64,000 bases of DNA, from positions 1-64,000 of the forward strand of contig JAUQPF010000009.1 in NCBI GenBank assembly GCA_030550535.1, given 5' to 3'. Positions within the stretch are counted from its first letter, which is position 1. Each line of letters opens with the position of its first letter. The notes beneath the pieces were generated by a model. That model was not told where the DNA came from and made no database searches. It saw only the letters and a program-made list of their open reading frames with translations. Both the position numbers and the translations under genes were made by a program. This document shows, one piece after another, positions 1 to 64,000 of the stretch. Origin of the DNA: Candidatus Bipolaricaulota bacterium. Lineage in GTDB: Bacteria; Bipolaricaulota; Bipolaricaulia; Bipolaricaulales; Bipolaricaulaceae.

Positions 1-1754
1 TGGAGCTGGGCTTCCCGCACCAGCCACCGTAGGGTCTTCCCCTCCTTGGTCCAAGCCTCCGCCCGAATCCCTTCGGCCAGAAGCCGCGCAGCCACCTCCT
101 CCGCGTAGGGAATCTCTTTTTCGCTTACGGGAAGCACCACCGCCTGCACCGGTGCAAGCCAAACGGGGAAGGCTCCACCGTAGTGCTCAATAAGGATCCC
201 AAAGAACCGCTCCAAGGACCCAAGGAGCGCCCGATGGATCATGTACGGCCGATGCTCCCGACCGTCAGGGCCCACGAAGGTCATGTCGAAGCGCTCCGGC
301 AAGTTGAAATCGAACTGGATGGTGGTGAGCTGCCAAGGGCGCTTCAGCGAGTCCTGAACCTCAAGGTCGATCTTCGGCCCATAGAAAGCGCCCTCGCCCG
401 CCTTCACCTCGTAGGCCAAACCCTCCCCCTCCACGGCCTGGCGCAAGGCCTCCGTGGCGCGCTCCCAGTCCGCGGGGTTCCCGATGAACTTCTCCGGCCG
501 GGTGGAGAGGTAAGCAGTGAACTCGGTGAACCCAAAGGCCCTCAGAATGTACAGGGCAAAGCGCAAGACGTTTTTGATCTCTTCCTCCACCTGATCCGGT
601 CGACAGATGATGTGCGCGTCGTCCTGGGTAAACCCACGCACCCTAAGGAGCCCGTGCAGAACGCCCGAGCGCTCGAAACGGTAAACGGTGCCAAGCTCGC
701 AATACCGAATGGGAAGCTCCCGATAGGACCGGGTCTTCGTCTTGTAGATGGCGATGTGGAAGGGGCAGTTCATGGGCTTCAGGAAGAACTCCTGGCCCTC
801 AATAACAATGGGGGCATACATGCTCTCACGGTAGAAATCGAGGTGCCCGGAGGTCTGCCAAAGCCGACTCCGCCCGATATGGGGGGTGTAGACGAGCTGG
901 TAGCCCGCCCTATAGTGCTCGGCCACCCAGAAATCCTCGATGATGCGGCGAACACGGGCACCCTTAGGATGCCAAAGGACGAGCCCCGCCCCGATCATGT
1001 CGTTTTGGATGGAGAAAAGGTCAAGCTGCGGGCCAAGGACGCGGTGGTCACGCCGGCGCGCTTCCTCCCGCCATTTCAGGTACTTTTCCAGCTCCTCCGC
1101 GGTGGGAAAGGCCGTGCCATAGACGCGGGTGAGCATGTCCCGGTTGGGATCCCCGCGCCAATAGGCGCCCGCGAGGTCCAAGAGCTTGAAGTGGCGCACG
1201 AGACCGGTGGAGGGAAGGTGGGGGCCGCGGCAGAGGTCCAGGAACTCGCCCTGGCGATAAAACGAGATCCTCTCCCCTGGGATCTCCGCGAGGAGCTCAA
1301 GCTTATAATCCTCGCCGCGTTCCTTAAGAATCCGTTCGGCCTCAGCCCTGGGCAACCAGACGCGCTCAAGGGGGAGATCCTCGCCCACGATCTTGCGCAT
1401 CTCCTCTTCAATGCGTGGCAGATCCTCATGGGTGATGGGGCTTGGGAAAAGGAAGTCGTAGTAGAAGCCGTCGGCGATGGCAGGGCCGATGGCCAATTTC
1501 GTCCCGGGGAAGAGGCGCGTCACGGCGTGGGCCAACACATGGGCTGCGGTGTGGCGTAGGACCTCCAAGGCGGGGGGATCGAAGAGCGTGAGGATCCGCG
1601 CCTCACCCTCAGGGGGGACCGGATCCCGAAGGTCCAGAATTTGCCCGTTCCAAAGAGCACCAGCAGCTCCTTTAGCCTGAGGGCCCAAAAGCTCCAGGAA
1701 GGAACCTCCTTGGGCTTCCACTGCCTCTCCGCCGGGAAGGATCACTTTGGCCAT
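1..1754 (-). CDS. thrS: Threonyl-tRNA synthetase, partial (3' end beyond window start)
   Basis: Reverse-strand translation from ATG at 1754 gives MAKVILPGGEAVEAQGG...EVLRHTAAHVLAHAVTRLFPGTKLAIGPAIADGFYYDF, typical ThrRS TGS plus editing-domain sequence; runs off the left edge so it is missing from the ORF track. Confidence 0.95.
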   Translation of the reverse strand, partial: MAKVILPGGEAVEAQGGSFLELLGPQAKGAAGALWNGQILDLRDPVPPEGEARILTLFDPPALEVLRHTAAHVLAHAVTRLFPGTKLAIGPAIADGFYYDFLFPSPITHEDLPRIEEEMRKIVGEDLPLERVWLPRAEAERILKERGEDYKLELLAEIPGERISFYRQGEFLDLCRGPHLPSTGLVRHFKLLDLAGAYWRGDPNRDMLTRVYGTAFPTAEELEKYLKWREEARRRDHRVLGPQLDLFSIQNDMIGAGLVLWHPKGARVRRIIEDFWVAEHYRAGYQLVYTPHIGRSRLWQTSGHLDFYRESMYAPIVIEGQEFFLKPMNCPFHIAIYKTKTRSYRELPIRYCELGTVYRFERSGVLHGLLRVRGFTQDDAHIICRPDQVEEEIKNVLRFALYILRAFGFTEFTAYLSTRPEKFIGNPADWERATEALRQAVEGEGLAYEVKAGEGAFYGPKIDLEVQDSLKRPWQLTTIQFDFNLPERFDMTFVGPDGREHRPYMIHRALLGSLERFFGILIEHYGGAFPVWLAPVQAVVLPVSEKEIPYAEEVAARLLAEGIRAEAWTKEGKTLRWLVREAQL

Positions 1755-1815
1755 GGCTGCCACCCCCACAACGAGACACGAACGATAGCCATGAGGCCGA
1801 GTCTGAGCAAGACCG

Positions 1816-2322
1816 CTAAAGACGCAGCCGACACAGAGGGCACCGCTCCTCTTGTCCAAGAAAGGCCGCACCGCAGACAGGACAACGGTGGCCTCCCAAG
1901 CGAAGGATCGTGGCCTCCTGGGCGAGCACGGTGGCCAGGGCGCGCACCAGGCGGTTGCGCACTTCCGGAGCGAGGTCTTCAGGGATCATCTCCTCCGCCC
2001 GGTTCAACTCGACAGGACCGGGCTCGACAGGCGGGAGCTGCCTTTCCTTCGCCGCCGGGATCAAGTGAAAGCGGAAGTCCCTCACGCGACTTTTGGGGGC
2101 GTGCTGCGCCAACCTTTGCAGAAGTTCCTCCTTCCACAGGCGAAGCTCGGTGGCCACCACCGGGCTGGCCACAGCCAGATGCAGGACGCCGTCCTCCACG
2201 TGGAGGGGACGAGCCAGGCGGGCCAGGTTCTCCCCCACCACGCTCCTCCAGCGCAGCACCGCTTGCTGCTCCTCCCAGCCGGGTCCCAGGCGAAGCGTTT
2301 CCCACAGATCGTTCCGGTTCAT
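1816..2322 (-). CDS. dciA: DciA/DUF721-like protein with C-terminal zinc ribbon
   Basis: Translation from internal Met (MNRNDLWETLRLGPGWEEQQAVLRWRSVVGENLARLARPLHVEDGVLHLAVASPVVATELRLWKEELLQRL...) resembles DUF721; C-terminus CPVCGAAFLGQEERCPLC; next to dnaA. Confidence 0.75.
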   Translation of the reverse strand: MNRNDLWETLRLGPGWEEQQAVLRWRSVVGENLARLARPLHVEDGVLHLAVASPVVATELRLWKEELLQRLAQHAPKSRVRDFRFHLIPAAKERQLPPVEPGPVELNRAEEMIPEDLAPEVRNRLVRALATVLAQEATILRLGGHRCPVCGAAFLGQEERCPLCRLRL

Positions 2323-2580
2323 TTCCGCTTGTTCTTGGGAAAAGTTGTAGGGGCAACGGCTCGGTTGTGGATAAGTCGGGGCGAGAGGCACCGGAAGGCC
2401 CCCCGGGCCTGTGGATAACTCGGGGGACATCCTGTGGATAAGTGGGGAACGGCAGGGGAAATCAGTTGGGGACAGGCGTTACTGGCACTTGTCCCCACCC
2501 GTTTTCCCCAGGCTTTCCGGACTTGTCCACAGGCCATGGCCAGGTTTTCCCCAGGGTTATCCACAGGGGGCTGTGGATTC
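2323..2580. other. oriC: Putative chromosomal replication origin (oriC) with DnaA boxes
   Basis: TGTGGATAA at 2366-2374, 2410-2418 and 2433-2441; TTATCCACA at 2557-2565; TTGTCCACA at 2523-2531; near-match TGTGGATTC at 2572-2580; intergenic between dnaA and the dciA-like gene. Confidence 0.85.
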
Positions 2581-3913
2581 ACCGGCTGTACTTGGCGAGC
2601 AAACGGCCCTTAAGGTCATCGATCTCCGCGCGCAGAAGCGGGGCGTCCCGCAAGAGCTCTTGCACCTTTTGATAGGCGTGCATGGCGGTGGTGTGGTCGC
2701 GGCCGCCGAAGGCCTTCCCCAGCGCAGGGAAGGAGGTGTCCGTGAGCTCCCGAGCCAGGTAGATCGCGATCTGGCGGGCAAAGGCCACCTCCTTCCTCCG
2801 GGAGGGGCCGTCCAGCTCCTCCAGAGGAACCTTGTAATACGCGGCCACCTCTTCCTTTATGGCTTGGATGGTGAGCTTCTGCGGACGCTCCTCTTTGGGG
2901 AGGATCGTCTCCAGCACCGCGGGGGTGAGGGGGCCCTGCCCCAGCTCCAAATAGGCGATGACCCGGATCAACGCGCCCTCCAGGTCGCGCACGTTGGAGG
3001 TGATGCGGGAGGCGATCAGCTCGAGGATGGTGTCGGGGACGGTCACCCCTCGGCGGCGGGCCTTCTCCCGCAGGATGGCCATGCGCGTCTCGAGGTCCGG
3101 GGGCTGGATGTCCACCACCAACCCCCAGCGGAACCGGGAGATCAGGCGGTCTTGAAGCCCTTGCAGCTCCTCCGGTGGGCGATCCGAGGAAAGCACGATC
3201 TGCTTGCTGTTCCCGTAGAGCTCGTTGAACGTGTGGAAGAGCTCCTCCTGAGTTCCCTCCTTATTGCGCAGGAAGTGCACGTCGTCGATGAGGAGGACGT
3301 CCACCGTGCGGTAGCGGGAGCGGAATTGATCGGTGGTGTTGGCCCCGATGGCCTGGATGAGCTCGATGGTGAACCGCTCGGAAGTGGTGTAGGCCACGGT
3401 CAGGTTGGTGTGGGCCTTGAGGACGTGGTTACCAATGGCCTGGAGGAGGTGGGTTTTCCCTAGGCCCACCTTCCCGTAGATGAAGAGGGGGTTATAGGCG
3501 CGGGCGGGGGCGTTGGCCACGGCCTGGGCGGCGGCAAAGGCAAGGTCCGAGTTCTTCCCGCGCACGAAGGTTTCGAAGGTGTACTCCGGGTTGAGGGGGA
3601 GAGAGCCCACGTACCGCCGGGCGTAGGGCGGCTCCGCCACCGGAGGGGGTATAGGCGGCTCCAAATGGGGGACGACTTCCACCCGCCAGGGCACGGGCTT
3701 GCCCACGGCTTCCGCGAAAAGTCGGTTCAAAAGCTCTTGGTACTTTTGCTCGATGGCGAGCTTGGTGAAGGAGGAGGGGACTTCCAGGATGAGTTCCTCG
3801 CCGTTGGCGCGGGCCCGCACCGCGGAAAACCAGGCCGCGAAGCTCGTGGGGGGGATCTCTTCGGCCAGGTCCGCCCGCACCCGGGCCCAAATCTCCTCCA
3901 AGGGCTGACCCAT
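2579..3913 (-). CDS. dnaA: Chromosomal replication initiator protein DnaA
   Basis: 444 aa; LNPEYTFETFVRGKNSDLAFAAAQAVA, Walker A YGKVGLGKTHLLQAIGNH, C-terminal GGRDHTTAMHAYQKV. Confidence 0.98.
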   Translation of the reverse strand: MGQPLEEIWARVRADLAEEIPPTSFAAWFSAVRARANGEELILEVPSSFTKLAIEQKYQELLNRLFAEAVGKPVPWRVEVVPHLEPPIPPPVAEPPYARRYVGSLPLNPEYTFETFVRGKNSDLAFAAAQAVANAPARAYNPLFIYGKVGLGKTHLLQAIGNHVLKAHTNLTVAYTTSERFTIELIQAIGANTTDQFRSRYRTVDVLLIDDVHFLRNKEGTQEELFHTFNELYGNSKQIVLSSDRPPEELQGLQDRLISRFRWGLVVDIQPPDLETRMAILREKARRRGVTVPDTILELIASRITSNVRDLEGALIRVIAYLELGQGPLTPAVLETILPKEERPQKLTIQAIKEEVAAYYKVPLEELDGPSRRKEVAFARQIAIYLARELTDTSFPALGKAFGGRDHTTAMHAYQKVQELLRDAPLLRAEIDDLKGRLLAKYSR

Positions 3914-3926
3914 CGCAAAAGGGAAA

Positions 3927-3999
3927 TGGCGAGGCCCAGAGTCGAACTGGGGACACCCCGGTTTTCAGCCGGGTGCTCTACCACCTGAGCTACCTCGCC
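3927..3999 (-). tRNA. tRNA-Phe (anticodon GAA)
   Basis: GGCGAGG...CCTCGCC acceptor stem, D arm TAGCTCAG, anticodon loop CTGAAAA, T arm GTTCGAC; discriminator A, CCA not encoded. Confidence 0.93.
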
Positions 4000-4078
4000 T
4001 GGCGGGGACGACGGGATTTGAACCCGCGATCTCCGGAGTGACAATCCGGTGTGTTAGTCCGGGCTACACCACGTCCCC
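4000..4078 (-). tRNA. tRNA-Asp (anticodon GTC)
   Basis: Acceptor GGGGACG/CGTCCCC with G73 and encoded CCA; anticodon loop TTGTCAC; GTTCAAAT T loop. Confidence 0.93.
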
Positions 4079-4121
4079 GCGCGCCGCATTTTACCCGGGT
4101 GGGCCCGGGCCGGCCAAGCTC

Positions 4122-4193
4122 TGGGCGAGAGAGGATTCGAACCTCTGGCCTTCCGGATGTAAGCCGGATGCTCTGCCCCTGAGCTACTCGCCC
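4122..4193 (-). tRNA. tRNA-Val (anticodon TAC)
   Basis: GGGCGAG/CTCGCCC acceptor, anticodon loop CTTACAT, GTTCGAAT. Confidence 0.93.
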
Positions 4194-4195
4194 TC

Positions 4196-4270
4196 TGTCC
4201 CCGGGGGGATTCGAACCCCCGTTTCCGGATTGAAAGCCCGGTGTCCTGGGCCAGCCTAGACGACGGGGAC
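4196..4270 (-). tRNA. tRNA-Glu (anticodon TTC)
   Basis: GTCCCCG/CGGGGAC acceptor, anticodon loop CTTTCAA, GTTCGAAT. Confidence 0.93.
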
Positions 4271-4274
4271 GGGG

Positions 4275-4347
4275 TGGGTCGTGCAGGAATCGAACCTGCG
4301 GCCCCCGGCTTAAAAGGCCGGTGCTCTACCGACTGAGCTAACGACCC
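4275..4347 (-). tRNA. tRNA-Lys (anticodon TTT)
   Basis: GGGTCGT/ACGACCC acceptor, anticodon loop CTTTTAA, GTTCGATT. Confidence 0.93.
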
Positions 4348-4361
4348 CCAAAGAGAGGAAA

Positions 4362-4434
4362 TGGGCCGTGGAGGACTCGAACCCCCAACCCGCGGATTAA
4401 GAGTCCGCTGCTCTACCGGTTGAGCTAACGGCCC
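4362..4434 (-). tRNA. tRNA-Lys (anticodon CTT)
   Basis: GGGCCGT/ACGGCCC acceptor, anticodon loop CTCTTAA, GTTCGAGT. Confidence 0.93.
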
Positions 4435-4492
4435 AACCGATCTTAGCGGCCGCGCACTTGGCCTGTCAAGGTTCGGGTAGAATGCCCCTGGG

Positions 4493-5788
4493 ATGGAAGG
4501 GCTTTGGCAGGGCCGCCCCCCGCTGGCGGAAAGGCTCCGCCCCCGGGACCTTTCGGAGGTCGTGGGCCAGCCCCACCTCCTTGGGCCCCAAGGGCCCCTG
4601 CGGGCCCTCATCGAAGGGGGCCTTACGGTTCCCCTCATCTTTTGGGGCCCGCCCGGCACGGGAAAAACCACGGTGGGCCGCATCATCGCCCAGCGCTTCG
4701 GCGCCCGGTTCGTGCAAAAGTCCGCGGCCCTGGCCACGGTCTCCGAAGTCCGTCAGGTCCTGGAGGCCTCGCGGGACCTCTGGCGCCGCACCGGCACACG
4801 CGATCTCCTTTTCCTCGACGAGATCCATCGCTGGAACCGCGCCCAACAGGACGTGCTCCTCTCCTACCTCGAGGAGGGCTCCGTCTACTTCATCGGGGCC
4901 ACCACGGAGAACCCCTCCTTCGTGCTCCGCTCGGCCCTCCTTTCGCGGGCCCAGCTCTTCGTGTTTGAGCCCCTTTCCCCGGAGGACCTGCGGGTGCTTT
5001 TGCGTCGAGCCCTGGTGGATCCCCGGGGCTATAGGGGCCGGGTCTCCCTGACCCCCGAGGCCGAGGAGTTCCTCATCCGCCGGGCGGACGGCGATGCCCG
5101 CCGGCTCCTCAACGCTCTTGAGGCCGCCGTGGCGGCCTTGGGGGAGGGCCCTATCGACCTGCCCCAGCTGCGCAAGATCCTGGGCCGAAAGGCCCTGCAC
5201 TACGACCGCGCCGGCGAGGAGCACTACAACCTCATCTCCGCGCTCCATAAGTCCGTGCGCAACTCCGATGTGGACGCGGCCCTCTATTGGCTTGTGCGGA
5301 TGGTTGAAGCAGGGGAGGACCCGCGGTACATCGCGCGCCGGCTCATCCGCATGGCCTCGGAGGACATCGGGCTTGCGGACCCCTGGGCCCTGGTGCAGGC
5401 CGTGGCCGCGGCCCAGGCCGTGGAGTACGTGGGCCTTCCGGAGGCCGAGCTCGCGCTGGCCCAGGCCGTGGTGTACCTGGCGTTGGCCCCCAAATCCAAC
5501 GCCCTCTACCGCGCGCACCTTTCCGCCCGCGCCGACGTCCAAGAGACCGCCAACGAGCCCGTCCCCTTGCACCTGAGGAACCCCGTGACGGAGGTGATGC
5601 GGGAGCTCGGGTACGGGCGGGGCTACCAGTACGCCCATGATCTCCCGGAGGGGGTGGCGCCCATGCCCTGCCTGCCCCCTGGGCTTCAGGGCCGGGAGTA
5701 CTTCCAGCCCACGGAGCGGGGCTGGGAGGGCTGGATGCGCGAGCGGCTCCGGGAGCTGCGGGCCAGGATCCGGGGGGAAGGGGGATGA
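4493..5788 (+). CDS. rarA: Replication-associated recombination protein A (RarA/MgsA AAA ATPase)
   Basis: 431 aa; ERLRPRDLSEVVGQPHLLG, WGPPGTGKTTVGRIIA, FLDEIHRWNRAQQDVLL. Confidence 0.95.
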   Translation: MEGLWQGRPPLAERLRPRDLSEVVGQPHLLGPQGPLRALIEGGLTVPLIFWGPPGTGKTTVGRIIAQRFGARFVQKSAALATVSEVRQVLEASRDLWRRTGTRDLLFLDEIHRWNRAQQDVLLSYLEEGSVYFIGATTENPSFVLRSALLSRAQLFVFEPLSPEDLRVLLRRALVDPRGYRGRVSLTPEAEEFLIRRADGDARRLLNALEAAVAALGEGPIDLPQLRKILGRKALHYDRAGEEHYNLISALHKSVRNSDVDAALYWLVRMVEAGEDPRYIARRLIRMASEDIGLADPWALVQAVAAAQAVEYVGLPEAELALAQAVVYLALAPKSNALYRAHLSARADVQETANEPVPLHLRNPVTEVMRELGYGRGYQYAHDLPEGVAPMPCLPPGLQGREYFQPTERGWEGWMRERLRELRARIRGEGG

Positions 5789-6066
5789 TGCGCATCCAGA
5801 TCCGGCTGTTTGGGGAGTTCCGGGAAGCGGTGGGCCAAGGTAGCGTGGTTTTGGAGCTTCCCCTTGGGGCCGATTGTCTTCAGGCCCTGCGGGAGCTTGC
5901 GGCCCGCCACCCGCGCCTGGGCCCCCTCCTCTTCGCTGGGGAAAACGTGCGCGACCACATCCATGTTTTTCTGAACGGGCAAAACGTGAACAACCTGGAC
6001 GGCTTGGCCACCAAACTCGCGGACGGCGATGTGCTGACCTTCTTCACCCCCATAAGCGGGGGCTGA
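5785..6066 (+). CDS. MoaD/ThiS-family ubiquitin-like sulfur-carrier protein
   Basis: 93 aa ending ...ADGDVLTFFTPISGG with C-terminal GG; starts in a 4-bp overlap with the rarA stop. Confidence 0.85.
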   Translation: MMRIQIRLFGEFREAVGQGSVVLELPLGADCLQALRELAARHPRLGPLLFAGENVRDHIHVFLNGQNVNNLDGLATKLADGDVLTFFTPISGG

Positions 6067-6126
6067 AGTTGCAGCCCCGTCCAAGGGGCGGTATCTTGCG
6101 CCCAGCGCGGGCGTAAGGAGGCGGGG

Positions 6127-7230
6127 ATGGCGGAAGTCCTGCTCAAGGAAGTGACCAAGAAGTTTGGAAATTTCGTGGCCGTGAACAAGGTCTCCCTTGA
6201 GGTCAAGGACGGCGAATTCGTGGTGCTGGTGGGGCCCTCGGGCTGCGGCAAGACCACGACCCTCCGGATGATCGCGGGGCTGGAGGAGGTCACGGAGGGC
6301 GAGATCTACATCGGCGGGCGCCTGGTGAACGACGTCCCCCCTAAGGACCGGGACATCGCCATGGTTTTCCAGAACTACGCCCTTTACCCGCACATGGACG
6401 TCTACAACAACATGGCCTTCGGCCTCAAGCTCCGCAAAGTCCCCAAGAAGGAGATCGACCGGCGGGTGCGGGAGGTCGCGGAGATGCTGGGGATCGCCGA
6501 TAAACTCCGGGCCAAGCCCCGGGAGCTTTCGGGCGGACAGCGCCAGCGCGTGGCCCTGGGCCGGGCCATCGTGCGCAACCCCAAGGTCTTCCTGTTCGAT
6601 GAGCCCCTCTCCAACCTGGACGCGAAGCTCCGGGTGCGCATGCGTGCCGAACTCCAGGAGCTCCACCAAAGGCTCAAGACCACCTCCATCTACGTGACCC
6701 ACGACCAGGTGGAGGCCATGACCCTTGGGCATCGCATCGCGGTGATGAAGGACGGTCAGGTCCTCCAGTACGAGAGCCCCCGGGTGATCTACGACCAGCC
6801 GGCCAACATGTTCGTGGCCGGGTTCATCGGCTCCCCGCCCATGAACTTCGTGCCGGCACGCCTCCTGGAGGAGAACGGCCGGGTGTGGCTTCAGGGCCGA
6901 GGGTTCAAGCTCTGGGTGCCCCCGGACAAGGTGACGCCGGAGGTGCGGCGCTACCTCGGCCAGGAGGTGGTGTTCGGCATCCGCCCCGAGGACATCCGTA
7001 CTTTGGACACGGTGCGCGAGCTCGTGGAGGGCCGGACGTTCCAGGGCCGGGTCAAGGTGCGCGAGGCCCTTGGGGACGAGCTCATCGTTTACGCCGACGT
7101 CGCGGGCGACGAGATCGTGGCCAAGCTCGATCCGCGCCTTCCCATCTCCCCGGGCCAGGAGGTCACCTTCGTGGCCCTGCTTGAGCACATGCACCTTTTC
7201 GACAAGGACACGGAGAGAGCGATCCTTTAA
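6127..7230 (+). CDS. Sugar ABC transporter ATP-binding protein (UgpC/MalK-like)
   Basis: 367 aa; GPSGCGKTTTLRMIAGLEEV, LSGGQRQRVALGRAIVRNPKVFLFDEPLSNLDAKLR, C-terminal regulatory domain. Confidence 0.93.
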   Translation: MAEVLLKEVTKKFGNFVAVNKVSLEVKDGEFVVLVGPSGCGKTTTLRMIAGLEEVTEGEIYIGGRLVNDVPPKDRDIAMVFQNYALYPHMDVYNNMAFGLKLRKVPKKEIDRRVREVAEMLGIADKLRAKPRELSGGQRQRVALGRAIVRNPKVFLFDEPLSNLDAKLRVRMRAELQELHQRLKTTSIYVTHDQVEAMTLGHRIAVMKDGQVLQYESPRVIYDQPANMFVAGFIGSPPMNFVPARLLEENGRVWLQGRGFKLWVPPDKVTPEVRRYLGQEVVFGIRPEDIRTLDTVRELVEGRTFQGRVKVREALGDELIVYADVAGDEIVAKLDPRLPISPGQEVTFVALLEHMHLFDKDTERAIL

Positions 7231-7250
7231 GTCGGCAAGGAGGCACAAAG

Positions 7251-7278
7251 AAAGGGCGGGCTTTGGCCCGCCCTTTTT
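7251..7278. terminator. Intrinsic bidirectional terminator
   Basis: AAAGGGCGGGC-TTTG-GCCCGCCCTTT followed by T's, between convergent genes. Confidence 0.85.
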
Positions 7279-7281
7279 CGT

Positions 7282-8499
7282 TTAGCGACGGGGGGCCAAG
7301 GAAAGGGCGGCCATCTCCTCGGCCACCACCTTCCCCAGGCGGCGGATCCCCTCCTCGATCTCCTCCACGCTGGCCAGGGCGAAGGAGAGGCGCATGGTGT
7401 TCGGGCCGGAGCTGTCGGCGAAGAACGGCTGGCCCGGCACGTACGCCACCTTGTGGGCCAGGGCCCGCTCCAACATCTTCGTCGTGTCCACACCCTCGGG
7501 AAGGGTCACCCACACGAAAAGACCGCCCTCGGGCCTCGTCCACTCGGCCTCCTCCGGCATATGCCGCTCCAAGGCCGCGAGCATGGCCTCCAACTTCACC
7601 CGGTAGTGCTGGCACAGGAAGGCAAAGTGGCGTTTCAGGTCGTATTCGGTGAGGAAGCGCACGGCCAGCCGCTGGGTCAAGGAGGGGCCGCACAGGTCCG
7701 CCCCCTGTTTCAGGGTCACCACCATGTTCACCGCTTCCTGCGGGCCCACGAGGGCGCCCACACGCAACCCCGCGGCCAGGATTTTGGAGAAGGTGAGGAG
7801 GACGATGACACGGCCTTCTCGGTCCAGGGAGGCAACGGTGGGGATGGGCTCGCCCTTGTACCGAAGCCAGCGGTATGGGATGTCCTCCACGACAAGGAGA
7901 TCCTCTTCACCCGCGATTTCCAAAAGCTCCCGACGCTTTTCCTCGCTCCAGGTGAGCCCCGTGGGGTTTTGGAAGTCCGGGATGACGTAGATCAGCTTGG
8001 GTTCGTGTCCCGCCCTTCTGGCCTCGCGGATGGCCCGCCGCAGGAACTCCAGGTCCATGCCGTCCTTTTCCAAAGGGATCCCCACGAGGGTGGGCTGGTA
8101 GGCGCGGAAGGCCTGCAGGGCCCCAAGGTAGGTGGGCAGGCTCACGAACACCGCGTCCCCGGGGTCCAGGAAGGCGCGCCCCAGGAGGTCCAGCCCCTGC
8201 TGGGATCCGTTGGTGATGACGATCTGGTCCATGGTGGCGTGGATGCCCTCCTCCGCAAGGAAGCGGGTCAGGGCCTGGCGCAGGGGGCGTTTCCCCTCGG
8301 TGGTGGTGTACTGCAGGGACTTCACGGCGTTATGGAGGATCTCCTCCTGGGCCACGCGGGCCAGGAACTCCAAGGGGAAGGTGGCGGGGTCGGGAAGGCC
8401 CCCGGCGAAGGAGATGACGTCGGGCTGCTCCGTGTACTTCAAAAGCTCCCGGATGGCCGAGCGCTTCGCCCCTTTGGTCCGCTCCGCAAAACGTAGCAC
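7282..8499 (-). CDS. PLP-dependent aminotransferase class I (2-aminoadipate transaminase-like)
   Basis: 405 aa; SFAGGLPDPATFP, ITNGSQQGLDLLGRAFLDPGD, TFSKILAAGLRVG; probable GTG start. Confidence 0.88.
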   Translation of the reverse strand: MLRFAERTKGAKRSAIRELLKYTEQPDVISFAGGLPDPATFPLEFLARVAQEEILHNAVKSLQYTTTEGKRPLRQALTRFLAEEGIHATMDQIVITNGSQQGLDLLGRAFLDPGDAVFVSLPTYLGALQAFRAYQPTLVGIPLEKDGMDLEFLRRAIREARRAGHEPKLIYVIPDFQNPTGLTWSEEKRRELLEIAGEEDLLVVEDIPYRWLRYKGEPIPTVASLDREGRVIVLLTFSKILAAGLRVGALVGPQEAVNMVVTLKQGADLCGPSLTQRLAVRFLTEYDLKRHFAFLCQHYRVKLEAMLAALERHMPEEAEWTRPEGGLFVWVTLPEGVDTTKMLERALAHKVAYVPGQPFFADSSGPNTMRLSFALASVEEIEEGIRRLGKVVAEEMAALSLAPRR

Positions 8500-8516
8500 G
8501 CGCGATCACCCCTCTT

Positions 8517-9107
8517 TTAGCCCACGCAACGGCTGAGCCACGGGAAAAGCCCATGGGCCAGGTACGTGCCCAGGGCCGCTCCCCCCAGAACGTCCAGCGG
8601 GTAGTGCTCCCGCAGGTACACGCGGGAAAGCCCGATGAGCCCGGCCAGGGCGTAGAGGACGAGGACGGTGTGCCAGGCCGGATAGAGGCGGGCCACCAGA
8701 TAGGCCATGGCGAAGGCCACGGCGGTGTGGTTGGAGGGAAAGGAGGAAGGGGTGAGGAACTGGTGGTGGAAACCGTGGCGGAGGAAGGCCGGCCGCGGCC
8801 GCCCCACCAGGTGCTTGAGGGCCTGGCACGCGGCCACGACCACGATGAGGGTGGCCAGCCCCAGGAGGACGTTGAGCTTGTCGCGGGGGCTGCCGAAGAC
8901 GATGAGGGCCAGGGCCAACGCCGCCCACACGTAGCCATAGCCCACGTACGTGGCCACGAGAAGGAGGAGGCTCAGACGGCGCAGGATGGGGGCAGAGCTG
9001 AGGTGCTCCAGAAGGCGCTCATCCCAAAGGAGGAGGCGTTCCACGGCCTGGTCCAGGCGGGCAAGCCCGCGCTTTCGCCACAGCCGTAGCGAACCCGCCA
9101 CCCTCAT
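8517..9107 (-). CDS. PAP2-family phosphatase
   Basis: 196 aa; KHLVGRPRP, PSSFPSNHTA, SRVYLREHYPLDVLGG motifs. Confidence 0.9.
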   Translation of the reverse strand: MRVAGSLRLWRKRGLARLDQAVERLLLWDERLLEHLSSAPILRRLSLLLLVATYVGYGYVWAALALALIVFGSPRDKLNVLLGLATLIVVVAACQALKHLVGRPRPAFLRHGFHHQFLTPSSFPSNHTAVAFAMAYLVARLYPAWHTVLVLYALAGLIGLSRVYLREHYPLDVLGGAALGTYLAHGLFPWLSRCVG

Positions 9108-10573
9108 CGCAAGAGCGGAAAGGCCAGCACCTCCCGGATGGATGGGGAGTTCGTGAGGATCATGGTGAGCCGGTCGATGCCGATGCCGATCCCGCCCGCG
9201 GGCGGCATCCCCAGCTCCAGATCGCGCAGGAAGTCCTCGTCAATCCTTTGGGCTTCCTCATCCCCTTGAGCCCGCAGCCTTTCCTGGGCCAAAAACCGCT
9301 CCCTTTGCTCCTCCGGGTCGTTGAGCTCGGAGAAGGCGTTGGCCACCTCCCTTCCCGCGATGTAGAGCTCAAAGCGCTCGGTGAGGTCAGGCCGGTCCCG
9401 CTTGCGCTTGGCGAGAGGCGAGATGTCCAAGGGGTAATCCAGGACGAACGTGGGGTCCCAAAGATCCTTTTCCGCGCAGGTCTCGAGAAGATGCTCGATC
9501 ACCTTGCCCTTGGGGCCGCGCCGGAGATGCTCGGGCACGGGAATCCCTTTGCGGTCTAGCTCCACCAAGAGCTCAGGAAGCGGCTTTTCCACGTCGCAGC
9601 CGCTCGCTTCCGCCACGAGCTCCAAAAGCGGAACTCGACGCCAAGGCCGGGAGAAATTGATCATCCGGCCCTGGTATTCTAGATGGGGTGCCCCGGCCAC
9701 GGCAAGGACGCACGCCTCGATCAGCCCCTCCGCGAGCTCCATCATCCCCTGGTAGTCGGTGTAGGCTTCGTAGGCCTCCAGGGCGGTGAACTCCGGGTTG
9801 TGCTCGGAGGAGATGCCCTCGTTGCGGAAGTTGCGGCCGATTTCATAGACCCTTTCCAGGCCGCCCACAAGAAGCCGTTTCAGGTAAAGCTCAGGGGCGA
9901 TGCGCAAATAGAGGTCGCGGTCGAGCTCGTTGTGGTGGGTGACAAAAGGGCGGGCGGAGGCCCCGCCGGGGATGGGCTGAAGGATGGGGGTCTCCACTTC
10001 AATGAATCCCCGCTCATCCAGGTAGTTCCGGATGGTGCGGAGGATGAGGGCCCGCTTGATGAGGATCTCCCGGCTTTGGGGGTTGGCCAAAAAATCCAAG
10101 GCCCGCTCGCGGTAGCGGGTCTCCACGTCTCTTAGGCCATGCCACTTCTCCGGGAGGGGGCGCAGGGCCTTGGCCAAAAGCACGAGCTCCTGGGCGGCCA
10201 CGCTCAGCTCCCCGGTCCGCGTGGTGAACACCTCGCCCCGCACCCCCACGAGGTCCCCCAGATCCAGGTGCTCCACCCAAAACGCGTAGGCTTCGGGGCC
10301 CAGGGTCTGGGGGGTGAGGAAGATCTGGATTTTTCCGGAGCGGTCATGGAGGTCGGCGAAGGTGGCCCGGCCCATGCGCCGCAGGGCCATGATCCGGCCG
10401 GCCACAGCCACCCCTTGCCCCGTGTGGGTGGCTGGGTTCAGGTGGCCGAAGGCCTGGCGCAATTCGGCGGCGGTGTGGGTGCGGGAAAAGCTGTAAGGGT
10501 AGGGGTTGATGCCGCGGGCCCTAAGGCGCGCGAGCTTCTCCTTACGGGCGGCGATGAGCTCCTGCTCGGGCAT
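9104..10573 (-). CDS. lysS: Lysyl-tRNA synthetase, class II
   Basis: 489 aa; RYRERALDFLANPQSREILIKRALILRTIRNYLDERGFIEVETPILQPIPGGASARPF, GIGIGIDRLTMILTNSPSIREVLAFPLLR. Confidence 0.97.
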   Translation of the reverse strand: MPEQELIAARKEKLARLRARGINPYPYSFSRTHTAAELRQAFGHLNPATHTGQGVAVAGRIMALRRMGRATFADLHDRSGKIQIFLTPQTLGPEAYAFWVEHLDLGDLVGVRGEVFTTRTGELSVAAQELVLLAKALRPLPEKWHGLRDVETRYRERALDFLANPQSREILIKRALILRTIRNYLDERGFIEVETPILQPIPGGASARPFVTHHNELDRDLYLRIAPELYLKRLLVGGLERVYEIGRNFRNEGISSEHNPEFTALEAYEAYTDYQGMMELAEGLIEACVLAVAGAPHLEYQGRMINFSRPWRRVPLLELVAEASGCDVEKPLPELLVELDRKGIPVPEHLRRGPKGKVIEHLLETCAEKDLWDPTFVLDYPLDISPLAKRKRDRPDLTERFELYIAGREVANAFSELNDPEEQRERFLAQERLRAQGDEEAQRIDEDFLRDLELGMPPAGGIGIGIDRLTMILTNSPSIREVLAFPLLR

Positions 10574-11055
10574 CAGCCCCTCTCAATCCCCAGGATCTCG
10601 TAGCGGATCTTCCCCGCCGGGGCTTGCACCACCACCTGCTTTCCCTTGCCGTGGGTAAGGAGGGCCCGCCCCACCGGCGAGTCGATGCCGATCCGGCCCT
10701 CCAGGAGATCCACCTCCGCCGGCGGCACCAGGGTCACCGTCCACTCCTCCCCCGTCTCGATGTCCTTAAGGATCACGCGGGAGCCGATGCCCACTTCGTC
10801 CGTGCGGATCTCGTCCTCGGAGATGATGCGGGCGTTGGCCAAAAGCTCGCGCAGGGCCCGCACCTCCCGCTCCAAAAGCTCCTGCTCCTCCACGAGGTAC
10901 AGGTACTCCTTGTTCTCCCGAAAGTCGCCGCCGGAGTGCTCCTTGGCCTGGGCCAAAAGGGCCGGGATCTCCTGGTACAGCCGGCGCTCCTTGGCCTCAA
11001 GCTCGGCCTTCTTGCGCTCGTAGCCCTCACGCGTGAGGAGCGTCTCCCGTGCCAT
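10573..11055 (-). CDS. greA: Transcription elongation factor GreA
   Basis: 160 aa; LTREGYERKKAELE, GDFRENKEYLYLVEEQ, IGIDSPVGRALL. Confidence 0.95.
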   Translation of the reverse strand: MARETLLTREGYERKKAELEAKERRLYQEIPALLAQAKEHSGGDFRENKEYLYLVEEQELLEREVRALRELLANARIISEDEIRTDEVGIGSRVILKDIETGEEWTVTLVPPAEVDLLEGRIGIDSPVGRALLTHGKGKQVVVQAPAGKIRYEILGIERG

Positions 11056-11389
11056 CGTACACCTCCTGAAATTCCCGCACCCACATCCGTGCGATCTCGC
11101 CGGGCCGGAGTTGGGCGGCCTCCGGCCGGGCGATCACCGCCACATCCAAGTGGCGAAACAGCTCCTTATTGAGCCGGAAGCCCTCGCGGATGCCCCGCTT
11201 CACGCGGTTGCGCGCCACCGCCTTTCCCACCCGCCGCCCCACCACCACGAGGAGGCGGGGCGTGGGGTCCTCCTTGCGCAGCACCCGGAAGGAGAAGAGC
11301 CGACCCTCCAGCCTTTTCCCTTCGCGGAACAGGCGGTCGACGTCGCGCTGCCGGGTGATGCGGTGCTCCCGGCCGAAGGAGAAGTCCAT
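11027..11389 (-). CDS. rnpA: Ribonuclease P protein component
   Basis: 120 aa from Met at 11389 inside a longer ORF; REHRITRQRDVDRLFREGKR, VGRRVGKAVARNRVKRGIREGFR (RNR motif). Confidence 0.95.
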   Translation of the reverse strand: MDFSFGREHRITRQRDVDRLFREGKRLEGRLFSFRVLRKEDPTPRLLVVVGRRVGKAVARNRVKRGIREGFRLNKELFRHLDVAVIARPEAAQLRPGEIARMWVREFQEVYDGTGDAPHA

Positions 11390-11459
11390 CGCAAAATTAT
11401 CCCCCGCCGGAGGCGGTCGCAACTGGCCCGCCGCGGCCCCAGCCACTACCCTTGGGCGC

Positions 11460-12827
11460 ATGCGGCGCACCAAGATCGTGGCCACGTTGGGCCCCAGCTC
11501 CTGGGCCGAGGACACCCTGGCCGCGCTGGCCCAGGCTGGGGTGAACGTGTTCCGCATCAACACCGCCCACGGCACGCCCGAGGAGCACCGCGCTCTTATC
11601 CGGCGGGTACGTGCGCTCGCCCCCTGCTGCGCCGTCCTTCTGGACACGGCGGGCCCTAAAGTCCGGGTGGGCCTGCTCCCCCAGCCCGTGGAGGTGCGGC
11701 CGGGGGAGGAGGTCCTTCTGGGCGCGGGCGGGATCCCCTTGACCCATCCCGAGGTGGTGGGGGCCGTGCCGCCGGGCGCGCGGGTCCTCTTGGCCGATGG
11801 CACCCTGGAGCTCACGGTGCTTGAGAACCACGGGGATTTTTTGCGCTGCCGCGCCGAGCGGCCGGGAACGATCCAGGCCGGGAAGGGCGTGAACTTCCCC
11901 GGCGCGGTGCTGCCCCTTCCTGCTCTCACCCCGCGGGATCGGGAGAGCCTGGCCTTGGCCCGCGAAGAGGGGGTGGAGTTCGTGGCCCTTTCCTTTGCCC
12001 AGCGGCCGGAGGACGTGGGCGAGGCCCGGGCCCTTCTCGGGAAAGATGGGCCGTGGGTGCTGGTGAAGGTGGAGCTGGCTGCGGCGGTGGCCCGCATGGC
12101 CGAGCTTCTGGCGGTGGCCGACGGAGCCATGGTGGCCCGCGGGGACCTCGGGGTGGAGATCGAACCCTACCGCGTGCCCCTCGTGCAAAGGAGGCTCGTG
12201 GACCTCTGCAACTCCCAGGCGAAGCCGGTGATCGTGGCCACCCAGATGCTCCAGAGCATGGTGGCCTCCCCGGTGCCCACGCGGGCGGAGGTGGCCGACG
12301 TGGCCAACGCTGTTTGGGATGGGGCGGACGCCCTGATGCTTTCCGACGAGACCGCGGTGGGGCGGTACCCGCGGGAGGCGGTGCGCGCCATGGACGCGGC
12401 CATTCGGGCCGCGGAGGGCGGGGAGGTGCCCATCCGCGTCCCGGGCCTGGCCCCGGAGCTCGTGGGCGAGGTGCCCGCGGCCATTGCCCAAAGCGCCTGC
12501 TCCATCGCCCAGAGCGTGGGGGCCAAGCTCATCCTCTGCGCCACCATCTCCGGCTGGACCGCTAAACTCGTGGCCTCCCTGCGCCCCGGGGTCCCCATAG
12601 CCGCGGTGACCCCGCGGCCGGAGGTTTTCCGCCGCCTGAACCTGGTGTGGGGCGTGGTGCCGCTTTTGATCCCGGAGGCGGGCACGGTGGACGAGCTTTT
12701 GGCTTTGGCCATACAGGCCGCCCGCCAAGCGGGCCTCGTGGCGGGAGGGGAGCGGGTGGTGTTCACCGCCGGGCTTCCCTTCCACCAGCCCGGCACCACC
12801 AACCTCATCCGCGTCCTGGAGGCCTAA
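11460..12827 (+). CDS. pyk: Pyruvate kinase
   Basis: Translation from ATG 11460: MRRTKIVATLGPSS..., MVARGDLGVEIEPYRVPLVQR, MLQSMVASPVPTRAEVADVANAVWDGADALMLSDETAVGRYP. Confidence 0.96.
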   Translation: MRRTKIVATLGPSSWAEDTLAALAQAGVNVFRINTAHGTPEEHRALIRRVRALAPCCAVLLDTAGPKVRVGLLPQPVEVRPGEEVLLGAGGIPLTHPEVVGAVPPGARVLLADGTLELTVLENHGDFLRCRAERPGTIQAGKGVNFPGAVLPLPALTPRDRESLALAREEGVEFVALSFAQRPEDVGEARALLGKDGPWVLVKVELAAAVARMAELLAVADGAMVARGDLGVEIEPYRVPLVQRRLVDLCNSQAKPVIVATQMLQSMVASPVPTRAEVADVANAVWDGADALMLSDETAVGRYPREAVRAMDAAIRAAEGGEVPIRVPGLAPELVGEVPAAIAQSACSIAQSVGAKLILCATISGWTAKLVASLRPGVPIAAVTPRPEVFRRLNLVWGVVPLLIPEAGTVDELLALAIQAARQAGLVAGGERVVFTAGLPFHQPGTTNLIRVLEA

Positions 12828-13084
12828 GAGGGGTCCTCCTCGGGCGGACCTTTTTCCTCCGCGGGGAGTTCTTCCTCCCGCTCTAGGCGCTCGGTGATGG
12901 TTTTGATCTGCATTTCCGCGGCGGTGATCTTGCGGCGCAGGAGGGCCACGAGGCCGGCGGCCTCGGCCACGAGGTGCGAAAGCTCGTCGATGTCCACCTC
13001 CCCCCGCTCGATTTTTTCCAAGATCTCATCGAGCCGGGCCACAGCCTGGGCGTAACTGAGCTCAGTCCGCTCCTCCACGTTCAC
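12824..13084 (-). CDS. xseB: Exodeoxyribonuclease VII small subunit
   Basis: 86 aa; LSYAQAVARLDEILEKIERGEVDIDELSHLVAEAAGLV; adjacent to xseA. Confidence 0.9.
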   Translation of the reverse strand: MNVEERTELSYAQAVARLDEILEKIERGEVDIDELSHLVAEAAGLVALLRRKITAAEMQIKTITERLEREEELPAEEKGPPEEDPS

Positions 13085-14741
13085 CCCCTTGGGACAAAAG
13101 CCGGAGGATCCCGCGGCGCAGCTCCGCCCGGAGGGCCGTGCCCGCGGGCGCCTGGGCGGGGTCCGTCACCACCCTCCCTGAGGGAAGGCGCAGGATGGCG
13201 AAGCCCCGCTCCACCACGCGCCGGGGGTCGAGGGCACGCAGGCGGTCCTCCCGCGCCTGAAGGCGCTCCTGGGCTTGGGCCAGGCGTGCCGCGGCCAACG
13301 TGGAAAGGCGCGCTTTCTTCGCAACCAAAAGCGCTTTGGCTTGCTCCATTTCGCGGGCGGCTCCCCGGCCCAGGCGGGCCACGGCCCCCACCAGGCGGGC
13401 CTTCTCCCCGCCCAGGATGGCGCCCACCGCCCGAGGCAGGCCTTGGGCCACCCTTCGCACATGGTCCTTGGCGCCCCGCAACCGAACCTCGGCGGCCCAG
13501 GCCAGGCGGCGCCGGCGCTCCCCGAGTTTCTCCCGCTCCTGGGCCAGGCGGCCTTGGCTCTCCCGAGCCACCCGGCGCGCCTTCTCCTCCACCCCCCGGC
13601 GGGCCTCCAAGACCGCGGCCTGCGCGTGGCCCAAGATCTCGGCCATCGTTCGTTCCACACGGTCCAGGGTTTCTTGGACCCGCTGGACCAGGAGCTTGGC
13701 GGCCCCGGAGGGCGTGGCGGGCTTGGGGCGCCAGCCCACCTCGTCCAGCACGCAGCGGTCCTCCTCGTGGCCGATCCCCACCACCACGGGGATGGGGAAG
13801 AGGGCCACGGCCCGGGCCAGGGCCTCCGAGTCGAACCAGGCCAGGTCCGCCCGGGATCCCCCTCCCCGGCAGATGAGGATCACGTCGAATTGGTCCACGC
13901 GGGCGCGGAACCAGTCCAGGGCGTTGAGCACGGAGGGCTCGGTGAAGTGCCCCTGCACGCGGGCCCCGTGCACGGTGACCTGGAAGGCGAACCCCGAGGC
14001 CCTGAGCGTGTTCAGGACATCGTTTTGGGCGTCGGAGCCGAGGCTTGTGATGAGCCCCACCCTAAGGGGAAGGAGGGGGAAGGGCAGGGAACGGTTGCGC
14101 TCGAGGATCCCCTCCTTCGCGAGTTTGCGGAGGATCTCCTCCCTTCGGCGGGCGGCCTCGCCCAGGGTGTAGTGGATGTCCAGGTCCCGCACGATGAGGC
14201 GGTAGACACCCTCCCGCACCCAGAGGTCCACCTGGGCCAGGATCCGCACGGTGAGCTCGTCCTGAAGGCGGAAAGGCCAGCCCGCTTGCGCCAACTTCCC
14301 CTCGATGAGGTCGCGCTCCTCCGGGAAAAGGATGGCCTCCACCTGGGCGATGATCTTCCCCTCCCGCCGCTCCACGAGGTGAAACTCCACCCGCTCCTTG
14401 TGGGCGTTCTTGTCGTAGCCCAGGACCTCACCCACCACCCACACGGGCGCGGGGAAGGCCTGGGTCAGGGCGGCCCGAGCCAAGGCGTTCAGGGCGGAAA
14501 CGGTGAAGTCCTGTGTATTGGCCTTCCGCTCCCGATAGAGCCGCTGGGTGGCCTCGTCGAAGGAGAACCCCTCGGGCTCGAGGAGCTCCACCACGGAGAC
14601 CACGTGGTCCTTGGGCACCCGCCAAAACCGCTTTTCCCGGTCGAAGCGGCTCTCGGGGAGGGCCCGCACAAGCTGCACCAAACGGGGGTCGTAGTCGAAG
14701 TGGATGTGCAGGTATTCCCCGGCCTCCACCACTTTGCGCAT
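13062..14741 (-). CDS. xseA: Exodeoxyribonuclease VII large subunit with extra N-terminal domain
   Basis: 559 aa; VGLITSLGSDAQNDVLNTL, ICRGGGSRADLAWFDSEALARAVALFPIPVVVGIGHEEDRCVLDEV; about 75 N-terminal residues precede the usual XseA start. Confidence 0.93.
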   Translation of the reverse strand: MRKVVEAGEYLHIHFDYDPRLVQLVRALPESRFDREKRFWRVPKDHVVSVVELLEPEGFSFDEATQRLYRERKANTQDFTVSALNALARAALTQAFPAPVWVVGEVLGYDKNAHKERVEFHLVERREGKIIAQVEAILFPEERDLIEGKLAQAGWPFRLQDELTVRILAQVDLWVREGVYRLIVRDLDIHYTLGEAARRREEILRKLAKEGILERNRSLPFPLLPLRVGLITSLGSDAQNDVLNTLRASGFAFQVTVHGARVQGHFTEPSVLNALDWFRARVDQFDVILICRGGGSRADLAWFDSEALARAVALFPIPVVVGIGHEEDRCVLDEVGWRPKPATPSGAAKLLVQRVQETLDRVERTMAEILGHAQAAVLEARRGVEEKARRVARESQGRLAQEREKLGERRRRLAWAAEVRLRGAKDHVRRVAQGLPRAVGAILGGEKARLVGAVARLGRGAAREMEQAKALLVAKKARLSTLAAARLAQAQERLQAREDRLRALDPRRVVERGFAILRLPSGRVVTDPAQAPAGTALRAELRRGILRLLSQGGERGGAD

Positions 14742-14788
14742 GTCCTTGACCCGAAGGTAACGTACTGCGCTACAATGGCTCAGGCAAG

Positions 14789-15751
14789 ATGGCGGATTTT
14801 TGGGACCTGGTGATTGTGGGTGCGGGTCCAGCGGGGCTCACCTGCGCCATTTACGGCCGGAGGGCAGGCCTCTCCACCCTCCTCGTGGAGCGGGCCATGC
14901 CCGGGGGCCAGCTCCTGGAGACCACCCAGGTGGAGAACTTCCCGGGTTTTCCTGAGCCCATCTCCGGCATGGAGCTCATGGCGCGGGTGCAGCGGCAGGC
15001 CGAGCGCCTGGGCGCGGAGTTCCGGTTTGCGGAGGCCAAGGGACTGGAGCCCCGGGACGGGGCCTGGGCCGTGCGCACCGAAAAGGGGGAGGTCCTGGGC
15101 CGGGCGGTGGTGGTGGCCACGGGCGCCCACCCCCGTCCCCTCCCGGCCAAGGGCGCCCAGGAGTTCACGGGAAAGGGACTTTCCTACTGCGCCACCTGCG
15201 ACGGCTTCTTCTTCCGCGATCAGGAGGTGCTCATGGTGGGGGCGGGCGACGCGGCCTTGGTGGAGGCCCTGTTTCTCGCGGACCTCTGCCGCAGGGTGTA
15301 CATCGCCGTGCGCCATCCCAAGGACGATCCCAAGGCTGTGCGGGCCGCGGCGAGCCTGAAGGAGCGGGCCCTGGCCCACCCCCGCATCCAGTTCCTCTGG
15401 AACGTGGTGGTGGACGAGGTCTACGGGGACGAGAGGGTGCGGGGGGTGGTGCTGCGGGACCTGGGGACGGGCGAGCGGCGCCCGTTCCCGGTGGATGGGG
15501 TTTTCGTGAAGATCGGGTACGAGCCGGCCACGGCCTGGGTGCGGGGTGTGGTGGAGTTGACGGAGGCCGGGTACATTCGCACGGACCCCTGGATGCGCAC
15601 GTCGGCGCGGGGGGTGTTCGCCGCGGGCGATGTGCGCGAGCCCCAAGGCCGCGCGGCCCAGGCGGTGGTGGCCGCGGCCGAGGGGGCCCTGGCGGCCCTG
15701 GCCGCCGAACGGTACTTACGGCTTGGGGAGGGATGGCATGAGCACCCATAA
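14789..15751 (+). CDS. trxB: Thioredoxin-disulfide reductase family protein
   Basis: 320 aa; GAGPAGLTCAIYGRRAGL, redox-active CATC in LSYCATCDGFFF. Confidence 0.9.
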   Translation: MADFWDLVIVGAGPAGLTCAIYGRRAGLSTLLVERAMPGGQLLETTQVENFPGFPEPISGMELMARVQRQAERLGAEFRFAEAKGLEPRDGAWAVRTEKGEVLGRAVVVATGAHPRPLPAKGAQEFTGKGLSYCATCDGFFFRDQEVLMVGAGDAALVEALFLADLCRRVYIAVRHPKDDPKAVRAAASLKERALAHPRIQFLWNVVVDEVYGDERVRGVVLRDLGTGERRPFPVDGVFVKIGYEPATAWVRGVVELTEAGYIRTDPWMRTSARGVFAAGDVREPQGRAAQAVVAAAEGALAALAAERYLRLGEGWHEHP

Positions 15752-17414
15752 GCAGTACATCAGCGCGGTGGTGCGGGGGAGGCGCCACCCCACCATTCCC
15801 GAGTTTCTGGCGCGGGCGGTGCGCACCTACGGCGAGCGCGTGGCCCTCAGGCTTCCCGTGAGCCGCGAGGGGCGCCTCACCATTCAAGAGACGACGTATC
15901 GGGAGCTCTGGGAGCTGGGCGGGCGGCTGGCGACCTGGCTTTCGGCCCGGGGTGTGGAGCCGGGCGACCGCGTGGCCATCCTGGCCAAGCCCTCGCGGGG
16001 CTGGGCCGTGGCCTTCGTGGCCATCCAACGGTTGGGCGCGGTGGCCATGCCCCTGGACGCCAGCCTCCAGGTGGCGGAGGTGCGTCGGCTCCTCACGGAG
16101 GCGGAGGCTGTCGTCCTCTTCTGCTCGCCGGATCGCTACGAGGAGCTTCTCCCCTTGACGCAGGAGGTGCCTACCCTGCGGGAGGTGGTAGCCCTGGAGG
16201 AGGCCGTGGGCGCCCTCTCCCTTTGGGACGTGCTTCCGGAGGAGGCCCGTGCTCCCGAATACACACCGGATCCCGAGGACCTCGCTGTTCTCATGTACAC
16301 CTCCGGCACCACCGGCGACTCCAAGGGCGTCATGCTCTGCCACCGCAACATCACCGCCAACATCGAGGCCATGCTCAAGGTGATCCAGGTGGGGCCCGAG
16401 GACCGCGCCCTCACCATCGTCCCCTGGTACCACATCTACGGCCTTACCGCGAGCCTCCTTGCGCCGCTTTGGGTGGGGGCCTCGGTGACCTACACCGACG
16501 ACTACCGCAACCTCATCCCCATCGCCCAGAAGGTGGGGGTCACCATCCTCATTGGGGTTCCCAAGCTCTACCACGGCCTTTGGCGCCGGCTTTCGGACAA
16601 CCTCCAGGCGAGCCTCCTCAAGCGGGTGCTGTTCAAGGTGGCCCCGCGCCTTTTGGGGAAGCTCATAAAAAAGAAGCTTTTGGGCGAGCAGTTCCGCTTT
16701 TTCATCTCCGGCGGGGCCCCGCTCCATCCGGAGGTGGCGGGAGCACTCCGGCGTTTGGGCCTCGGCGTCATGGAGGGCTACGGCCTCACGGAGACCGCGC
16801 CCGTCCTCACCCTCTCCCAGGCCTTTGACCCGCCGGGCACGGTGGGGAAGCCCCTTCCGGGCGTGCAGATCAAGATCGACCGCCCCGATCCCGAGGGCTA
16901 TGGGGAGGTCTTGGCCCGCGGTCCCAACGTGATGCTCGGCTACTACAAGAACCCCCGGCGCACCCAGGAGGCCTTCACCGAGGACGGCTGGTTCCGCACG
17001 GGCGACGTGGGCCGCCTGGACCGCGAGGGGCGCCTGTTCCTCGTGGGCCGCAAGAAGAACATGATCATGCTGGAGTCCGGCAAGAAGGTGTACCCCGAGG
17101 AGGTGGAGTGGGAGCTTTCCCGCATCCCCGAAGTGGCCGAGGTTCTGGTATACGAGGACACCTCCCGGGGCCAGCCCATGGTGGCCGCCATGGTCTACCC
17201 CAACTGGGATCTCCTCCGCCAGCAAGGGGTCACCGAGCTCGAGCAGGCCCGGGACTTCCTTTGGGAGAAGATCAAGGAGGCCCAGCAGAACTTGGCGCCC
17301 TTCAAGCGCCTGCGGGACAAAGAGAGCCTCACCGTGTTGGCCCAGCCCTTCGAGAAGAGCACGAAGCAGGAGATCAAGCGCCACCTTTACGTGAATCGCC
17401 CGGTGAGGAGGTGA
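15738..17414 (+). CDS. AMP-forming long-chain acyl-CoA synthetase/ligase
   Basis: Start MSTHKQYISAVVRG at 15738; YTSGTTGDSKGVMLCHRNI, GYGLTETAPVLT, GWFRTGDVGRLDREGRLFLVGRKKNMI. Confidence 0.92.
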   Translation: MSTHKQYISAVVRGRRHPTIPEFLARAVRTYGERVALRLPVSREGRLTIQETTYRELWELGGRLATWLSARGVEPGDRVAILAKPSRGWAVAFVAIQRLGAVAMPLDASLQVAEVRRLLTEAEAVVLFCSPDRYEELLPLTQEVPTLREVVALEEAVGALSLWDVLPEEARAPEYTPDPEDLAVLMYTSGTTGDSKGVMLCHRNITANIEAMLKVIQVGPEDRALTIVPWYHIYGLTASLLAPLWVGASVTYTDDYRNLIPIAQKVGVTILIGVPKLYHGLWRRLSDNLQASLLKRVLFKVAPRLLGKLIKKKLLGEQFRFFISGGAPLHPEVAGALRRLGLGVMEGYGLTETAPVLTLSQAFDPPGTVGKPLPGVQIKIDRPDPEGYGEVLARGPNVMLGYYKNPRRTQEAFTEDGWFRTGDVGRLDREGRLFLVGRKKNMIMLESGKKVYPEEVEWELSRIPEVAEVLVYEDTSRGQPMVAAMVYPNWDLLRQQGVTELEQARDFLWEKIKEAQQNLAPFKRLRDKESLTVLAQPFEKSTKQEIKRHLYVNRPVRR

Positions 17415-17419
17415 GCGGC

Positions 17420-18109
17420 ATGCGCCGCACGATTTGGCAGGCAAGCGTTTTGTTCGTTCTGTTTGTGGTTGGTTTTGCCCAAGAGCCGCGGCTGCCCCTT
17501 GTGGTCGTCCAGGAGTTCGGGCAGGGGCGAGCCGGGAACGGGGAGTGGGTGGAGCTCCTCGTGGTGGGGACGGGTCCGGGGACGACGGTGGACCTCCGGG
17601 GCTGGGTCCTGCGGGACCTCCAGGGCCAAGGTCGCGGTGGGGTTTGGCTTAGGTTTACCGAGCACGAGCTTTGGCAAGCTATCCCTGCGGGCACCCTTAT
17701 CGTCATCTACAACGTTGAGGACCGCCCGAACCTTCCCGAGCATTTCCCCAAGGACGATTTTGATCCCTCGGACTTCCTGTTGGTGTTGCCCGCGCGAACC
17801 GGGGACTATTTCGTTCTCGCGCAGTGGGGCGGTTTGGGGAACACTGGGGATTGCATTCTTCTGGTTGACGCTCAGGGCAACGACGTCTTTGGGCTTTGCT
17901 ATGGGGAACGCAGCGGGCAACCCCTGCAGCTGGGCGCGGTGGATCGGGGGCGGGCCGCTTGGTATCTGGGAGCGGGGCTCGAGGGGATCTTCGATCCCAA
18001 GAACTGGCGCGTCGGTTTGGATGCTCCCGGGGGTTCCACTCCCGGCGCGCCCAACTCCGAAGAGAACGCGCGCTGGCTGGAGTTCCTGCGCACCCCTCCT
18101 TCCGCCTGA
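17420..18109 (+). CDS. Secreted lamin-tail-domain (LTD)-like protein
   Basis: 229 aa; signal peptide MRRTIWQASVLFVLFVVGFAQ; EFGQGRAGNGEWVELLVVGTGPGTTVDLRGWVLRD is LTD-like; similar to N-terminus of the next gene. Confidence 0.7.
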   Translation: MRRTIWQASVLFVLFVVGFAQEPRLPLVVVQEFGQGRAGNGEWVELLVVGTGPGTTVDLRGWVLRDLQGQGRGGVWLRFTEHELWQAIPAGTLIVIYNVEDRPNLPEHFPKDDFDPSDFLLVLPARTGDYFVLAQWGGLGNTGDCILLVDAQGNDVFGLCYGERSGQPLQLGAVDRGRAAWYLGAGLEGIFDPKNWRVGLDAPGGSTPGAPNSEENARWLEFLRTPPSA

Positions 18110-18138
18110 GTTTTGGGGTTCTGCGGAAGGTGGGAAGG

Positions 18139-18163
18139 GCCCTGCTTTGGCGGGGCTTTTTAT
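18139..18163 (+). terminator. Intrinsic terminator
   Basis: GCCCTGC-TTTG-GCGGGGC followed by TTTTTATTT. Confidence 0.7.
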
Positions 18164-18232
18164 TTGCCCGGGTGTACGCTTTTCCATCCGTTTCCCCTAG
18201 GTCCCCATCCCCCGCTACACTGCGTTTTGCGT

Positions 18233-19699
18233 ATGGCCTTGAGGCGTTGGTTGTGGGGAATCGGCCTGCTCATCGCAAGCTTTTTTCTTGCCGAAAGCGA
18301 GACCCTTCGGGTGGTGATCAACGAGTTCGGCCAGGGCACCGCCGGAAGCGGGGAGTGGGTGGAGCTCCTCGTGGTGGGGACCGGTCCCTGCTCCACCGTG
18401 GACCTCCGGGGATATAAGCTCCTTGATCGGGAGGGCTACCTCAACCTGTCGGGGCCAACCCGAGTTGTGTTCCGGAACGTCCCGGCCTGGGCGGCGGTTC
18501 CGGCGGGGACCATTATTGTGATCTACAAGGGGGATGAACCAACTGGGAACTTCCCTCCGAACTTCCCCTTCAACGACCTCGACTTCTCCGACTATCGGGT
18601 CTCCATCCCCCACACGAACACGGACTTTTTTGAGGACGCGGCCTGGGGCGGACTGAGAAACGGTGGTGACTACGTGGTTCTTGTGGACGCTCAGGGGAAC
18701 TTAGTGGACGGGCTGAGCTACGGCGACCGCACCGGGGAGGCCACCTCCCCCGAGGTGAAGCTGGGGACGGTGGGCGCCAACACCGCGGCCTGGTTCACGG
18801 GCGGTTCCACGGCCCTCATCAACGACCCCGCCTACTGGCAGACGGGGAGCGAAAGCGGGGGGGCCTCGACCCCTGGCGCCCCCAACGGCGGGGCGAACAC
18901 GGCCTGGCGGAACGCCCTTCTCCCCCGGCCGACGATTTCGGTCACGCCCTCGGCCCACGAGTTCGGGGCCGTGCCCGTGGGCGGGGAAAGCCCTCCCCTC
19001 ACGGTGACGGTGGGGAACACCGGTTGCGCAAACCTCGCCGTGGGCACGCTGACCCTGACCGGGGCCGACCCGGGGGAGTTCGAGCTCCGAAACGACGAAA
19101 TCTCGGGGGCCACGGTCCCGCCGGGTGGCTCCCGCACGCTCCAGGTCCTGTTCAAGCCGACCGCGCCGGGGGCAAAGTCTGCTTTCCTTCAGATCCCTTC
19201 TAACGACCCCGGGAACCCCATGGTCAGCGTTACTCTGGCCGGCACGGGAGTTGCTCCCCTTTCGGTGAGCGCGGGCGGGCCCTACGTCGGGGTCGTGGGG
19301 GTTCCCCTGCCCCTCCAGGCCACGGCCGCCGGGGGCTTCCCGCCCTACGCCTTCGCCTGGGACCTCGATGGGGATGGTGCGTACGACGACGCAACTGGAG
19401 CACAGATTACGTGGACGTGGAACCTTCCAGGAATTTACACCGTGAGGGTGCGGGTGACTGACAGCACAGGCGCCCAGGCCACAGCCCAGGCCCCGGTCCA
19501 GATCGTCCCCGCCAAAGGGGATGTGAACGGCGATGGCCGGATCGACCTCGTGGACCTCCGGCTCGCTTACCAGGCAACCTTAGGGCTCCTCGTCCTCTCC
19601 CCCGAGGAGCGGGATCGCGCAGACTTGAACGGAGACGGCATCGTGGACATGGAGGATGTAGAGCTCCTCTGCCGACTGATCTTGGGAGGGTGCGGATGA
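18233..19699 (+). CDS. Secreted multidomain protein: LTD-like + HYDIN/choice-of-anchor-like + PKD + type I dockerin-like
   Basis: Signal MALRRWLWGIGLLIASFFLAES; INEFGQGTAGSGEWVELLV (LTD); PTAPGAKSAFLQIPSNDPGNPMVSVTLAGTG; PFAWDLDGDGAYDDA-type PKD; C-terminal DVNGDGRIDLVDLRLAYQATLG and DLNGDGIVDMEDVELLCRLILG duplicated Ca-binding loops. Confidence 0.85.
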   Translation: MALRRWLWGIGLLIASFFLAESETLRVVINEFGQGTAGSGEWVELLVVGTGPCSTVDLRGYKLLDREGYLNLSGPTRVVFRNVPAWAAVPAGTIIVIYKGDEPTGNFPPNFPFNDLDFSDYRVSIPHTNTDFFEDAAWGGLRNGGDYVVLVDAQGNLVDGLSYGDRTGEATSPEVKLGTVGANTAAWFTGGSTALINDPAYWQTGSESGGASTPGAPNGGANTAWRNALLPRPTISVTPSAHEFGAVPVGGESPPLTVTVGNTGCANLAVGTLTLTGADPGEFELRNDEISGATVPPGGSRTLQVLFKPTAPGAKSAFLQIPSNDPGNPMVSVTLAGTGVAPLSVSAGGPYVGVVGVPLPLQATAAGGFPPYAFAWDLDGDGAYDDATGAQITWTWNLPGIYTVRVRVTDSTGAQATAQAPVQIVPAKGDVNGDGRIDLVDLRLAYQATLGLLVLSPEERDRADLNGDGIVDMEDVELLCRLILGGCG

Positions 19700-20208
19700 G
19701 GTGGCCACGGCGGCTGGCGGCCCTTGGGCTTATGGCGGGGGTCTTCTTCCTTGTGGGAGGTTGCTTCTTCCTGCGTGCGCCCGTTCCGGAAAGCCCGGCG
19801 GTGGTGTTCGGCCCCGTGGTGGGGGGCGTGGGCCAAACCGTGGAGATCCCCGTGGAGATCCTGGGCTTTCCGGAGCCCGGAGTGGCCGGTTTGGCCGTGC
19901 TCGCGCTCCGTTACAATCCCGCGGTCCTGTGGATTACAGAAATTGAGGGTAAGAACGGTTTTGTCATCCTATGCTCGTGTGTGGACAACGTGAGCGGTCA
20001 GGTCAAGTTCGTCGCGATGAACCCTATTGCCGGTCTAAACACAGGCCAAGTAGCCACTTTGAGGGGTGCCCGTCTTGCAGGAGGCTCCCCTTGTTTATCC
20101 TTGGCTGAACAGGATGTCCAGTTGGTAAACCCGAAAAATCAAGCTCTACCCGGCTATGCTATTCGTCTAATAGGAGCCCCGTCTTACCTTACTCGAAGCG
20201 GCCGCTGA
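19696..20208 (+). CDS. Lipoprotein with cohesin-like domain
   Basis: Lipobox-like FFLVGGC; VVFGPVVGGVGQTVEIPVEILGFPEPGVAGLAVLALRYNPAVLWITEIEG resembles cohesin N-terminal strands; ATGA overlap with the dockerin gene. Confidence 0.65.
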   Translation: MRWPRRLAALGLMAGVFFLVGGCFFLRAPVPESPAVVFGPVVGGVGQTVEIPVEILGFPEPGVAGLAVLALRYNPAVLWITEIEGKNGFVILCSCVDNVSGQVKFVAMNPIAGLNTGQVATLRGARLAGGSPCLSLAEQDVQLVNPKNQALPGYAIRLIGAPSYLTRSGR

Positions 20209-20226
20209 TCAGGGATAAGGCTTGGT

Positions 20227-23200
20227 TTATTCTTTCTTACCTGTGAGGAGAGCAGAAATCGCCTCGATTACTTCCATCCTGATTGTGTCGTTACCGGTTT
20301 GCAAGAGGGCAAGCAAGGCAGGCAGCGCATCCCTGGCCTCCAGTCCCATCCGTCTAAGCAATCTTACGATCATCAGCTGATGCGCGGGGTCCTCCAAAAA
20401 CTCAAGCAAATAGGGCACCGCCGCTTCCCCCGCAGCCAACGCTATATCGGCTATGAAGCGGTCTATGGGATACCTTGCGAGCTCTAGTTCAGCAAAGAGA
20501 AGGGGTATGGTTTCGGCTGCATATGGTCCTAGGGACCGAAACACCAGCAGGATAGGAAGACGACGTTCTGGGTCGGTTTTTTCCCAGAGCTCAAGAAGGA
20601 CGGGCCTCAGCATCGAGGCTTTTCGCTGGAGTAGAGGTTTCGGAATCCAAACTAAATGCAAGAGCATGTCGTCTCTAACAGTTTGGTCCATTTCATTTTG
20701 AAGGGCGCGGACAAGCGTTTCGATCACCTTGTCCGCGTAAGATTCCTCACGAATTGCTAACATTGCCAAGTTGCTTGAAGCCTCGCTGCGTACACGAGGA
20801 TCAGAATGATTTATCGCTTCAAGCAATATCTCGCAGGCCTTCTCCAACCCTTCCGGAGAAAGCTTGCCCCATGTTAGCATCATCTTTTGTATGCACATTG
20901 CGATTTTTCGAAGGCTTGGCGCGGAACTAGCAAGGAGCTCCTGTAGTAGAGGGAGGATGTCCTCTCCGTACCATGCCAGTGTGAAAGGGAACGACCAGTC
21001 CCATTCATTTTGCGCAGCCAGGTCGAGGATTCTGGGCAGAGCCTCCCAGGCCTTCACGTAAGCTAGGGCAGCGCTTGCAGCGTATTGCAGCTCGCGGTCG
21101 CCTGTCCCTAGCCACTGCAAAAGGTGAGGCACGACTTCCTCGCGGGCGTCTCCCAGCTCACTAAAGAACGCGAGAACAGCAGAGAGGCGCACGAGTCGCT
21201 CTTCGGCAACGAGGGCGCGAAGTAAGAGATCTTTCCTTTCGACCGGATCGCTCAAGAATTGAGAGGCAGCAAAGATGAGATAGCTTCGCACCGCAGGATG
21301 TTCGTCCCTCAATCCCACCTCTAGAAGCTCCCGCTCCAGCTGCTCATCTTCGCGCAGGAGGGCCATCCAAGCCCCGAGACGCACGGTCCACTCCTCGTCG
21401 TTTACGAGCGAGACAAGCGCTGGTCTGAGCCCATGAGGTTTAGGTTGACATCCGAGTACGATCAGCTCCCCCAAAAATCGTCCCAGAGGATGGGGATGGC
21501 CCAAGGCCTGCCGAATCCCAGCAGTGTCCAAACAGTATGCAGTGCGAAGTTCTGCGAAGTTAGCGTACGTTCTTAAGGCCTCAAAAATGACTCTGCCCGT
21601 AGGACTTATGGCTACTACTGTTTCGTATGTTGGTTGCATTCCTAAAGCCAGACGGACACTGGTGTAAACCTCAATGCTCGTGACATCTGTTAACAATTTA
21701 AGCAACCAAGCGCTTGGATCGACCAAGCTTTTTATGCGCTCAGATATCGTGGATTCCAGAGCCTTGGTGAGCACTTCTCCTATCCACTTAAGCAGTGGTT
21801 GGCGCTCCTCCGCGGGGATCAGTGTGATAATCGCATCCAACAAAGGCGTCAAACCAATTTTTCCCAGCGTTCCTGCAGCAGCTTTTTGTAGCTCTTTCCT
21901 CTGTTCCCAGCTGAGCTTCTTGTTTTCATGCACCAAACACTCAAGCAAATTAAACAACGCCGTTTCCGCCTCCGGCCCCATCTCTCCCAAGGCCTCGACC
22001 GCTGCCAAGCGCACTTCAAACACCTCGTCACCTAAAAGCCTGATCAACTCTTGGACAACTCGGGGAAAGCCTTGCCCCATGCGCCCCACGGCCAACGCCG
22101 CGGCTTTCCTCACCTTGGGAGCGGGATCGTGAAGGCGCTCAAGGAGCGGCAAGATGGCCTCTCGAGCAGCCGGCCCTAGCTCTCCAAGGGTTGAAGCCGC
22201 CACTTCGCGAACGAGATCGTTTGCATCTTTGAGGGCGGCAATTAAGTAGGGTACGGAGACCTCGGGCGGAGCGATAGCCCTTAAGGCACGAAGAGCTGAA
22301 GCTCTGACCGAGGGAATGGGGTAATGAACGCGAAGAAGCACGGTGTTCAAAGCCTCCGAAGCCACGGGGCCTAGGGCGACAAGGGCCTCTAAAGACACGC
22401 TGATTTCCTCAGGATCATACCTCCTTGCGATACGTTCAAGGGTTAAAACGGCGCTCAATTCCCCCCTGCCGATGGCTCCCAGCGTAGATATCGCTGCTTT
22501 CCGCAGCTCGGGAAGGTATTCTCCTCGGAGGAATTCGATGACCGCGGGCACAGCCTCCCGTGCCGCCTCCCCGAGGGCCCCAAGAAGCTCAAGTGCGACT
22601 TTGCGGCGGGCTTTATCCGGATGCCGAAGGGCCTCAACGAGAGCTGGGACCACGGGCTTGCCCAGGGAGGTTAGCCCGCCGCGAATAAGAGGGGTGACCC
22701 ATTGTCCTTGAGGCTTCGCAAGGATGTCCAATAGTTCAGGGACCAAAACCACCGCCTGCTCCCCCAGCTTGGGGAGGGCTTTGGCAGTTGGATACGCGAT
22801 CAAGGGGTCTTCGGATGTTAACCCCTTTTTGATCTCCAAAAGCGCTGCTTCCCGGCTTGGCGCAAGCTCCAGGAGACACAGAGTCGCAGCCAGGCGCTCC
22901 TCCCAAACGCCCTCACGAAGGGCGAGACTCAGCCTTGTTAAAAATTCGTCGGTCTGGAATTCTGTAGAAAGCCTGGCAAGAGCGTCGACAAAGAGGTTGG
23001 TTTCGTCGGCGTTTTCAAGCATGCGCAAAACGAAGTGAAAGTAGGCTGGATCCTTTACAGCGTCGTCCGACAAGAACGACTTGAAAGATGTGATTATGAG
23101 TTGGACGAGTTCCTCAAACGGGGATGGTTTTTCGAGGGCAAGATAGGCAGCTCTTTTCATTAGCTGTTGTGTCCATTGGTCTTCAAAAACAGGGATGCTT

Positions 23201-23412
23201 TGGAGAGTTTCCACGACCAATTTTGGATTGGCCAGGGTGAGCTCCCTAAGAGCGGAGCGAGCGGCTGCACGTATGCCTAGGTTCGGATAGTTTAGGAGCG
23301 CAACGAATTCTCGTATCGCTTGAGCTGCCAAGAAGTCCGGGGCGTCTGAGCCTAAGCTGACACCCCATAATCCCATCGCTATGAATAAGCTCAGGAGCAA
23401 TTTTTTTCTCAT
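20227..23412 (-). CDS. Exported HEAT-repeat protein
   Basis: 1061 aa; N-terminal signal MRKKLLLSLFIAMGLWGVSLGS; many HEAT-like repeats (e.g. VPYLIAALKDANDLVREVAASTLGELGPAAREAILPLLERLHDPAPKVRKAAALAVGRMG). Confidence 0.88.
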   Translation of the reverse strand: MRKKLLLSLFIAMGLWGVSLGSDAPDFLAAQAIREFVALLNYPNLGIRAAARSALRELTLANPKLVVETLQSIPVFEDQWTQQLMKRAAYLALEKPSPFEELVQLIITSFKSFLSDDAVKDPAYFHFVLRMLENADETNLFVDALARLSTEFQTDEFLTRLSLALREGVWEERLAATLCLLELAPSREAALLEIKKGLTSEDPLIAYPTAKALPKLGEQAVVLVPELLDILAKPQGQWVTPLIRGGLTSLGKPVVPALVEALRHPDKARRKVALELLGALGEAAREAVPAVIEFLRGEYLPELRKAAISTLGAIGRGELSAVLTLERIARRYDPEEISVSLEALVALGPVASEALNTVLLRVHYPIPSVRASALRALRAIAPPEVSVPYLIAALKDANDLVREVAASTLGELGPAAREAILPLLERLHDPAPKVRKAAALAVGRMGQGFPRVVQELIRLLGDEVFEVRLAAVEALGEMGPEAETALFNLLECLVHENKKLSWEQRKELQKAAAGTLGKIGLTPLLDAIITLIPAEERQPLLKWIGEVLTKALESTISERIKSLVDPSAWLLKLLTDVTSIEVYTSVRLALGMQPTYETVVAISPTGRVIFEALRTYANFAELRTAYCLDTAGIRQALGHPHPLGRFLGELIVLGCQPKPHGLRPALVSLVNDEEWTVRLGAWMALLREDEQLERELLEVGLRDEHPAVRSYLIFAASQFLSDPVERKDLLLRALVAEERLVRLSAVLAFFSELGDAREEVVPHLLQWLGTGDRELQYAASAALAYVKAWEALPRILDLAAQNEWDWSFPFTLAWYGEDILPLLQELLASSAPSLRKIAMCIQKMMLTWGKLSPEGLEKACEILLEAINHSDPRVRSEASSNLAMLAIREESYADKVIETLVRALQNEMDQTVRDDMLLHLVWIPKPLLQRKASMLRPVLLELWEKTDPERRLPILLVFRSLGPYAAETIPLLFAELELARYPIDRFIADIALAAGEAAVPYLLEFLEDPAHQLMIVRLLRRMGLEARDALPALLALLQTGNDTIRMEVIEAISALLTGKKE

Positions 23413-23432
23413 GCGTTCCCCCTTTTAGCCAG

Positions 23433-23438
23433 ATTATA
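23433..23438 (-). promoter_or_regulatory. Candidate -10 element TATAAT for HEAT-repeat gene
   Basis: Reverse strand reads TATAATCTGGCTAAAAGGGGGAACGCATG; -10 plus purine-rich SD. Confidence 0.5.
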
Positions 23439-23443
23439 TCGCC

Positions 23444-23713
23444 CTAACGTACCGAAAAGCCGCGGAACTCGCCGGTGGGCTCCTCCCAGCGGACCTCCAC
23501 CCCGGTCACGTGGGCCAAGGGTGGGCCGTGGTGGCAGAACGCGACCAACTCCTGAAGCCTTTCCTCCGGCCCTTCGGCCACCACCTCCACCCGGCCGTCG
23601 GGGAGGTTGCGCACAAAACCTGTGAGGCCCAAGCGCTGGGCTAGATCGCGGGTATGGGCGCGGAAAAAGACGCCCTGCACCCGCCCGGACACGAAAAGGT
23701 GCACCCGCTTCAT
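23444..23713 (-). CDS. acyP: Acylphosphatase
   Basis: 89 aa; VHLFVSGRVQGVFFRAHTRDLAQRLGLTGFVRNLPDGRVEVVAEGPEERL. Confidence 0.95.
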   Translation of the reverse strand: MKRVHLFVSGRVQGVFFRAHTRDLAQRLGLTGFVRNLPDGRVEVVAEGPEERLQELVAFCHHGPPLAHVTGVEVRWEEPTGEFRGFSVR

Positions 23714-24753
23714 AGGAGCTCCCCAGCCCGACGGAGGAAACCAACCACGAGCCTAATTGTGGCCTCTAGGTCCGAAAGAAGAAGCGTGGAAACCGGGGAA
23801 TGGATGTAGCGGCAAGGCACGGAAACCACCCCGGCTAAAGTTCCGCCCCGTTCCAGGTGGATGGGACCAGCGTCCGTGGAGCCGTAGGCGGGGAGTTTGT
23901 ACTGGTAAGGAATACCCTCCTCTTCGGCCACGCGCTCCAAGAACCGCACGAGGCGGGGGTTCACGGTGATGGAGCGGTCGGCCAGGGTGATGGCCGGGCC
24001 TTGGCCCAAGCGCACGGGCTGTTTGGCCTCGGGCACCCCGGGCATGTCCGCGCCGATCGTGCCCTCCAAGGCCAAGGCGAGCTTGGGGGCGATCCGGTAG
24101 GCCGCAGCCCGCGCCCCGCGCAGCCCCCCCTCCTCGCACACCGCGAAGTTCACCACAAGCTTGTAGGGAAGCCGTTCCTCCGCGGTGAGCCGCAGGGCCT
24201 CAACCGCCACCAAGCACCCGGCCCGGTCGTCGAAGGCCTTCCCCGTCACATAGCCCTCGCGGATGTGGGCAAAGGGGTAATGGATGGTGGCGGGGTCGCC
24301 GATGCGGAAGCCCAGGGCCAAGGCCTCCTCCCGGCTTTTGGCGCCCACATCCACGAAGAGCTCCTCCAAGGGCACCACCTTCTGGCGCTCTCCCTCGGAG
24401 AGGATGTGGGGCGGTGTGACCCCGATCACTCCCAGCTTCTTCTCGCCGCTGCGGGTGCGGATGACGAGGCGATGGCCAAGGAGGATGCGGTCATCCCAGC
24501 CCCCCAGGGCGGTGAGACGCAAGAACCCGTCCTTCTCGATCCAGCGCACCATGAACCCCACCTCGTCCATGTGGGCGTCGAGCATGACGGGCTCGCCCTG
24601 GCCCCGCCAGCAGATGAGGTTTCCCAAGGGATCGACTTCCCAGCCGTCCACGTAGGGGGCGACCATCTCGCGGATGACCTCCCGCACCTCGTCCTCAAAG
24701 CCGGCCACTCCGAAGGCATCCGAAAGCCGCTGCAGCTTCTCCGGCAGGTTCAT
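23710..24753 (-). CDS. M42-family aminopeptidase
   Basis: 347 aa; VMLDAHMDEVGFMV, GKAFDDRAGCLVAVEAL, EEGGLRGARAAAYRI, STDAGPIHLERGG. Confidence 0.93.
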   Translation of the reverse strand: MNLPEKLQRLSDAFGVAGFEDEVREVIREMVAPYVDGWEVDPLGNLICWRGQGEPVMLDAHMDEVGFMVRWIEKDGFLRLTALGGWDDRILLGHRLVIRTRSGEKKLGVIGVTPPHILSEGERQKVVPLEELFVDVGAKSREEALALGFRIGDPATIHYPFAHIREGYVTGKAFDDRAGCLVAVEALRLTAEERLPYKLVVNFAVCEEGGLRGARAAAYRIAPKLALALEGTIGADMPGVPEAKQPVRLGQGPAITLADRSITVNPRLVRFLERVAEEEGIPYQYKLPAYGSTDAGPIHLERGGTLAGVVSVPCRYIHSPVSTLLLSDLEATIRLVVGFLRRAGELL

Positions 24754-24823
24754 AATCCTCCTTTGTTTGCTCTGAAAGAGAATTTAATCTTAGCCGCCGT
24801 TTCCGTGGAGGCCACAGGGCTCT

Positions 24824-26656
24824 TTAGGGGTGCAGGGCCTTATAGAGGAGCTCGGCGGTCTTGCGGGGAAGTCCGGGAACGGAAAGGAGTTCCTCCAGGC
24901 TCGCCTGGCGCAGGCCCTCCAGGGAACCGAAGCGCAAAAGCAGGAGTTGCTTGCGTTTCTCCCCGATCCCCGGGACCTCATCCAGGAGGCTGGCGAGCGT
25001 GCGCTGGTCCCGGAGCTTGCGGTGGTATTCCACGGCGAAGCGGTGGGCCTCGTTGCGAATGCGCTGGAGGAGGTGGAGGGCGGGGGAATGGTCGGGGAGC
25101 TTGATGGGCTCCGATTTCCGGGGCACGAAGATGAGCTCCTCCCTTTTGGCCAAGGCGGCTACTTCAATCCCCGAAAGAGCGAACTCCTCCAACACCTTGC
25201 GCGCCACCCCAAGTTGCCCTTTTCCGCCATCCACGAGGATGAGGTCGGGAAGGTCGGAGAACTTGCGGGAGGTAAGGGCGGGGTCGGAAAGCTCCGCCAG
25301 GGCGTGCTGGAAGCGGCGGCGCAGCACCTCCTCCATCATCGCGTAGTCGTCAGGCTTGCCAGCGACGCGCACGCGGAACCGTCGGTATTGGTCGGGCCTG
25401 GGTTTTCCGCCCACGAACACCACCATGGACCCCGTGGCCTCCTGCCCCTGGAGGTTAGAAATATCAAAGGCCTCGATGCGCCAAGGACGCACCGTGAGGT
25501 CCAAAGCCTCGCTTAAGGCCTCCAGGGCTTCCTCTTCGGGCGCGGCCTCCTCGGCCTCCGTGCGCTTTAGGGCCAGCTCCGCGTTGCGCTGGGCCAGGTC
25601 CACAAGGCCCTTGCGCTCCCCGCCCTTGGGCACAAGGACCTCCACTTTTCCCCCGCGCTTGCGCCGCAGGTACACGAGCAAGGCCTCCATCTCCGCCACG
25701 GAGAAGGGGAGGAGGACCTCCTCAGGGATGGCCGTGGTGCGGGTGTAGTACTGGTCGAGGAACTCGCTTAGGGCCTCCTCGGGGGTGGAGTTCTCCGGGA
25801 GGGTGAGGGCGAAGCCCTCGCGGCCCAGAAGCCTTCCGGCGCGCACGAGGAGCACCACCCCATAGCCGCGATTCCCCTCCACGGCAATGCCCACGGCATC
25901 AAGGTCCACAAGCTCTGGGAGGGCCACGACCTGGCGCTCGCGAATTCGCTCCAAGGCCCGGATCTGGTCGCGCACGCGCGCCGCGTGCTCAAAGCGCTCC
26001 TCCTCCGCGGCTCGTTTCATCTCCTCTTGGAGGCGGGCGATCACCTCGTCCACCCGCCCCTGGAAGAGGAGGGCCGCGCCCTCCACGTGGCGGCGGTAGT
26101 CCGCGGGGCTCACCAACCCCGCGCAGGGCCCGGCGCAGCGCCCGATGTGGTAGTAAAGGCAGGGCCGGGGAAAGAGCTTGGTTCCCACGGGGAGGTTGCA
26201 GGGCCGAATGGGGAAGAGCTTGTGGGCTAGCTTCAAGGCCCGGCGCATGGCCCGCGGGGAGGTGTATGGTCCGAAATACCGTGCGCCATCGTTCTCCACC
26301 CGGCGCACCACGGTGATGCGAGGGAATCGCTCGTTCGTGATCTTGATGTAGGGGTAGCGCTTGTCGTCGCGCAGGCGGGTGTTGAAGGGCGGCCGGTATT
26401 TCTTGATGAGCGCGTCCTCCAGGATCAGGGCTTCCGCCTCAGAGCCCGTGAGCACCACCTCCACGTCCTGAGCCAGGGCCATGAGTTTGCGGATCTTCGG
26501 GGAAAGGAGGTGGTCAGCTTGGAAGTACTGGCGCACCCGGTCGCGCAAGGAGGAGGCCTTGCCCACGTACAGCACCTCCCCGCGGGGGCCGCGGAAGAGG
26601 TACACCCCAGGGGCCCGAGGCAGGGTCTGCACCTTTGGGCGAAGCGCCTCGTTCAT
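24824..26656 (-). CDS. uvrC: Excinuclease ABC subunit C
   Basis: 610 aa from Met at 26656; LPRAPGVYLFRGPRGEVLYVGKASSLRDRVRQYF, DALIKKYRPPFNTRLRDDKRYPYI, LPDLILVDGGKGQL. Confidence 0.96.
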   Translation of the reverse strand: MNEALRPKVQTLPRAPGVYLFRGPRGEVLYVGKASSLRDRVRQYFQADHLLSPKIRKLMALAQDVEVVLTGSEAEALILEDALIKKYRPPFNTRLRDDKRYPYIKITNERFPRITVVRRVENDGARYFGPYTSPRAMRRALKLAHKLFPIRPCNLPVGTKLFPRPCLYYHIGRCAGPCAGLVSPADYRRHVEGAALLFQGRVDEVIARLQEEMKRAAEEERFEHAARVRDQIRALERIRERQVVALPELVDLDAVGIAVEGNRGYGVVLLVRAGRLLGREGFALTLPENSTPEEALSEFLDQYYTRTTAIPEEVLLPFSVAEMEALLVYLRRKRGGKVEVLVPKGGERKGLVDLAQRNAELALKRTEAEEAAPEEEALEALSEALDLTVRPWRIEAFDISNLQGQEATGSMVVFVGGKPRPDQYRRFRVRVAGKPDDYAMMEEVLRRRFQHALAELSDPALTSRKFSDLPDLILVDGGKGQLGVARKVLEEFALSGIEVAALAKREELIFVPRKSEPIKLPDHSPALHLLQRIRNEAHRFAVEYHRKLRDQRTLASLLDEVPGIGEKRKQLLLLRFGSLEGLRQASLEELLSVPGLPRKTAELLYKALHP

Positions 26657-27486
26657 CCTCGCCCAATTATTCGGAGGAGGGCGAGGAGGAAAAACCCGGT
26701 GGCCACAAGGACCACGGCCGCCCCTGGGGCCATCCCCGCGTAGTAGGAAAGGAAAAGCCCCCAAAATCCGGAGAGGACGGCGAAGCCCACGGCCAAAGTG
26801 AGCACCGCGGGCAGGCGCCGCCCCCAAAGGAGCCCGGTGGCCGGCGGCACCACCAGCATGGCCAGGGCCAGCGCCACCCCTACGACCCGCAGGGCCGTGA
26901 CCACCGTCACCGCCGCCAACACCAAAAGCAAATAGCGCATGAACTCCGTAGGAAGCCGAAGGGTGCGGGCGAAAAGCGGATCGAACGTGGCCAGCGCAAG
27001 CTCCTTGTAGAGGGCCAGGATCACCAGGATCACCCCTAGGCTCAGGCCCGCCACGAGCCCAAGGTCGAAGGGCGAAACCGCGAGCACGTTCCCAAAGAGG
27101 AAGTGCACGAGGTCCACGGCGTAGCCGCGCACGGTGGAGATGAGCCCGATCCCCAAAGCAAACATGCCCACGAACACGATGCCGATGGCCGTGTCCTCCT
27201 TTAGGCGGCCGCGGCGGCTCACCCAGCCGATCCCCAAGCTCGCGAGGATCGCCGTTCCCAAGGCCCACCAAAACACGGCCGTGCGCGATCCGCGATGAAA
27301 AAGGTAGCCCAGGGCCACCCCGGGGAGGACGGCGTGGGCCAGGGCGTCGCCGAAGAAGGTCATGCCTCGCAGAACAAGGAAGGTGCCCACGGCCGCACAG
27401 GCCGCGGCGGCGCTCATCGCCGCCAGAAGTGCCCGCACGAAGAACGCGTGGCGAAGGGGGGCCGCGAAGAATTCCACGAGGTTCAT
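26653..27486 (-). CDS. Metal (zinc/manganese-type) ABC transporter permease
   Basis: 277 aa multi-TM; RALLAAMSAAAACAAVGTFLVLRGMTFFGDALAHAVLPGVALGYL; ABC-3 family. Confidence 0.92.
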   Translation of the reverse strand: MNLVEFFAAPLRHAFFVRALLAAMSAAAACAAVGTFLVLRGMTFFGDALAHAVLPGVALGYLFHRGSRTAVFWWALGTAILASLGIGWVSRRGRLKEDTAIGIVFVGMFALGIGLISTVRGYAVDLVHFLFGNVLAVSPFDLGLVAGLSLGVILVILALYKELALATFDPLFARTLRLPTEFMRYLLLVLAAVTVVTALRVVGVALALAMLVVPPATGLLWGRRLPAVLTLAVGFAVLSGFWGLFLSYYAGMAPGAAVVLVATGFFLLALLRIIGRG

Positions 27487-28295
27487 CGCGGCTCTTTGGG
27501 GCAGCAGGCCTCGCCCAGGGCCAGGGTCCCCTCCGGGGCGGCAAGGAGATGCAGGGCCGTGCCGTAGGCGGCGCGCAGGGCCGCGGGGGTGAACACCTCC
27601 GGGGGTGCCCCTAGGGCCACCGGGCGGGTGCGCAAAAGCAAGGCCTGGGAGAAGTGGCGGGCCACGAGGTCCAGCTCGTGCAGGGCCACCACCACGGTGA
27701 GCCCCTCCCCCGTTAGCTCCCCAAGGAGGACGAGGATCCCTTCTTGGGCTGGGGCGTCCAGCCCGGTTAGGGGCTCATCCAAAAGGAGGACAGAGGCCTC
27801 TTGGGCTAGGGCCCGGGCCAGGAACATTCGCTGCTGTTCCCCCCCGGAGAGCTCGCGGATGGGCCGCCGGGCCAAGGAAGCGAGCCCCACCCGCTCCAGC
27901 GCCTCTTGAGCCTTAGCCCGATCGGCGGGGCCCAGGCGCCGCAGGAGCCCAACCTGCCCCACCCGGCCCATGAGGACCACATCGAGAACCGTGGCCGGGA
28001 AGTTCCATTCCACGGCGGGGCGCTGGGGCAGGTACGCCAGGCACAGGTGGCGACCGGGCGGCTGGCCGAACACCCGGATCGTTCCGGCGCTGGGCCGTAT
28101 GAGCCCCGCGAGGGCCGAAAGGAGGGTGGTCTTTCCGGCGCCGTTGGGGCCCACCACGGCCAAGTTCCCGCCTTTCTCCAGCACGAAGGACACGCCCTCC
28201 AGGGCTGGCCGGCCGTTGCGCACCACCGCCAGGTCCCGCACCTCCAGGGCGGGGGCCTCCGCGCTGTGGATCGCCCCTGGGCAGCGCGCGCTCAC
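27483..28295 (-). CDS. Metal ABC transporter ATP-binding protein
   Basis: 270 aa; VGPNGAGKTTLLSALAGLIRPS, LSGGEQQRMFLARALAQEASVLLLDEP. Confidence 0.93.
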   Translation of the reverse strand: MSARCPGAIHSAEAPALEVRDLAVVRNGRPALEGVSFVLEKGGNLAVVGPNGAGKTTLLSALAGLIRPSAGTIRVFGQPPGRHLCLAYLPQRPAVEWNFPATVLDVVLMGRVGQVGLLRRLGPADRAKAQEALERVGLASLARRPIRELSGGEQQRMFLARALAQEASVLLLDEPLTGLDAPAQEGILVLLGELTGEGLTVVVALHELDLVARHFSQALLLRTRPVALGAPPEVFTPAALRAAYGTALHLLAAPEGTLALGEACCPKEPR

Positions 28296-29167
28296 GGCCT
28301 TAGGGCCTCCACGATGCGGCGCACCGCCTCCCGCATCATCTCCAAATACCCGCCCCCTTCCGCCAGGGTCTCCGCGGGAAGGAGCACGAGCCGCGCCCCC
28401 GTGTCCAGGGCCACGCGCCGGGCCAAGGGGGTTTCGTAGCTCGTGAAGATGGCCGGGATGCCCAGGACCTGGATCTTCTCTTCCAAAGCGGCGAGCTCCT
28501 TGGGGGAGGGCTCGGCCAGGGTCTCGTGGGAGGGGACGAGGGCGCCCACCACGGTGAACCCGTAACGGCGGGCGAAGTAGCCAAGCACGTAGTGGTCGGT
28601 CACGAGGAGCCGCCGCTCCTCGGGGATCCGCGCCACCTCCGCTTGGATCCAGGCGTCCAGGGCGGAAAGCTCATCGAGATAACGGGCGGCCCGCGCCGCG
28701 AGCTCCCCGGCGAGCTTCGGAAAACGGGCGCTCAAGAACTCCTGAATTCGCGCGACCCAGAGGGCCACGAGGGTGGGGTCCCACCACACGTGGGGGTCCC
28801 AGGCATGATCCTCGTCGTGGTCGTCCTCCCCGTGGGCAGGGGCCGGAAGGAGGGGGAGGCCTTGGGAGAGGTCCACCACCTTTTCCCGCACCTCCGGGAG
28901 GGCGAGGAAGGGGCTCAGGCCGGCCTCAAGGCCTGCGCCGCTTACGAAAATGACGGTGGCCTCCAGGAGCCTTTGCACATCGCGGGGCGTGGGCTCGAAG
29001 GCGTGGGGATCCACCCCTCTTGGGATTAGGGCTTCCACGACGAAAGCGGGGCCGGCCACCTGGGCCACCACGTCGGCCACGATGGGTGTAGACCCCAAAA
29101 GGAGCGGGGCCGCCGCCCCACCCGCCCACAGAAGAACTGCCGCAACCGTCGCCATCTTTGCCGTCAT
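28292..29167 (-). CDS. Metal ABC transporter substrate-binding protein (ZnuA-like)
   Basis: 291 aa; PRGVDPHAFEPTPRDVQRL, His/Asp-rich AHGEDDHDEDHAWDPHVWWDP, TDHYVLGYFARRYGF. Confidence 0.93.
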   Translation of the reverse strand: MTAKMATVAAVLLWAGGAAAPLLLGSTPIVADVVAQVAGPAFVVEALIPRGVDPHAFEPTPRDVQRLLEATVIFVSGAGLEAGLSPFLALPEVREKVVDLSQGLPLLPAPAHGEDDHDEDHAWDPHVWWDPTLVALWVARIQEFLSARFPKLAGELAARAARYLDELSALDAWIQAEVARIPEERRLLVTDHYVLGYFARRYGFTVVGALVPSHETLAEPSPKELAALEEKIQVLGIPAIFTSYETPLARRVALDTGARLVLLPAETLAEGGGYLEMMREAVRRIVEALRP

Positions 29168-29212
29168 CGCGCAAACAGTGTACGGGCGGGGATGCCCCGC
29201 GCAAAGCCGGCG

Positions 29213-30130
29213 TCATCCCCCGGGCCTAACGAGGGAGAGCACCTTGGGGAGGAGGGCGTCCAAGGCAGAGGTGAGGGCCTGGTACCAGGCCGTTCCCGCG
29301 AACTCCGGTGCACCGAACCGCAGCTCCAGGGCCCAGCCCGCAAAGGTCCCCTGGACCTCAAACGTGCGGGTGGCCACGAGGGTGGAGGTGGTGGCCTCGT
29401 AGAGCTCGGCCACGTAAACCCCTGGATCGGCCAATGTGGCCCCAAAGTAGCCATCCCAAGTCCAGGTCAGGCAGGGCGCCGCGGGGCTCGAGGAAAGGAG
29501 GGGCGAGGTCCAGCTCGGCGCGGCCGAGGCCGCAGGACGGATGACCACGTAGAAGCTCCGGGGTGGCGTGGGGTCGAGGTAGCCCAGCACCACGGGCTCG
29601 CCCTGAAGGTAGACCGCCTTGTTCGTGCGGAACCCGCCGGCGCAAACGTCAAAGGGGAGGGCGAAGAAAAAGCGCAGGGAGGCGGTGGCCTGCCCTTGGC
29701 CGGTGCCCTTCTCCCGAAGCGTGGCCAGAACCCGGGCCTGGGCCACGTCCCAAACGACCAGGGAGATCTCGGCCTGGGCGCTGGCCCCTTGGATCACCAG
29801 GAACCCCAGGGTCAGGGAGATCTGGGAGGTCTGCAGGCCCTCCAGGGTCCCCAAAAGGAGGTAATCGGCGTGCAGGGCGGCGGCGGCCCCCTTCCAGGTC
29901 TCGGGGGTGCGCGGGAGGTTCTGGCTCAAGCGGAGGCTCTCCAAGGCCCGTGCGGGGATCACCCCGATCCCTGCGTTCCGCAGCTTCGCCTCCAGGGTCT
30001 CCGCGAGGCCGAAGTCCACGCCCACAAGGCCGCTTCCCCGATCGAAGAAGGGGGCCACAGCCACGGTGATTTCCCCGGCTTTCCCAAGGAGGAGTGCCGC
30101 ACACACCGCAAGCACCACGAGCTTCCCCAT
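29213..30130 (-). CDS. Secreted protein of unknown function, FlgO/CsgG-like N-terminal region
   Basis: 305 aa; signal peptide MGKLVVLAVCAALLLGKAG; ITVAVAPFFDRGSGLVG...ALHADYLLLGTLEGLQTSQISLTL pattern. Confidence 0.6.
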   Translation of the reverse strand: MGKLVVLAVCAALLLGKAGEITVAVAPFFDRGSGLVGVDFGLAETLEAKLRNAGIGVIPARALESLRLSQNLPRTPETWKGAAAALHADYLLLGTLEGLQTSQISLTLGFLVIQGASAQAEISLVVWDVAQARVLATLREKGTGQGQATASLRFFFALPFDVCAGGFRTNKAVYLQGEPVVLGYLDPTPPRSFYVVIRPAASAAPSWTSPLLSSSPAAPCLTWTWDGYFGATLADPGVYVAELYEATTSTLVATRTFEVQGTFAGWALELRFGAPEFAGTAWYQALTSALDALLPKVLSLVRPGG

Positions 30131-30174
30131 AGATCGCCTCCCTCACGGGATACACCGCGGCGGGCGTGCGGGTT

Positions 30175-32478
30175 TTAGCCCAAGGTCACGAGGGTGACGC
30201 CATCGCCGCCCTCCTCCGGCGGGGCCAGGCGAAAGTCCTTGACGAAGGGCAGGGTCCTCAGGTGCTCGTGGATGCGTTGGCGCAGGGTGCCCGTGCCCCG
30301 GCCGTGGATGATGCGGCCCTGGGTGAACCCCGCGCGCAGGAGCCGATCCAGCCAAAGGTCCACCTGGCGGAGGGCCTCCTCCGCGGTGAGCCCGCGCACC
30401 GAGAGCTCCAACGAGACGGTTTGGGGGATGGGTACGGCCGGCCTTGGGGCGGGCGAAGGGGGCGGCGCCTCGGCGGGGGTGAGGAGGGAAAAGGGGACAG
30501 TGACGCGCTTTCCCCGCACCTCCACCTCGGCCTCCTCGCCCTCCCGGGCCACGAGGATGCCCACGGGGCCATGGGGGCCCACCCGCACGGGATCCCCCAC
30601 CTCCGGGGGCTGGGCCGGCCGCTTCCCGGGCCCCGGGGGCCGGGCCGAGAGCGCCTCCGCGAGCTCCTCCACCCGTTTCAGGATCTCCCGGCGGGCCGCG
30701 ACGCCCTCGGCCTGACGGGCCTGGGCGATGAGCTCCGCCAGCTCCTTTCGGGCCGCACGGATCTCCTCCTCAAGCTTTCGGAGCTCGCGGTCCAGGAATT
30801 CCGCCTTCCTTTCGCGCAGGGCCTGAACGCGCCTTTCGTACTCGGTCCGGAGCCTCCGGAGGGCCTCCCGCTCCGCCTCCAAATTGGCCCTAAGCCTCCG
30901 CGCCGCCGCCCGCTCCCGCGCCAGCTCCTCGATGATCTCCTCCGCCCGGATCTCCCCGGTGGAGAGCTTCGCCCGCGCCCGCTCCACAAGCTCCTTGGGA
31001 AGGCCGAGCCGCTCGGCCACAAGAAGGGCGCAGGACCGCCCCGGCACCCCTTGGAGCACCCGATAGGTGGGGGCCAGGGTCTCCAGGTCGAACTCCATGG
31101 AGCAGGAAAGCACGCGGGGGTGGGCGATGGCGAAGAGCTTCACGGGGGTGAGGTGGGTGGCCACGGCCGCCAGGCACCCGATCTCCAAAAGCCGCTCCAG
31201 GATGGCCAAAGCCAAGGCTGCGCCTTCTTGGGGATCTGTTCCCGCCCCAAGCTCGTCCAGAAGGACGAGGGTCCGCTCGTCCGCCTCCCCCAGGATCTCG
31301 ATGATGTTGCGCATGTGCGAGGAGAACGTGGAGAGGCTCTGCTCGATGGACTGCTCCTCCCCGATGTCGGAGCGGATTTTCGCGAGGAAGGGGAGGACCG
31401 TGCGGGGGCCGGCGGGGATGGGGATCCCCGCTTGGGCCAGGGCGCAGAAGAGGCCCAAGGTCTTGAGCGTGACCGTCTTCCCGCCCGTGTTGGGCCCGGT
31501 GATGACCACCACGGGCTTTTCCGCGCCGAGGGCCAGGGAGATGGGCACGGCCCGCTCCCCCAACAGGGGATGGCGCGCGTCCCAAAGCTCCAGGCGCGGC
31601 TCCTCCGTGAAGGCCGGGAGGGTGGCATCCCAGCGCCGGGCGAACCGGGCCCGCGCGTAAAGCCCGTCCAAATAAGCAAGGATCTCGAGGTCCTCCGCAA
31701 TGGCCTCGGCCTCTTGGAGGAGGAGCCCCGTGAGCTCCGCGAGGATGCGGTGTCGCTCGCGATCGAGCTCGTCCTCCACCTCGCGCAGGCGGTTGTTGAG
31801 GGGCACGACCTCCGCGGGCTCGGCGAACAGGGTCTGCCCGCTTCCGGAGGCCTCGTGGACCACCACACCCAGGCTGCGGGCCCCGGTCTTCAAGGGCACC
31901 ACGAACCGGCCGCCCCGCTGCGTGACCACCGCGTCCTGGACGTGCTCGCGATGGCGCTGAAGGAAGCGCCGCAGGGCCTCCTGGATCTCCTCCACGAGCC
32001 CGCGCCGCTCCGCGAGAAGGGCCCGGAGTTTGGGGGTGGCGTCGGGCCGGATCTCCCCGCGCTCGTCGATCGTGCGCCAAATGCGGGTAAGAAGGGGGGT
32101 CTGGTCGGAGAGCCTTTGGGCCAGGGCGGCCAGCCGGGGATGCGGGGAGGCGGCGAGGGCCTGACGCACATCCGCCGCGGCCGCGAGCGTCTCCGCAAAG
32201 GGCAGGAAGTCCTCCGGCCCAAGGATCCCGTGCTCGCGGGCCTCCGCAAGAAGCGGCCGAAGATCGTGGAGGGAGCCGAGGGCGAAGCCCGCGCGCACGG
32301 CCTCCTCCATCTCCCGAAGGAGGGAGAACTCCCGCTCCAGCCAGGCGCGGTCCGCGCGGGGCCCCAGGGCCCGCACGGCCTCCGCGCCCAAGGCGGAGGC
32401 CGCCTCCTTGGCCACGAGCTCCAGGACCTTGGCGTACTCCAGGTCCCGGGCGGTGCGCGCGTTCAAAACCTCGCTCAT
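30175..32478 (-). CDS. mutS2: MutS2-family protein with C-terminal Smr domain
   Basis: 767 aa; VVITGPNTGGKTVTLKTLGL, LVLLDELGAGTDPQEGAALALAIL, C-terminal GRIIHGRGTGTLRQRIHEHLR. Confidence 0.96.
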   Translation of the reverse strand: MSEVLNARTARDLEYAKVLELVAKEAASALGAEAVRALGPRADRAWLEREFSLLREMEEAVRAGFALGSLHDLRPLLAEAREHGILGPEDFLPFAETLAAAADVRQALAASPHPRLAALAQRLSDQTPLLTRIWRTIDERGEIRPDATPKLRALLAERRGLVEEIQEALRRFLQRHREHVQDAVVTQRGGRFVVPLKTGARSLGVVVHEASGSGQTLFAEPAEVVPLNNRLREVEDELDRERHRILAELTGLLLQEAEAIAEDLEILAYLDGLYARARFARRWDATLPAFTEEPRLELWDARHPLLGERAVPISLALGAEKPVVVITGPNTGGKTVTLKTLGLFCALAQAGIPIPAGPRTVLPFLAKIRSDIGEEQSIEQSLSTFSSHMRNIIEILGEADERTLVLLDELGAGTDPQEGAALALAILERLLEIGCLAAVATHLTPVKLFAIAHPRVLSCSMEFDLETLAPTYRVLQGVPGRSCALLVAERLGLPKELVERARAKLSTGEIRAEEIIEELARERAAARRLRANLEAEREALRRLRTEYERRVQALRERKAEFLDRELRKLEEEIRAARKELAELIAQARQAEGVAARREILKRVEELAEALSARPPGPGKRPAQPPEVGDPVRVGPHGPVGILVAREGEEAEVEVRGKRVTVPFSLLTPAEAPPPSPAPRPAVPIPQTVSLELSVRGLTAEEALRQVDLWLDRLLRAGFTQGRIIHGRGTGTLRQRIHEHLRTLPFVKDFRLAPPEEGGDGVTLVTLG

Positions 32479-33260
32479 TCCGCGGGGATCATCCCTAGAA
32501 TGTGGTAGCCCGCGTCCACGAAGAGCACCGTGCCCGTTATCCCGCTCGCCAGGGGCGAGAGGAGGAAAAGCCCGGCGTTCCCCACCTCCTCCGGGGTGAT
32601 GTTGCGGCCCAGGGGCGCGAGCTTTCCCGCGCGCTCGTAGAGGGTGCTGAACCCGGGGATGCTGCGGGCGGCCACGGTGCGCACCGGGCCCGCGGAGATG
32701 GCGTTCACCCGGATGCCCTTGGGGCCTAGTTCATAGGCGAGGTAGCGCACGCTGGCCTCAAGGGCGGCTTTGGCCGCGGCCATCACGTTGTAGCGGGGGA
32801 CGACCTTCTCGCTGGCGTAGTAGGTGAGGGTGAGGAGGGCCCCTCCCTCGCGGAGGAGGGGCTCCGCGTGCCGGGCCACGGCCACGAAGGAGTAGGCCGA
32901 GACCTCCAGGGCCAAAAGCCAATCCTCCCGCTTCGTGTCGAGGTAGCGCCCCTCGAAGGCCTCCCGGGGGGCGAAGGCGATGGAGTGGACGAGATAATCC
33001 AAATATCCCCAGGCCGCGCGGATCCCCGCGAACAGGGCCGCAAGCTCCGCCTCCTTTGTGACGTCGGCCTGGAAGAGGAGGGCGCCGCCCAGGGCCTGGG
33101 CCAATTTCTCCGCCTCCGGCCGCAGCCGCTCCGCCTGGTAGCTCAGGGCCACCTCCGCCCCCGCCTCCCGAAGTTTTTTGGCGATGGCGAAGCCCAGGCT
33201 TCGCTCGTTGGCCACGCCCATCACCAGGGCCCTCTTTCCCGAAAGGTCCAGGGTGAGCAT
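32475..33260 (-). CDS. fabI: Enoyl-[acyl-carrier-protein] reductase (FabI type)
   Basis: 261 aa from Met 33260; GKRALVMGVANERSLGFAIAKKLREAGAEVALSYQ, YNVMAAAKAALEASVRYLAYELGPKGIRVNAISAGPVRT. Confidence 0.95.
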   Translation of the reverse strand: MLTLDLSGKRALVMGVANERSLGFAIAKKLREAGAEVALSYQAERLRPEAEKLAQALGGALLFQADVTKEAELAALFAGIRAAWGYLDYLVHSIAFAPREAFEGRYLDTKREDWLLALEVSAYSFVAVARHAEPLLREGGALLTLTYYASEKVVPRYNVMAAAKAALEASVRYLAYELGPKGIRVNAISAGPVRTVAARSIPGFSTLYERAGKLAPLGRNITPEEVGNAGLFLLSPLASGITGTVLFVDAGYHILGMIPAE

Positions 33261-33332
33261 GCGAGCATTGTACCGAGGGGCTGCGGCCGGGCCGTAGAAG
33301 GGGGAAGAGGGGCGGGCTACAATGGAACGGCG

Positions 33333-34319
33333 ATGCCGGCGAATTTGACTCCCGAGTTCCTTGCGGCCCGCGAGCGCTTCAACAAGGCCAAGACCCTGGA
33401 GGAGAAGCTCGATGCCCTCCAGGAGATGCTCGCCACCATCCCCAAGCACAAGGGCACGGAGAAGATGCAGGCGGACATAAAAAGGCGGATCGCCAAGCTC
33501 CGGGAGCAGATGGAGCAGGCCCGCCGCTCCGGAAAGGGTGGGGGCCCTAGCTACCACGTGGAGCGGGAGGGCGCGGCCCAGATCGTGCTCGTGGGCCCGC
33601 CCAACTCCGGGAAGTCCTCGCTCCTTGCGGCCCTCACCAACGCCACCCCCGTGATCGCCCCCTACCCCCTCTCCACCCTGAAGCCCGTGCCGGGGATGAT
33701 GGAGTACGAGGACGTGCAGATCCAGCTCGTGGACCTTCCGCCGATCACCCCGGAGTACACGGAGGGCTGGGTGTACGGGCTCATCCGTATGGCCGACGCG
33801 GTGGCCCTCTGCTTGGACCTCGCGAGCCCCCGCTGGCGCGAGGAGGCGGAGGAGGTGGTGGAGCTTCTGCGGGCCCGGCACATCGTGCTCACGGCGGGGC
33901 CCACCCGGCCGGTGGACTGGCGGACGGTGGAGAAGCGCACGGTGGCCGTGGGGCTCAAGGTGGATGTCGTTCCCGAGGCCGGGGAGGCCTTCCGTTCCTG
34001 GGCTCAGGACCGCTTCCCCGGGGTGTGCGCGTCCACGGTGACCGGCGAGGGCCTGGAGGCGCTGCGGTCCCTCCTTTTTAGGGCCTCCGGCATCGTCCGC
34101 ATCTACACCAAAAAGCCCGGGCAACCCCCGGACTTCTCCAAACCCTACACGATTCGGGAGGGAGCGACCGTGTTGGACGTGGTGAAGGAGATCCACAAGG
34201 ACTTCGTGAAGCGCCTGAAGTACGTGCGCCTTTGGGGCTCTGGGAAGTTCCAGGGCCAGCAGGTGCCCTTGGACCACGTGGTCCAGGACAAGGACGTGGT
34301 GGAGATCCACCTGTCATGA
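33333..34319 (+). CDS. DRG-like GTPase with C-terminal TGS domain
   Basis: 328 aa; IPKHKGTEKMQADIKRRIAKLREQM, VGPPNSGKSSLLAALTNATP, IRIYTKKPGQPPDFSKPYTIREGATVLDVVKEIHKDFVKRLKYVRLWG. Confidence 0.9.
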   Translation: MPANLTPEFLAARERFNKAKTLEEKLDALQEMLATIPKHKGTEKMQADIKRRIAKLREQMEQARRSGKGGGPSYHVEREGAAQIVLVGPPNSGKSSLLAALTNATPVIAPYPLSTLKPVPGMMEYEDVQIQLVDLPPITPEYTEGWVYGLIRMADAVALCLDLASPRWREEAEEVVELLRARHIVLTAGPTRPVDWRTVEKRTVAVGLKVDVVPEAGEAFRSWAQDRFPGVCASTVTGEGLEALRSLLFRASGIVRIYTKKPGQPPDFSKPYTIREGATVLDVVKEIHKDFVKRLKYVRLWGSGKFQGQQVPLDHVVQDKDVVEIHLS

Positions 34320-35473
34320 CCGACCCGGTCCGGCTCGCGCAGGAGTTGGTGCGGATCCCGAGCCCGGCCGGGGAGGAGAAGGACCTCGCGGATTTCCTCC
34401 TTGCCACGCTGCGGCGGTTCTGTGAGGCCGAGCGGGGTCCTTTGGGCACGGTGATCGGGCGGATCCGGCGGGGGGAGGGGCCCACGGTGGTGGTCACCGG
34501 GCACATGGACACCGTGCCTCCCGGCGAGGGTTGGACGGTCCCGCCGTTCGCCGGGGAGGTCCGCGAGGGGTTCCTCTACGGCCGGGGCGCGGTGGACATG
34601 AAAGGGGGGATCGCCGCGCAGGTCGCCGGCGCCGCCCAGGCCGCCTCCGAGCTCCAGGGCACCCTGTACCTCGTGTACGTGCCCCACGAGGAGACGGCGG
34701 AGGGGGTGGCCCTGGGCCGCGTCCTGGACAAATTGGAAAAACCGCACCTCGTGGTCCTCGGGGAGCCCACGGACCTCCGGCTGGGCATCGGCCACCGGGG
34801 GAGGGCGGTGATCCGCCTCGTGGCCAAGGGGAAGGCCGCGCACGCCTCCATGCCGGAGCTCGGGGAGAACGCGATCGAGCGGATGGTGGAGGCCCTGGGG
34901 CACGCCCTGCGCACCCCCCTTCCCGAGGACCCCCTTTTGGGCCAGGGCACGGTGGCCCCCGTGTTCCTGAGCGCGGACGGAGGGGGCCCCGTGGTGCCCG
35001 ACCGCTGTGTGGCCCTCCTGGACCGGAGGATCGTGCGGGGGGAGACGGAGAAATCGGTGCTTGCGGACTACCAGGGCATCGGCGCCGAGGCCACCTTGGA
35101 GGAGGTGGAGCTTCGCTTTTACACCGGGGAGACGGCGCGGGCCAGGCTCTTCTTCCCTGCCTGGTGCCTGGACCCGGAGCACCCCTGGCTGGTGCGGGCC
35201 TGGGAGGCCCTGGGAAGTCCGCCCCTCCGGGTGTGGCGCTTTTCCACGGACGGGGTGGAGAGCTGCGGCCGGCGGGGGATCCCCACCGTGGGGTTCGGAC
35301 CGGGCGACGAGCGGCTCGCCCACCGGCCGGACGAGCGGCTGAGCGTGGAGGACCTGCGCCGGGCCGCCTCCGCCTACGCCCGGCTTTTGCGGCACCTCCT
35401 GAGTCCGGAGGCCAGGGCCCTGGCCACGGCCCAGGAGAAGCCCCCGCGCCATCACCGTCCCGACAAACGGTGA
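34316..35473 (+). CDS. M20-family metallopeptidase (ArgE/DapE-like)
   Basis: 385 aa; VVVTGHMDTVPPGEGW, GRGAVDMKGGIAAQV, ATGA overlap with upstream GTPase. Confidence 0.92.
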   Translation: MTDPVRLAQELVRIPSPAGEEKDLADFLLATLRRFCEAERGPLGTVIGRIRRGEGPTVVVTGHMDTVPPGEGWTVPPFAGEVREGFLYGRGAVDMKGGIAAQVAGAAQAASELQGTLYLVYVPHEETAEGVALGRVLDKLEKPHLVVLGEPTDLRLGIGHRGRAVIRLVAKGKAAHASMPELGENAIERMVEALGHALRTPLPEDPLLGQGTVAPVFLSADGGGPVVPDRCVALLDRRIVRGETEKSVLADYQGIGAEATLEEVELRFYTGETARARLFFPAWCLDPEHPWLVRAWEALGSPPLRVWRFSTDGVESCGRRGIPTVGFGPGDERLAHRPDERLSVEDLRRAASAYARLLRHLLSPEARALATAQEKPPRHHRPDKR

Positions 35474-35479
35474 AAAGAA

Positions 35480-35506
35480 AAAGGCCCCGGGATCTCCGGG
35501 GCCTTT
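35480..35506. terminator. Intrinsic bidirectional terminator
   Basis: AAAGGCCCCGG-GATCT-CCGGGGCCTTT between convergent genes. Confidence 0.8.
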
Positions 35507-35525
35507 CCTTTTCCTGCTTTTGGGA

Positions 35526-37428
<1,903 letters not shown>

Positions 37429-37444
37429 CCCACCACCTCCCGGG

Positions 37445-37471
37445 TTAGCAGTTTAGGGTCTTGGGTGCTAA
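37445..37471. promoter_or_regulatory. CIRCE-like HrcA operator upstream of groESL
   Basis: TTAGCAGTT-TAGGGTCTT-GGGTGCTAA, 9-9-9 architecture matching CIRCE TTAGCACTC-N9-GAGTGCTAA with 3 mismatches; TACAAT -10 on the reverse strand at 37481-37476. Confidence 0.75.
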
Positions 37472-37542
37472 AAACATTGTACGGCCCCTCCCCCCCACCC
37501 GCAAGGTTGCCGCCCTTGCCGCTCCGCCCCACAATCGCCCCC

Positions 37543-37959
37543 GTGCCCGGCCATAAAACGCACCTCGCCGCGGAACTCGCTTGCCTTCCCTTGTGCCTCG
37601 GCGCGGGCTATGGCCTGGGCCTCCGGGAGGAGCTCCTCCCCCTGGGCCTCGGCTACCTCGCGGGAAGCCTCTTCCTCTCCCCGGACCTCGATCTCTACCA
37701 CAGCCGGCCGGCCCGGCGCTGGCGCCTTTTCCGCGCCCTTTGGTGGCCCTACACCCGGCTCTTCCGCCATCGCGGCCTCTCCCATCACCCCCTCCTCGGC
37801 CCCCTCACCCGCCTCCTCTACCTCAGCCTCTGGGCCCTTGGGGTTTGGACCTTGGCCGGGCTTCCCCGGGGGGAGCCCCCTCCGGCCGCCCTAGCCCTGC
37901 CCTTCCTCGCCGGCCTCCTCCTTCCCCAGCTCCTCCACGTCCTTTTGGATCGCCTCTAG
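37543..37959 (+). CDS. DUF2227-like membrane/metal-binding protein
   Basis: 138 aa from GTG; GHKTHLAAEL...GSLFLSPDLDLYHSRPARRWRLFRALWWPYTRLFRHRGLSHHPLLG. Confidence 0.7.
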   Translation: MPGHKTHLAAELACLPLCLGAGYGLGLREELLPLGLGYLAGSLFLSPDLDLYHSRPARRWRLFRALWWPYTRLFRHRGLSHHPLLGPLTRLLYLSLWALGVWTLAGLPRGEPPPAALALPFLAGLLLPQLLHVLLDRL

Positions 37960-38013
37960 GCGGGCTTGTCCGGGCCGGAGCTTGCGGGTATAAAGCCCAC
38001 AAAGGAGGAAGCG

Positions 38014-38577
38014 ATGGGGATCACCATCGGCGAAATCACCCGCGGCATGACCTTGGTCTACCACGGGAACCTCTACGAAGTGTTGGAGTTCGAGCACGTC
38101 AAACGCGGCCGAGGCTCGGCCTTCGTGCGCGCCAAACTCCGCAACCTGAAAACCGGGCAGGTCATCACCGAGACCCTTCGCGACTCCGACAACCTGGAGG
38201 CGGCCTATCTCGAGGTGCGCCCCATGCAGTACCTCTACCGCAGCGGGGACACGTTCGTGTTCATGGACAAGGAGACCTTCGAGGAGCGCATGATCCCCGT
38301 GGACGTGGTGGAGCCCATCGTGGGCTACCTCCTGGAGGGGATGGAGGTCACCGGCCTCTACTACCAAGGGGAGCTGGTGAAGGTGGAGCCCCCCAACTTC
38401 GTGGAGCTGCGGGTGGTGGATACCCCGCCGGGGGTGCGGGGCGACACCGCCCAGGGCGGGGACAAGCCCGCCACCCTCGAGACGGGGCTTGTGGTGAAGG
38501 TTCCGCTCTTCGTGCAGGTGGGCGACGTGATCCGCGTGGACACCCGCACCGGCGCGTACGTGGAGCGGGTGGGCTAA
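38014..38577 (+). CDS. efp: Elongation factor P
   Basis: 187 aa from MGITIGEITRGMTLVYHGNLYEVLEFEHVKRGRGSAFVRAKLRNLKTG. Confidence 0.96.
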   Translation: MGITIGEITRGMTLVYHGNLYEVLEFEHVKRGRGSAFVRAKLRNLKTGQVITETLRDSDNLEAAYLEVRPMQYLYRSGDTFVFMDKETFEERMIPVDVVEPIVGYLLEGMEVTGLYYQGELVKVEPPNFVELRVVDTPPGVRGDTAQGGDKPATLETGLVVKVPLFVQVGDVIRVDTRTGAYVERVG

Positions 38578-38587
38578 GGAGGGGAGG

Positions 38588-38962
38588 ATGCCCGAGGCCC
38601 GCGTGGAGATGTCCCTACCCTTGGGGAAGTTGCGGGTGCGGCCGGAGGTGCTGGTGCGCATCGCCAGCAAGGCCATGGAACAGATGGAGGGGGTGCGCCT
38701 TTGGCGGCCGCGCGGGCTGGCTGGCGTCTTTGGGGGCGAACCCGGGGTGGAGGTGCAGAGCACGGAGTCCGGGGTCCTGGAGGTGAACGTGCGCATCGGC
38801 GTGATGTACGGGTACCCCGTCCAGGAGGTGGCCCAGGGCGTGCAGGCGGCCGTGCGCGAGGCCTTGGAGGGCATGGTGGGCGTGCGGGTGGCCAAGGTCA
38901 ACGTTTACGTCCAAGAGGTGTTCCTGCCGGAGGTGGAGGTTGAAGCCGGAGAGAACGTCTAG
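38588..38962 (+). CDS. Asp23/Gls24-family protein
   Basis: 124 aa; VLVRIASKAMEQMEGV...VRIGVMYGYPVQEVAQGVQAAVREALEGMVGVRVAKVNVYVQEV. Confidence 0.85.
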   Translation: MPEARVEMSLPLGKLRVRPEVLVRIASKAMEQMEGVRLWRPRGLAGVFGGEPGVEVQSTESGVLEVNVRIGVMYGYPVQEVAQGVQAAVREALEGMVGVRVAKVNVYVQEVFLPEVEVEAGENV

Positions 38963-39314
38963 GTCCAATCGGCCCGAGGAGCCCGAGGAGGAGGCGGGCA
39001 AGATCAGCGTGGCCAAGGAGGTGATCGCCACCATCGCCGGTTTGGCGGCCTCCGAGGTGCCCGGTGTTTACTCCCCCAAAGGGGAGCCCCTTCCGCAGGG
39101 GAGCGCTGTGCAACGCTACGTGCACACCGAGCTTTTGGAGGGGCGGGTGCGCATCGCCCTCTCCGTGGTCATCGGGTACGGTCGGGTCCTCCCCGAGGTG
39201 GCCCAGGAGCTCCAGGAGAAGGTGAAGACGGAGGTGGAGCGCCTCACCACCCTTCCTGTGGAGGCCGTGGACGTGGAGGTGGTGGGGATCGTGGAGGCGG
39301 AGGAGCGGTCATGA
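38940..39314 (+). CDS. Asp23/Gls24-family protein (second copy)
   Basis: 124 aa; ISVAKEVIATIAGLAASEVPGVYS...VRIALSVVIGYGRVLPEVAQELQEKVKTEVERLTTLPVEAVDVEVVGI. Confidence 0.88.
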   Translation: MKPERTSRSNRPEEPEEEAGKISVAKEVIATIAGLAASEVPGVYSPKGEPLPQGSAVQRYVHTELLEGRVRIALSVVIGYGRVLPEVAQELQEKVKTEVERLTTLPVEAVDVEVVGIVEAEERS

Positions 39315-39820
39315 CCTTTGTCCTGTGGCTTGAGGCCCTGCTCCTTTTGGCCTGCGCCGCCTTGAGTGCCCTGGGGGCCAGCCTCTATCTGCCCGAGGTG
39401 GTGGTGGGCGGGAGCGCCGCTTCCCCCCTCACGGTGCGGGTGGGATTGGGCGTGTTGGCCGCGGTTTTCCTTGTGGCTTCCGGGATCTGCATGGCCGTGG
39501 CCGTGCGCCGCGCCGGCCTCGCCCAGGCCCTGGCCCTCTCCGCCCCCAAAGGCCTCATCTTCATCACCCCTCGCACGGTGTCCCAGCTCGTGGTGGGGCT
39601 CCTCGCCGAGGAGCTGGGGGAAACCCCGTTCCAGGTGGCTCTCCTTCCCAAAGGGAAGGCCTTGGCTCTGCGCGTCTCCTTGCGGCTCCCGGCGGAGGCG
39701 AGCATCCCCAGCCTCGCCGAGCGCTTGCAGGAGGTCCTTTCCACCGAAGTGGCCCGCCGCACGGGCCTCGAGGTCCAGGAGGTCCAGGTCCTGGTGAACG
39801 GGGCCACCCTGCGGGGCTGA
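39311..39820 (+). CDS. AmaP-like Asp23 membrane-anchoring protein
   Basis: 169 aa with two N-terminal TM segments and Asp23-like C-terminal half; follows the Asp23 pair with a 4-bp overlap. Confidence 0.75.
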   Translation: MTFVLWLEALLLLACAALSALGASLYLPEVVVGGSAASPLTVRVGLGVLAAVFLVASGICMAVAVRRAGLAQALALSAPKGLIFITPRTVSQLVVGLLAEELGETPFQVALLPKGKALALRVSLRLPAEASIPSLAERLQEVLSTEVARRTGLEVQEVQVLVNGATLRG

Positions 39821-40218
39821 TGCGGCGCAAAGCCCGCGAGGCCGTCCTCCGCTGTCTCTACCGCTGGGAGTTCCTCAAGCTCCCCCCCGAGGAGCTCCTG
39901 GCCGAGGTGGACCTCCCCCAAGAGGCCCAGGACTTCGCGCGCTCCCTCCTCTTTGGCGTTCTCGCTCACCGGGATAAGATTGACCCCATCATCGAGGAGC
40001 GCGCTCACGGTTGGGGCTTGGATCGGCTCCCTCTGGTGGACCGCAACATCCTGCGCCTTGGGCTCTATGAACTCCTCTTCACCGGGACTCCGCCGGAGGT
40101 GGTGATCGACGAGGCGGTGGAGCTGGCCAAGGCCTACGGGACGGAGCGGGCTCCCGCGGTGATCAACGCCATCCTGGACCGGGTTTGGAAGGAGGGGAGG
40201 CGTGGAACGCTGGGCTGA
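39820..40218 (+). CDS. nusB: Transcription antitermination factor NusB
   Basis: 132 aa; RRKAREAVLRCLYRWEF, LPLVDRNILRLGLYELLFTGTPPEVVIDEAVELAKAYGTERAPAVINAILD. Confidence 0.93.
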   Translation: MRRKAREAVLRCLYRWEFLKLPPEELLAEVDLPQEAQDFARSLLFGVLAHRDKIDPIIEERAHGWGLDRLPLVDRNILRLGLYELLFTGTPPEVVIDEAVELAKAYGTERAPAVINAILDRVWKEGRRGTLG

Positions 40219-41041
40219 TCTGCATTTACACACTCGCTGGTCCGACGGGACCCTGGACCTGGCGGGGGTGGTGGCCCGGGCCAAGGCCGCTGGACTTTCT
40301 GCCATCGCCATCACCGACCACGACGCGATCGGCCCGGATCTCCGCCAGCCTTTCCAGGAGATGGACGGGCTTCTTGTGATCACCGGGGTGGAGATCAAGG
40401 CGGAGATCCTGGGCGAGCGGGGGGAGATCCTCGGGTACTTCCTGGATCCGGCGCATCCGGCCTTGCGGGAGCTCTTCCGCGGGATGGCGGAGGCGCGGGA
40501 GCGCCGCATGCAGGCCATGGTCGCCCGCTGCCAGGAGGTTTTGGGCCTTTCCCTAAGCTACGAGGAGGTGCGGGCGCGGGCCCGGGGCTCCGTGGGCCGG
40601 CCTCATCTTGCGGCCCTTCTCGTGGAGCGGGGAGCCGTGGCCACCCTGGAGGAGGCCTTTGAGAAATACCTCGGGGATGAGGGCCTCTGCTATGTGCCGC
40701 TGAGCCGGCCCACGAGCGCTCAGGTGATCGCGGCCATTCGCGCCGCCGGGGGCGTGGCCGCCCTCGCCCACCCCGGCTTCCACGGCTTTTCCGACTGGAC
40801 GCGCGTCCTTCAAACCCTAAAGGACCAGGGCCTGCGGGCGGTGGAGCTCTTCTACCCCTACGAGACGAGCGCGCAGCCCTTGAACCCTGGGCTTTCGGAG
40901 CTTCCGCGGATCGCCGCGGAGCTAGGGCTCATCGCCACCGGCGGCTCCGACGACCACGGGCCCGGCTCGGTGAAGGAAAGTTTGGGCCTCGTGAAGGTGC
41001 CCTACTCCGTGGTGGAGGAGCTTTGGGCGGCCAGGAGCTGA
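40202..41041 (+). CDS. PHP-domain metal-dependent phosphoesterase
   Basis: 279 aa; ADLHLHTRWSDGTLD, IAITDHDAIGPDL, GGVAALAHPGF. Confidence 0.92.
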   Translation: MERWADLHLHTRWSDGTLDLAGVVARAKAAGLSAIAITDHDAIGPDLRQPFQEMDGLLVITGVEIKAEILGERGEILGYFLDPAHPALRELFRGMAEARERRMQAMVARCQEVLGLSLSYEEVRARARGSVGRPHLAALLVERGAVATLEEAFEKYLGDEGLCYVPLSRPTSAQVIAAIRAAGGVAALAHPGFHGFSDWTRVLQTLKDQGLRAVELFYPYETSAQPLNPGLSELPRIAAELGLIATGGSDDHGPGSVKESLGLVKVPYSVVEELWAARS

Positions 41042-41838
41042 CGGAGGGCGGCGAGGGCCACCTCCAGCTGCGCCGGCTCCGGCTCCCGCGTGGTCAACCG
41101 CTGGAAGAAGAGGCCCGGCCAGAGGAGGGGCACAAGCCACCGCCGCTGCGCCCCCAATTGGAGGAGTTCGTAGGTGAGGCTGGCCACGGCGGGGATGAGC
41201 CCCACCCGGGCCAAAAGCCGGGCCCAGAAGCTCTGGGCCGGGATCACCGAGAAAAGGAGGACCGCCACGGCGATGAAGAGGAACACGAAGTTCGTGCCGC
41301 AGCGGGCATGAAGGGGGCTGTGCTTGAGGGCCTCCTCCAGCGAGGGCTCCCCCCCTTCGTAGGCGTGCACCACCTTGTGCTCCGCCCCGTGGTATTGGAA
41401 GAGCCGGCGCACGTCGGGAATAAAGGAGATCCCCCAAAGGTAGAGGGCGAAAAAGGCCAGACGAATCCCGCCCTCCACCAGGTTCAAGAGCACCCGGTTC
41501 TCCAGGCCCGTGCGGGTGGCCAAAAAGAAGGGCAGGGCGATGAACCCGCCGAGGAGGACGAGGAGGGCCAGGCCCAGGGCGAGGAGGAAGTCCCAGGAGG
41601 AGCTGCGCTCTTCGGGGAAGGCCAGGGCTGCGGAGCGCTCCAGGGCCGCCCAGCCCAGGCTCAGGAGCTGGTAGAGCTTCACCGGTCCCCTGAGGAACGG
41701 GATCCGCTCGAGCCTGGGGAAGCGCGGGACGGCGAGGGGCTCAACGACGATGCCCTTGGGCGTCTGGACGGCCACCGTAGCGCGTTGGCCGTCGGTGAGG
41801 AGGACCCCTTCGATGACGGCTTGCCCGCCCAGGGGCAT
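41002..41838 (-). CDS. DUF1385 (YqhQ-like) membrane protein
   Basis: 278 aa; MPLGGQAVIEGVLLTDGQR, RRLFQYHGAEHKVVHAYEGG, HARCGTNFVFLF. Confidence 0.92.
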   Translation of the reverse strand: MPLGGQAVIEGVLLTDGQRATVAVQTPKGIVVEPLAVPRFPRLERIPFLRGPVKLYQLLSLGWAALERSAALAFPEERSSSWDFLLALGLALLVLLGGFIALPFFLATRTGLENRVLLNLVEGGIRLAFFALYLWGISFIPDVRRLFQYHGAEHKVVHAYEGGEPSLEEALKHSPLHARCGTNFVFLFIAVAVLLFSVIPAQSFWARLLARVGLIPAVASLTYELLQLGAQRRWLVPLLWPGLFFQRLTTREPEPAQLEVALAALRQLLAAQSSSTTE

Positions 41839-42039
41839 TTATCCTTTCTTGCCCTTGCGGGCGCGGAGCACCCTCTCCCGCTGTTGCTCCTCGGCCTCGG
41901 CCTTGCCCCCAAAGAGGGGGTGGCACTCGATGCACACGTCCACGTGCAGCTCTTTTTTGGTGGAGAGGGTCTCAAACTCCGCCCCACAGCCGCAGCGCAC
42001 AATGGCCCGATGCAGTTCCGGATGAATGCCCTTCTTCAT
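41839..42039 (-). CDS. rpmE: 50S ribosomal protein L31 (zinc-binding form)
   Basis: 66 aa; [46 protein letters not shown]. Confidence 0.96.
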
Positions 42040-42045
42040 CGGTGA

Positions 42046-42501
42046 TCACCGCTTGGAGTACTGTTCCTTCTTGCGGGCCTTGCGGTGCCCGTACTTCTTG
42101 CGCTCCACCTCCCGGGCGTCCCGGGTGAGGAGCCCCGCGTCCTTGAGGGGCTTTTTGAACTCGGGGACCAAGGCCACCAGGGCCCGGGCGATCCCCAGCC
42201 GCAGGGCCTCCAACTGCCCGGTGGGGCCGCCGCCCTCGATCTTGGCGCGCACATCGTAGCGGCCCAGCGTTCCCGTGAGGTAGAAGGGCGAAAGGAGGTG
42301 GCGGTTGAGGTAGTCCTGGGTGAAGGCGAAGGCCCGGAAGTACTCCTCAACGGGCCGGCCGTTCACCCAGATCTTCCCTGTGCCCGCGCGCAGGAACACC
42401 CGGGCAATGGCCTCCTTGCGCTTGCCCACGGCATGGGCCAGCCATCCCGGCGCAACCTTTGCGGGCGCATTCTCCATCACGTTTTCCATCATCGGTTCCA
42501 C
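42046..42501 (-). CDS. rpsI: 30S ribosomal protein S9
   Basis: 151 aa; [33 protein letters not shown]-terminal [21 protein letters not shown]. Confidence 0.97.
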
Positions 42502-42557
42502 GGAGAGCGTTCACCTCCTGGGAAGGCGGGCCATCCTAGCCGATTCGGCGGGGCCGG

Positions 42558-43061
42558 TCAATCCAGGGCCGCAGCCGGCGGGGCTTCCAAAGCGCGGCGC
42601 AGCTCCTCCAGGGTCCCCACCCCAAAGTAGCGCAGGAGGTCCTCGGTCACGTGGAGGATCTTGGTGGGGCCGTGGTCCTCGGCGCGCACAAAGCCCCGGG
42701 CGATAAGCTCCTTGATGTGGCCGTAGGCCCGCTGCCCGCGGATCCGCACCACCTCCGCTTGGGCCACGGGGGCCTTGGCCACGATCAGGGCGAGCGTGCG
42801 CAGGGTCTGCTCCGAGAGGTCCTGGTGGGGCGCGAAAACCCGCACGCGCTCCGCCAGCTCCGCCTTCACCCGGAGCACGTAGCCTCCGCCCTCCTGGCCG
42901 AGCTCCAATCCCCGGTCGCGCGCCTCGAGATCCTCGGCCAACGCGGCCAAAGCCCGCAGCACCGCGGGCTCCGGGAGCCCCAGGGCCTGGGCCAGCTCCG
43001 CGGGGGCGAGGGGCCGATCGGCTACAAACAGCGCGGCCTCCACCAGGGCCTTAGGATCCAT
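42558..43061 (-). CDS. scpB: Segregation and condensation protein B
   Basis: MDPKALVEAALFVADRPLAPAELAQALGL...LSEQTLRTLALIVAKAPVAQAEVVRIRGQRAYGHIKELIARGFVR. Confidence 0.93.
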   Translation of the reverse strand: MDPKALVEAALFVADRPLAPAELAQALGLPEPAVLRALAALAEDLEARDRGLELGQEGGGYVLRVKAELAERVRVFAPHQDLSEQTLRTLALIVAKAPVAQAEVVRIRGQRAYGHIKELIARGFVRAEDHGPTKILHVTEDLLRYFGVGTLEELRRALEAPPAAALD

Positions 43062-43731
43062 GCGGGACTTCCACAAGGATCTCCCCCAGGAACTCCTCTT
43101 GGTGCAGGCGCACCTGGCCCCGGCCGTCCAGGTGCAAAAGCTCCAAAAAGCGCGCGACCTTTTCCTTGGGGTCGTCCTCCCCCACGAGGAGGGAGAAGGG
43201 GACGAAGCGCGAGCCGTTCACCATGCGCAAAAGCCGTTGAAGAAGGCGGGCGGCGCGGAGGCTGAAGGGCGCTTCGCTCACGTTCAGGGTGCCCTGGGTT
43301 TTTGGGGGGTGGGGGGTGGGGCGAGCGGCCACGGCGAGGAAAGCCCGGCGCAGGTCGGCGAGGGTCAGGCGGGCGCGGGGCCGGCGCCGAAGGGGAAGCC
43401 TCAGGAGCGGAGGGGGCTCCGGTTCCCCGTCCTGCTCCCTTGCCTCCTCCGCGAGGACCGCGGCCACGGCCTCGGCCAGGGTGGGGGGCCCGCCGTCCAC
43501 CCGCTCGGATTTCATGCGCAAAAGCACGGAGCTTGCGAACACCATGCGCCCGGGAACCCTGAGCTCCACGGGGGTCCGGGCCAGGAACTCCCGGAACCGG
43601 CCGAGGAGGGCGGTGAGGTCCAGGGCCCAGGGATCGAGCCCCCGCGTGGCCTCCCGGAAGAGCTCCTCCCAGTCGGCGCGGGCGAAGCGCTCCGGCTCCA
43701 ACGCCCAAAGCTCCTTCGGCTCAACGGGCAT
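43051..43731 (-). CDS. scpA: Segregation and condensation protein A
   Basis: Start MPVEPKELWALEP at 43731; kleisin-like C-terminus FVPFSLLVGEDDPKEKVARFLELLHLDGRGQVRLHQEEFLGEILVEVP; between smc and scpB. Confidence 0.85.
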   Translation of the reverse strand: MPVEPKELWALEPERFARADWEELFREATRGLDPWALDLTALLGRFREFLARTPVELRVPGRMVFASSVLLRMKSERVDGGPPTLAEAVAAVLAEEAREQDGEPEPPPLLRLPLRRRPRARLTLADLRRAFLAVAARPTPHPPKTQGTLNVSEAPFSLRAARLLQRLLRMVNGSRFVPFSLLVGEDDPKEKVARFLELLHLDGRGQVRLHQEEFLGEILVEVPHGS

Positions 43732-46180
43732 GGCTGAGCTCCAACCCCAAGACTTCCGAGGCCCCGCCCCGCAGGACCACCCCATAGATCCGGTCCGCAT
43801 GGCGCACGAGTTCCTCGTTGTGGGAGACCACGATCACCTGGGAGGTCTGGGCGAACTCCTTGAGGAGGCGGGCCAGGCGCTCGGAGTTGGCCCGGTCCAA
43901 GGCGGCGTCCACTTCGTCCAGGAGGTAGAAGGGCGCGGGCTTCCCCGCGGCGAGGGCGAGCACGAAGGCGATGGCCACGAGGGCCTTCTCCCCTCCGGAG
44001 AGGGCGTCCAGGACGCGCAGCTCCTTTCCAGGAAGCCGGACCTGGATGAGGAGGTCCGAGCCGAGGTTTCCCGGTTCGGCCAGGCTCAGGCGGGCCTCGC
44101 CCCCGCCAAAGAGGCGGACGAACAGCTGGTTCAGCTGGGCCGAAACGGCCTCCATGGTCTCCACGAACTTCTCGCGCTTCTTGCGCTCCACCTCCGCGAT
44201 GAACCGCTCGATCTCCTCCTTTTCCTTCTCCAAGGTCTGCACGCGGGCTTTGATCTCCTGGAGCTCGGCCAGGGCCTGCTCGTACTCCTCGATGGCCCGC
44301 AGGTTCACGGGGCCCAGGGCCGCGAGCTCCCGCTCGATCTGGCGCAGCCGGGCCTGGAGGACCTCGGGTGTTCCCGGGACCTCCTCCTTGGGTGGGGGAA
44401 CCTCGCCCAGGGCCGCAAGCTCCCCCCTGAGCTCTGCAGCCTCCCGTTCGTGGCGGCTTAGGGCCGTGCGCTTGCGCTCCAGCTCCCGGTAGATCTCCCT
44501 CCGTCGCTCCCGCAGGGCGAAAAGCTCGCTTTCCTCCTTGGCTCGGGTGGCCCGAAACTCCTGGAGGGCCTGGGAACGGCGGCTTAATTCCTCTTCGGCC
44601 TTCGCAAGTTCCGCGGAAATACGCTCAAGCTCCGGGGATAAGCGGGCGCGCTCCTCCTCCCGCCGGCGAAGCTCCTCCCTTTTTGCTTCCAGTGCGGGGT
44701 TACGGCTCGGGCGGCTCGCGCCCCCCCAGATGGCCCCGCCCCTCTCCAGAAGGTCGCCCTCCAGGGTGACCACGCGCACCCCCTCCACCGTGCGCACGGC
44801 CTCCAAGTTCTCCGCGACCAGGGTGTCGCCCAAAACGTAGAGGAGGGCCGGCCGCACCTCCGGCGGGCAGTCCACGAAGTCCGCGAGGAACCCAAGGACC
44901 CCGGGCAGCCCTTTGGCCTTGAGGGCCTGGGGGGAGGGCGGGGAAAGAAGGAGCCGGTCCAGGGGGAGGAAGCGGGCCCGGCCAATCCCCCTCTCCTTGA
45001 GGTAGCGCACGCAGCTTAGGGCGAGCTCGCGGGAGGCCACCACGAGGTCGTGGGCGTGAGCGCCGAGGGCCGCGTTCCAGGCGAGCTCAAAGCCCTCCCG
45101 GGGACGAGCAAGCTCCGCGAGGGTGCCGATCACGCCATCCCAGCCGAGCTCCAGGACGGCGGCCACGGCCTCCGGGGGTCGGCCCCGCTCCCCACCCGCG
45201 CGGGACAGGGCGGCCACGGCCTCCCGCAAGGTCTGAACCTCCCGCTCCAGGAGCTTGAGCGCCGCCTCCTTCCCGCCGAGCTCCGCCCGCAAGCGCTCCA
45301 CCCTACGGATCCACTCGGTGAGGTCCTCCTCGGGAGCTTCCGAGGTTTTCAGGCTTTGGCGCTCGCGGGCCTCGATCTCGCGGTCCAGCCGGTCCACCTC
45401 GGCCGCCAGGGCCTCCACCTCCTCCCGCAGGCGCTCCCCTTGGGCCAGGGCCTTCTCCAGGGCCTCCTTTTTGGCCAGATACCGGCGGAAGGCCAAGGTG
45501 GCCTGGATCCGCTCGCGTTCCTCGGAGAGGGAGCGGAAGGTGAGGGCCGCTTCCCGCTGGCGGAAGAGCTCGGCCACCCGCGCCCGGCGTTCCGCCAAAA
45601 GGATGCGGCCGGCGTTCAGGCGCTCCTTCACCTGGGCGAGCTCCTCCACGGCCTTGGCCTTGCGCTCCTCGTAGGCGGCGATCCCCGCCACCTCCTCCAG
45701 GATCTCCCGGCGCCGGCGGGCCGAGCCCTCCAAAACGTCGGTGACCGTCCCCTGCTCCACGATGTGGTAGCCGTTGGGGTCGATGTTGGCCAAGGAGAGG
45801 AGGGCCTCCACCTCCCGGGCTGAAGCGAGCCGCCCCTGGATTCGGTACACGGAGGCGTTCTTGGAGATGCGGCGGGAGAGGACCACCTCAGGTTCCGGGC
45901 AGCGCTCGGCGAACACGCCGGAGCGGTTGTCCAGAACGAGGGTGACCTCGGCTTCGGGCACGGGCTCCCCGCCCGGCGGGGTGTGGAGGAGGTGCTCCAG
46001 GCGCTCGGCGCGCAGCCCGCGGGAGCGCCGGCCCAAAACGAACATGATGGCCTCAAGGAGGTTGGATTTTCCCGTGCCGTTTTCCCCGACGATGGCGGTG
46101 AAGCCGGGGAAGAACTCGAGGGTGAGGCGGCGGAAGGACTTGAAGCCCTCGATGCGCAGGCGGCGGACGGCGGTGGTCAT
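43721..46180 (-). CDS. smc: Chromosome partition protein SMC (short form, 819 aa)
   Basis: RLRIEGFKSFRRLTLEFFPGFTAIVGENGTGKSNLLEAIMFVLGRRS; hinge-like region; C-terminal LDALSGGEKALVAIAFVLALAAGKPAPFYLLDEVDAALDRANSERLARLL. Confidence 0.95.
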   Translation of the reverse strand: MTTAVRRLRIEGFKSFRRLTLEFFPGFTAIVGENGTGKSNLLEAIMFVLGRRSRGLRAERLEHLLHTPPGGEPVPEAEVTLVLDNRSGVFAERCPEPEVVLSRRISKNASVYRIQGRLASAREVEALLSLANIDPNGYHIVEQGTVTDVLEGSARRRREILEEVAGIAAYEERKAKAVEELAQVKERLNAGRILLAERRARVAELFRQREAALTFRSLSEERERIQATLAFRRYLAKKEALEKALAQGERLREEVEALAAEVDRLDREIEARERQSLKTSEAPEEDLTEWIRRVERLRAELGGKEAALKLLEREVQTLREAVAALSRAGGERGRPPEAVAAVLELGWDGVIGTLAELARPREGFELAWNAALGAHAHDLVVASRELALSCVRYLKERGIGRARFLPLDRLLLSPPSPQALKAKGLPGVLGFLADFVDCPPEVRPALLYVLGDTLVAENLEAVRTVEGVRVVTLEGDLLERGGAIWGGASRPSRNPALEAKREELRRREEERARLSPELERISAELAKAEEELSRRSQALQEFRATRAKEESELFALRERRREIYRELERKRTALSRHEREAAELRGELAALGEVPPPKEEVPGTPEVLQARLRQIERELAALGPVNLRAIEEYEQALAELQEIKARVQTLEKEKEEIERFIAEVERKKREKFVETMEAVSAQLNQLFVRLFGGGEARLSLAEPGNLGSDLLIQVRLPGKELRVLDALSGGEKALVAIAFVLALAAGKPAPFYLLDEVDAALDRANSERLARLLKEFAQTSQVIVVSHNEELVRHADRIYGVVLRGGASEVLGLELSHAR

Positions 46181-46371
46181 GGGCGGGCGCGTTCCTCTTC
46201 CCCTTCGAGAAGGCGCAGGATCTTGTGGCGGTTGTAGTCGTGGGGCTCGACGGCCTCCTCTTCCCAGCGGGAGAGGGTGGGCACGGAGACCCCCAGGATC
46301 TTGGCCAGGGCGCGTTTGCTCAAACCTTTTTCCAGGCGGAAGTCGCGGAGCCTTTTCCCGAGCGGTTCCAT
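46177..46371 (-). CDS. XRE-family HTH regulator
   Basis: 64 aa; MEPLGKRLRDFRLEKGLSKRALAKILGVSVPTLSRWEEEAVEP; ATGA overlap with smc start. Confidence 0.85.
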   Translation of the reverse strand: MEPLGKRLRDFRLEKGLSKRALAKILGVSVPTLSRWEEEAVEPHDYNRHKILRLLEGEEERARP

Positions 46372-46384
46372 GCGGACCTCCCGA

Positions 46385-46413
46385 AGTGTAACGTTTGTTA
46401 CATTCAGAGGCAA
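46385..46413 (-). promoter_or_regulatory. Candidate promoter/operator of xre-smc-scpA-scpB operon
   Basis: Reverse strand TTGCCT-N17-TACACT; perfect inverted repeat TGTAAC-N4-GTTACA (46387-46402) in the spacer and overlapping the -10. Confidence 0.6.
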
Positions 46414-46443
46414 AAAGGAAGGGCGCGGGGAGGCCGCGCCCTC
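46411..46443 (-). terminator. Intrinsic terminator of the lipoprotein gene
   Basis: Reverse strand GGGCGCGG-loop-CCGCGCCC followed by TTCCTTTTT. Confidence 0.75.
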
Positions 46444-46447
46444 TCCC

Positions 46448-47425
46448 TCATCCGCCCATCCCCAAAAGCACGAGCACGAGGGCCCCAATCCCCGCCAGGA
46501 GGCCGAGGATCGCCAGAACCTGGATCGTATCCAAGCGCGCGCTCAGGTCCTGCACGTTCATGCCCAGGCTTTCCTCCACGGAGGCGATGCGGGCCTCGTG
46601 GTCGCTCACCCGGGCCTCCAGGGCGAGCACGGAGTCCTTAAGGGCGGCGATGTCCGCGGCGAACCCGCCCAAGGTCTTCTCCAGGGCCGCGATCTTCTCC
46701 CGGTTGTTTTCGATCTTGATCTGGACGGCCTGGATGGCCTGCTCCAGGCTCAGGACCCGGCGCGAGAGGTTCCCGATGTCGTAGGACTCAAGGACGCGCA
46801 CCCGCTGGCTCACCTGCTCGATTTGTCCAGAAAGGACGGAGATCTTCGCCTCCAGCGCCGCGTCAGCCTCCTTGCAGGCGGCGATGGCCTGGTCCAAAGT
46901 CCGGCGGACCTCGCCCAGCTCGGTCCGGAGCCGCGCCTCCAACGCCGCATCAGCTTCCAAGCAGGCGGCGATGGCCTGGTCCAAAGCCCGGCGGAGCTCG
47001 CCTAACCCCGCCTGAAGCTTGGCCTCCAAGGCGGCATCGGCGGCCCTGAGGCCGCTCACCGCCTCCTCCAGGCTCTTGCGCAGGGCCCCAATCTGGGCCA
47101 AGGCATTGGCCAGGCTCTGCTCCAGGGCCGTGGTCTTCTGCACGAAGCTCTCCTGGATCTGCAGGATCTTGGCCTCCAAATCCTTGAGCTGGACGGCCAC
47201 AACCCTGTACTTTGCCAAGAGGTCCTGGTCGTTCTTGTTGAGCGTGTCCACCGCGCCCTTGATCTCGATCACGAATTCCTCGAAAACCTTGAGGACCTGG
47301 TCCCAGGCCTCCCGCAGAGCTTGGACTTCCACCGCAGCGGGAGTGAGCTTGACCGTCGTGGGCTCAGCGCACGCGGCCAAGCCCAGCGCGGCCCCCAACA
47401 CCAACGCCCAGAAAACTCGATGCAT
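46448..47425 (-). CDS. Coiled-coil lipoprotein with C-terminal TM helix
   Basis: MHRVFWALVLGAALGLAACAEP lipobox; heptad-rich middle with repeated ADAALEAKLQ..LGELRRALDQAIAAC; C-terminal VLAILGLLAGIGALVLVLLGMGG. Confidence 0.8.
   Translation of the reverse strand: MHRVFWALVLGAALGLAACAEPTTVKLTPAAVEVQALREAWDQVLKVFEEFVIEIKGAVDTLNKNDQDLLAKYRVVAVQLKDLEAKILQIQESFVQKTTALEQSLANALAQIGALRKSLEEAVSGLRAADAALEAKLQAGLGELRRALDQAIAACLEADAALEARLRTELGEVRRTLDQAIAACKEADAALEAKISVLSGQIEQVSQRVRVLESYDIGNLSRRVLSLEQAIQAVQIKIENNREKIAALEKTLGGFAADIAALKDSVLALEARVSDHEARIASVEESLGMNVQDLSARLDTIQVLAILGLLAGIGALVLVLLGMGG
46861..47040. repeat. Internal tandem repeat, 87-nt (29-aa) period
   Basis: GCAGGCGGCGATGGCCTGGTCCAAAG at 46874 and again at 46961 (87 nt apart); peptide ADAALEA...LDQAIAAC.E repeated. 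Confidence 0.8.
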
Positions 47426-47518
47426 CACCGCGACCTCCTTTCCGCGTCCTGGCCCCCAAGGTAGCATCCATCACCTTGGGGGGTGCGGGCCTGTGGGCCC
47501 GGGCCAGGGCGGGTTTGT

Positions 47519-47558
47519 CGCCCCGCGCTCGGACACGTGTCCGGCTCCTTGCGGGGCG
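47519..47558. promoter_or_regulatory. Nested inverted repeat upstream of hppA
   Basis: CGCCCCGC (47519-47526) pairs with GCGGGGCG (47551-47558), enclosing perfect palindrome CGGACACGTGTCCG (47530-47543). Confidence 0.5.
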
Positions 47559-47647
47559 CGAAAAACCCGGTTGAACCGCGCGGGAAGGGGGGATAGAGTA
47601 CGCCCGATTTTGGTGGGCATCGCCCGAATCCTCGGAAAGGAGGGGGT

Positions 47648-49822
47648 ATGACCGCCATTTTGGCAGCGACGGGCCTGGTGTCCGCGGCTGCGCTGTTCTG
47701 GTCCGCGTACGGGACGTACTACGTGATGCGCCGGGACGCCGGCGACGAGCGGATGCGCCGCATCCAGGGGTTCATCCGGGAGGGCGCCTGGGCCTTCATG
47801 ATCGCCGAGGCCAAGGTCATGGCCGTGACCCTCCTCCTCCTGGGCGCGCTCCTTTGGGCCCTGTTCTACTGGGAGGTGGCGGTGGCCTTCTGGGTGGGCT
47901 CGGCCCTGTCCATGGCCGCCGGGTTCGTGGGCATGAACGCCGCGACCCTGGCCAACGCCCGCACCACCCACGCCGTGCGCCGCTCCTTACGGGAGGCCCT
48001 CACCGTGGCCTTCACCGGGGGTTCCGTCATGGGCCTGGCCGTGGTGGGACTGGCCTCCGCCGGCTTGGTCTTCGTGATCTGGCTTTTCCGCAGGGAATTC
48101 GATCCCGAGATGGTGCGCATCGTCACCAAAACGGTGTTCGGCATCCCTGGGGCCGACGTGAACTTCATCAAGGGCGCCCTCATCGTCTCGGCCTACTCCG
48201 CGGGCGCTTCGCTCGTGGCCCTCTTCGACCGCGTGGGCGGGGGGATCTACACCAAGGCCGCGGATATGGCGGCAGACCTCGTGGGGAAAGTGGAACTCAA
48301 GATCCCCGAGGACGACCCCCGCAACCCCGCGGCCATCGCCGATAACGTGGGCGACAACGTGGGCGATGTGGGGGGCTTGGGGGCGGATCTCCTCGAGTCC
48401 TTCGTGGGCTCCATCATCGCCGTCATCGTCATCAACCTCTACATGTACGTGGGTCGGCTCAACGCGGACATCTGGGACCTCATCACCCGCTACGGGTTCA
48501 CCGATCTTGGCCAGTTCGAGGCGAACTACTGGTGGTTCACGTTGCTCCCCATCCTTTATGCCGCGGGGGGCATCGTGGCCAGCCTCCTGGCCGTCCTGTA
48601 CATCCGCTACTCCCGCCGCACCCAAGACATGCAGCGGATCCTCATGAACGGTTTTACCCTTGCGGCCCTCCTCACCGCGGGCTTTGCCGCCCTCATCACC
48701 CACTTCTCCCCCTTCAACTTCGTCCCCTTCGTTTCGCTCCTTTTGGGGATCGTGAGCGGCGTGCTGATTGGGTTCATCTCGGAGTACTACACCTCCGCCC
48801 GCTACCGTCCCACGCGGGAGCTGGCCCGCATGTATCAGTCGGGCCCGGCGGTGGGCGTGACCGAAGGGATGGCCGTGGGCATGTCCTCGAGCTTGCTCGT
48901 GTGCGTGGTCATCGCCGCCGCCATCGTGGTGGCCTACAAGATGGGCGGGCTCCTGGCCGTGGCCTACGCCGGCATGGGCATGCTCACGTTCGTGGGGATC
49001 ATGGTCTCCATGGACTCCTACGGGCCCATCGGCGACAACGCCGCGGGGATCGCCACCATGGCCAAGCTCGACCCCCGTGTGCGCGAGCAATGCGACGTCC
49101 TTGACTCCATCGGGAACACGACGGCAGCGATCGGAAAGGGATTCGCCATCGGTTCGGCGGCCTTCGCCGCCATCGGCCTCATCGCCGCCTACCTTTGGTC
49201 CGCGGCCGGCCGCGCGGAAGAGGTGCACCTTCCCAACGTGCCCCTGGTGAGCCCGGAGGTGGGCGGACTGGTGATGGCCGGGCTCATCACCGGGGCCATG
49301 CTCACCTATGTCTTCTCGGCCATGCTCATCCGGGCGGTTTCCCGCACGGCTGACGTGATGGTCCAGGAGATCCGCCGCCAGTTCCGGGAGAACCCGAAAC
49401 TCATGACGGGCGAGGCCACCCCGGATTACCGCCGCTGCATCACCATCACCGCCCACAACGGCGTGCGCCGCATGGTCGTCCCCGCCCTCCTTGCGGTGGT
49501 GCTGCCCCTCTTCATTGGGCTTGTGTTCGGGCGCTACACCCTGGCGGGCTTCCTCGTGGGGGCCCTCCTTTCCGCCATCATGCTCGCCATCTTTTGCGGC
49601 AACGCCGGCGGGGCCATGGACAACGCCAAGAAGTACGTGGAGGAGGGGCACTTCGGCGGCAAGGGCTCGGAGGCCCATGCCGCCGGGGTGGTGGCCGACA
49701 CCGTGGGCGACCCCCTCAAGGACACGGTCGGACCCTCCCTCGACATCCTCATCAAGCTCATGAGCGTGATCTCCCTCCTTTTTGCCTCGCTCTTCCCTGT
49801 GCAGCCCTGGTTCCTGCGGTGA
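47648..49822 (+). CDS. hppA: Membrane-bound ion-translocating pyrophosphatase
   Basis: 724 aa; GGGIYTKAADMAADLVGKVELKIPEDDPRNPAAIADNVGDNVGDVGGLGADLLES; GNTTAAIGKGFAIGSAA. Confidence 0.97.
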   Translation: MTAILAATGLVSAAALFWSAYGTYYVMRRDAGDERMRRIQGFIREGAWAFMIAEAKVMAVTLLLLGALLWALFYWEVAVAFWVGSALSMAAGFVGMNAATLANARTTHAVRRSLREALTVAFTGGSVMGLAVVGLASAGLVFVIWLFRREFDPEMVRIVTKTVFGIPGADVNFIKGALIVSAYSAGASLVALFDRVGGGIYTKAADMAADLVGKVELKIPEDDPRNPAAIADNVGDNVGDVGGLGADLLESFVGSIIAVIVINLYMYVGRLNADIWDLITRYGFTDLGQFEANYWWFTLLPILYAAGGIVASLLAVLYIRYSRRTQDMQRILMNGFTLAALLTAGFAALITHFSPFNFVPFVSLLLGIVSGVLIGFISEYYTSARYRPTRELARMYQSGPAVGVTEGMAVGMSSSLLVCVVIAAAIVVAYKMGGLLAVAYAGMGMLTFVGIMVSMDSYGPIGDNAAGIATMAKLDPRVREQCDVLDSIGNTTAAIGKGFAIGSAAFAAIGLIAAYLWSAAGRAEEVHLPNVPLVSPEVGGLVMAGLITGAMLTYVFSAMLIRAVSRTADVMVQEIRRQFRENPKLMTGEATPDYRRCITITAHNGVRRMVVPALLAVVLPLFIGLVFGRYTLAGFLVGALLSAIMLAIFCGNAGGAMDNAKKYVEEGHFGGKGSEAHAAGVVADTVGDPLKDTVGPSLDILIKLMSVISLLFASLFPVQPWFLR

Positions 49823-49828
49823 GGGACG

Positions 49829-50356
49829 GTGGAGCTCAAGGGGGAGCGGCTCAGGCTGCGGGAGTTCGGGGCCGCGGATCTCGTGCAGACCCGCAAATGG
49901 GTTGCGGATCCGCAGATCGCCCGCTGGATCCTCCCGGCCTGGCCGCTCCTCCCCGCTTCCTGGGAGGAGTGGCTCCGCCGCGTCTACACCTCCCCGGATT
50001 CCCGGCACTTCGCCATCGTCCTCCACAGCGGTCGGCACATTGGGAACGTGAGCCTCCATTCCATCCGCTGGGAGGAAGGGTCGGCGGAGGTGGGCATCGT
50101 CCTTGGGGAGAAGGACTGTTGGGGCCAGGGCTACGGTCCGGAGGCCCTGCGGCTCCTTGTGCGCTATGCCTTTGAGGAGCTGGGCCTAAGGAAGCTCGTG
50201 TTGCACGTGCATCGCGAGAACGCCCGGGCCCTGCGGGCCTACCGCAAGGTGGGCTTCCGGGAGATCCGTTCCCCTTGGCCCCTGCGGATGCTCAGGGCTG
50301 GGATCGTGACCATGGTCCTGGAGGCCGAAAGCCCGCTCCGCGCGGAGGTTCCATGA
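49829..50356 (+). CDS. GNAT-family N-acetyltransferase
   Basis: 175 aa; GERLRLREFGAADL, EVGIVLGEKDCWGQGYGPEALRLLVRYAFEELGLRKLVLHVHRENARALRAYRKVGF. Confidence 0.92.
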   Translation: MELKGERLRLREFGAADLVQTRKWVADPQIARWILPAWPLLPASWEEWLRRVYTSPDSRHFAIVLHSGRHIGNVSLHSIRWEEGSAEVGIVLGEKDCWGQGYGPEALRLLVRYAFEELGLRKLVLHVHRENARALRAYRKVGFREIRSPWPLRMLRAGIVTMVLEAESPLRAEVP

Positions 50357-51264
50357 TCCAAACCCTGGGGCTCACCCGGCGCTACGGGGAGCGCGTGGCC
50401 GTGGAGGACCTCACCCTGGAGGTGAAGGCGGGCGAGGTCCTCGGGCTTTTGGGGCCCAACGGCGCGGGGAAGACCACGACCGTGCGCATGCTCGCCGGCC
50501 TTTTAGCCCCTTCCGCGGGCGAGGCCTACGTGGCCGGCCACCGCGTCACCCGCGAGCCCGAGAAGGTCCGGCCCCGGGTGGGCGTGGTCCCCGAAAACCC
50601 CGGCCTGTACAAGCGCCTCACGGTCCGGCAGAACCTCCGGTTCTTTGCGGAGCTCTACGGGGTGGGGGATCCCCGCCGGGTGGAGGAGGCCCTGGCCCTT
50701 GTGGGGCTTGCGGAGCGGGCGGAGGAGCCCGTGGCCACCCTTTCCAAGGGGCTTCGGCAGAGGCTGGCCCTGGCCCGGGCCCTCGTGCACGATCCGCCCG
50801 TGCTCCTTTTGGATGAGCCCACGAGCGGCTTGGACCCGGAGGCCGCCAAAGAAGTTCGGGATCTCCTGGCGGAGCTCTCCCTGGCCCATCGGGCCATCCT
50901 CCTTTGCACCCACAACCTCGCGGAGGCCGAGCGTCTTTGCCATCGCATCGCGGTGCTCAAGACCCGCCTTTTGGCCGTGGGCGCGCCGGCGGAGCTCAAG
51001 GCGCGCCTATTTGGCCGCAGGATCGTGGTCACCCTGGCCCGGCCGGCGCCCGGCTTGCCTCAAGTGTTGAACCTCCCCTTCGTGCGCAGCGCCTCCCTCG
51101 ATGGGGCCAAGCTCTTCGTGGCCGTGGAGGAGCCCGAGCGCCATAACCCCCTCCTTGTGCGACGCCTCGTGGAGCTGGGCGCGGAGATCCTCTACGTGGA
51201 GGAGGAGGAGCGCACGCTGGAGGAGGTCTATTTGGAGTTGGTGGAGGGCGACCGTGCGGCTTAG
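50353..51264 (+). CDS. ABC transporter ATP-binding protein
   Basis: Start MIQTLGLTRRYGERVAVEDL at 50353; GPNGAGKTTTVRMLAGLL; LSKGLRQRLALARALVHDPPVLLLDEPTSGLDPEA. Confidence 0.93.
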   Translation: MIQTLGLTRRYGERVAVEDLTLEVKAGEVLGLLGPNGAGKTTTVRMLAGLLAPSAGEAYVAGHRVTREPEKVRPRVGVVPENPGLYKRLTVRQNLRFFAELYGVGDPRRVEEALALVGLAERAEEPVATLSKGLRQRLALARALVHDPPVLLLDEPTSGLDPEAAKEVRDLLAELSLAHRAILLCTHNLAEAERLCHRIAVLKTRLLAVGAPAELKARLFGRRIVVTLARPAPGLPQVLNLPFVRSASLDGAKLFVAVEEPERHNPLLVRRLVELGAEILYVEEEERTLEEVYLELVEGDRAA

Positions 51265-51967
51265 GGTCCTCGTCCTCAAGGAATGGGCCGAGCTTTTTAG
51301 GATCAAGATGGTGCTTTATAGCTGCGCCTTCATGCCGCTCCTCATGGCGGGGTTCGCTGGGTTCATGGTCTGGCAGGGCCGGACCCTCCCGCCCGAGGCC
51401 CAGGGCCCCCTCTTCAACGCCGCCCTCCTCTACTTCCTCATCCTGCCCGTGATGATCCCCGCGACGCTTGGGGTCTACTCCGTGGTGGGCGAAAAGGAGC
51501 AGGGAACCCTGGAGCCCCTCTTGGCCACCCCGCTTTCGGACCTCGAGCTTTTTTTGGGGAAGTCCCTCGTGGCCGTGATCCCTGCCCTCCTTCTCACCTG
51601 GGGCGTGTTTGGGCTCTTTCTCCTTGCGGTCTTATTCATGATGCCCGGAGGCATCCCGGAAGGAGTTTTGAGCCTGCCCTGGCTCCTTTCCATCTTCGGC
51701 CTTTCCCCGTTCATGGCCTTGTTCGCGGCGCTTGTGGCCATGCTCATCTCCTCCCGGGCCAGTGATTCCCGCGCCGCTTACCAGTTCGCGGGCCTCGCGG
51801 TGGTGCCCGTCCTCGTCCCCCTCATCGTTTACTCCGCGCGCCTCCTTGCCGTGGACCTTAGGTTCGTGGCCCTGGAGGGCGGGATCCTCGTGGCGCTGGA
51901 CGTGGCTCTTCTGTACCTTGGGATCAAGGCCTTCCGCCGGGAAGAGATCCTCATCCGATGGAAGTGA
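51254..51967 (+). CDS. ABC-2-type transporter permease
   Basis: GTG start; multi-TM, VVGEKEQGTLEPLLATPLSDLELFLGKSL motif typical of ABC-2 exporters. Confidence 0.88.
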   Translation: MRLRVLVLKEWAELFRIKMVLYSCAFMPLLMAGFAGFMVWQGRTLPPEAQGPLFNAALLYFLILPVMIPATLGVYSVVGEKEQGTLEPLLATPLSDLELFLGKSLVAVIPALLLTWGVFGLFLLAVLFMMPGGIPEGVLSLPWLLSIFGLSPFMALFAALVAMLISSRASDSRAAYQFAGLAVVPVLVPLIVYSARLLAVDLRFVALEGGILVALDVALLYLGIKAFRREEILIRWK

Positions 51968-53304
51968 TCGGGGTTCGGCCGCCCTCTTGGGTGCGGGACG
52001 CCGTCTTCTACCAAATCTTTCCCGATCGTTTCCGCAACGGCGATCCTGGGAACGATCCGCCGGGGGTTCGCCCCTGGGGCGAGCTTCCCACCCCCACGAG
52101 CTTCTTCGGGGGCGACCTCTGGGGGGTTTTGGAAAAGCTCGATTACCTTGCGGATTTGGGCGTGACCGCCCTCTACCTCACCCCGATCTTTCGGGCCTCC
52201 ACGAACCACCGTTACGACGTGGAGGACTACTTCCAGGTGGACCCTGTTTTGGGCGGGAACGCCGCCCTCAAGGCCCTGGTGGGGGCACTCCACCGCCGGG
52301 GGATGCGGCTCATCCTGGACGGCGTGTTCAACCACTGCGGCCAAGGCCATCCGTTTTTCCAGGAGGCCCGAAAAGATCCGGCTTCACCCTACCGGCCCTG
52401 GTTCGTGTGGGAGGAAGAGGAGCCCGGCTATTCCTGCTGGGCGGGATGCCCCTCTCTTCCGGAGTGGAACCACGACCATCCCCAAGTCCAGGAGCACCTC
52501 CTTTCGGCCGTGCGCTTTTGGCTTTCCGAATACGAGATCGACGGCTGGCGCCTGGACACCGTGGAGTACCTGCCTCCCGATTTCGTGCGCGCCATCTACC
52601 GGACGGCCAAGGAGGTGAACCCCGAGGCCTACGTGCTCGGGGAAGTCATGGGCCTCGGGACCCCCTGGTTTCGCCACCGCGCCCTGGATGGGGTCATGCA
52701 TTACCGCCTCTGGGAGGGGCTCGTGCACTTCTTCGCTCGGGAGGAGTGGGATTCCGGGCGTTTTTCGCGCTACCTTTGGCACCTTTGGCGGAGCTACCCC
52801 TCTTGGGCGAATTTTTCCTCCTACACGCTTTTGGGAAGCCACGACAAGCCTCGGTTTTTGACGCTCGCCGGCGGGGATCCGCGGAAGCTCCGGCTCGCCG
52901 CGGCTTTCCTCTTTGCTTATCCGGGGGCGCCCGCGATCTATTACGGGGACGAGGTGGGGCTAGAGGGCGGGGAGGACCCCGACTGCCGCCGCTGTTTCCC
53001 CTGGGAACGCGTGGGGGAGGGGAACCCCCTGCCCCAGGCCTTTCGCGAGCTTGCGGCCCTGCGCCACGCCCATCCCGCCCTGCGTCGGGGAAGCCTGGGC
53101 TTCCTGCACGCCAAAGGACGAACCCTTCTTCTTCGGCGTGCCCTGCCCGAGGAGGAGGTTCTCCTTGTGCTGAACGCCGGGGCTCAGGAAGAGGAGATTC
53201 CTCTTCCCTCGGGGATCTATCGCGAAGAAAAAAGCGGAGAGCGCCGCTCGGGCGCCCTCCGCCTCCCTCCCTACAGCTTCGCCTTCCTCACGCGGGCATC
53301 TTAG
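51958..53304 (+). CDS. GH13 alpha-amylase-family glycosidase (cyclomaltodextrinase/neopullulanase-like)
   Basis: 448 aa; VFYQIFPDRFRNGDP, DLGVTALYLTPIFRASTNHRYDVEDYFQVDP, DGVFNHCGQGH, DGWRLDTVEYL, LLGSHDKPRFLT. Confidence 0.93.
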   Translation: MEVIGVRPPSWVRDAVFYQIFPDRFRNGDPGNDPPGVRPWGELPTPTSFFGGDLWGVLEKLDYLADLGVTALYLTPIFRASTNHRYDVEDYFQVDPVLGGNAALKALVGALHRRGMRLILDGVFNHCGQGHPFFQEARKDPASPYRPWFVWEEEEPGYSCWAGCPSLPEWNHDHPQVQEHLLSAVRFWLSEYEIDGWRLDTVEYLPPDFVRAIYRTAKEVNPEAYVLGEVMGLGTPWFRHRALDGVMHYRLWEGLVHFFAREEWDSGRFSRYLWHLWRSYPSWANFSSYTLLGSHDKPRFLTLAGGDPRKLRLAAAFLFAYPGAPAIYYGDEVGLEGGEDPDCRRCFPWERVGEGNPLPQAFRELAALRHAHPALRRGSLGFLHAKGRTLLLRRALPEEEVLLVLNAGAQEEEIPLPSGIYREEKSGERRSGALRLPPYSFAFLTRAS

Positions 53305-54613
53305 CCAGGACCGCCTGGAAGGCCTCCTCCAGGATGGCCAGTCCCTCGAGGAGGGCGTCCTCCGGGGTGGTGAGGGGGAGGAGGAAGCGGATGACGTTTC
53401 CGTAAAGGCCGGCGGTGGGGAACACCACGCCCCGCTGGAGCGCTTCCTTTTGGATCGCTTTGGTGAGCTCGGGCGCGGGCTCCTTCGTGCCCCGGTCCCT
53501 CACGAGCTCCATTCCCACCATGGCCCCCAGGCCCCGCACCTCCCCAATGGCCGGGAACTTCTGGCTCAAGCGCGTAAGCTCCCGCTTCAGGATCTCTCCG
53601 ATCCTCTGGGCGCGGGCAAGGAGGTTTTCCTCCGCGATGACGTCGAGCACGGCCAGGGCCGCGGCGCAGGCCACGGGGTTCCCCCCGTAGGTGCTCCCGA
53701 TGGAGCCCGGCGGGAGCCGGTCCATGATCTCGGCCTTTCCAATCACGCCGGAGAGGGGGAGGCCGGCGGCGATGGACTTGGCGACACAGATGAGATCCGG
53801 CTCCACCCCGAAGTGCTCGCAGGCGAAGAATTTGCCGGTGCGCCCCACCCCGCTTTGCACCTCATCGCACACAAGGAGGAATCCGTAGCGGTCCGCAAGC
53901 TCCCGCAGGAAGGGGAGGAACTCCGGCGGCGGCACGATGAACCCGCCCTCCCCGATCACCGGCTCCACCACACAGCAGGCCACCTCCTTGGGGTCCACCA
54001 GCGCAAGAAACCGGCGCTCGATCTCCTCCATGGGGATGGGGTTCCGGTAGGGGTAAGGGTAGGGGAGGCGGAACACGTCGGAGGCGTAGGGGCCGAATCC
54101 AGCCTTGTAGGGGATGGCCTTGTGGGTCATGGTCATGGTGAGGAGGGTGCGGCCGTGGAAGGCGTTCTCAAAGACGAGCACGGCCTTCCTTCCCGTGGCG
54201 GCCCGCGCGATCTTCACGGCGTTCTCCACCGCCTCCGCCCCGGAGTTGAAGAACGCGCACTTTTTAGGGGTGGGACCGGGTGCGAGCTGCGCCAGCCTCC
54301 GCGCCAGCTCCACGTAGGGCTCATAAGGGATGGCGGTGAAGTCGGTGTGGGTGAAGCGCAAAAGTTGCTCCTGGATGGCGCGGATCACCTTGGGGTGGTT
54401 GTAGCCCACGTTCAGGCAGCCCCAACCGCCGGAGAAATCCAGGAATCGGTTGCCGTCGAGGTCCTCCACCACGACGCCCTCCGCGCGGGCCGCAAAGAAC
54501 GGGGCCAACGGCGCCAGGGGGTTGGCCACCCATTGCTCCTTCTCCGCCAGGACCTCCCGGGACCTCGGACCCGGGATCTCCGTCACGATGCGCACGTATT
54601 TGCCCACCAGCAC
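53288..54613 (-). CDS. Class III aminotransferase (4-aminobutyrate/acetylornithine type)
   Basis: 441 aa; FFNSGAEAVENAVKIARAATGRKAVLVFENAFHGRT, LLVCDEVQSGVGRTGKFFA, GSTYGGNPVACAAALAVLD. Confidence 0.92.
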   Translation of the reverse strand: MLVGKYVRIVTEIPGPRSREVLAEKEQWVANPLAPLAPFFAARAEGVVVEDLDGNRFLDFSGGWGCLNVGYNHPKVIRAIQEQLLRFTHTDFTAIPYEPYVELARRLAQLAPGPTPKKCAFFNSGAEAVENAVKIARAATGRKAVLVFENAFHGRTLLTMTMTHKAIPYKAGFGPYASDVFRLPYPYPYRNPIPMEEIERRFLALVDPKEVACCVVEPVIGEGGFIVPPPEFLPFLRELADRYGFLLVCDEVQSGVGRTGKFFACEHFGVEPDLICVAKSIAAGLPLSGVIGKAEIMDRLPPGSIGSTYGGNPVACAAALAVLDVIAEENLLARAQRIGEILKRELTRLSQKFPAIGEVRGLGAMVGMELVRDRGTKEPAPELTKAIQKEALQRGVVFPTAGLYGNVIRFLLPLTTPEDALLEGLAILEEAFQAVLAKMPA

Positions 54614-54617
54614 CTCC

Positions 54618-55469
54618 TTATTCGATCTCCACCACTTCGCCCGGCGGGATGATCCTTACCCGAAACGGCAGGTTCAAGCCGGCGATCTTCTTCTCCAGCT
54701 CCGCCATCTCCCACCGATAGCGGCTGGAAAGATGGAAGAGGATGAGCTCCTTTTGCACCCCCGCCCTTTTGGCCACCTCGATGGCCTCCCATACCGTGGA
54801 GTGCTTGTACTCCTTGCGGTCCAGTTCCTCCACGAAGGTGGCCTCATGGAGGAGGACCTCCGTTCCCCGCACGAGGTTGGGGTTCAGGGGCACGGAGTCC
54901 CCGCCGTAGGAAAAGAGGTACTGCACGTAGGTTTCGGAGATCTCCTCCTTTTTGCCGGCCCGCACCAGGGCCACGATCTCCTCCTGGGGGAGGTCGCGGT
55001 ACTCGGGCCGAAGCCGGCGGCGCACCTCGCACACGTTGTACCCCAAGGAGGGCTCGCCCCGGGCGTGCACGGTGGCGAAGGCCTCGATGTACCGAGGATG
55101 CCGCCCCGCAAGGAGGGTCACCCGATCCCCGGGCTGGAGGGGGATCCACTCCAGCTCGTACTGGAGGTTGCGGTTGGTGCGGGCAAAGTAGGTGATGAGC
55201 TCGGACACGAAGAAGCTCCCGGCGGGGTAGTAGACGCGCAGCTCCTTCTCCTGGTCGCCCATGGCGTTGTTGCGCACGTTGATGAGCCCCATGAGCCCGG
55301 AGATGTGGTCGGCGTGCCCATGGGAGAGGAACACGTGTTTGATGGCGAAAACCCGGTTCTCCAAGTAGGAGCTCACGCCCTCGCCGCAGTCAAACAGGAT
55401 GCGGTCGGGGCTGTAGTAAACCCAGGTGGAGTAGAGGGCCTTGGAGTAGACGATGAGACGCATGGCCAA
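54618..55469 (-). CDS. Ribonuclease Z-like metallo-beta-lactamase-fold protein
   Basis: 283 aa; FDCGEGVSSYL, HVFLSHGHADHISGL, LLHEATFVEEL, LILFHLSSRY. Confidence 0.85.
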   Translation of the reverse strand: MAMRLIVYSKALYSTWVYYSPDRILFDCGEGVSSYLENRVFAIKHVFLSHGHADHISGLMGLINVRNNAMGDQEKELRVYYPAGSFFVSELITYFARTNRNLQYELEWIPLQPGDRVTLLAGRHPRYIEAFATVHARGEPSLGYNVCEVRRRLRPEYRDLPQEEIVALVRAGKKEEISETYVQYLFSYGGDSVPLNPNLVRGTEVLLHEATFVEELDRKEYKHSTVWEAIEVAKRAGVQKELILFHLSSRYRWEMAELEKKIAGLNLPFRVRIIPPGEVVEIE

Positions 55470-55541
55470 CGATGGTACGGGCCGAAGCCCTTTCTTTCCA
55501 CGAAATGGCGGGTCTTCCCGTTTTCGCTAAACTTCTGGGCC

Positions 55542-56813
55542 ATGCTGGATCTGCGCCGAATCCGTCAAGATCCGGAAGGGATTTTGGCGCGCCTGCGCCG
55601 CCGCAACCCCCATTTGGACCTCTCCCGGGTCCTTGCCCTGGACGAGGAGCGCCGGGAGCTGCAAAAGCAGGTGGACGAGGTCCGCCGCCGGCAAAACGAG
55701 GGCTCGGAACGGGTCGCCGCCCTGAGCAAGGCCGGCGACCTTCCGGAAAGGGAGCGGCTTTTGGCCGAGCTCAAGGTGCTCGCCGAGACGAGAAAAAGGC
55801 TGGAGGACCGCCTAAGCCAGGTGGAGGCGGAGCTCGCGGCCGAGCTTTTGAGCCTGCCCAACGTGCCGCACGACTCCGTGCCCAGCGGGACCAAGGAGGA
55901 GAAGGTCGTCCTGCGGGTTTGGGGCGAGCCGCCCCGCTTCGATTTTCCGCCCCAGCACCACCTGGCCTTGGCCCAAAAGCTCCGCCTTTTGGACATGGAG
56001 CGCGCGGCCAAACTCGCCCAGTCCCGCTTCCCCATGTACGTGGGCGAGGGGGCACGCCTGGAGTTCGCCCTGCTCCATTGGATGCTGGAGCTCCACGTGC
56101 GGGAGCACGGGTACATTCCCATCCTTCCCCCCATCCTCGCCAACCGCCGCTCCTTTTTGGTCTCCGGCCAGCTCCCCAAATTCGCGGAAGAGCTTTACCA
56201 CTGTCCCGCGGACGATCTCTTTTTGAACCCCACGGCGGAGTCGCTCCTGGCCAATCTCCACAACGACGAGATCCTCGAGGAGGAGCGGCTCCCTCTTAAG
56301 TACGTGGCGTACACCCCCTGTTTTCGGAGGGAGGCCGGAAGCTACGGGGAGGAGCAGCGCGGCCTCATCCGCGTGCATCAGTTCAACAAAATCGAGCTTT
56401 TCTGGTACATCACCCCGGACCGCTCCTACCAAGCCCTGGAGGAGCTCGTGGGCCACGCGGAGAGGGTGCTCCAGCTTTTGGGGCTCCACTACCGGGTCAC
56501 GCTCCTTCCCGCCTCAGACCTCGCGTTTCAGTCCGCCAAAACCATCGACATCGAGGTGTGGTTGCCGGGGCAGGGCGCGTACTACGAGGTCTCTTCCTGC
56601 TCGAACTGCGAGGACTTCCAGGCCCGGCGGGGGAACGTGCGCTACCGGCCCAAGGAAGGGGGGAGGCCCCAATACGTGCACACCCTGAACGGCTCGGGCT
56701 TGGCCACTTCCCGGCTCTTCGCCGCCATCCTTGAGCAGAACCAGCGACGCGACGGCACCGTGGTCCTCCCCAGGGTCTTGGCGGAGCTTCTGGATCGGGA
56801 GACCCTGGGCTAA
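55542..56813 (+). CDS. serS: Seryl-tRNA synthetase
   Basis: 423 aa from Met 55542; MLDLRRIRQDPEGILARLRRR, TPCFRREAGSYGEEQRGLIRVHQFNKIELF, YYEVSSCSNCEDFQARR. Confidence 0.97.
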   Translation: MLDLRRIRQDPEGILARLRRRNPHLDLSRVLALDEERRELQKQVDEVRRRQNEGSERVAALSKAGDLPERERLLAELKVLAETRKRLEDRLSQVEAELAAELLSLPNVPHDSVPSGTKEEKVVLRVWGEPPRFDFPPQHHLALAQKLRLLDMERAAKLAQSRFPMYVGEGARLEFALLHWMLELHVREHGYIPILPPILANRRSFLVSGQLPKFAEELYHCPADDLFLNPTAESLLANLHNDEILEEERLPLKYVAYTPCFRREAGSYGEEQRGLIRVHQFNKIELFWYITPDRSYQALEELVGHAERVLQLLGLHYRVTLLPASDLAFQSAKTIDIEVWLPGQGAYYEVSSCSNCEDFQARRGNVRYRPKEGGRPQYVHTLNGSGLATSRLFAAILEQNQRRDGTVVLPRVLAELLDRETLG

Positions 56814-56894
56814 GGTGTCCGTTCCTTGGGCGAAACGTGTCCGGGGAGGGGGTGGGCTGGGCGGTTAGGATGGCCGGGGAAAAAGGAGGGGAGG

Positions 56895-58124
56895 ATGCGA
56901 CGAGTTTGGCTAGGTTTGGCGCTTTTGGGGCTGGCCCTGAGCGGGTGGGCGCAGGGCTGGTCCCCGCGTACCCCCATCTACATTCACGGGGACGACGCCT
57001 TCACCTGGGAGAACGGGGTGGTGAAGGGCTCCGGCACCCCCGAGGATCCCTACGTCATCGAAGGTTGGATCATCGACACCCGCGGCCACGACTATGGGAT
57101 CTACATCGACGGCACCCGCGCCCACTTCGTCATCCGCAATTGCCAGATCCGCTACCCCCAGGAGCGGGCCGGGATCTTCCTCTCGAACGTGCACAATGGC
57201 CGTATTGAGGGCAACGCCATCTTTGGAGGAAAAATCGCCATTCATCTCCTCGCGAGCCAGAACATCGTCATCACCGGAAACGCCATCGGCTACTGCGATT
57301 TCGGCATCCTCATCGGGGGCGCTTCCCAACGGAATGTGATTTACGGCAACGCCTTTTTCGCCTGCGGCTTCCCCGCCAAGGACGAGGGGATGAACAACCG
57401 TTGGCACCACGAGGGGCGGGGCAACTACTGGTCCGATTACCGCGGGACGGATCTGAACAAGGATGGGATCGGCGATACACCCTATGAGCTCGTGCCCGAC
57501 GCCTATCCCCTCATGGAGCCGCCGGTGAAGCTTCCGCCGGAGGCCACGCCCATGCGCACCGTGGACCTGGCCAAGGTGGGCGAGCGGGGGATCGTGGCCC
57601 TCGCGCCCGGCACCCTCGTGCGCCTGGTGGCCCAGGACGTGGGGGTGGGCGTGGACAAGATCTTCTACCGCTTGGACGGCGGGGACTTCCAGGTCTATAC
57701 CCAGCCCTTCCCCCTTCCCGATCGGGCGATGGTGCGCATGGACTATTACGCTGTGGACAAGCTGGGGAACCGCGAGCCCACCAAAACCCTCACCATCTAC
57801 CTCGACATCCATCCGCCGGTGACCCGTCTCATCGCCGGCCATCCGCACTACCTCGCCCCGGACGGGAAACTGTGGATCACCTCCCGCACGCCCATCGAGC
57901 TAAGAAGCGAGGACGCTTCCGGGGTGGCCCACATCTTCTACCGCATCGCCGGCGGGGATTGGCGCCACTACACGGGGCCGTTCTTCGTGCCCGGTCCGGA
58001 GGGGCCTCACAAGATCGAGTACTACGCCATCGACGTCTACGGGAACCGCGAGGAAGTGCAGAGCACGGTGGTGTGGAAGGACGACTCCGCTCCGGTGACC
58101 CAGCCCTCGGTTTCCGGACCGTAG
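56895..58124 (+). CDS. Secreted NosD-like parallel beta-helix protein with C-terminal OmpL47-like repeats
   Basis: Signal MRRVWLGLALLGLALSGWAQ; GSGTPEDPYVIEGWIID...FVIRNCQIRYPQERAGIFLSNVHNGRIEGNAI; two copies of IFYRLDGGDF.VYTQPF / IFYRIAGGDWRHYTGPF. Confidence 0.8.
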   Translation: MRRVWLGLALLGLALSGWAQGWSPRTPIYIHGDDAFTWENGVVKGSGTPEDPYVIEGWIIDTRGHDYGIYIDGTRAHFVIRNCQIRYPQERAGIFLSNVHNGRIEGNAIFGGKIAIHLLASQNIVITGNAIGYCDFGILIGGASQRNVIYGNAFFACGFPAKDEGMNNRWHHEGRGNYWSDYRGTDLNKDGIGDTPYELVPDAYPLMEPPVKLPPEATPMRTVDLAKVGERGIVALAPGTLVRLVAQDVGVGVDKIFYRLDGGDFQVYTQPFPLPDRAMVRMDYYAVDKLGNREPTKTLTIYLDIHPPVTRLIAGHPHYLAPDGKLWITSRTPIELRSEDASGVAHIFYRIAGGDWRHYTGPFFVPGPEGPHKIEYYAIDVYGNREEVQSTVVWKDDSAPVTQPSVSGP

Positions 58125-58146
58125 TTCCCAAACGAAGGGAAGAGGG

Positions 58147-58178
58147 GGCGCCGGCGCAAGGCCGGCGCCTTTTTCTTT
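58147..58178 (+). terminator. Intrinsic terminator
   Basis: GGCGCCGGC-GCAAG-GCCGGCGCC followed by TTTTTCTTT. Confidence 0.85.
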
Positions 58179-58192
58179 ACAATGAAGCGCCC

Positions 58193-59590
58193 ATGCGCGT
58201 GGCCCTCGTGGCTGCCGAGGTCGCTCCCTTCGCGAAAGCGGGGGGCTTGGCCGACGTGATCGGCGCCCTCCCCAAAGCCCTGGCGAACCTGGGGGTGGAG
58301 GTGGCCGTGTTCGCCCCGCGCTACCGCTCCGTTCCCGCGGATCTTCCCGAACAGACCCGCCTTTCCGTGCGCCTGGGCACGAGTTCCCTGGAGGTGCGCA
58401 TCCTCCAGGGTTTTCTTCCTCGCAGCGCGGTGCCCGTTTATTTCTTGGACCAGCCCCACCTCTTTGACCGCCCCGGCATCTATGGAGAAGGCGACCAGGA
58501 CTATCCCGATAACCTTCGGCGCTTTGCCCTCCTTTGCCGGGCCGCCGTGGAGGCCACCCAGGCCCTCGCCTGGTTCCCCGACATCTTCCACGTGCACGAC
58601 TGGCACACTGCCTTGCTCCCGCTTTTTCTGGACAGGGCCAAGATCCCGGCAAGGATCGTGCTTACCGTCCACAACCTTGCCTTTCAGGGCTGGTTTCCCC
58701 TTGGGGAGTGGCAGGAGCTTGGGCTTCCGGAGGAAAAGCTTCTCCTTTTGGGTGAAGGGGCCTGGCGCTGCGCCCTGCGCGCAGGGATCCTCGCCGCCGA
58801 CGCCCTCACCACCGTCTCCCCCTCCTATGCCCAGGAGATCCTGGCCGATGGCCTCGGGCTGGACGACGTTCTTCGCGCCAAGGCTTCCGTGCTTTTCGGC
58901 ATCCTGAACGGGATCGACGTGGAGGAGTGGGACCCCCAGCACGATCCCCATCTTTGGGCCCCCTATTCCGCTGAGGACCTTCAGGGGAAGGCCCAAAACC
59001 GCGAGGCTTTGCTTCGGGAGCTTGGGCTTTCCGGGGAGGGTCCGGTGGTGGCCATGGTGGGCCGGCTCACGGAACAAAAGGGGCTGGACCTCGTGCTCGC
59101 TGGGCTTTCGCGCATGCTGAGCCTAGGGATCACCCTTGTGATCCTGGGAACGGGGGAGGCCCGCTACGCCCAAGCCCTCAAGGCCGAAGAGGAGCGGTGG
59201 CCGGCGCGCCTGCGCGTCCTTTTGGAGTACTCGGAGCTTTGGGCCCATCGGTTCATGGCCGGAGCGGACTTCCTCCTTATGCCCTCGCGGTTTGAGCCCT
59301 GCGGCCTCACCCAGCTCTACGCCCTACGGTACGGGACGATCCCCATCGTGAGGGCCACGGGTGGCCTTCGGGACACCGTGCGCGACGTGAAGGAGGGAGG
59401 AAACGGCTTCGTCTTTGGGGACTATAGCGCGGAGGCCATGCTCGAAACCCTGAGCCGAGCCGTGCAGCTCTGGCGGGACGAGCCCCAAACGCTTGGGGAG
59501 CTCCGCCAAAGGGCCATGAACGAAGACCACTCCTGGGCCCGCTCCGCCCAGGAGTACCTTCGCGTCTACCACTACGTCCTCAGCCGCTGA
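58193..59590 (+). CDS. glgA: Glycogen/starch synthase
   Basis: 465 aa from Met 58193; MRVALVAAEVAPFAKAGGLADVIGALPKAL, HVHDWHTALLPLFL, MPSRFEPCGLTQLYALRYGTIPIVRATGGLRDTV. Confidence 0.96.
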   Translation: MRVALVAAEVAPFAKAGGLADVIGALPKALANLGVEVAVFAPRYRSVPADLPEQTRLSVRLGTSSLEVRILQGFLPRSAVPVYFLDQPHLFDRPGIYGEGDQDYPDNLRRFALLCRAAVEATQALAWFPDIFHVHDWHTALLPLFLDRAKIPARIVLTVHNLAFQGWFPLGEWQELGLPEEKLLLLGEGAWRCALRAGILAADALTTVSPSYAQEILADGLGLDDVLRAKASVLFGILNGIDVEEWDPQHDPHLWAPYSAEDLQGKAQNREALLRELGLSGEGPVVAMVGRLTEQKGLDLVLAGLSRMLSLGITLVILGTGEARYAQALKAEEERWPARLRVLLEYSELWAHRFMAGADFLLMPSRFEPCGLTQLYALRYGTIPIVRATGGLRDTVRDVKEGGNGFVFGDYSAEAMLETLSRAVQLWRDEPQTLGELRQRAMNEDHSWARSAQEYLRVYHYVLSR

Positions 59591-60269
59591 CCTTCTCCAG
59601 CCAGAATTCGCTGCCGCGGCCCTCCGCGCACCAGCCCTCCACTCCCGTGATGAACTTCACCTTCCACCAGGTGTAGCCGTCGGCAGTTTTGGGCCCGTCC
59701 ACGATCTGGCCCTCGATCCCCGGGGCCATGGACCCGCGGTAGTTCACGTGGGTCACCTCGGGGTTGTTCACCCCGGGAGCGGTGCGCACCTTGAGGTTCA
59801 CGACGGTGCGCACCTTGTCCCCCACCTTGAACTTGCCGGAGGTGCTGGTGTGGGGCGCCGCGGGCACCCCGGTGACGAGGACCCGCGGGGTGGTCGGCTG
59901 CACGGCCAAAAGGGAGGTGGAATCCTTCCACACCGAGAACTGGAGGGTGAAGGAGCCGGCGGCGGCCACGGGATGGTTCCAGGTCTGGTGGGTGCGCTCG
60001 CCGGGCTTCAGGGTCACCCAGGTCTCGTACTTGCCCACACTCAGGCCGCGCTCGTCCTGGAGGACGGCGCGAAGGAGGAACTGGTGGGTGCGGTTCCCCG
60101 CGTTCACCACGGTCAGGCGCAGGGGGATGATCTCGCCCACCTCCACGCGGATCGGGCTTTTGGGCTCATAGTCCTCGATCTGGGCCTGGATTTTGGCGCA
60201 GCCCGCGAGGATCCCCCCCACCACGACCACGGCAAGGACGCAAATCGCACGCAAGGTCTTCGTGCTCAT
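59580..60269 (-). CDS. Lipoprotein with CARDB-like and SH3-like regions
   Basis: MSTKTLRAICVLAVVVVGGILAGCAK lipobox; PLRLTVVNAGNRTHQFLLRAVLQDERG; KVRTVVNLKVRTAPGVNNPEV...WWKVKFITGVEGWCAE. Confidence 0.75.
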   Translation of the reverse strand: MSTKTLRAICVLAVVVVGGILAGCAKIQAQIEDYEPKSPIRVEVGEIIPLRLTVVNAGNRTHQFLLRAVLQDERGLSVGKYETWVTLKPGERTHQTWNHPVAAAGSFTLQFSVWKDSTSLLAVQPTTPRVLVTGVPAAPHTSTSGKFKVGDKVRTVVNLKVRTAPGVNNPEVTHVNYRGSMAPGIEGQIVDGPKTADGYTWWKVKFITGVEGWCAEGRGSEFWLEKVSG

Positions 60270-60329
60270 GGCGTTCACCGTGATGAGGATCACCCGCGCT
60301 TGACCCGGGCTCCAAGCCCAGCTGGGGGC

Positions 60330-60743
60330 TCAGAACGGGCCATGTGTCCCAGCCGGGCACAGCCGCCCCAGCTTCACCCCTTTCTCCGCCCGCAGCCGAT
60401 CCGCAAGCCTTCGCACCTCCCCTGCCGGCCCCCGCACGGCGATCACCTCCAGGCAGTTCTCCTCGTCCAAATGGATGTGGAGCGAGGCCAGCACATGGGG
60501 ATGGGCGTGGTGCTGGGCCTCCGTGAGCCGGGCCAAAAGCTCGCGCTTGCGGTGATCGTAGAGGAGCACGATCACCCCCAGGACCTCCTCCCCTTCCTCC
60601 CAGGCTTGGGCGTGCAGGGCTTCCCGCACCAGATCCTGCAGGGCCTCGGATCGGCTGGTGTAGCCCTTTTTGCGGATGAGCTCGTCGAAGGCCCGGAGAA
60701 GCTCTCCCTCCATGGACACGCCGAACCGCACGAGATCCGCCAT
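60330..60743 (-). CDS. nikR: NikR-like nickel-responsive regulator
   Basis: 137 aa; [71 protein letters not shown]. Confidence 0.92.
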
Positions 60744-60842
60744 AGCCCGGGGACTTTCCTTCCCTGCTCTCCTCCTGGCAAGCTCCCAAAGCGGGGGCTA
60801 AGATGAAGGATGCCCTTTCCTTGAGGGTTTGGGCGGAACGCC

Positions 60843-63664
<2,822 letters not shown>

Positions 63665-63668
<4 letters not shown>

Positions 63669-64000
63669 GCTGGGAGCTCCTTTTCCTGGCGTTGGCGCTC
63701 TTGGGGATGGGGGTTTTCCTCCTTTGGGAGCGTCGGCAACGCGCGCTTTTCGTGGAGGGGCTGCGGCAGGCGCGGGAAGAGCTGGGCAAGGTGGGGGCGG
63801 TGGTGCAGGCCCTGCAGGGGCAGGTCTCCCAAAGCCTTTCCACCACCCTTCAGCTTCTGCAGGGTCAGGACAAGAACCTGAACGAGCGGCTCACCTACGT
63901 GCAGGGCCTGGTGGCGGACGTGCGGGAGCGGCTGGGGAGGGTGGAGGAGCTGAGCCGCCGGGTGGGCGAGGTGGCCGAGGACCTCGTGGGGCTCCAGGAC
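63665..64000 (+). CDS. rmuC: RmuC-like DNA recombination protein, 5' part only
   Basis: N-terminal TM ([24 protein letters not shown]) then coiled coil [48 protein letters not shown]; runs off the right edge. Confidence 0.7.

Follow-up and report, generated by a model that had tools for sequence, protein, structure and literature searches.

Reports of cohesins and dockerins that belong to no cellulosome go back years, and which of them binds which is little understood. The locus described here presents the simplest case: a lone cohesin whose gene comes right after that of its likely dockerin, in a phylum of which few members have been cultured. Do the products of these two genes form a docking pair, and could such a pair hold a protein at the cell surface? 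The genes occupy positions 18233-20208 of the window, the whole 64,000-nt stretch of contig JAUQPF010000009.1 from a Candidatus Bipolaricaulota bacterium (GCA_030550535.1) that was analysed, and the pair is compact and open to direct testing. Window features lie on the forward strand unless stated otherwise.

The upstream gene encodes a secreted protein with a type I dockerin

Gene 1 (18233-19699) encodes a secreted modular protein of 488 aa, in which a signal peptide is followed by a lamin tail domain (LTD), an ASH/HYDIN-like Ig domain, a PKD domain and a C-terminal dockerin. The LTD (residues 22-164; 18296-18724) matched Pfam PF00932 with 36.3 bits (cut-off 34.3). The Ig domain (residues 242-330; 18956-19222) matched PF15780 with 34.5 (cut-off 27) and the HYDIN/CFA65-like Ig family with 25.9 bits (cut-off 25.5), while the PKD domain (residues 343-420; 19259-19492) matched PF18911 and PF00801 above cut-off, PKD_4 scoring 34.7 bits against a cut-off of 27. 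A preliminary description of this DNA had named LTD, HYDIN-like and PKD modules, and each is borne out by a Pfam match above cut-off.

Type I dockerins are recognized by duplicated 12-residue calcium loops, with an acidic residue or Asn at positions 1, 3, 5, 9 and 12, together with three helices. The C-terminal domain of gene 1 (19514-19681) has all of these. It scored 41.1 bits against Dockerin_1 (PF00404), well above the gathering cut-off of 22.9, and 45.4 bits in the genome search. Both loops are complete (DVNGDGRIDLVD, residues 430-441, 19520-19555; DLNGDGIVDMED, residues 464-475, 19622-19657), and shuffling the protein 20,000 times never produced two such loops. AlphaFold2 placed helices at residues 439-449, 457-463 and 473-483, with block-mean pLDDT values of about 84-94. 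The model was good throughout the ASH-PKD-dockerin part; pLDDT was below 50 for residues 1-230, and the LTD model was unusable. These results confirm that two perfect calcium-binding dockerin repeats close the gene, as had been proposed from its sequence.

Directly upstream, a stand-alone LTD protein without a dockerin (17420-18109) shares 46% identity with the LTD part of gene 1 and, judged by sequence, is its tandem duplicate. On the other side of the pair and convergent to it, the reverse strand encodes a HEAT-repeat protein of 1061 aa (20227-23412) that probably carries a signal peptide; as a secreted protein it would be unusual. Scans for promoters and terminators in the neighbourhood of the pair gave nothing beyond chance.

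The downstream gene encodes a lipoprotein with a predicted cohesin fold

Gene 2 (19696-20208; 170 aa) is read in a different frame from gene 1, and its start overlaps the stop of gene 1 in an ATGA, the arrangement from which coupling of the two genes had been claimed. Its product is predicted to be a lipoprotein by its signal peptide and lipobox, which ends in Cys23 (19696-19764; MRWPRRLAALGLMAGVFFLVGGC). At least 90% of the 27 relatives in the family alignment have Cys at this position.

The preliminary description had also likened the mature part of gene 2 to a cohesin. The sequence case for this is weak. Gene 2 scored 20.4 bits against the Pfam cohesin family (PF00963), under the cut-off of 24.1, and 4 of the 27 family members matched PF00963 at E ≤ 0.01, the best at 3.5e-7. 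The best PDB sequence matches were Clostridium thermocellum CipA cohesins (phmmer, E 5e-5), in which about the first 50 domain residues alone were aligned; a profile alignment with the CipA cohesins likewise covered the first half only. The structural search gave a different picture from the Pfam search. An AlphaFold2 model built with 27 homologues had a mean pLDDT of 89.7 and nine strands, forming a jelly-roll domain at residues 35-158 (19798-20169). All of its top 50 PDB matches in Foldseek were cohesins, with probability 1.00 and TM-scores up to 0.74 on target length. They comprised type II surface anchors, which ranked first by E-value, as well as type I scaffoldin, Archaeoglobus and C. 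perfringens cohesins. In the model the cohesin fold is clear. The likeness to cohesins thus holds at the level of predicted structure, whereas the family profile by itself falls short of its threshold.

The genome holds one cohesin and two dockerins

We searched the genome of the window (1.41 Mb, 92% complete). It encodes a single cohesin-like protein with a single domain, and two dockerins. Since the modules are homologous to cellulosomal ones, the pair might be left over from a cellulosome-like scaffold for many enzymes, or serve such a scaffold as a distant anchor. We consider this hardly tenable: the one cohesin has one domain, Pfam recognized no enzyme domain on either dockerin protein, and no multi-cohesin scaffoldin was found in the 92% complete genome. 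A cellulosome as such was rejected on the same absence of a scaffoldin and of dockerin-bearing enzymes.

The second dockerin closes a NEW3-like secreted protein (G000:C43:27291-28313; L002:673-1698). Relatives of this protein occur in 81 of 100 genomes of the class, many of them lacking a cohesin match, so a dockerin by itself is no evidence of a cohesin. We also considered this dockerin as a further ligand of the gene 2 cohesin and judged this improbable, because the family is kept in genomes without a cohesin and its recognition positions are unlike those of the gene 1 dockerin.

An Omp85 protein is present in the genome, which suggests an outer membrane in this host. For a closed genome of the phylum, the choice between a monoderm and a diderm envelope was left undecided, and genes for flagella, pili and adhesins were reported absent (PMC6092417).

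The two genes are linked across the family and fused outside it

In the GTDB family of the window, 13 cohesin lipoproteins were interpretable, and each of them is immediately preceded by a dockerin frame in the same orientation (G000, G001, G004, G007, G009, G012, G014, G017, G020, G022, G025, G032 and G062). The dockerins of G014, G020 and G025 are under the Pfam threshold and were recognized by their loops. In G004 (L041:6840-7470) a TAG interrupts the dockerin frame and the cohesin carries a frameshift; either this pair is decaying or these are assembly errors.

We also scanned 100 genomes of the class. Cohesin profile matches were found in 41, dockerins in 57 and both in 35 (Fisher p 1.5e-6, uncorrected for kinship). 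A dockerin encoded on the same strand lay no more than 1.2 kb away from 56 of 131 cohesin-like matches; for none of the 131 was one on the opposite strand. Another 22 genomes had a dockerin and no detected cohesin; consequently, a dockerin alone does not prove that a cohesin partner exists.

In eight genomes from three other families, the dockerin and the cohesin share a single stop-free open frame (G046, G049, G052, G055, G063, G071, G072 and G073; loci L043, L045 and L082-L087). In these frames the dockerin leads into a hydrophobic stretch, followed by a basic stretch, then by another hydrophobic stretch that contains a lipobox Cys, and finally by the cohesin. Internal start codons are present in all eight, so that both one long product and the use of a second start are possible. 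If a long product is made, it may be a precursor that is cut by signal peptidase II. G012 has a separate kind of fusion, in which the lipoprotein signal is lost. Fusion of neighbouring genes in other lineages is a classical mark of partners.

The cargo modules that precede the dockerin differ between genomes: an LTD with one to three ASH domains, with or without PKD, an LTD-PKD arrangement, or a right-handed beta-helix. Among the orthologues of gene 1 the ASH domain is present in one to three copies and PKD is missing in some. The link between dockerin and cohesin is kept while the cargo modules change.

The folds could be correct without any partnership. The dockerin would then be a calcium-stabilized tail and the cohesin lipoprotein would bind a glycan, a peptide or an S-layer, the two genes having been inherited together in a surface-protein operon. 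This is compatible with the NEW3-like family, often found with a dockerin where there is no cohesin match, so that its dockerins must serve another purpose than docking to this cohesin, and with cohesin-like domains of other families that lie in PKD proteins without an adjoining dockerin. We nevertheless think it unlikely in view of the tight linkage in all 13 interpretable members of the family, the frame fusions in three further families, the exchange of cargo around a constant pair, and the Cys residues that occur at both putative interface sites within the same clade (see below). That the two genes form a real, conserved and minimal non-cellulosomal cohesin-dockerin module is well supported; that the partners bind each other is what we infer. 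The initial reading of the locus as a non-cellulosomal pair is therefore sustained by the verified folds, by linkage in every interpretable member of the family and by fusions elsewhere.

A putative docking face and its cysteines

The residues of each dockerin repeat that usually take part in recognition are those at positions 10, 11, 17, 18 and 22. In the two repeats of gene 1 these read LVYQG and MECRG. This asymmetry suggests a single binding mode, which has been reported for dockerins that attach single proteins straight to the cell surface (PMC5429695). Position 17 of the second repeat, in helix 3, is Cys480 (19670-19672), which aligns to a Ser in repeat 2 of 1ohz_B.

Known cohesins bind helices 1 and 3 of the dockerin on the sheet formed by strands 8-3-6-5 (PMC5429695). 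In the AlphaFold2 model of gene 2, strand 5 (residues 90-97; 19963-19986) carries Cys93 and Cys95. The strand, and with it the two Cys residues, is assigned to the putative docking sheet by strand order only, because the CipA profile alignment ends after the first half of the domain. A strand-5 Cys was found in 6 of 14 pairs; in all six, dockerin position 17 (and 24) is likewise Cys, as it is in none of the other eight (0/8). On the tree the Cys-bearing pairs form one clade (support 90/88), so the pattern represents one event and not repeated covariation. A search for VKOR alone found none and is hence neutral on a disulfide.

These observations allow a bolder reading, in which an intermolecular disulfide would join Cys480 and/or Cys487 to Cys93 (with Cys95) in the clade of the window, and the fused frames of the sister families would be precursors split by signal peptidase II at the internal lipobox, yielding a dockerin half and a cohesin lipoprotein half. 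We regard this as rather unlikely. If true, the disulfide and the split precursor would make a self-paired and in places covalent tether, unlike cellulosomal ones, and either feature could provide a useful new protein-coupling tag.

The pair as a possible envelope tether

We consider it likely that the locus encodes a genuine non-cellulosomal cohesin-dockerin pair that serves as a one-to-one tether at the envelope; we infer the binding, its calcium dependence, the place at a membrane and what the cargo does. After export and lipidation at Cys23, the lipoprotein would be held in a membrane by its anchor, its single cohesin domain acting as a socket. The co-translated product of gene 1 would be exported via its own signal peptide, its C-terminal dockerin folding with two calcium ions and plugging into the 8-3-6-5 face of the cohesin. 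Docking would display the LTD, ASH and PKD domains, and the pair may in this way tether its cargo to the cell surface. The cargo contains no recognisable catalytic part and presumably has a role in binding or adhesion.

The lipoprotein might instead belong to a larger envelope complex, sitting on an outer-membrane beta-barrel and aiding export or presentation of the dockerin protein beyond mere anchoring. In several genera, a beta-rich protein of ~390-440 aa with a signal peptide is encoded after the cohesin lipoprotein (G009, G014, G025, G032, G054, G058 and G038), and five such downstream proteins that were scanned had no Pfam family above cut-off. We find a complex of this type quite improbable here, as the window and G001 lack a beta-rich gene behind the pair, the next genes there being convergent, and the barrel identity is a reading of sequence. 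Beta-rich signal-peptide proteins after the cohesin lipoprotein are located at L040:7440-8618, L042:1837-3063, L051:5166-6413, L050:9106-10425 and L053:5600-6904; they are possible outer-membrane barrels.

Comparison with known cohesin-dockerin systems

Both archaea and bacteria are already known to carry cohesins and dockerins without a cellulosome (Peer et al. 2009, as cited in PMC9012536). The proteins of Archaeoglobus fulgidus, whose cohesin 2xdh was among the Foldseek matches of gene 2, and of ANME archaea resemble the present pair in that both modules occur outside cellulose degradation. In contrast to those sets, the Bipolaricaulota locus combines a one-domain cohesin lipoprotein one-to-one with an adjacent dockerin gene, recurs across the class, and in some genomes is naturally fused by way of a membrane segment and lipobox.

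The surface-anchoring cohesins of cellulosomes (type II cohesins such as SdbA, 2bm3; OlpC, 4dh2) share with the proposed tether an envelope-fixed cohesin that would catch a dockerin protein. They are attached through SLH-type or other anchors of the Gram-positive wall and serve cellulosomes, whereas the Bipolaricaulota pair has a predicted lipid anchor, no enzymes and no scaffoldin. Candidatus Stygibacter (Cloacimonadota) provides another cohesin/dockerin system in an uncultured phylum outside Firmicutes. Its scaffoldin, of 3,755 aa, contains multiple cohesins, and dockerins occur on hydrolases and peptidases (PMC8542988), while the pair described here has one cohesin and structural cargo. What appears to be new is the recurrent module of one cargo and one lipoprotein, its fusion into a single precursor, and the Cys residues that co-occur at position 17 in dockerin helix 3 and in cohesin strand 5, a combination confined to one clade. 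The novelty is in layout and fusions, not in kind.

Many large surface proteins in other Bipolaricaulota families (L046, L048, L050, L052 and L053) end in a FlgD/T9SS-like domain (NGVYLY...KLVIxR), and some of these have N-terminal cohesin-like domains and PKD repeats.
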